Positions 1-32,222 of a stretch of 32,222 bases of DNA are shown piece after piece. The number at the start of each line of letters is the position of its first letter. Position 1 is the first letter of the stretch. Source of the stretch: Actinomycetota bacterium (GTDB lineage: Bacteria > Actinomycetota > Acidimicrobiia > Acidimicrobiales > Ilumatobacteraceae); contig JAPKZV010000109.1 of assembly GCA_026393585.1 (NCBI GenBank), forward strand, positions 1-32,222. The letters are read 5' to 3'. Below the pieces are notes generated by a model, which worked only from the letters and a program-made list of their open reading frames with translations, did no database searches and was not told the origin of the DNA. The translations under genes and the position numbers were made by a program.

Positions 1-204
1 TTGGTGAAAGAAAAAGGTCAACTGCAGCAATATGTGCAAGAAGTGGGGAAGTTGAGCAACATCACCTTTGTGGGCCGCTTGGGAACATATCGTTATCTCG
101 ATATGGACGTCACAATTCACGAAGCACTTGGTGCAGTGCGAGCATTGCTCACTGCTTGGGAAAATGACTCTGCAGTTTCGCCCTTCTCGGTGGACCCACT
201 CTGA
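1..204 (+). CDS. glf: UDP-galactopyranose mutase, C-terminal fragment (truncated by window start)
   Basis: C-terminal motif GRLGTYRYLDMDVTIHEAL typical of UDP-galactopyranose mutase; followed by a GlfT2-like gene with a 1-nt stop/start overlap (TGATG). Confidence 0.85.
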   Translation: MVKEKGQLQQYVQEVGKLSNITFVGRLGTYRYLDMDVTIHEALGAVRALLTAWENDSAVSPFSVDPL

Positions 205-1985
205 TGTCTGTTGCAGCATTCCCCGATATCAACCTGTTGCAGCGCATTTTGCCAGCGCGCGCCGACACGCTCGAGCCACCGCTTTACGAGCGCATTGCGG
301 GCAATGTGCAAAGCTTCGATACCTACTTTGGTGTCTTCCCCGCAGCACGCTGGCGACGCAAATCGGCTGTGAATGCGTTGCATGTAGTACTTGAAGTGTC
401 GGGGCCATGCGAAATTGAAATTGTGGCAGTGAAGCGCCTCAAAGAGAGCATTGTTCTTACACATGTTGCACAAAGTGCCGGTGTAGTAAACCTGCGTGTG
501 TGTGATCTGCAAGACACCACAGTCGATTCGTACTACGTCAGCGTTCGTCGCAATAGCGACAATGGCGGGCGTCTTGTGACCGGTGGTTGGTATTCAGGTG
601 CGGCCCCGTTGCGTGAAGTACGCATGAATGCGGTCATCACCACGTTTAATCGCCAGCCTTACGTACTTGCCAACGTCGAGCGGATGCGTCAACTCATTAC
701 TGAAGTGCCAAGCATCGAACAATCTTTCCGCGCCACCATTGTCGACAACGGGCGCAACTTAGAAGTTCCAGTAAGCACAGGCATGAGCCCAACACTTATT
801 CCTAACCCGAACTTGGGTGGCGCGGGTGGATTTGCGCGAGGTCTTATTCATGCGCGCAACGATGGATGGACCACCCATGTGTTGTTCATGGACGACGATA
901 TTTCACTTGAAGTGGAATCGTTAGTACGTACCATTGCGATGTTCCGTTATGCCACAGACGACAAGCTCTGTATTCATGGGGCCATGATCTCGGAAGAGAT
1001 TCCCTGGATGCAGTTTGAAGCTGGCGCACACTATGCATGGCGGTACACGTATCCGCTGCGTGCAGTTGGTCGTGAAGACGACCTGCGCGATCGCATCACA
1101 GTGCTAGCCGATGAGCTTGAGCCGAAGTTTGAATACACCGCCTGGTGGTATACCGCGTTCCCTATTGCAGTTGGCAAAGAGAACCCAGTACCAGTCTTCG
1201 TGCGTGGTGACGACGTTGCCTTTGGCCTCATGCACACTGGCGAACACAGCATCACCATGAAAGGTGTTGCAGTGTGGCATGCCGACTTTGCCCTCAAAAA
1301 CGGGCCAATGACTCTGTACTACGAAACCCGCAACATGTTGTTGGTAGAAACATTGGTCTACGACCAGCACAAGTGGTATCACACGGCATATCGCACGTTG
1401 TCGTTTGGGTTCCGCAACATTTTCTCACTGCGCTATGCCAGCTTGGAATACATGTTGAAAGGTCTCGACCACTATTTAGAAGGTCCCGATTTTTGGCGCA
1501 ATGTCGACCATGCGGCAATGCACGATGAAGTGCGCGTATGCCCCGAAGAAAAAGCTGGACCACTGAACGCTGAACTCAGCGCAATTCAAATTCCTGCTGG
1601 TATTCCCAAGCCCATTCGTCTCATTGGCTTTATTGCTGCAGTACCACTTGTTGGTGGTTACATATTGCCGCAGTGGTTGCGTTCCAAAAAGATGGGTGTT
1701 GCCCCCATCAACTCACGCGCGGTGGGCTTAGCTACGCGCCGTAACAGTATTTTGCATCGCCATCCACGCCTCGATGAGGGTTACGTGTTGGTGCGCGACA
1801 CACCACGTTTCTGGCGCGATATGAAGGCCTTGCGTGTATCGCTCATGCGTTTGCGTCGCGATTACCCACGCTTGAAGCGTGAATACCGTGCGTATTACCC
1901 CGAGATGGTGAGCGATGAAGCGTGGGCACAGCGCTTTGGTGTTTCTATAGACGATCTGCGGTCGTCATCAACGCCAGCCAAGTAG
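204..1985 (+). CDS. glfT2: GlfT2-like galactofuranosyltransferase (GT2 family)
   Basis: 593 aa; N-terminal domain then GT2 core with FMDDDI (DxD-type), TAWWYTAFP, VRGDD and VWHADF motifs matching GlfT2 layout; adjacent to glf. Confidence 0.88.
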   Translation: MSVAAFPDINLLQRILPARADTLEPPLYERIAGNVQSFDTYFGVFPAARWRRKSAVNALHVVLEVSGPCEIEIVAVKRLKESIVLTHVAQSAGVVNLRVCDLQDTTVDSYYVSVRRNSDNGGRLVTGGWYSGAAPLREVRMNAVITTFNRQPYVLANVERMRQLITEVPSIEQSFRATIVDNGRNLEVPVSTGMSPTLIPNPNLGGAGGFARGLIHARNDGWTTHVLFMDDDISLEVESLVRTIAMFRYATDDKLCIHGAMISEEIPWMQFEAGAHYAWRYTYPLRAVGREDDLRDRITVLADELEPKFEYTAWWYTAFPIAVGKENPVPVFVRGDDVAFGLMHTGEHSITMKGVAVWHADFALKNGPMTLYYETRNMLLVETLVYDQHKWYHTAYRTLSFGFRNIFSLRYASLEYMLKGLDHYLEGPDFWRNVDHAAMHDEVRVCPEEKAGPLNAELSAIQIPAGIPKPIRLIGFIAAVPLVGGYILPQWLRSKKMGVAPINSRAVGLATRRNSILHRHPRLDEGYVLVRDTPRFWRDMKALRVSLMRLRRDYPRLKREYRAYYPEMVSDEAWAQRFGVSIDDLRSSSTPAK

Positions 1986-4320
1986 CTCGGTTTACGTTGC
2001 CCGTAGCGGGCAATTTTGCGCGTTGTTGGAACTGCTTCACGTAGTACACCGTGGGGCCGTCGTAATAGCCAGAAGTTTTCAAGGTCGTTTTCAGTACACG
2101 ATTCAGTGTTGCTTGAAGCACTTTCACCGACGGATGCTGAGTGCCAAGGCGCAACACAGATGTGCGTGGCTTTTTGTCGAGGCCAAGACTTTTCCACACT
2201 TCAACGTCGACAATGCCATCAACCGGAAGCGCCATGGCGGTTTCATACCTCATCACGAGCGACCTTGTGCTCTTGCCGAAAATGCCATCGGTAGGAATCG
2301 CTTTTTTCTTCAGCTTGAACGCGGTGTTCAACGACTTCTGTACCAATTTCACCATGTCGCCTCTGTGGTTGGCGCGCAGTGGTAAACCAATCACCACATC
2401 GGGAGCGCCTGGCGTTTGGGGGAGTAGACCCTGAGTGCGTAGTGCATCGAGTTGTGCACGAATGTACAACGCAAACTCGGTTTGGCCTGTTGCCGTGAGG
2501 TGCACATTGTCGTTCTTCACAAACCAACGCCACCTTGGAGTGTCAGATGAATATGTATTCCAGTCGAGCAGGGTGACGTTTGGGTATGTTGCAGCGATCC
2601 TGGCGAGTGCTGCATTCGATATGTCATACCCGGCTGTTGTGCGTCGCGTAGACATGTTGATGAAAATGATTCTCTGCACGCCTTTGGCGGTGAGAGCAGC
2701 AACGACTTGGTCGGCTTCGGCGCCAAACGTGCTCGATGAATCGTTGTAGCCCAGTTGAATGACAGCGATTGCCGGTGTCTTATCTGCAGGTAATGAGTTG
2801 ATGATGGTAATTCCGTCAGGCGTTCCTGTGCATGAAGCGCCAATCAGGCATCGTGAACTCAATGCTTGATAATCAACATTGGGGTATGCCGGGCGAACAA
2901 TGCTGTTGAACTCAGAAGTAATACTTTCTCCAACCGAGTCACCAATAAACAACATTGGCCCGACCACTGTTGACGTTGCCGTCGAGCCGTACACGGGAGT
3001 GGTCTCGTACCACGGAGAACGCAGGTCGAATGCCGATTTGAAATCCCATCCACTCATACTCACTTCGCCTGCTGTGCCGGAAATGGTGACCTTGGTTGCG
3101 TAGCCGTTCCAGTCGCTTCCCAGCCCGTCGTGGGTGGTGACAACCGAGAGCAGCACACCGATGCTGGGATATTTCTTTTGAATACTCTGAGCATCGATCA
3201 CTGCACTCCAATTGAGGTCAGATGAATCGGCCGCAATGTCGCCATCGTCAACACGCATGGGGAAAGTAGTGCCGGCTGTGCGGCCACCGTTCGACGAAGT
3301 GAACTCAGTACTCACCACGCCACCTTTTGCGGTACGCATAATGAATCCACTGGTGTCGCTAATGGCAGTGTTGGTGCGCATGTCTTCCAAAACCGCAATA
3401 GGGCGGCCTATTTTCTCGCGAAGTGCTGCACCGCCGTACACCTGGCACGATTGCGTGTCGCAGGTTTTAGCGTAGCTATAGCGCTTTTGGCCAAGGGAAT
3501 AAGAACGTGCTGCAACTGCTTGCGCACGTAGTGCATTCATTCCGGCTCCACCGGCAAGGTCTCCCCAAGACGCAGGGGATTCACGAGGAACTACTCCACG
3601 CAAGTAGTCGTCGAGTTTCACCAGGTTGACGGTGCGATTTTCTTTGTCGGTTCCATTCACGGCACGAATAGTTCCGCGGTAGTAACGCGTGGCACCGGCT
3701 GGTTCACATATGCCAATTGCATCATTCGGCATCACTGCTGCAGATGCATCGTTGCTGAGAGTTGTTGAAACATTTGTGGGGCCAGCAATATCGGCAACGA
3801 GAACGAACTTATTTGCGACGGGGTCAGATTGCTCAGCAACACAAGTTGGTGTGGTGCTTCCCCAAACACGATACGTGCCCACAGTGCCTGCAATCTCGCG
3901 CACTACAAGCGCCGCCCATTTGCGACCCGGCACAGGGTCGTTCTCAAGAAGGAGAGAAGCATTTTCCGACACCATTGCTGTTTGTTTGTTATCGAGGGCG
4001 GTGAGTCGCACGCTCATGACGCCGTTTGGTGTGAGACCCGCATCTGCATCGGTGAGTGGCGACAACGTTGTGCCGCCGTAGTAGAAGTCGAGAATTTCTT
4101 GCCAGGTTTTGTTGTAGGTGGTGGCCCAGCCGAGTGCGCCGTACTGGCTCATGCCGCGCCCATGACCATTTCCTTTGCCGTTCACCAAAATTGATGCAGG
4201 GGGTTGGCCTGCAAGATCTTCAGCAAATGCAGGGGGAGTGGGTACCGCGAAGAGGAAGGTGCTCAACAAGACCACCGCAACACTGATGCGACGAAGTTGA
4301 GTTGAGGACGCGTGAATCAT
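1945..4320 (-). CDS. Secreted SpoIID/LytB-domain protein fused to SGNH/GDSL hydrolase and two C-terminal peptidoglycan-binding domains
   Basis: 791 aa; signal peptide (MIHASSTQLRRISVAVVLLSTFLFAVPTPPAFA); SpoIID region (GHGRGMSQYGALGWA...DDYLRGVVPRE...LRAQAVAARSY); SGNH blocks (LFIGDSVGES, IQLGYND, DNVHLTATGQ); two PG_binding_1-like repeats (RGDMVKLVQKSLN..TDGIFGKSTRSLV; PSVKVLQATLN..YYDGPTVYYVKQFQQ). GGAGG SD upstream of ATG. Confidence 0.88.
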   Translation of the reverse strand: MIHASSTQLRRISVAVVLLSTFLFAVPTPPAFAEDLAGQPPASILVNGKGNGHGRGMSQYGALGWATTYNKTWQEILDFYYGGTTLSPLTDADAGLTPNGVMSVRLTALDNKQTAMVSENASLLLENDPVPGRKWAALVVREIAGTVGTYRVWGSTTPTCVAEQSDPVANKFVLVADIAGPTNVSTTLSNDASAAVMPNDAIGICEPAGATRYYRGTIRAVNGTDKENRTVNLVKLDDYLRGVVPRESPASWGDLAGGAGMNALRAQAVAARSYSLGQKRYSYAKTCDTQSCQVYGGAALREKIGRPIAVLEDMRTNTAISDTSGFIMRTAKGGVVSTEFTSSNGGRTAGTTFPMRVDDGDIAADSSDLNWSAVIDAQSIQKKYPSIGVLLSVVTTHDGLGSDWNGYATKVTISGTAGEVSMSGWDFKSAFDLRSPWYETTPVYGSTATSTVVGPMLFIGDSVGESITSEFNSIVRPAYPNVDYQALSSRCLIGASCTGTPDGITIINSLPADKTPAIAVIQLGYNDSSSTFGAEADQVVAALTAKGVQRIIFINMSTRRTTAGYDISNAALARIAATYPNVTLLDWNTYSSDTPRWRWFVKNDNVHLTATGQTEFALYIRAQLDALRTQGLLPQTPGAPDVVIGLPLRANHRGDMVKLVQKSLNTAFKLKKKAIPTDGIFGKSTRSLVMRYETAMALPVDGIVDVEVWKSLGLDKKPRTSVLRLGTQHPSVKVLQATLNRVLKTTLKTSGYYDGPTVYYVKQFQQRAKLPATGNVNRATWLALMTTADRL

Positions 4321-4354
4321 GTTCCTCCAAAGGGTAGTTGTGCGGACATGATGA

Positions 4355-5314
4355 TTATCGGCAGATCCCCCCTCCCCCTTGAGTGTTCTCGGCGCCGTAT
4401 GTCACGTTTTTTGCGACATTTTGCGCCGAGAAACCTCTTTGGAGGTGTGAAGCGACGAGTTTTGGCTCAAAAGCAATCTGCCGGAAAGAAAAGCGCCACA
4501 CCGTGTATCCCAAAGATTGCAATTCCGCATCGCGTAGACGGTCATTTTCAAAAGCATCGCGAGTCGACCCGTGATAGGTAAAACCATCACATTCCACAAT
4601 TGCTCGATACTGCCGCCAGAGAAAATCAACACGGTAATTGCCAACTTGAGCTTGAAATTCAAATGGAGGCAACTTGTTCATGAAACAAAGAGACAACATT
4701 TTTGCTTCCAAAACACTTTCGGGTTGTGCAGTGTCGAGGTCCCATTTATTCAAGAGATTTTTCAACTGCGTAATGCCGGGGCGACCTTGTTTTGCGTGAA
4801 GGAACAGTTGTCGCCATGCAGATTGGATAGTGAATTGATCGGCAACTAAGAAATGTTCAAGCACGCGGTGGGCAAGTGCGGGGTTCCATGCGCAGGTATC
4901 GAGCAGCGTACGAAATGGCGAAGTAGAGGGAATTCCTTGCGTGTCGATAGGGGAAAGGTCATAAGTATCAATTGGACGATGCACGACCGCGCCAACAAGT
5001 TTGCGATGAAGTGGCCGCGTGGGGCTCAGAATATGGATGGGTTCAATGAACGGAAGCGATACTCCATGTAGCCAAGCCGCAGTTGCTCCTCCCGCCATCG
5101 CATCTTTCCCAGATGCACGAACTGCAGCAGCAATACGTTGTTCTGGTGACTGCTGCGTGTTGGTGACCGCGCCAATTCCAGGCTGGAGAATAGAGAGATA
5201 GCCACGATGAACTGCGCGACTCCAAGAAGAGCGAGAAACGTGAGCAGGAACGACTTCGCCGTGGGCGATGAGGCCGAATTGATCTGCGAATTGCTGAAGT
5301 GTGTTGTGGTACAT
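4355..5314 (-). CDS. DUF559-domain (Vsr-like PD-(D/E)XK) nuclease with N-terminal AbiEi-like winged-helix region
   Basis: 319 aa; N-terminal AbiEi-type pattern (GEVVPAHVSRSSWSRAVHRGYLSILQPGIG...AAWLHGV); C-terminal DUF559 core VDFLWRQYRAIVECDGFTYH...DRLRDAELQSLGYTVWRFSF. Confidence 0.85.
   Translation of the reverse strand: MYHNTLQQFADQFGLIAHGEVVPAHVSRSSWSRAVHRGYLSILQPGIGAVTNTQQSPEQRIAAAVRASGKDAMAGGATAAWLHGVSLPFIEPIHILSPTRPLHRKLVGAVVHRPIDTYDLSPIDTQGIPSTSPFRTLLDTCAWNPALAHRVLEHFLVADQFTIQSAWRQLFLHAKQGRPGITQLKNLLNKWDLDTAQPESVLEAKMLSLCFMNKLPPFEFQAQVGNYRVDFLWRQYRAIVECDGFTYHGSTRDAFENDRLRDAELQSLGYTVWRFSFRQIAFEPKLVASHLQRGFSAQNVAKNVTYGAENTQGGGGICR
4383..4435. repeat. Palindromic repeat copy 1 (left arm of inverted pair flanking the DUF559 gene)
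   Basis: GTGTTCTCGGCGCCGTATGTCACGTTTTTTGCGACATTTTGCGCCGAGAAACC; 44/53 identical to the reverse complement of 5359-5411; perfect 10-bp terminal stem TTCTCGGCGC(4386-4395)/GCGCCGAGAA(4423-4432); lies inside the 3' end of the DUF559 ORF. Confidence 0.92.
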
Positions 5315-5358
5315 ACCTGACTGTGTGCATTAGTCACATGAGAGCGCCATAAATTTTG

Positions 5359-5411
5359 GTTTCTCGGCGCGTTTCGTCACGAAAAGCGGGACATACGGCG
5401 CCGAGAACACT
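5359..5411. repeat. Palindromic repeat copy 2 (right arm of inverted pair flanking the DUF559 gene)
   Basis: GGTTTCTCGGCGCGTTTCGTCACGAAAAGCGGGACATACGGCGCCGAGAACAC; 10-bp terminal stem 5362-5371/5399-5408 identical to copy 1; 24 bp upstream of hom start. Confidence 0.92.
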
Positions 5412-5435
5412 AAAAGTGGGTTATAGCCTGAAGGG

Positions 5436-6722
5436 ATGAAGCAAGAGGTGCGTTTAGGCGTTATTGGTGTGGGAAATGTCGGAGCGGCATTTATCAACCT
5501 TGTTCACGAACGTGCCGAAACAATCACCCAGCGCACAGGCATCACTTTGGTGGTGACCCGAGCCTCGGTTCGCGATATTTCACGTGCTCGTGGCGTGTCG
5601 CTCGACGCGAAAGCATTCACCACGAACCCGCTCGACGTGGTCAATGACCCCAATGTCGATGTTGTGGTGGAACTCATGGGCGGAATTGAGCCCGCTCGCG
5701 ACCTCATCACCCAAGCACTGGGCAAAGGTAAGCCAGTGGTCACGGCAAATAAAGCACTCCTTGCTGAGCATGGCGCAGAACTTTTTGCTGCTGCCGACGC
5801 CGCAGGCGTTGACCTTCTCTTTGAAGCTGCAGTTGCTGGTGGCATTCCATTCATTCGTCCGTTGCGTGAAAGCTTGCGTGGCGAACCTATTCGCCGTGTA
5901 ATGGGCATTGTGAATGGCACCACAAACTTTATTTTGACGAAGATGACAGAAGAGGGCGCCGACTACGCAGCAGTTCTTGCTGAAGCTCAAGCCTTGGGTT
6001 ATGCCGAAGCCGACCCCACTGCCGATGTTGAAGCATTCGATGCGGCAGCGAAGTGTGCAGTGATTGCAAGCATTGCATTTGGTGCCAACGTCACTTCACA
6101 CGATGTTCATCGCGAAGGAATTACTACGGTTACAGCGGCCGATATTGCTGTGGCAAAACGACTTGGCTATGTAGTGAAGTTGCTTGCCATTGCGGAAATT
6201 GATGCAGATTCGCAAGAACTTGCCGTGCTCGTGCACCCTGCAATGGTGCCGCTCAACCACCCACTAGCCAGCGTGCGCGAGGCCTATAACGCCGTGTTTG
6301 TCGAGGGCGATGCAGTGGGGTCGCTGATGTTCTACGGCCGCGGTGCCGGCGGCAGCCCAACGGCAAGTGCGGTACTGGGCGACACTATTGACGCTGCAGT
6401 GAACTTGAAAAAAGGTACGCACGCCATGCTGGGTTCGTTCTCGAAACCTCGCTTCACCGCAATAGATAAAACGCACAGCGAATACATGCTGGCACTTGAA
6501 GTGCTCGACCAGCCAGGTGTTTTACACAGCATTACTGGCGTGTTTGCGCAAAATGGCGTGAGTATTCGCACAGCCGAACAAGAAGGCATTGGCGAAAATG
6601 CACGTCTTGTTTTCATTACACACCTTGCCCAAGAAGCGTCGGTCCAAAAGTGTTTGCGCGATTTCGCAGGTCTTGCAGTAGTCAAACGATCGGGCGACTT
6701 CATTCGAGTTGTAGGGCAATAA
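5436..6722 (+). CDS. hom: Homoserine dehydrogenase with C-terminal ACT domain
   Basis: 428 aa; LGVIGVGNVGAAF Rossmann motif, VVELMGGIEPA, VTANKALLA, NGTTNFIL; ACT domain (DQPGVLHSITGVFAQNGVSI). Confidence 0.96.
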   Translation: MKQEVRLGVIGVGNVGAAFINLVHERAETITQRTGITLVVTRASVRDISRARGVSLDAKAFTTNPLDVVNDPNVDVVVELMGGIEPARDLITQALGKGKPVVTANKALLAEHGAELFAAADAAGVDLLFEAAVAGGIPFIRPLRESLRGEPIRRVMGIVNGTTNFILTKMTEEGADYAAVLAEAQALGYAEADPTADVEAFDAAAKCAVIASIAFGANVTSHDVHREGITTVTAADIAVAKRLGYVVKLLAIAEIDADSQELAVLVHPAMVPLNHPLASVREAYNAVFVEGDAVGSLMFYGRGAGGSPTASAVLGDTIDAAVNLKKGTHAMLGSFSKPRFTAIDKTHSEYMLALEVLDQPGVLHSITGVFAQNGVSIRTAEQEGIGENARLVFITHLAQEASVQKCLRDFAGLAVVKRSGDFIRVVGQ

Positions 6723-6725
6723 CTC

Positions 6726-8120
6726 ATGCAGTACGTATCAACTCGTGGCACTGCGCCCGTCCTCTCGTTTGCCGATGCTGTACTTGCTGGTCTTGCCACC
6801 GATGGTGGTTTGTACGTTCCGCAACAGTGGCCGTCTGCTCCAGACACCTTGACCACCGACTACGCATCGCTCGCAGCGTCGGTGATGGCGCCATTTATGG
6901 GCGACGAAATTGATGCAAAAACATTGCAGAAACTGTGTAGCACTGCATATTCCACATTTCGCGACCCGCGTGTCACTCCGCTTGTTCCATTGGAAGCCAA
7001 TCACTGGATGTTGGAACTTTTCCACGGCCCGACCTTGGCGTTCAAAGATGTGGCTCTGCAGTTCTTAGGCCAATTGTTTGACTTGCTTCTTGAGCAACGT
7101 GACGAGCACATCACCATTGTTGGAGCAACAAGTGGCGATACCGGTAGTGCAGCAATTGATGGCGTGAAAAATTGTTCACGCGTAAAAATTGTCATTCTCT
7201 ATCCAGAGGGTCGCGTGAGCGACGTGCAGCGACGCCAAATGACCACAGTGAATTCACCCAATGTGAAAACACTTGCGGTGAATGGAACCTTCGACGATTG
7301 CCAAGACCTCGTCAAGGCAATGTTCAACAACCAAAAGTTCCGTGAACAACAACGCCTGTCGGCAGTGAACTCCATCAACTGGGCACGCATCATGGCCCAA
7401 GTGGTGTACTACTTCTCTGCAGCGCAGCAATTGGCCTCTAGTGGTGTTTCCATTAGCAATGGCGTTTCTTTCAGTGTTCCCACCGGCAACTTCGGCAACG
7501 TTTTGTCGGGTTGGATTGCGCGACAAATGGGCGCACCTATTCATCAACTCATCGTTGGCTCAAATTCCAACGATATTTTGACGCGCTTTTTTGCCACACA
7601 AGAGATGCGCGCACAAAGCGTGCTGCCAACGCTGAGCCCGAGCATGGATATTCAAGTGTCGTCAAACTTCGAACGGTTGCTTTTTGAAATGAACAACCGC
7701 GATGGTGCACGCACTGCCGACCAGTTGGGTCGCTTTCGTTCTGAAGGTGTATTTGCAGTGAGCCCTGAGCAGTACAACACCTGGCTTGCACCGGTCTTTC
7801 GTGCAGCACGATGTGACGATGCAACAACGCTGGAAGTCATTCGTGATGTGTTTGAAAAAACTGGGCAGCTCATCGACCCGCACACTGCGGTGGGTGTGTT
7901 CGGTGCGCGTCAGCATCAGTCAGTCGATATTCCCATGGTCACTTTGGCAACTGCTCATGCAGCGAAGTTCCCCGATGCAGTAGAAAAAGCAACGGGGAGC
8001 CGGCCGTCGTTGCCCGCGCATCTTGCAGACCTCTTTGACCACGAGGAATATGTGACCGCGGTCGAAAACGACCTGGAAGCGGTACAAAATGCCGTTACTC
8101 GGTTCACTGCCGGCGCTTAA
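6726..8120 (+). CDS. thrC: Threonine synthase (long form)
   Basis: 464 aa; YVSTRG, ATDGGLYVP, HGPTLAFKDVALQ, GATSGDTGSAA, VNSINWARIMAQ; directly downstream of hom. Confidence 0.95.
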   Translation: MQYVSTRGTAPVLSFADAVLAGLATDGGLYVPQQWPSAPDTLTTDYASLAASVMAPFMGDEIDAKTLQKLCSTAYSTFRDPRVTPLVPLEANHWMLELFHGPTLAFKDVALQFLGQLFDLLLEQRDEHITIVGATSGDTGSAAIDGVKNCSRVKIVILYPEGRVSDVQRRQMTTVNSPNVKTLAVNGTFDDCQDLVKAMFNNQKFREQQRLSAVNSINWARIMAQVVYYFSAAQQLASSGVSISNGVSFSVPTGNFGNVLSGWIARQMGAPIHQLIVGSNSNDILTRFFATQEMRAQSVLPTLSPSMDIQVSSNFERLLFEMNNRDGARTADQLGRFRSEGVFAVSPEQYNTWLAPVFRAARCDDATTLEVIRDVFEKTGQLIDPHTAVGVFGARQHQSVDIPMVTLATAHAAKFPDAVEKATGSRPSLPAHLADLFDHEEYVTAVENDLEAVQNAVTRFTAGA

Positions 8121-8168
8121 TTCTCGCTGAGCGTTGCAACAAGTTCCCCAGGTGGCTATGGTGGTTAC

Positions 8169-8186
8169 ATCTCGGGTTGCCGAGAT
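8169..8186 (+). promoter_or_regulatory. Hairpin ATCTCGG-GTTG-CCGAGAT in thrC-rho intergenic region (rho leader or thrC 3' structure)
   Basis: Perfect 7-bp stem with 4-nt loop read directly; no trailing U-tract, so not a classical intrinsic terminator. Confidence 0.5.
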
Positions 8187-8311
8187 TGATTTCCGAAGCG
8201 GCGTCCCGCTCCCGCTCATTACTGCTTTTGCGGTGTATCGGCGCGAAATCTCGTGAACATTCACTTATTTCGCCGTGATGACCTGAACGCACATGAGAAG
8301 GCATATGAAAG

Positions 8312-10105
8312 GTGGCAGCAATGGCTGCAGAAGCACTAGAGCAATCAGTTCTTGAATCTAAGGACCGTGAACAACTCATGGCAATCGCCCAAGCACTGGG
8401 TGTGAAGTCGGTTTCGCGTGCCAAAAAGGCTGAACTCATCGACAAAATTTTGGAGCAAACAGCTCCACCGGTAGAGACCAAGCGCCCTGCCCGCACCGAG
8501 AAGCAAGCACCAAAAGAGGCTGCTGCGCCTAAAGAAGCACCAGCTGCCAAAGCAGAACCACGCGTGGTCATCGGCATCGATGGTGAACCACTGTCAGAGT
8601 GGGAACTCGAGCTCGCTGAGCATGAAGGAACGCTCGAGAAGACCGCTTCTGAAGGTCATCGCCCGAATCGCCCGCACAATGATCGTCAACAAAATGATCG
8701 TGGCCCACGCCAACAAAACGATCGTCAACAAAACGATCGTGGCCCACGCCCACAAGGTGGTCAGCAAAACGATCGCGGCCCGCGCCCACAAGGTGGTCAG
8801 CCAGGCGGTCAGCCAGGTTTCCAACAGGGTTCACGTTTCGACAACGACCCAGCAAATCGCAATCGCAATCGCAACCGTCGCCGTCGTAAAGGACGCCGTG
8901 ACGATGAGGGCCCACAGGGTACCGACCGTTATGAAACCGATGTTGATGTTTCAGACGATCCAATAAGCACAGAGCCAGTAGCAGTGTCGGGTTACCTCGA
9001 CCTGCGCGACGAGGGCTACGGCTACTTGCGCGTGAATGGCTACTTGCCAACTCGTGAAGATGCATACATCTCAGTGAAGCAAACGCGTCAATACGGTCTG
9101 CGCAAAGGCGACCATGTCACTGGCATGGCACGCCCTGCTGCACGTGGTGAAAAGAACCCAGCGATGCTCGATATCGCTACGTTGAATGGCAAGTCTCCAG
9201 ACGATGTAAAAAAGCGTCCACGCTTTGAAGATCTCACGCCGTTGTTCCCCGATTCAAAATTGCGTCTTGAAGACGACAATGATCCGGGCAACATGACTGC
9301 ACGCATTATCGACCTCATTGCGCCAATTGGTAAAGGTCAGCGTGGTCTCATTGTGTCTCCGCCAAAAGCGGGTAAGACCACCATCATGAAGACCATCGTG
9401 AGCTCCATTGAAAAGAACAACCCCGAGGTCGACCTCATTGTTCTGCTTATCGATGAACGCCCAGAAGAAGTAACCGACATGAAGCGCACCGTTCGTGGTG
9501 AAGTCATTTCGTCAACCTTCGACCGTCCGTCTGAAGAGCACACCATCGTTGCGGAAATGGCAATTGAAAAAGCCAAGCGCATGGTGGAAGCTGGAAAAGA
9601 CGTAGTTGTGGTTCTCGACGGTATTACACGTCTCTCGCGCGCATACAACCTTGCTGCTCCTGCAACAGGTCGTGTGATGTCGGGTGGTATCGACGCAGGT
9701 GCTTTGTACCCACCGAAGAAATTCTTTGGTGCTGCACGCAACGTAGAAGAGGGTGGAAGTCTCACCATCCTTGCCACGTGTCTGGTGGAAACAAACAGCC
9801 GTATGGACGATGCCATCTTTGAAGAATTCAAAGGAACCGGCAACATGGAATTACGCCTCGATCGCCGTCTTGCCGAGCGTCGCGTGTACCCAGCAATCGA
9901 TGTCGATGCCTCAAGCACCCGTCACGAAGAGCTGCTCTTCCCGCCCAAGCAATTGCAGTTGGTCTGGAAACTCCGCCGCGTGCTCTCGGGCCTCGCTGCC
10001 GATGGAAACGGGGCTCCAGGGCTTGAACTGCTCATCGACCGCCTCAAATCATTCCGCAATAACGACGAATTCTTGTCAGAAATCGCTAAACAACCCTCGA
10101 TGTAG
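8312..10105 (+). CDS. rho: Transcription termination factor Rho with long Arg/Gln/Asn-rich N-terminal insertion
   Basis: 597 aa; SAP-like N-term, [31 protein letters not shown]-binding domain, SPPKAGKTT Walker [31 protein letters not shown]. Confidence 0.97.
8675..8820 (+). repeat. Degenerate in-gene tandem repeat coding (N/Q)[11 protein letters not shown] units
   Basis: Repeated DNA words caacaaaa(c/t)gatcgt, ggcccacgcccacaaggtggtcag visible several times in tandem. Confidence 0.85.
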
Positions 10106-10156
10106 GGCGCTTTTCGCCCGATACACTCATCCCACTGCTAAGAACTCCGGAGAGCC

Positions 10157-10375
10157 ATGAAGACCGAAATTCATCCCCAATATGTAGACACCAACGTCAT
10201 TTGCTCATGTGGTAACACTTTCACCACACGCAGCACCAAAGGTGGAGACTTCCGCGTTGAATTGTGCAATGAGTGCCACCCGTACTTCACCGGTAAGCAA
10301 AAACTGGTCGACACTGGTGGTCGCGTGGAGCGCTTCAACAAGCGCTACGGCGAGCGCAAGTCCAAGAACTCCTAA
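10157..10375 (+). CDS. rpmE: 50S ribosomal protein L31 (zinc-binding C+ form)
   Basis: [10 protein letters not shown]...CSCGNTF...[28 protein letters not shown]. Confidence 0.97.
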
Positions 10376-10398
10376 TTCGACGTTCTTCGGTTACGCCC

Positions 10399-11427
10399 GT
10401 GTCGCTTGACGACTCTCGAAAAGGCCAACTCCTTTCTCTGAAGTTGCGCGTCCTCGTCCACGAGCACCTTGGTAAAAGCATTCCTGAATCCGATCTCGAA
10501 CCGCTTGGCTTTTCGCGTGGCGCTGCAGTGAAGCACGGAACCGACGTGTGGGTGTTGGTGAGCGACAACCCGCAACGTGGGCTCGGCCCAGCATTGTTGT
10601 GGGCTCTCAAAGAAGGCGCAGCTGCGTTACACGTGCTTGCCGAGGAAAATACAGGCGTGCTTGCTCGTCAGGCCGAACACTTTTCTTTTCCCATCACCGT
10701 TTGGCACGTCAATGATCGCGTGTTGTTGCCCGCCATTGCCGTGCCCCATGTTGAAGCAACACCGGCGCTGCCTGAGCACTTAGCTTTCATTGATCTCATT
10801 GCATCGGGTGGCGCAGTTCCTCATGTTGAACACGGCATTGTTACTGGTGAAGTGCTTGGCCTTGAAGTGTGTCGTGCGGTAACCGATGCATATACCGCCG
10901 AGGTACGCCTGGAAGTAGGAATGGGTGCACACGACAGAGAAGCATTTGTGCTGTTGCATGGCAATAAGCCACAACAAGAAGCATTGGCAGGCGTTGTTGC
11001 ATCGGTAGCAAAACAACGTCACCCCGATGCCGAACCACATCCGTTCAATCGTCTTGCACCAGAACGTATGTTGCGTGCACGCGTGGTGAATGAACCAGGT
11101 CTTGTTGGTGCAGTATCGCTTGAACCTTGCGACCCGCCATTTGCTCGCAGCAACGTGCTCGATGTGGTGCCCTGTGTGGGTAAAGCACAAGATGCGAGCG
11201 GTCAACAATTCATTGTTGTATTCACAACTGGTGCCGACCCCGACATCGTTCCTTTTGCCCTCGATGCACGCAGTTATATTGACCCCACTGCAGAACTCGT
11301 TATTGCAATGCCCGATACGCACATCACGCGCACCAACCTACTTGCTGCTGAAAAAGCCACGAAGCCTGCTCGGTTCCTTGGCATTCCTGCTGCAACGAAG
11401 AACTCACAGTTAGCCTCTCCATCATGA
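10399..11427 (+). CDS. Hypothetical protein between rpmE and prfA
   Basis: 342-aa ORF tiling the gap between rpmE and prfA on the same strand with 4-nt overlap to prfA; no family recognised by eye. Confidence 0.75.
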   Translation: MSLDDSRKGQLLSLKLRVLVHEHLGKSIPESDLEPLGFSRGAAVKHGTDVWVLVSDNPQRGLGPALLWALKEGAAALHVLAEENTGVLARQAEHFSFPITVWHVNDRVLLPAIAVPHVEATPALPEHLAFIDLIASGGAVPHVEHGIVTGEVLGLEVCRAVTDAYTAEVRLEVGMGAHDREAFVLLHGNKPQQEALAGVVASVAKQRHPDAEPHPFNRLAPERMLRARVVNEPGLVGAVSLEPCDPPFARSNVLDVVPCVGKAQDASGQQFIVVFTTGADPDIVPFALDARSYIDPTAELVIAMPDTHITRTNLLAAEKATKPARFLGIPAATKNSQLASPS

Positions 11428-12488
11428 TGGATCGCCTCGATGGCATAGAACGCGATTATGCAGAGCTTGAAGCAAGCCTTGGTGACCCCGACATTGTTGG
11501 CGACCAAAACAAACTGCGCGATGCTTCACGTTTGTATAAGCAAATGACTCCCATCGTGCAGTGCATTCGCACCATTCGCGAAACACAGGGGAATGCTGAA
11601 GCTGCTCGTGAACTCATGGAACAAACCGTGGGCGACGAGCGCGACCTCTTCCGTGAGGAATTGGCCAGCGCTGAAGCTGAACTCTTGTCGCTTGAAGCAG
11701 AACTCAAAATGCTTCTGTTGCCGCGCGACGCGAACGATGGCAAAAATGTGATTGTAGAAATTCGCGGCGCTGAAGGTGGCGAAGAAGCAAACCTTTTTGC
11801 AGCAGATCTACTCGAGATGTACCGCGCGTATGCCGCCAACCAAGGTTGGAAGTGCGAAACGCTTTCTCTTGATTTTTCTCCATTGGGTGGCATCAACCAA
11901 GTCGTTATTCTCATGAGTGGCGATCTTGCCTGGACCTACATGAAATTTGAAGGTGGCCCACACCGCGTACAACGCGTTCCGGTTACTGAAAGCCAAGGCC
12001 GAGTACACACGTCATCGGCAACGGTGACCGTGATGCCAGAAGCTGAAGAAGTCGATGTGTTCATCGACGAAAAAGACTTAGATATCGACATTTATCGTTC
12101 ATCGGGCGCAGGTGGTCAGCACGTCAACACCACCGACTCTGCAGTACGTATTACGCACAGGCCAACAGGTGTTGTGGTGGCAATGCAAGACGAACGTAGT
12201 CAGTTGCAAAACAAGGCACGTGCAATGCAGGTGCTACGTACGCGCATTATGAAACTGCGCCAAGAAGAACACGACGCCGAAGCTTCTGCCCAACGCAAAG
12301 CCCAAACCGGTGGTGGTGGTCGCAGCGAGAAAATTCGTACGTACAACTACAAAGACAATCGCCTCACCGATCACCGCATTGGGCTTACTTTGTACAAGTT
12401 GCAAGACATCTTGAGTGGCAACTTGCTCGAAGTGTCGCAAGCGCTCATTAGCGACGAACGTTCACGGCAGTTGGCCGGAGAGAAATAA
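11424..12488 (+). CDS. prfA: Peptide chain release factor 1
   Basis: 354 aa; GGQ motif in RSSGAGGQHVNTTDSAVRITH; EIRGAEGGEEANLFA; RIRTYNY..NRLTDHRI-type C-term. Confidence 0.97.
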   Translation: MMDRLDGIERDYAELEASLGDPDIVGDQNKLRDASRLYKQMTPIVQCIRTIRETQGNAEAARELMEQTVGDERDLFREELASAEAELLSLEAELKMLLLPRDANDGKNVIVEIRGAEGGEEANLFAADLLEMYRAYAANQGWKCETLSLDFSPLGGINQVVILMSGDLAWTYMKFEGGPHRVQRVPVTESQGRVHTSSATVTVMPEAEEVDVFIDEKDLDIDIYRSSGAGGQHVNTTDSAVRITHRPTGVVVAMQDERSQLQNKARAMQVLRTRIMKLRQEEHDAEASAQRKAQTGGGGRSEKIRTYNYKDNRLTDHRIGLTLYKLQDILSGNLLEVSQALISDERSRQLAGEK

Positions 12489-12500
12489 GCCCAAGCCCGG

Positions 12501-13394
12501 GTGTGCCCCATGAGTAACGAACAGGCAAGTACGTGGCGCGAGTTGTGGAATGAAACCACGTCAGTTCTCGGTGACGAAAAAGAAGCCCGCTGGATCTGCG
12601 AAGAAGCAAGCGGGCTCGAGGGTAGTGAATTCCTTGAGTCGCTGAACGAACCTGCAACAATGCGCATGGGTGTGTCTTTACAAGCAATGGTGGGGCGCAG
12701 GCTGGCTGGCGAACCTGTGCAATACGTGCTGGGGCATTGGCCATTTCGTCATATCGATTTGCTCATCGACCAGCGGGTACTCATTCCACGTCCGGAAACA
12801 GAACAAGTGGTGGAAGTTGCATTGAGTTGTGCTCGTCAGTTGCGTAGCGATGAACACATGTTGCGCATTGCTGATATTGGTACTGGTAGCGGAGCAATTG
12901 GGCTATCGATGGCAAATGAATTGCCGCACGACAACACTGAAGTGTGGCTAAGTGATATTTCCACCGATGCACTCGATGTTGCACGGGCAAATATTGCCGG
13001 CATTGGTCGCAATGCACGCAATGTGCGTGTAACGCAGGGCAGTTGGTGTGCGGGTCTTCCGCGTGAACTACATGGTTCCTTTCAGGTCATTGTGTCGAAC
13101 CCTCCCTATATCGATGAATCTGACCCACTTGTTGAAGACTCAGTGCGTACTTGGGAGCCACACATTGCCCTTTTTTCTCCCAACCAGGGTCTTCGCGATG
13201 TGTTAGGAATTGCCCAAGAGGCACGTGAGTTTCTTGCACCTGGTGGCTATCTCGTTTGTGAGATGGGTTTTGCGCAAGGCGATGTGTTGCGTGCTGAGTT
13301 TGCTCAGCTGGGCTATGCACACGTGGAAGTGCGCAAAGACTTTGCGGGTCTTGACCGCATCGTTATGGGGCAGTGGGCAACGAACGCTGAATAA
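12501..13394 (+). CDS. prmC: Peptide chain release factor N5-glutamine methyltransferase
   Basis: 297 aa; PVQYVLGHWPF, LIPRPETEQVVE, IADIGTGSGAIG, VSNPPYI; downstream of prfA. Confidence 0.96.
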   Translation: MCPMSNEQASTWRELWNETTSVLGDEKEARWICEEASGLEGSEFLESLNEPATMRMGVSLQAMVGRRLAGEPVQYVLGHWPFRHIDLLIDQRVLIPRPETEQVVEVALSCARQLRSDEHMLRIADIGTGSGAIGLSMANELPHDNTEVWLSDISTDALDVARANIAGIGRNARNVRVTQGSWCAGLPRELHGSFQVIVSNPPYIDESDPLVEDSVRTWEPHIALFSPNQGLRDVLGIAQEAREFLAPGGYLVCEMGFAQGDVLRAEFAQLGYAHVEVRKDFAGLDRIVMGQWATNAE

Positions 13395-15353
13395 ATGAGA
13401 GTTGATGTAGGAGCAAATTCTCTGCAACAACTTCTTGAGGAGTCATGTGTGTAACCCCAGACAAAGGCAAAACTTCGTGGTCTTTACCAGCAGCAAGAAG
13501 TGCGCTCGATAATTGCAATGTGTGTGCCGCAACCACATTGTCATCGGCAAGACCATGAATGAGAAGCAGTGGTCGTTGAAGTAAATGAGCGTCGTTGATG
13601 AGCGACGTGCTCTCATACGGGTGCACATCGAAGGCTGGGTTCCCTAAATAACGTTCGGTGTAGTGCGTGTCGTACAAGCGCCAGTCGGTGACGGGAGCGC
13701 CCGCAACTGCGCAATGAAAAATGTCGGGTCGGCGAAGCACAGCAAGTGCCGCAAGGTAGCCACCAAAGCTCCAACCACGTATTGCAACGCGAGAGGTGTC
13801 GGCGCGTGGCTCAAGTTGCGCAAGTGCCTGTGCAACTTCCACTTGGTCAACAAGCACTGGTTCGGCAAGGTCGTGCAACACGCTGCGCTCATAGGTGCTT
13901 CCTTTGCCTGGAGTTCCACGTCCATCGGCAATGACCACTACGAAGCCTTGGTCGGCGAACCATTGTGAAGTGGCGTAGGCCAACAGTGAGCCCACCACGC
14001 GCTGTGCATGTGGCCCGCCGTAGGGGTCGAACAGCACCGGGAGTTTGGTTGCAACATTGTCGCGTGGAGTCACAATGGCGACGGGAATCTTGCTGCTGCC
14101 AACGGTGTGAAAGGCGACGTTGGGTGCAACGAGCATTTCTTCAGCATGTGAATGAATGCTGTGCCCGGTGCTGATGGAAAACTCAGCACGTGGAGCAGTC
14201 ATGTGCGATACCCGCAGCAAAAATGCATTGTCGGTGGCAATGCCAGAAACGGAATGTGGTGCGGGGTACGAGTTGCTGAGACAGGTGAGGTTGTTCGTGG
14301 CAACATCGCAGCGCCACACGTCGATAGTCCATGGAGAATCGATGTGGTTTGCCTGAAAGACAATGGTTTCTCCTACATGCAACACAGCACGTACTTGAAG
14401 ATGCGTTGGGGTAACGAGAACACCATCTACCTGAAGGCGTCGCGCATCTTCACGGTCAACTGTTGTAACGAGTTTCCCTGTCGCACTCAGCGCAGGAACC
14501 CCGCTTACGAGTTCTACCCATGCATCGTCGATGTCGGCGAAAATTTCAACGGCGTTGCCATTTGTTGCGTCAATAGAAAAAACAGCAATTGATTTCTGGT
14601 CGCGCGTTTGGAGTTGGGCAATGAGCCCAGCAGCACTCCATGAAACAGAGTTGAGATACTCAAAAGTGTGGGGTAGTGCCACTTCAATGGCTTCAGCTGA
14701 GTCACGGTGAACAATATGCAATGTCACTTTGGCATTTGCGGTTCCGGCAGCGGGGTAGCGATGCTCAGTTGCTGGCTTTTCAGGGTGGGCAGGGTCGGCA
14801 ATAAACCAAGTGTCTATGGGCGATTCATCAACACGGCAAACAGCCAGGTGCTCACCATTTGGCGACCACCAGTAGCCACGCTGACGACCCATTTCTTCTG
14901 CAGCAATGAAGTCGGCCATGCCCCATGAGATATGAGGAGCAGGGTCGGAAGCTACAACTTTTTCGTGGGTGTTGTCTGTGCCCTGTGAAATGTCGGCCAC
15001 GCATAATGCGGCATTGCGAATGTAAGCAACGTGGGTGCCTCATGTTCAACTGCTGCATCACACGAGTATGAAACAACACCACTGGCGCTTTCGCGTGCAC
15101 GCTCACGACGCCGTAGTTCTTCAGCGGTGATATTGCCGGTGTTGTCGAGCACTGCTTGCGGGTTGAAGACGCATTTTTCTTCACCTGTTTGGGTATTGAG
15201 CACCCACAGCATGTTGACGGTGTTGCTTCCCGACGCTGTGCGGGCAAAGACCAAACGTTGTGAGCAAGGTGACAAAGTGAAACTGCGTGGTTCACCCAGC
15301 GAGAGGCGTTGAGTGCGAGCGTATTGCCGAGGAAAAGTGTCGTTCTGGGTCAC
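13363..15353 (-). pseudogene. S9 family (DPP IV-like) peptidase disrupted by a single frameshift
   Basis: Downstream frame (13363-15039 open) carries beta-propeller and catalytic domain (IRGWSFGGYLAALAVLRRPD, LLIHGLADDNV, THMT); upstream frame (within ORF 14952-15437, likely GTG start at 15353) carries matching N-term RLSLGEPRSFTLSPCSQRLVFAR...RRRERARESASGVVSYS; frames must switch in ~15000-15050. Confidence 0.8.
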
Positions 15354-15370
15354 AAGTGTGCTTTTCGCTC

Positions 15371-16873
15371 CTATTTGATGTGTACAACACCAGCAGCATC
15401 GAGCTCGACTGCGCGTCCGACAAACTCTTCGGTGCACATGGCGCTACCAAGTGTGGCGTCGGTGCTTTCGCCCCATGCGCGGCGCCCATCGGCAAGTAAG
15501 CACGCGGCATGCACCATTGCGGGCTTGCCGTCGCGGTCGTGCATCACCGAGTATGCCTCGAGTGTTGCGGGCCCCACTGCTTCAGCGGCCTTGGCAACTG
15601 AGCGTCGGGGCATGGCATCAATTTGATCTTGTGGATACGCGTGTTTGAAAGCTTCCTTGGGCGGCTGCGTGCTGTACACACCAAAGGCATGTTTGGTGGT
15701 GTAGCCACCGTTGGCCCACACCAGGCCAAGCTCGTTTGGCGCATTGCGGAGGTCGTTCATCACCGTGGCAATTGCATGCATGACATAGTTGTTCCAAGGG
15801 CCACCGGCAAAAGGCAAGCCACCAGTGCGGGTGAGTTGCGCATTGATATCGAGGCCAAGTGACTGTGCACCAAGTTGTACAGCTGCAGGAAAACATGAGT
15901 AGAGGTCGACAATGCCAATGTCGTCTATGCCAACACCTGCATTTTGCAATGCAAGTTTTCCACCCAGCTCAATTGCTGGAGTTTCAGCAAAGGTCCAGCG
16001 CTCAGAGATGTACTGGTGCTCATGGCAGTCGGTGCCGGAGTGAATAAAGATCCACCGGTCGCGAGGAATGCCCAGGGCTTCAGCTTTTTCTACCGAACAC
16101 ATAATGAGTGCAGCACCCATGTCGACATCGTTATTCGAGTTCATGAATTTTGGATATGGAAAACCAATCATGCGATTGCTTGGGCTTGCGGTGCGAATGT
16201 CTTCGGCGCTCACTGCATTTTGCGACCAGGCATTGGGGTTCTTTGCCGCAACATTGCTAAAGCGTGACCACAACTCAGAAATGTGTTTTTGATGATCTTG
16301 AACACTGCGTCCGGCACGTGCACGGATTGCAGTTTCAAACATCGGGTACACCTGTACCGGCATGATGATTTTGCGCTCAAATTCGTATTCGCTCACCATC
16401 ACAAGGTCTTCACCTACTGCAGTTGGTGCGGGTACGTCGGCACCAGTTTTGCGCCATGTGAGTTCGGCGCCTGCTTTTTTGGCACGGGCCTTGGTGCGTG
16501 TTGATTCGCCACCGGTGAGCACAATGATGTCGGCTTGGCCGTTTTGAATTTCTGTGGCTGCAGCGTTCACCAACGACTGTGGAGTGTTGCCACCCATTGC
16601 GCTGAGTGCGTATTCACGCGAGCTCACGCCGAGGTCTTGCGCAACAAGCCACGCTGGGTTGCCGTATTTCCAACTCAGTAATCCCACCACGCGCAGTGCG
16701 TCGAGAGCAGGAAGAGAAGTTAAACCAGCATCGGCTGTGGCCAGGCGAATTGCTTCCACCATGAGTGCAACTGGGTCGGCAGCAGTATCGAATGAAGCGG
16801 TACGTGGGTCATTTGGGCGTTGTAGCGACTGGCCTGAACCAACGAGAATTGGAGTCTTTGGTGAAAGAGTCAT
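15371..16873 (-). CDS. Thiolase-superfamily protein with extra C-terminal domain (thiolase-like type 1); annotated elsewhere as acetyl-CoA acetyltransferase
   Basis: 500 aa; thiolase-fold blocks (ALSAMGGNTPQSLVNAAATEI..ADIIVLTGGES; DLYSCFPAAVQ; GGLPFAGGPWNNYVMHAIA) but lacking the canonical catalytic Cys and GHP motifs. Confidence 0.8.
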   Translation of the reverse strand: MTLSPKTPILVGSGQSLQRPNDPRTASFDTAADPVALMVEAIRLATADAGLTSLPALDALRVVGLLSWKYGNPAWLVAQDLGVSSREYALSAMGGNTPQSLVNAAATEIQNGQADIIVLTGGESTRTKARAKKAGAELTWRKTGADVPAPTAVGEDLVMVSEYEFERKIIMPVQVYPMFETAIRARAGRSVQDHQKHISELWSRFSNVAAKNPNAWSQNAVSAEDIRTASPSNRMIGFPYPKFMNSNNDVDMGAALIMCSVEKAEALGIPRDRWIFIHSGTDCHEHQYISERWTFAETPAIELGGKLALQNAGVGIDDIGIVDLYSCFPAAVQLGAQSLGLDINAQLTRTGGLPFAGGPWNNYVMHAIATVMNDLRNAPNELGLVWANGGYTTKHAFGVYSTQPPKEAFKHAYPQDQIDAMPRRSVAKAAEAVGPATLEAYSVMHDRDGKPAMVHAACLLADGRRAWGESTDATLGSAMCTEEFVGRAVELDAAGVVHIK

Positions 16874-16879
16874 AGACGC

Positions 16880-16885
16880 AGGTTA
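16880..16885 (-). promoter_or_regulatory. Putative -10 (TAACCT) for leaderless transcription of the thiolase-like gene
   Basis: TAACCT-N6-ATG on minus strand. Confidence 0.5.
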
Positions 16886-16908
16886 GGCGTTCCGAGGCCT
16901 GCAAACCC

Positions 16909-16914
16909 TATGCT
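16909..16914 (+). promoter_or_regulatory. Putative -10 (TATGCT) for leaderless transcription of rpiB
   Basis: TATGCT-N6-ATG, no SD in between. Confidence 0.55.
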
Positions 16915-16920
16915 CAGAAC

Positions 16921-17400
16921 ATGACTGCCGCACTTCACATTGCTATTGGGGCCGACCACGCTGGTTATTCCCTGAAGCAACACCTCATCGCATTTCTCCG
17001 TACTGCTGGGCACACAGTCGATGACCTCGGTACACACTCCACCGAGAGTTGCGATTACCCACCCATTTGCGCAGCTGTGGGTCGTGCAGTGCGCGATGGC
17101 AAAGCAGAACTCGGCATCGTGCTCGGGGGCAGTGGTCAAGGCGAGCAACTCGCTGCAAACAAGGTCATGGGTGTGCGAGCAGCTTTGTGTAACTGCCTCT
17201 ATACGGCGCGTATGGCGCGTGAGCACAACAATGCCAACGTACTTTCCATGGGAGCACGTGTCGTAGGAATAGGACTCGCAGAGGAAATCGTGCAAACATT
17301 TCTTGCCACTGCCTTTGAAGGTGGTCGTCACGAACGTCGCGTTGCACAACTCGGCGACATCGAACGTGAAGAAGCAAACAATTTCGGAGCACAAAAATGA
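16921..17400 (+). CDS. rpiB: Ribose-5-phosphate isomerase B
   Basis: 159 aa; [16 protein letters not shown], [14 protein letters not shown], [39 protein letters not shown]. Confidence 0.95.
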
Positions 17401-18653
17401 GCACCCCAAAGAATTGGCCATCAGAACTCGAAAGCGAAGACGTTGTTTTCTCTCTCATCGACGACGAGCTCAAGCGTCAAGTCACGGGTCTGCAGCTCAT
17501 TGCAAGTGAAAACTTCACATCGCCAGCAGTGATGCGTGCAACTGGTTCTGTGCTCACCAACAAGTACAGCGAGGGTTACCCCGGCAAGCGCTATTACGGC
17601 GGTAACGCCATTGTCGACGATATTGAATCGCTCGCAATTGAACGCATCAAAAAGCTCTTCGGTGCCGACCACGCCAATGTGCAGCCACACTCTGGGGCAA
17701 GCGCAAATATGGCGGTATATCTAGGTCTTTTGAACCCAGGCGACACCGTTCTTGGTTTGAGCCTCGACCACGGTGGTCACCTCACCCACGGGTCACCTGT
17801 GAACGCCAGCGGTATTTTGTACAACTTTGTTTCTTACAAGGTGTCGTCAGGCGATGAGCGCATCGACATGGAAGAAGTGCGCGCACTTGCATTGCAGCAC
17901 CGCCCGAAACTGATTGTTGCTGGTACCACGTCGTACACGCGTCGTCTTGAGCCAGAACCATTTAAGAAAATTGCCGATGAAGTAGGCGCACTGTTGATGT
18001 TCGACATTGCTCATCTTGCAGGCCTAGTTGCTGGTGGGGCACACCCGAACCCCGTTCCTTATGCCGACGTTGTTACTTTCACCACGCACAAAACATTGCG
18101 TGGCCCTCGCGGCGGTTGCATTTTGTGCAAAGCCGAGCACGCACAAAAAATCGATAAGGCCATCTTTCCTGGTAGCCAAGGCGGGCCACTTGAACACGCC
18201 ATCGCCGCAAAGGCTGTGGCATTTGGTGAAGCGTTACACCCCACCTTCCGTGCGTATGCCGAGCAAATTGTGAAAAACGCCAGTGCTCTTGCCCAAGCTC
18301 TCGCCCAACAAGGCTTCCGCTTGGTGTCGGGTGGTACCGATGTTCACATGATGGTGGTTGATCTCACTCCATTCGATGCAGAGCTCACCGGTAAAGAAGC
18401 ACAGTTGGTGCTCGACTCTGCCGGCATCACCCTCAACAAAAACACCATTCCCAACGACCCGCGCAGCCCGTTTGTTACCTCGGGTGTGCGCATTGGTACG
18501 CCGTCGGTCACCACCCAAGGAATGAAAGAGCCTGAAATGGTGCTCATTGCCGAGCTCATTGCCACGGCCTTGCGCAACCGCACCGATTCGGCTGCATTGG
18601 CAAAAGTACGCAGCGATGTTGCTGAACTTTGCGCAAAGTTCCCTGTTTATTAG
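17397..18653 (+). CDS. glyA: Serine hydroxymethyltransferase
   Basis: 418 aa; [48 protein letters not shown] overlap with rpiB. Confidence 0.98.
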
Positions 18654-18692
18654 AGAAAACACAGACTCTGCTGAAGTAGTGGTGCAGAGGTC

Positions 18693-18698
18693 TAATCT
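18693..18698 (+). promoter_or_regulatory. Putative -10 (TAATCT) for near-leaderless transcription of the WecA-like gene
   Basis: TAATCT-N8-ATG. Confidence 0.45.
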
Positions 18699-18706
18699 AG
18701 AACCAC

Positions 18707-19870
18707 ATGAGTGACATCAACGGCTATCTCATTGTTGCTGCATGTGCAGCCATTGTCACTTTTGCTGTGACCCCATTCGTCATGAGCTTGGCGCGTCTGA
18801 AGAATTGGATGGCCCAGCCAGACCCGCGCAAAGTACATACCACGCCTACGCCCGACGTTGGTGGGGTAGCGCTGCTCGTTGGCATTATTACCGCATTGCT
18901 TTTGGCATGGCAGATGGACAGGTTTGGTCCGCTGTTCGATGGCAGTTCCGAAATGCTGGGTGTAGCAATTGCCGCTATTGCAATTTGTGCAATCGGATTC
19001 ATCGACGACATACGTGAAATTTCTGCTCCTGCAAAAGTTGCAGGAACCGCAGGAGTTGGCATGGTGTTGGTGTGGGCCGGCGTCACCATGTTTTATTTCC
19101 GCGTTCCGTATTTCGATGTATTTGTTTTGTCGAATGACTGGATTCCACTCGTCACCATTTTGTGGTTGTTAGTAATGACCGAAGCAATCAACCTCATCGA
19201 CGGATTAGATGGTTTAGCAACGGGAATTGTCGCTATTGCATCGGCTGCTTTCTTTTTGTATAGCCGCCATCTTGGTGATTTGGGTTTGCTTGCCGAACCC
19301 AACATTGGGCCGCTCGTTGCTGCAGTCACCTTTGGTGCTTGCATTGGTTTTCTTCCACACAACTTCAACCCAGCCAAAATTTTCATGGGCGACAGTGGCG
19401 CGTTGCTGCTTGGCCTCATGCTCGCTATTTCTACGAGTGTTGTGGGTGGGCGTGCAGACCCAGCAACACAAGACTTCAATAGCCAGACATATTTCTTTTT
19501 GGCGCCGCTGTTTATTCCGCTCCTCATTTTGGGTGTGCCCATTTTCGACGTATTGTTTGCCATTGTGCGTCGTGCATACAAGCGACAAAGCTTTGCAACA
19601 GCCGACAAGGGGCACTTGCATCACCGCCTCATGAACCTCGGCCATGGTCAACGTCGTAGCGTGCTCATCTTGTGGCTTTGGACAGTTCTGCTTTCAGGAA
19701 TGGCGTTGTATCCAGTGATTTCTACTTCTGGAGGCAGCATTGCGCCTTTTGGAGTAGCTGCTGTGGCTTTGGGTTTGTACACCGTGTTGCACCCGAGTGT
19801 GCGACGTAAATCGCGCGATGATGCTGCATCGCAAGATGAAGAATTGGCGATGCGCAATGAGTTGCCGTAG
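18707..19870 (+). CDS. wecA: Undecaprenyl-phosphate GlcNAc-1-phosphate transferase-like (WecA/TagO/Rfe family)
   Basis: 387 aa polytopic; RKVHTTPTPDVGG, GFIDDIREI, NLIDGLDGLATG, FMGDSGALLLG, KGHLHHRLMNLGHGQRR; upstream of atp operon as in other Actinobacteria. Confidence 0.93.
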   Translation: MSDINGYLIVAACAAIVTFAVTPFVMSLARLKNWMAQPDPRKVHTTPTPDVGGVALLVGIITALLLAWQMDRFGPLFDGSSEMLGVAIAAIAICAIGFIDDIREISAPAKVAGTAGVGMVLVWAGVTMFYFRVPYFDVFVLSNDWIPLVTILWLLVMTEAINLIDGLDGLATGIVAIASAAFFLYSRHLGDLGLLAEPNIGPLVAAVTFGACIGFLPHNFNPAKIFMGDSGALLLGLMLAISTSVVGGRADPATQDFNSQTYFFLAPLFIPLLILGVPIFDVLFAIVRRAYKRQSFATADKGHLHHRLMNLGHGQRRSVLILWLWTVLLSGMALYPVISTSGGSIAPFGVAAVALGLYTVLHPSVRRKSRDDAASQDEELAMRNELP

Positions 19871-19897
19871 TTTGAAACAAACCCCAAAGGCCATGCT

Positions 19898-20209
19898 GTG
19901 AGACTTCTTCCCGATCCCAAAATTGTGCGCCGCATTGCGGGTAATCCACGTGCTGCAGAAAACAGTGCAGGGGGGCTTGGCCATGGTGCCGAGATGGCAT
20001 TTGGTGTGTTGGTCTTTTTCCTCATTGGTCTTGCCATCGACTATTTCGTCGGAACGACACCACTCTTCATGATTGTGATGACCGTCTTTTCGTGCGTGGG
20101 TAACTTCGTCAAGATGTGGTTTGGTTACGACACCCAAATGAAGCGCCTTGAGGCTGAACGGGCAGAAACGCGGCGGGTGCAACCACGGGCAACTGAGGGC
20201 GAACAATGA
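19898..20209 (+). CDS. AtpZ/AtpI-like small membrane protein
   Basis: 103 aa, GTG start, two TM segments (MAFGVLVFFLIGLAIDYFVGTTPLFMIVMTVF), located at head of ATP synthase operon. Confidence 0.7.
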   Translation: MRLLPDPKIVRRIAGNPRAAENSAGGLGHGAEMAFGVLVFFLIGLAIDYFVGTTPLFMIVMTVFSCVGNFVKMWFGYDTQMKRLEAERAETRRVQPRATEGEQ

Positions 20210-20670
20210 ACGACCCCAGTTCGCTGTTCACTTCGCAGCTCTCTGGCGGGGCTCCTGAGGTTGCCGTCACTCGTCACATGTTGGTACGCGGGCTTATTGC
20301 AGCACCTTTGCTCATTTTGATTGCTGGTTTCATCTGGGGAGCCGATGGGGCAGTGTCGAGCGCTTTTGGTTGTGCGCTTGTGATGGTCAATTTCGCCTTA
20401 GCAGCAGCTCTCATCTCCACCACGGCGCGCATTTCGCTGGCGCTCATGATGGGAGCAGTGCTTTTTGGCTACCTCATCCGGTTAGGAATCATTTTTGCGG
20501 CCGTTGTTCTGGTGCGCGATATGTCATGGATTTCGCTACCGGCACTCGGATGCACCATTATTGTGACGCACCTTGGTCTTCTCTTTTGGGAACTTCGGCA
20601 TGTGTCGGCCTCATTGGCTTACCCAGGTCTGAAGCCAAGTTCAGGTGGTGAGGCAAATACCTCATCGTGA
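20206..20670 (+). CDS. atpI: ATP synthase subunit I-like membrane protein
   Basis: 154 aa, four predicted TM segments, overlaps upstream gene by 4 nt, precedes atpB. Confidence 0.65.
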   Translation: MNDPSSLFTSQLSGGAPEVAVTRHMLVRGLIAAPLLILIAGFIWGADGAVSSAFGCALVMVNFALAAALISTTARISLALMMGAVLFGYLIRLGIIFAAVVLVRDMSWISLPALGCTIIVTHLGLLFWELRHVSASLAYPGLKPSSGGEANTSS

Positions 20671-20682
20671 AATTCGTTCTTC

Positions 20683-20720
20683 TCGACTTCTTTCTACTAA
20701 ATTGAGCGAAGTCGATTTTT
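20683..20720 (+). terminator. Possible intrinsic terminator/attenuator between atpI and atpB
   Basis: 8-bp stem TCGACTTC(20683-20690)/GAAGTCGA(20708-20715), 17-nt loop, followed by TTTTT. Confidence 0.5.
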
Positions 20721-20777
20721 AATCAACACTTTTTGTTCTTATCCCTGTCCTCGAACTAACACGAAACGGAATCGCAC

Positions 20778-21536
20778 GTGATCGCTCTTGAGTTCCCGCC
20801 GATTAACGAGATCCTTCGCTGGAAGGATCTCTTCGAGTCTTTCAACAAAATCTCCATCATTGCAGTGCTTGCAGCAACCATCGGCACAGTGGTGTTTTTG
20901 TTGGCTGGTCGTCAAAGCGCAAAAACTGCACCTCGCGGTATCCGCAACATTGCAGAAAGCACAGTGGAGTTCATTGAAAACGGTGTAGTTATGCAAACCA
21001 TGGGTCGCGATGGCCTGGGTTGGACACCATTCCTCTTGTCGCTCTTTACATTCATTTATCTCTGCAACGTTCCCGGAATCATTCCGTTCTTGCAGATGCC
21101 AGCAACAGCACGTATGGCGTTGCCTGCAGCACTCGCACTCATGGTGTGGGTGGTCTACAACGGTGCCGGAATTAAGCACCAAGGTTTTGGTGGCTACTTC
21201 AAGTCAGTGTTGTTCCCACCTGGAGTACCCAAAGCGCTTTACATTCTCGTGACACCAATCGAGTTCATCTCGGCCATCATTGTTCGCCCGTTCTCACTTG
21301 CTGTGCGACTTTTCGCCAACATGCTTGCTGGTCACATTTTGCTCGTGACCTTTGCATTGCTCACCGAATCGCTTTTCCAAGCTAAAGATAAAATCCTCAT
21401 CCCGTTTGGCGTTTTGCCCATGGGTATGTTGATTTTCTTGACCGGTTTTGAAGTGTTGGTGGCGTTTTTGCAGGCCTACATCTTCACTATCCTCACCGCG
21501 GTTTATATCGGTGGGGCAGTACACCCTGAACACTAA
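20778..21536 (+). CDS. atpB: F1Fo ATP synthase subunit a
   Basis: 252 aa; IIVRPFSLAVRLFANMLAGHILL with conserved Arg, LQAYIFTILTAVYIGGAVHPEH. Confidence 0.97.
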   Translation: MIALEFPPINEILRWKDLFESFNKISIIAVLAATIGTVVFLLAGRQSAKTAPRGIRNIAESTVEFIENGVVMQTMGRDGLGWTPFLLSLFTFIYLCNVPGIIPFLQMPATARMALPAALALMVWVVYNGAGIKHQGFGGYFKSVLFPPGVPKALYILVTPIEFISAIIVRPFSLAVRLFANMLAGHILLVTFALLTESLFQAKDKILIPFGVLPMGMLIFLTGFEVLVAFLQAYIFTILTAVYIGGAVHPEH

Positions 21537-21590
21537 GCACTACTGAAAAATTCTGAATACCCAATCTTCATAAGTAACGAGGAGAAATAA

Positions 21591-21878
<288 letters not shown>

Positions 21879-21936
21879 AGCGAATTTGAGAGTTGTCCAT
21901 CTATCTTCCTGCTAAAGCGCAGGTTCAGGAGATCAC

Positions 21937-22695
21937 ATGTTGACTGCAATAGTCACCCGCTCGGGTGAGGCGGCCGTGTCGGTGAGGTTGGTCCAAACAG
22001 ACACAGCCACACCAACCGAAGCCGTCGTCTCGGCGGAAACTGAAGAAACCGTCCTCCCGACGGAAGCTGAACCGATGATGATGTCGGCTGAGCCAGTGTC
22101 TGACGCCGTACCAACAGAGGCATCTGAAGAAGTCCCTGTTGCCGCTGAAGCACGTGCTCTTTCTGCTGAAACCGGCACTGTTGAAGTGGTTGACGCGGGT
22201 CCGAACCCTATTGCACCAGAAGGTAAGGAATTGATGTGGACCTTTGGTCCATTCCTCATCTTCCTGATTCTCATGAGGTACTTCCTCTTCCCACGCTTGC
22301 GCAAAGGAATGGACTCACGTTACGAAAGCATCCGCAGCGATCACGACGGTGCCGATGCTGCAAAAGCCGACGCTCGTGCAGAAGTTGCCAAGTACGACAC
22401 CGCGCTTGCTGGTGTTCGTGCCGAAGCAGCACAGCGCATCGATGCAGCTCGTCAAACTCTCGACCAAGAGCGTCAACGCGCAATTGCTGAAGTCAATGCT
22501 CGTATTGCAGCAAAGAAAGCCGAAGCAGAAGCCGCAGCAAACGCAGAGCGTGCAGCAGCCCAGGCACAAGTCAGTGCCGCTGTCACCTCGGTTACTTCAA
22601 CTGTTGCATCGCTTGCACTCGGTAAAACTGCCGATGCGGGTGTGGTGTCGCAAGCTGTTTCAGAAGCAATGCAAAATGCAGGGAGCCGATCATGA
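21937..22695 (+). CDS. atpF': F1Fo ATP synthase subunit b/b' with ~95-aa acidic N-terminal extension
   Basis: 252 aa; TM WTFGPFLIFLILMRYFLF then LRKGMDSRYESIRSDHDGADAAKADA... coiled coil; AGGAG SD before ATG. Confidence 0.88.
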   Translation: MLTAIVTRSGEAAVSVRLVQTDTATPTEAVVSAETEETVLPTEAEPMMMSAEPVSDAVPTEASEEVPVAAEARALSAETGTVEVVDAGPNPIAPEGKELMWTFGPFLIFLILMRYFLFPRLRKGMDSRYESIRSDHDGADAAKADARAEVAKYDTALAGVRAEAAQRIDAARQTLDQERQRAIAEVNARIAAKKAEAEAAANAERAAAQAQVSAAVTSVTSTVASLALGKTADAGVVSQAVSEAMQNAGSRS

Positions 22696-23231
22696 GACTC
22701 ATTCATCTCATCGCGAGTGAAGATCCTTCGCAGACGCACCACTGGCTCTTGCCAGAAACCGCAGAAATTATTTACGGTGGAATTGCGTCGCTCATTATCT
22801 TTACTGCAATTTACAAATTTGGTTTGCCAGCAGCGAAGAAGGCTTTGAACGCTCGTACCGAGCGCATTCAAAAAGAACTCGACGGTGCTGCAAATGCGTT
22901 GTCTAGTGCAACACAAGAAGCCAGCAACATTCGCGCAGCTATCGGCGACATCGCCGGTGAGCGCAGCCGTCTCATGGCAGAAGCCGACCAGCAGGCAGCA
23001 AAAATGCTGACCGAAGGTCGCGCTCGCATTACCGCAGAAGTTGCAGAACTTGAGGCTCGTGGAGATGCAGAAATTGCAGCATCACGTTCACGCTCAAGCG
23101 ATGAACTTCGCGGCGAAATTTCACTTCTTGCCTCGGCAGCTGCACAGCGTGCAGTGAGTGCGTCGTTGAACGCTTCAGCACAGCAAGAACTCATTGAGAA
23201 CTTCATTAACTCAGTAGGGGCAGCACGATGA
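22692..23231 (+). CDS. atpF: F1Fo ATP synthase subunit b
   Basis: 179 aa; PETAEIIYGGIASLIIFTAIYKFGLPAAKKALNARTERIQKEL; between b' and delta, 4-nt overlaps both sides. Confidence 0.92.
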   Translation: MRLIHLIASEDPSQTHHWLLPETAEIIYGGIASLIIFTAIYKFGLPAAKKALNARTERIQKELDGAANALSSATQEASNIRAAIGDIAGERSRLMAEADQQAAKMLTEGRARITAEVAELEARGDAEIAASRSRSSDELRGEISLLASAAAQRAVSASLNASAQQELIENFINSVGAAR

Positions 23232-23755
23232 GCGAATCACGTATCGAGGGTTACGCCCGCGCACTTGTCGAAATTGCAGAAGCCGAAGGCAACCTGGCTG
23301 TTGTTGAAAACGAATTGTTCCGTTTGGCTCGCGCGCTTGAACAAAGTGAAAACTTGCGTTCAACGCTCACCGACGAATCCATTCCTGCTGCACGCCGTCA
23401 GGCTGTAGTGGAAGCACTTATTGGTGGCACTGCCACCAACACCACCACTCAACTTGTGGGCTTGGTGATTGGTGCTGGTCGCGGTCGCGACTTGCCCGCC
23501 ATTGTCGACAAAGTGGTGAAGCGCGCATCAAGTGCGCAAAACAAAGATCTCGCCGAGGTGCGTACAGCAGTTGCACTCACGCCAGAGCAAGAAAGCCGTT
23601 TGGCTGCAGCCCTTGAAAAGGCCACAGGCAAAAAGGTCAACTTGAAAGTCGTTGTCGATCCGAGCGTGCTCGGTGGCGTTGTTGCCACTGTGGGCGATTC
23701 GGTGATCGATGGAAGTGTCCGTACTCGCCTCGATCAAGTGAAGAGCCGCCTCTAG
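23228..23755 (+). CDS. atpH: F1Fo ATP synthase subunit delta
   Basis: 175 aa; EGYARALVEIAEAEGNL...; C-term DPSVLGGVVATVGDSVIDGSVRTRLDQVKSRL. Confidence 0.95.
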   Translation: MSESRIEGYARALVEIAEAEGNLAVVENELFRLARALEQSENLRSTLTDESIPAARRQAVVEALIGGTATNTTTQLVGLVIGAGRGRDLPAIVDKVVKRASSAQNKDLAEVRTAVALTPEQESRLAAALEKATGKKVNLKVVVDPSVLGGVVATVGDSVIDGSVRTRLDQVKSRL

Positions 23756-23791
23756 GCGTCGTCACTTACCAGTGTCAGAAGGGAAATAGTC

Positions 23792-25387
23792 ATGGCAGAC
23801 ATCACATTGTCAGCAAGCGACATCGCGTCGGCGATCACCAAGGGGTTAGAGGGCTACGCGCCGTCACTCGAGGCTCGTACCGTCGGTCGTGTTGCAGAAG
23901 TGGGCGACGGTATCGCCCGCGTGTCGGGTCTTCCCGATTGCGCAGTAAACGAATTGCTCGAGTTTGAAGACGGCACCGTTGGTCTCGCTTTGAACCTCGA
24001 CGAAGACACCATTGGTGCTGTAGTTCTCGGAGATGCCGATGGCATTGAAGAAGGCCAGCCAGTAAAAGCAACCGGACGCATCTTGTCGGTTCCTGTTGGC
24101 GACGCACTGTTGGGTCGTGTTATCAACGCGTTGGGTGAGCCCATCGACGGTAAGGGCGACATCGTTGGCGGCATCATTCGTCGTGTAGAAATTCAGGCTC
24201 CTGGCATCATGGGTCGCAAGCCCGTGCATGAGCCACTCCAAACCGGAATCAAGGCAATCGACGCCATGATCCCCATTTGTCGTGGACAGCGCGAGCTCAT
24301 CATTGGTGACCGTAAAACTGGTAAGACCACCATTGCTATCGACACCATCATCAACCAGCGCGGTCTTGGTGTGAAGTGCATTTACGTAGCTATCGGACAA
24401 AAGGGTTCCACTGTTGCACAAACAGTAGAAACACTTCGTCAGTACGGCGCACTTGAATACACCGTTGTTGTTGCTGCTCCTGCATCAGAGCCAGCACCGT
24501 TTAAGTACCTTGCTCCTTACACCGGCTGCGCACTTGGTCAGCACTGGATGGAAAATGGCGAGCACGCACTTGTGGTGTACGACGACTTGTCGAAGCAGGC
24601 CGAGGCATACCGCCAGATGGCACTCTTGTTGCGCCGTCCACCAGGCCGCGAAGCGTACCCAGGCGACGTGTTCTACCTCCACAGCCGCTTGCTTGAGCGC
24701 GCTGCAAAATTGAGCGACGCCAACGGCGCAGGTTCACTCACTGCTTTGCCAGTGATTGAAACCAAAGCTGGCGACGTGTCGGCATACATTCCGACCAACG
24801 TGATCTCCATCACCGACGGCCAGGTGTACTTGCAAGACAACCTCTTCAAATCTGGTGTGCGTCCTGCAGTAGACGTAGGTATCTCGGTATCTCGCGTAGG
24901 TGGTGCAGCTCAAATCAAGTCGATGAAGAGCGTGTCGGGTACTTTGAAACTCGACCTCGCCCAGTTCCGTGAGTTGGAAGCATTTGCAACGTTTGGTTCT
25001 GAACTCGACGCCATTTCAAAAGCACAACTTGAGCGTGGATATCGCTTGGTTGAGTTGTTGAAGCAACCACTCAACAGCCCAATGGCAGTAGAAGAGCAAG
25101 TGGTCAGCATCTTTGCTGGTACCAAAGGCTTCCTCGACGACTTGCCAGTTGGCGACGTGCGCCGATTCGAAAAAGAACTACTCGAGTACGTGAACGCACG
25201 TCATGGCGCAATGGTCGCTGGTATTCGTCAAGATCCAAAGTCTGACGTGCCAAAAGATCTTGGTGACATCGTCACTGCATTCAAAGCACAATTCAAAACG
25301 TCCGTAGCAACAGCTGCTGCCAAGCCTTCATCTAATGTTGGCGAAGTTGGCGAAGCTGAGAGCGCAAAGACCCTCGCAACGGAGTGA
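23792..25387 (+). CDS. atpA: F1Fo ATP synthase subunit alpha
   Basis: 531 aa; [47 protein letters not shown]. Confidence 0.98.
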
Positions 25388-25392
25388 TGTAG

Positions 25393-26358
25393 ATGGCTGG
25401 CGGTCAGGAACGCATCCTGCGTGGGCGAATTCGCTCAGTGCAGGCAACAAAGAAAATCACACGCGCAATGGAGCTCATTGCTGGCTCGCGCATTGTGAAA
25501 GCGCAACAACGCGTAGCGGCCGCCGTTCCCTACAGTGAAAAAATTACCGATGTTGTGAAGCATCTGTCAGCTGGCGGTGCGGTAGGTAACTCACCGTTCC
25601 TCGCTGGCCGTCCCGAAGTGAAAACAACGTGCTATGTGGCCATCACCGCCGACCGCGGTTTGTGTGGTGGTTACAACACTGGTGTATTGCGCGCAACGGA
25701 AGGCGAAATTAAAGCCGACCTTGCTGCCGGCAAAAACTACATCGTGGTTCCTGTTGGTCGTAAGGCCGAGGGTTACCTGCGCTTCCGCGGTTACAACTTG
25801 GGTCAGGGCTTTGCTGGTTTCAGCGATGCCCCAGGCCACAGCAATGCCGCTGAAATTGGTAAATACGTGGTCGATCTTTTCCTCACCGGTCAAGTCGACA
25901 AAGTAGAACTCGTCTACACACGTTTTGTTTCTGCAGGAACCCAAGAAGTGGTCTTGCGTCCGCTCGTACCACTGGGTGGCGATCTCACTGCTGCACAAGC
26001 CGACGACCATGGCGCAGCCGAAGCAGGTGGCGACTATGAGTATGAACCAGATCCAGAGGGCATCCTCGACACTCTTTTGCCCCGCTATGTAGAAGCACGT
26101 GTGTATGCAGCCTTGTTGAACGCAGCTGCATCTGAACATGCGTTCCGTCAGCGCGCTATGAAGTCGGCTACCGACAACGCTGAAGAACTCATCAAAAATC
26201 TCTCGCGCACAATGAACCGCGCGCGTCAAGACTCCATCACCACAGAAATCATGGAAATTGTGGGTGGAGCAGAAGCCTTATCATCTGGAGAAGACGCAAT
26301 TGTCATCTCCAGCGTGTTTGGAATGGAAAACCCTTTCGTATCGAGCGATCGAGTCTGA
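25393..26358 (+). CDS. atpG: F1Fo ATP synthase subunit gamma
   Basis: 321 aa; RIRSVQATKKITRAMELIA, ITADRGLCGGYN, RQDSITTEIMEIVGGAEAL. Confidence 0.97.
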   Translation: MAGGQERILRGRIRSVQATKKITRAMELIAGSRIVKAQQRVAAAVPYSEKITDVVKHLSAGGAVGNSPFLAGRPEVKTTCYVAITADRGLCGGYNTGVLRATEGEIKADLAAGKNYIVVPVGRKAEGYLRFRGYNLGQGFAGFSDAPGHSNAAEIGKYVVDLFLTGQVDKVELVYTRFVSAGTQEVVLRPLVPLGGDLTAAQADDHGAAEAGGDYEYEPDPEGILDTLLPRYVEARVYAALLNAAASEHAFRQRAMKSATDNAEELIKNLSRTMNRARQDSITTEIMEIVGGAEALSSGEDAIVISSVFGMENPFVSSDRV

Positions 26359-27628
<1,270 letters not shown>

Positions 27629-27629
<1 letters not shown>

Positions 27630-28054
27630 TGTCTGAAGCCCCTGGCTTCCGTGTCGAAGTTGTTTCGCCAGAGCGCGTTGTGTTCTCTGGCGAAACAACA
27701 CAGATCATCACCCGCACCATTGGTGGGGGAGAAATTGCGTTCCTTCCCGGACACACATCATTCCTTGGTGCACTCACTGAAAACCACACACGCGTGTGGT
27801 TGAGCGATGGCACCATCATGAACCTCGCCATTCACGGCGGTTTCGTTGAAGTGTCCGACAACGTGGTCACTTTGCTCAGCGATGGTGCCGAACTCGGTAG
27901 CGAGATCGACATCGAGCGTGCACGTCGTGCCCTCGAGCGTGCTGAAGAACTGACGCGCACAGAAAACTCCACCGAAGTTGAGGCCAGTTTGCGTCGTGCG
28001 CATGCTCGTCTTGCCGCTGCTGGTGGCCTTGCTGGCGTCAACGCCGGCCACTAA
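27629..28054 (+). CDS. atpC: F1Fo ATP synthase subunit epsilon
   Basis: 141 aa; FRVEVVSPERVVFSGE, FLPGHTSFLGAL, GGFVEVSDNVVTLLSDGAE. Confidence 0.95.
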
Positions 28055-28057
28055 TTC

Positions 28058-28831
28058 ATGACCCTGCCTTTTCAGCGAGCACTCATCACCGGTGCTTCTG
28101 CGGGTATTGGTGAAGAGTTTGTTCATCAACTCAGCCGTGCTGGTATTCCGTGTGTTCTCGTTGCGCGTCGCGGCGACCGCTTAGAGCAACTTGCCGAGCA
28201 ATACAGCACATGTGAAGTGCTCGTTGCCGACTTGCTCACTGCAGAAGGTATTGCACGTGTTGCGCAGCGCCTGGCTTCACCAACACTTCCGGTAGATCTC
28301 TTGGTGAACAATGCAGGCTTTGGTTCCTCGGGAACATTTCTCTCGGTTCCTGTCAACAACTCCACCGGGCAAATTGACTTAAATGTTCGGGCGTTAGTGG
28401 AACTGTCACATGCCGCACTGCACGCATTCCAAGAGCGTAAGCGTGGGTACTTACTCAACGTGTCGAGCGTGGCTAGTTTTCAATCGGGCCCTGGCATGGC
28501 GGTGTATTCCGCAACAAAAGCTTTCGTTACTAGTTTCTCTGAAGCACTGCATGAAGAACTACGCAAGAGCCCTGTGCATGTGAGTGCGTTGTGCCCTGGT
28601 TTTGTGCGCACAGAGTTTCAAGAAGTAGCTCAAACGGGTGCAGAAATTGATTCCATCCCCAAGTTCATGTGGCTCAATATTGCCAACGTGGTATCGGAAG
28701 CGTTAGCGGGAACAGCAAAGGGCAAAGCGCTCATTGTTCCAGGTACGCAATACAAGAGCATGCTCATGTGGGTACGCCTGGTGCCGCGCGTAGTGATGCG
28801 CCGTGTGTCGGGAAAAATTGTCGGAATTTAA
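28058..28831 (+). CDS. Short-chain dehydrogenase/reductase
   Basis: 257 aa; ALITGASAGIGEEF, LVNNAGFGSSG, LNVSSVASF, YSATKAF. Confidence 0.93.
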   Translation: MTLPFQRALITGASAGIGEEFVHQLSRAGIPCVLVARRGDRLEQLAEQYSTCEVLVADLLTAEGIARVAQRLASPTLPVDLLVNNAGFGSSGTFLSVPVNNSTGQIDLNVRALVELSHAALHAFQERKRGYLLNVSSVASFQSGPGMAVYSATKAFVTSFSEALHEELRKSPVHVSALCPGFVRTEFQEVAQTGAEIDSIPKFMWLNIANVVSEALAGTAKGKALIVPGTQYKSMLMWVRLVPRVVMRRVSGKIVGI

Positions 28832-30813
28832 ATTTCGACGCGTGACCCAACTTCAAACACACGCTCTGTTGGCAAGTTGAAAAAGCGGCTTGCACTGTCG
28901 GCGCCGCGATTCAAAAACACGAAGAGATGTTCTTGGAGTGGGTTCATGCCGGGCGCTTTACCCGCAATGATGGATTCATGACCAAGGAAATAGGTGACAT
29001 CTTCTGGGTCGTATTCGAGACCAGGGTGAGTAATTGCTGCGAGCACCTTCGGAACATCGGGGTCTTCCATAAAGCCGAAAGACACTTCAACTTGGAAAAC
29101 GCCCGGAGCAACTTTCTTCACTGAAGCGCGGTGTTCGGGTGACACGCGGGGTTCGTCGGCAGTGTCGACAGCAACGATGAGAGTGGTGTTGTGCAGAACC
29201 TTGTTGTGCTTCAAGTTGTTCACCAGAGCTGGGGGAGCCTTACCCAAGTCTTTAAACATGAACACCGCTGTTCCTGTGACGCGTTTAATGCCCTCAGCTT
29301 CGTCGAGTACATCTTCAATGGGTCGTTCACCACGGTGAATACGAGCAGCCACCAAAATGCGGCCACGTCGCCAGGTTTGCATTTGCACCATCAAAATGGC
29401 ACCAACTGCAAGTGCAAACCAACCGCCGTGAGGAATCTTGATGACGTTTGCCCCAAGAAAACCTAATTCAATGAGAAGAAGCGGCACGCAGATGAGGAAG
29501 CCACGCGTGCGACTCCAATTCCAGCGGTCGGTAATGACGCGGAAGAAGATGAGTGTGGTAATTGCCATGGTCATCGTGACGGCAATTCCATAAGCCGCAG
29601 CGAGGTTTGATGAAGTGCGGAACCCGAGAACCAGGCCAATGCACGCAATCATCAAAGCCCAGTTCACGAGTGGAACATAGATTTGCCCTGAATGACTTGA
29701 CGACGTGTGGCGAATTTGAATACGTGGCAAATAGTCGAGCTGCACGGCTTGCGCGGTGAGAGAGAACACGCCCGAGATGAGTGCCTGTGACGCAATGATG
29801 GTGGCGCAGGTGGCGAGAATCACCAAAGGCAACAGCAGTGGCTCTGGTGCCATACGGAAAAAGACGCTTTCAATTGCTTCAGGGTTTTGCAAGAGGAATG
29901 CGCCTTGGCCCCAATAGTTCAACAAGAGTGCTGGAAGCACGACGGCATACCATCCTAGGGTGATGGGCTTACGGCCGAAGTGGCCCATGTCGGCGTACAA
30001 CGCTTCGCCACCGGTGACCACCAAGAAAATGGATCCGAGAGACAAAAACGCATGGCTCGATTCATGAGTGAAGTACTGCACTGCGTAGTACGGGTTGACC
30101 GAAGCGATGATGCCGGGCTCTGACCACACTTTAGAAAGGCCCAACACAGCAAGTGTGATGAACCAAATAATCATGATGGGTCCAAACACTTTGCCTACTG
30201 CGCCAGTACCACGGCTCTGAACAAAAAAGAGCCCGAGCAAAATGACAACTGCAATGGGGATGACCCAACTATCGAATGAAGTAGATACTTCGCCAAGTCC
30301 TTCAACAGCGCTGAGTACCGATATAGCGGGCGTAATAATGCCGTCTCCGTAGAGCAATGCAGTACCAAAAACTCCGAGGCCGACAAGCAACCCAGCCTTT
30401 GCAGTTGTTGACCCGCGCTTTGGCATGACGAGTGCAGTGAGGGCCAAAATGCCGCCTTCACCACGGTTGTCGGCGCGCATCACAAGAAAGAGGTACTTCA
30501 CGGAAATGATAATGAGAAGCGCCCAAAAGGCAAGTGAACACACGCCATACACGTTGATGTTGTCCACCATCATGGGGTGCGACTTCTCGGTAAAAGTTTC
30601 CTTCAGCGAGTAGAGCGGGCTCGTGCCAATGTCGCCATACACAACACCAAGTGCCCCCAGGGCAAGCATTCCCGTGCCGGCTTTGGAATGCCCGTGTTCA
30701 CCATGGGTTTCCGCTGCGCGTTGAGTAGGAGAGGACGCTTTGGCAGCATTTTCTGCTGCAAGGCGTTTGGCAAAGTCAACTGACTCTGGCCCGGCTGTCT
30801 GGTCTGAACCCAC
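28828..30813 (-). CDS. kup: Kup-family potassium uptake protein
   Basis: 661 aa; ALGVVYGDIGTSPLYSLKE, GDGIITPAISVLSAVEGL, GGEALYADMGHFGR. Confidence 0.96.
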   Translation of the reverse strand: MGSDQTAGPESVDFAKRLAAENAAKASSPTQRAAETHGEHGHSKAGTGMLALGALGVVYGDIGTSPLYSLKETFTEKSHPMMVDNINVYGVCSLAFWALLIIISVKYLFLVMRADNRGEGGILALTALVMPKRGSTTAKAGLLVGLGVFGTALLYGDGIITPAISVLSAVEGLGEVSTSFDSWVIPIAVVILLGLFFVQSRGTGAVGKVFGPIMIIWFITLAVLGLSKVWSEPGIIASVNPYYAVQYFTHESSHAFLSLGSIFLVVTGGEALYADMGHFGRKPITLGWYAVVLPALLLNYWGQGAFLLQNPEAIESVFFRMAPEPLLLPLVILATCATIIASQALISGVFSLTAQAVQLDYLPRIQIRHTSSSHSGQIYVPLVNWALMIACIGLVLGFRTSSNLAAAYGIAVTMTMAITTLIFFRVITDRWNWSRTRGFLICVPLLLIELGFLGANVIKIPHGGWFALAVGAILMVQMQTWRRGRILVAARIHRGERPIEDVLDEAEGIKRVTGTAVFMFKDLGKAPPALVNNLKHNKVLHNTTLIVAVDTADEPRVSPEHRASVKKVAPGVFQVEVSFGFMEDPDVPKVLAAITHPGLEYDPEDVTYFLGHESIIAGKAPGMNPLQEHLFVFLNRGADSASRFFNLPTERVFEVGSRVEI

Positions 30814-30821
30814 GGCTGTTC

Positions 30822-30827
30822 ACCCTA
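30822..30827 (-). promoter_or_regulatory. Putative -10 (TAGGGT) for leaderless kup transcript
   Basis: TAGGGT-N8-GTG on minus strand. Confidence 0.45.
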
Positions 30828-30865
30828 GTTGTTTACGTGCCAACTTGGGCACTTAAGCATAAAAA

Positions 30866-31867
30866 CTAGGCGTAATCGACTGAAGCGTAAGTAGACAATT
30901 TGTCAAGGCGATGCTGAGCATCGATGAGTCGCACGGTTCCCGACAAGGAACGCATTACCAAACTCTGGGTGCGGGCTCCTCGTGAGTCGAAGCGCACGCC
31001 TCGGAGCAATTCTCCGTCGGTGACGCCAGTTGCTGCGAAGAAACAGTTGTCGCCCTTCACCAGGTCGTCGGACGTGAGCACTTTGGACAGGTCGTATCCA
31101 GCTGCCAAGGCAGATTGACGCTCTTCTTCATTGCGTGGCCACAAACGACCCTGAATTTCTCCGCCCATGCATTTCAGTGCCGCTGCCGACACCACGCCTT
31201 CGGGGGTGCCGCCAATGCCAATGAGCAAGTCGACGCCAGCATCGGGCCACGATGTTGCGATTGCGCCAAAAATGTCGCCATCGCTAATGAGCTTGATGCG
31301 TGCACCCGTTGAGCGCACTTCTTCAATGAGTTCTTTATGTCGTGGGCGATCGAGAATCATGACGGTGAGGTCGCGTACCGATTCACCTTTTGCTTTGGCA
31401 ACCCATTTGATGTTTTGAGTAGCGGAAGCAGTGATGTCGATATGACCAACAGCTTGTGGGCCCACCACAATTTTTTCCATGTACATACATGGGCCTGGGT
31501 CGAACATGGTGTCGCGTTCTGAAACGGCAATCACCGAAAGCGCATTGCCCATGCCGAGCGAAGTAAGTGTGGTTCCGTCGATGGGGTCAACAGCAACGTC
31601 GGTACGAGGCTGAGTGCCATCGCCAACGTTTTCTCCGTTGTAGAGCATGGGTGCTTCATCTTTTTCACCTTCACCAATCACAACAATGCCGTCCATAGGA
31701 ACGGTGGTGAGTACGGTGCGCATGGCGTCGACGGCGGCAGCATCGGCCCCGTTCTTGTCGCCACGACCCACCCAACGTGCAGCGGCGAGGGCTGCAGATT
31801 CGGTGACTCTGACGAGTTCCATGGCGAGGTTGCGTTCTGGCTTTTGCGGGCGTCGTTCGTTCATCAC
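30866..31867 (-). CDS. glpX: Class II fructose-1,6-bisphosphatase
   Basis: 333 aa; [63 protein letters not shown]. Confidence 0.96.
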
Positions 31868-31872
31868 CCCCT

Positions 31873-31894
31873 ACCGTAGTGCCGGCGCTACCCT
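31873..31894. promoter_or_regulatory. Divergent promoter region with two -10-like boxes around a near-palindrome
   Basis: Minus TACGGT (31878-31873) and plus TACCCT (31889-31894) flank/overlap GTAGTGCCGGCGCTAC (31876-31891) in a 34-bp gap between divergent genes. Confidence 0.55.
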
Positions 31895-31901
31895 CGGGCT
31901 A

Positions 31902-32222
31902 ATGCCCGTGAAGATTCCTACTGTTCCCCTCGAGCGTTGCCTCGATTCCCGCGACCTGTCCGAGCCTCAGATAAGCCCCGCAGGCGATGTATTGGTGTTT
32001 GGGGCAAGTCAGCAGGGAAAAGGTGAACTGCGCACTATTGCGGGGGTAGGCGGTGCTGAAGAGGCCTGGCCACTTGAGCCAGCGCCAAGTGTGACACGCG
32101 GCTTTGGTGGCGGATGTTTCCATTGGCTGCCCGATGGTTCTGGTGTGGTGTACGTAGCGAAAACTGGCGGGCTGTGGGAAGCCGCTCGCGGTGCAACAAG
32201 TGCATGTCGTATCGACACGCAA
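31902..32222 (+). CDS. S9 family (prolyl oligopeptidase-like) peptidase, N-terminal part (runs off window)
   Basis: Open plus-strand frame from ATG 31902 to window end: MPVKIPTVPLERCLDSRDLSEPQISPAGDVLVFGASQQGKGELRTI...TRGFGGGCFHWLPDGSGVVYVAKTGGLWE, S9 beta-propeller-like. Confidence 0.8.
   Translation, partial: MPVKIPTVPLERCLDSRDLSEPQISPAGDVLVFGASQQGKGELRTIAGVGGAEEAWPLEPAPSVTRGFGGGCFHWLPDGSGVVYVAKTGGLWEAARGATSACRIDTQ

Follow-up and report, generated by a model that had tools for sequence, protein, structure and literature searches.

Why would a solitary DUF559 gene lie between two inverted palindromes, and does the arrangement extend beyond a single locus? We addressed this in a window of 32,222 nucleotides (the whole stretch of DNA analysed, contig JAPKZV010000109.1) from an Ilumatobacteraceae genome, G000, of 2.03 Mb in 264 contigs. 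The bracketing described in the initial annotation was confirmed and lies far beyond chance: two palindromes of 47 bp enclose one minus-strand gene for an AbiEi-DUF559 fusion protein. The unit is probably a member of a phylum-wide nuclease/palindrome system, in which an AbiEi module would bind half-sites, the DUF559 domain would cut, and the palindromes would disperse in a REP-like manner. The features of the locus are the following (window positions):

4386..4432, plus strand: left 47-bp palindrome, outer half on the left and inner half on the right; overlaps the 3' end of the DUF559 ORF
5361..5407, minus strand: right 47-bp palindrome, in opposite orientation to the left one; located between the divergent hom and DUF559 genes
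4355..5314, minus strand: AbiEi-DUF559 fusion gene, ORF of 319 aa
4889..5287, minus strand: putative AbiEi-type DNA-binding module, residues 10-142; PADLOC AbiEi E=1.2e-10, fold match to AbiEi 6y8q
4442..4672, minus strand: DUF559 / REase_MTES_1575 nuclease domain, residues 215-291, with E241, H248 and D258; folds 3r3p and Vsr 1cw0
4381..4385, plus strand: outer flank GAGTG (consensus ARGKG), facing out of the cassette
5408..5412, minus strand: outer flank CACTA (TAGTG on the minus strand; consensus ARGKG), on the other side of the cassette

The gene lies between a SpoIID-like gene and hom. It starts with an ATG at 5314, which leaves 46 bp to the right palindrome, and the reading frame ends only at 4355, beyond the left palindrome, so that this palindrome and the 3' end of the coding sequence overlap. 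Both palindromes read TTCTCGGCGC-N27-GCGCCGAGAA (10-N27-10), that is, halves of 21 bp around 5 bp (21-5-21). The initial annotation had described 53-bp repeats with 10-bp stems around a divergent 27-nt centre. The palindromes lie exactly at the places it gave; each measures 47 bp, and the inverted similarity covers 62 aligned nt at 81% identity (4374-4435 / 5358-5419). The centre is not merely divergent: it consists of two 11-nt inner arms and a 5-nt spacer, with conserved outer and inner halves. Elsewhere in the window, tandem repeats of 36-39 bp (8669-8787) lie within the ORF 8312-10105, probably in a low-complexity N-terminal region.

At the protein level, the window protein matches Pfam DUF559 (E=2.4e-11), and 16/16 aligned members match the DUF559, REase_MTES_1575 and PADLOC AbiEi models. 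Its AlphaFold model, of moderate confidence (pLDDT 81, pTM 0.58), matches the folds of I-Bth0305I (3r3p; TM normalised to target 0.79-0.82), a Neisseria endonuclease-like protein (3hrl), Vsr (1cw0; 0.52) and the AbiEi antitoxin (6y8q). E241, H248 and D258 are each kept in 103/105 proteins, a degree of sequence conservation that argues for selection on catalysis.

AbiEi binds an inverted repeat TGTTGCTTTTA-N27-TAAAAGCAACA (11-N27-11) that extends to 23-3-23 bp (Dy et al. 2014, PMC3985639). The same study proposed that each half takes one monomer, whose winged helix contacts the outer ~11 bp while the second domain covers the remainder (PMC3985639). The geometry of our palindromes is nearly identical (10-N27-10 / 21-5-21 vs. 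11-N27-11 / 23-3-23), the outer arm being constant and the inner one more variable. In genome G182, bases 7-10 are constant within each palindrome family while the search fixed only six outer bases, and thus the conservation of the outer arm there is no artefact. Given the AbiEi precedent and this geometry, it is very likely that the AbiEi module binds each half-palindrome. In the mechanism we propose, the module –winged helix plus second domain– would bind one half of 21-23 bp; its winged helix would recognise the ~10 conserved outer bp, and each palindrome would accommodate two monomers placed tail to tail. The DUF559 domain (EDxHD/Vsr-like, related to I-Bth0305I) would then nick or cut within or beside the palindrome. 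The upstream copy is probably also autoregulatory, and the palindromes would be dispersed as solo copies and inverted pairs, like REP with RAYT but by an unrelated enzyme. After binding, the outcome may be REP-like dispersal, homing or cassette capture, or mere autoregulation with the dispersed copies as by-products. Cleavage and any nuclease-driven spread of the palindrome or the cassette are hypothetical steps.

The initial annotation had looked for the stem by eye, in the window only, and saw no further copy there. A genome-wide search shows that the stem is not unique: G000 holds 22 palindromes with exact stems and 30 when up to three mismatches are allowed (reversed control, 0), and only the spacing of 27 came back from an allowed range of 20-40. 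Each copy in the genus has the anatomy 10-11-5-11-10. The outer half type is ARGKG-TTCTCGGCGC-[CG]GTATGTMYCG, with ARGKG preceding the stem, and the inner half type has a different conserved sequence without ARGKG; some solo palindromes are built of two outer halves. Palindromes occur in 13/13 genomes of the genus, and those genomes that have lost the nuclease gene retain 10-23 of them. No Rfam family matched the palindrome. Some MAG records titled Bifidobacterium breve or Acidobacteria (CAMCZG, CAMBPP, JAGWWV) have contigs that match this Ilumatobacteraceae genus; these titles are probably wrong.

In G000, eight pairs with members closer than 3 kb account for 16 of the 30 copies, and all eight are inverted with the outer half outside, whatever the gene strand; for random orientations the chance of eight such pairs is (1/4)^8 = 1.5e-5. 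As read from the translations, they enclose the nuclease, genes of patatin-like and exonuclease/phosphatase-like type, SDR with oxidoreductase, MetY, SMP-30, GNAT, a 120-aa protein or no more than 36 bp. We dropped the idea that the palindromes are simply the termini of metabolic-gene cassettes with no relation to the nuclease, as DUF559 genes of other families are bracketed by different palindromes. Xer/dif sites, integron attC sites and DNA-uptake sequences were also considered and had no supporting feature (the 10-mer occurs 53 times in 224 kb, about the palindromes' own share). At pair-bracketed sites, single palindromes are individually absent in some relatives of the window genus (L016-L022, L035 and relatives). 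Contigs C37, C134 and C214 of G000 carry near-identical versions of one MetY cassette locus, probably a strain mixture in the assembly.

Do palindromes systematically flank DUF559 genes, as the initial annotation asked? They do so across the phylum for the AbiEi-DUF559 family, and they are gene-specific. The generic 47-mer TTCTCG-N35-CGAGAA also outnumbers its reversed control elsewhere in the class, in several genomes and with differing interiors. Among them, G182 has 56 copies and two families, TTCTCGTGAC... and TTCTCGTCAA..., which enclose one DUF559 gene each; the outward tag is CCG there and ARGKG in the window genus, and close pairs in G182 are of mixed orientation. The 47-mer was absent from six PF04480-negative genomes outside the window genus (G002, G005, G013, G025, G161, G204; small numbers). 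Pattern matches in Opitutae and Myxococcota formed no hairpins and look coding. When we searched 20 genomes with the DUF559 profile (PF04480) and scanned the gene flanks, G248, G212, G193, G050, G012, G010 and G269 had DUF559 genes with their own palindromes on one or both sides. The palindrome sequence varies from gene to gene, even among paralogues of one genome. No bracketing was seen for the short DUF559 proteins that lack an AbiEi module (L198, L199, L211; n=3).

With a profile built from 16 such AbiEi-DUF559 proteins (A1), relatives were found in 42/120 sampled Actinomycetota genomes, with up to 17 per genome. The statistics cover 39 Actinomycetota genomes and 105 non-duplicate full-length loci for which both flanks were available. 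A stretch of at least 14 nt is common to the left and right flanks in 39/105 loci (28 genomes) vs. 2/427 swapped-flank controls (Fisher, p 2.5e-28), and palindromes occur in 90/210 flanks vs. 4/192 distal windows (Fisher, p 2.7e-25); these p values are nominal, since loci that share a genome are only partly independent. Strong palindromes within 330 bp were found on one or both sides of 65/105 loci, and on both sides of 25/105. Altogether 48/105 loci, in 30 genomes, are bracketed and 57/105 fail the bracketing criteria used. Across Actinomycetota the flanking palindromes span ~40-60 bases: G151 has near-perfect 50-bp palindromes to either side of the gene, and in G010 (L205) a pair of 41 bp carries compensatory changes. 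The initial annotation also asked whether stems co-vary with nuclease clade, and no deep covariation appeared: the Mantel signal between palindrome and protein similarity was not significant once one near-identical pair was removed (r 0.02). Phage genomes held no homologue, and the plasmid collection essentially one full-length homologue.

In G000, 28/30 palindromes are away from the DUF559 gene and the majority of dispersed copies follow a stop codon at a distance of 3-14 bp, and for this reason a terminator role is conceivable. The whole pattern could then be regulatory: the AbiEi module would autorepress through the upstream palindrome, and the other copies, multiplied through ordinary recombination, would act as bidirectional terminators or form 3'-end hairpins, the nuclease being uninvolved. 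AbiEi is a known autorepressor that binds such repeats (PMC3985639), the palindrome has a median distance of 45 bp upstream of the gene, and the hairpins have folding energies of -23 to -44 kcal/mol. However, terminators need neither a fixed 47-bp length nor a conserved sequence. The T run of intrinsic terminators is absent after the stem (CACT/ACC is there instead), even if the post-stop placement is terminator-like. Moreover, the copies are gene-specific and gene-bracketing, the right window palindrome lies between divergent genes, the close pairs keep the same outward face regardless of gene strand, and the catalytic residues are maintained. We regard a purely regulatory reading as unlikely and favour the nuclease/palindrome system.

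If the palindromes beside nuclease genes are family members, they should recur, and dispersed copies are then expected elsewhere in the same genome. Beyond the 30 copies in G000, this prediction held in other genomes. G151 has 18 copies of its flank palindrome, two of them at its one DUF559 relative (control 0), and G402 has 13 copies, two at the gene (control 0, sister genome 0). In the cultured Tsukamurella tyrosinosolvens NCTC13231, the DUF559 gene (WP_068740572.1) lies between 41-bp palindromes TGCGGTGGAT...ATCCACCGCA, with a LysE transporter and an NAD(P)H-binding protein as neighbours. BLAST placed this palindrome at 7 places over three records of the strain, the best of each record being outside annotated genes. 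The reverse test gave the same association: the loci L151 and JAEKLB010000062.1 (L153 and L085 together), retrieved by palindrome only, proved to hold the nuclease gene, with palindromes at 39419 and 40419 at its two ends in the latter.

Local variants of the palindromes were also seen. In L177 (2015-2061 and beyond), the palindrome arm CGAGAACACTTTGGG is multiplied beside one copy. Another genus of the family has short tandem arrays of similar 47-bp palindromes with ~70-bp or double spacing (L052 at 1432/1501/1640; L053 at 1430/1501/1570).

At the hom locus, the empty sites with one palindrome envisaged by the initial annotation were found in relatives. Among nine close genomes, the cassette is present in four (G000, G083, G028 and G059, with two palindromes) and absent in five with one palindrome left. 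In the empty sites of G116, G137, G145 and G094, the left outer flank continues directly into the right palindrome and the left arm is degenerate; G045, also without the gene, has a more decayed palindrome remnant. An older form of the cassette occurs in G071, G105 and G127, and a decayed one in G001. The nuclease gene at hom has an in-frame TAG in G071 (L331) and an internal deletion in G001 (L074/L334), where the palindrome stems also have more mismatches. The empty sites are scattered on the hom tree, requiring four changes by parsimony, at least two of them forced by well-supported branches. As outgroups carry the cassette, the simplest reading is that it was recurrently lost, presumably by recombination between palindrome arms. 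Among the orthologous sites compared, none showed a clean de novo palindrome gain; what differs looks like loss, and one such site still has residual arms. A search for clean pre-insertion sites with a target duplication found none.

The same locus bears on a homing or gene-capture scenario. A lone palindrome of two outer halves would be the target, its centre would be cut, and a cassette bounded by inner halves would be copied in, leaving outer-inner...inner-outer brackets round the nuclease or other genes. The outer/inner asymmetry, the solo copies of two outer halves, the eight inverted pairs around the nuclease or ordinary genes, the one-palindrome sites in five relatives and the resemblance of the nuclease domain to a homing endonuclease all point this way. 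Against it, no locus was found that is outer-outer in one genome and cassette-filled in a relative, the empty sites keep an inner half, cassettes are mostly vertical within the genus, and the close pairs of G182 have no fixed orientation. We consider this scenario improbable. Its broader version, in which AbiEi-nuclease proteins cut lone palindromes and capture or insert themselves and arbitrary neighbour genes as bracketed cassettes, seems more doubtful still; if true, it would be a gene-mobilising system in Actinomycetota with an enzyme unlike that of every known transposon, integron or REPtron.

The preferred reading, a nuclease with half-site-binding module and REP-like palindromes, would offer a function and a DNA target for a common actinobacterial fusion with a domain of unknown function (42/120 genomes) and explain families of dispersed palindromes. 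Several results speak against it: the lack of observed palindrome gains, the palindromes kept by genomes without the gene, the 57/105 unbracketed loci, the non-significant Mantel test, the terminator-like placement and the moderate structure model. Since each protein has a candidate recognition site beside its gene, dozens of specificities could be tested together. A DUF559-palindrome association or system was not found in the open-access literature –for DUF559 papers, at the level of titles and abstracts– and in that sense the system is undescribed; it looks like a selfish element. The Caulobacter VsrA also has a DUF559 domain, and its report, as far as the available text goes, gives a functional link to a solitary cytosine methylase with no mention of a palindrome association (PMC12907096).

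When compared to AbiE type IV toxin-antitoxin systems (AbiEi, PMC3985639), the DNA-binding module, the inverted-repeat geometry and the site upstream of its own gene are shared. Here, however, the module is fused to a nuclease, no AbiEii nucleotidyltransferase toxin is a neighbour in the window or the Tsukamurella locus, and the sites lie on both sides of the gene and are dispersed genome-wide. With the EDxHD homing endonuclease I-Bth0305I and with Vsr, the candidate nuclease shares the fold, judging from the model, and the conserved acidic and histidine residues. Vsr mismatch repair is marked by linkage to a cytosine-5 methylase and nicking at T:G mismatches. Unlike these enzymes, the window gene is bracketed by palindromes and lies outside introns, and no cytosine methylase was noted beside it in the window.

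The initial annotation cited REP/RAYT and homing endonucleases as precedents for a nuclease with cognate palindromes. The association itself was borne out by bracketing, paralogue-specific palindromes and dispersal, and REP/BIME with RAYT (TnpA-REP) and TIRtrons (PMC3733652) share much of it: dispersed, mostly intergenic palindromes, copies flanking the nuclease gene, several gene-specific families per genome, and inverted pairs. Could these simply be REP/BIME elements of the classical kind, with a RAYT (Y1) transposase encoded elsewhere to move them? Intergenic dispersal, inverted pairs and 3'-end placement would fit. However, Y1 (HUH) transposase PF01797 was found in 0/13 genus genomes, which are incomplete, while the same search was positive in 5 control genomes. 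REP are 20-40 bp with a GTAG or CGTC tag (PMC3733652), vs. 47 bp and no such tag here, and this explanation is highly improbable. Across the phylum, the system combines an AbiEi wHTH with an EDxHD/Vsr-like nuclease instead of HUH Y1, and palindromes of 40-60 bp without GTAG. Since the enzyme, the palindrome length and the tag differ and the defining transposase is absent, it is not a REPtron member. The REPtron –nuclease gene plus dispersed palindromes– is still the nearest kind, and in genome organisation our system works like REP/RAYT; on a stricter view, it could be a variant of the nuclease-plus-palindrome theme. The comparison suggests that REP-like partnerships of nuclease and palindrome arose at least twice, with unrelated enzymes.
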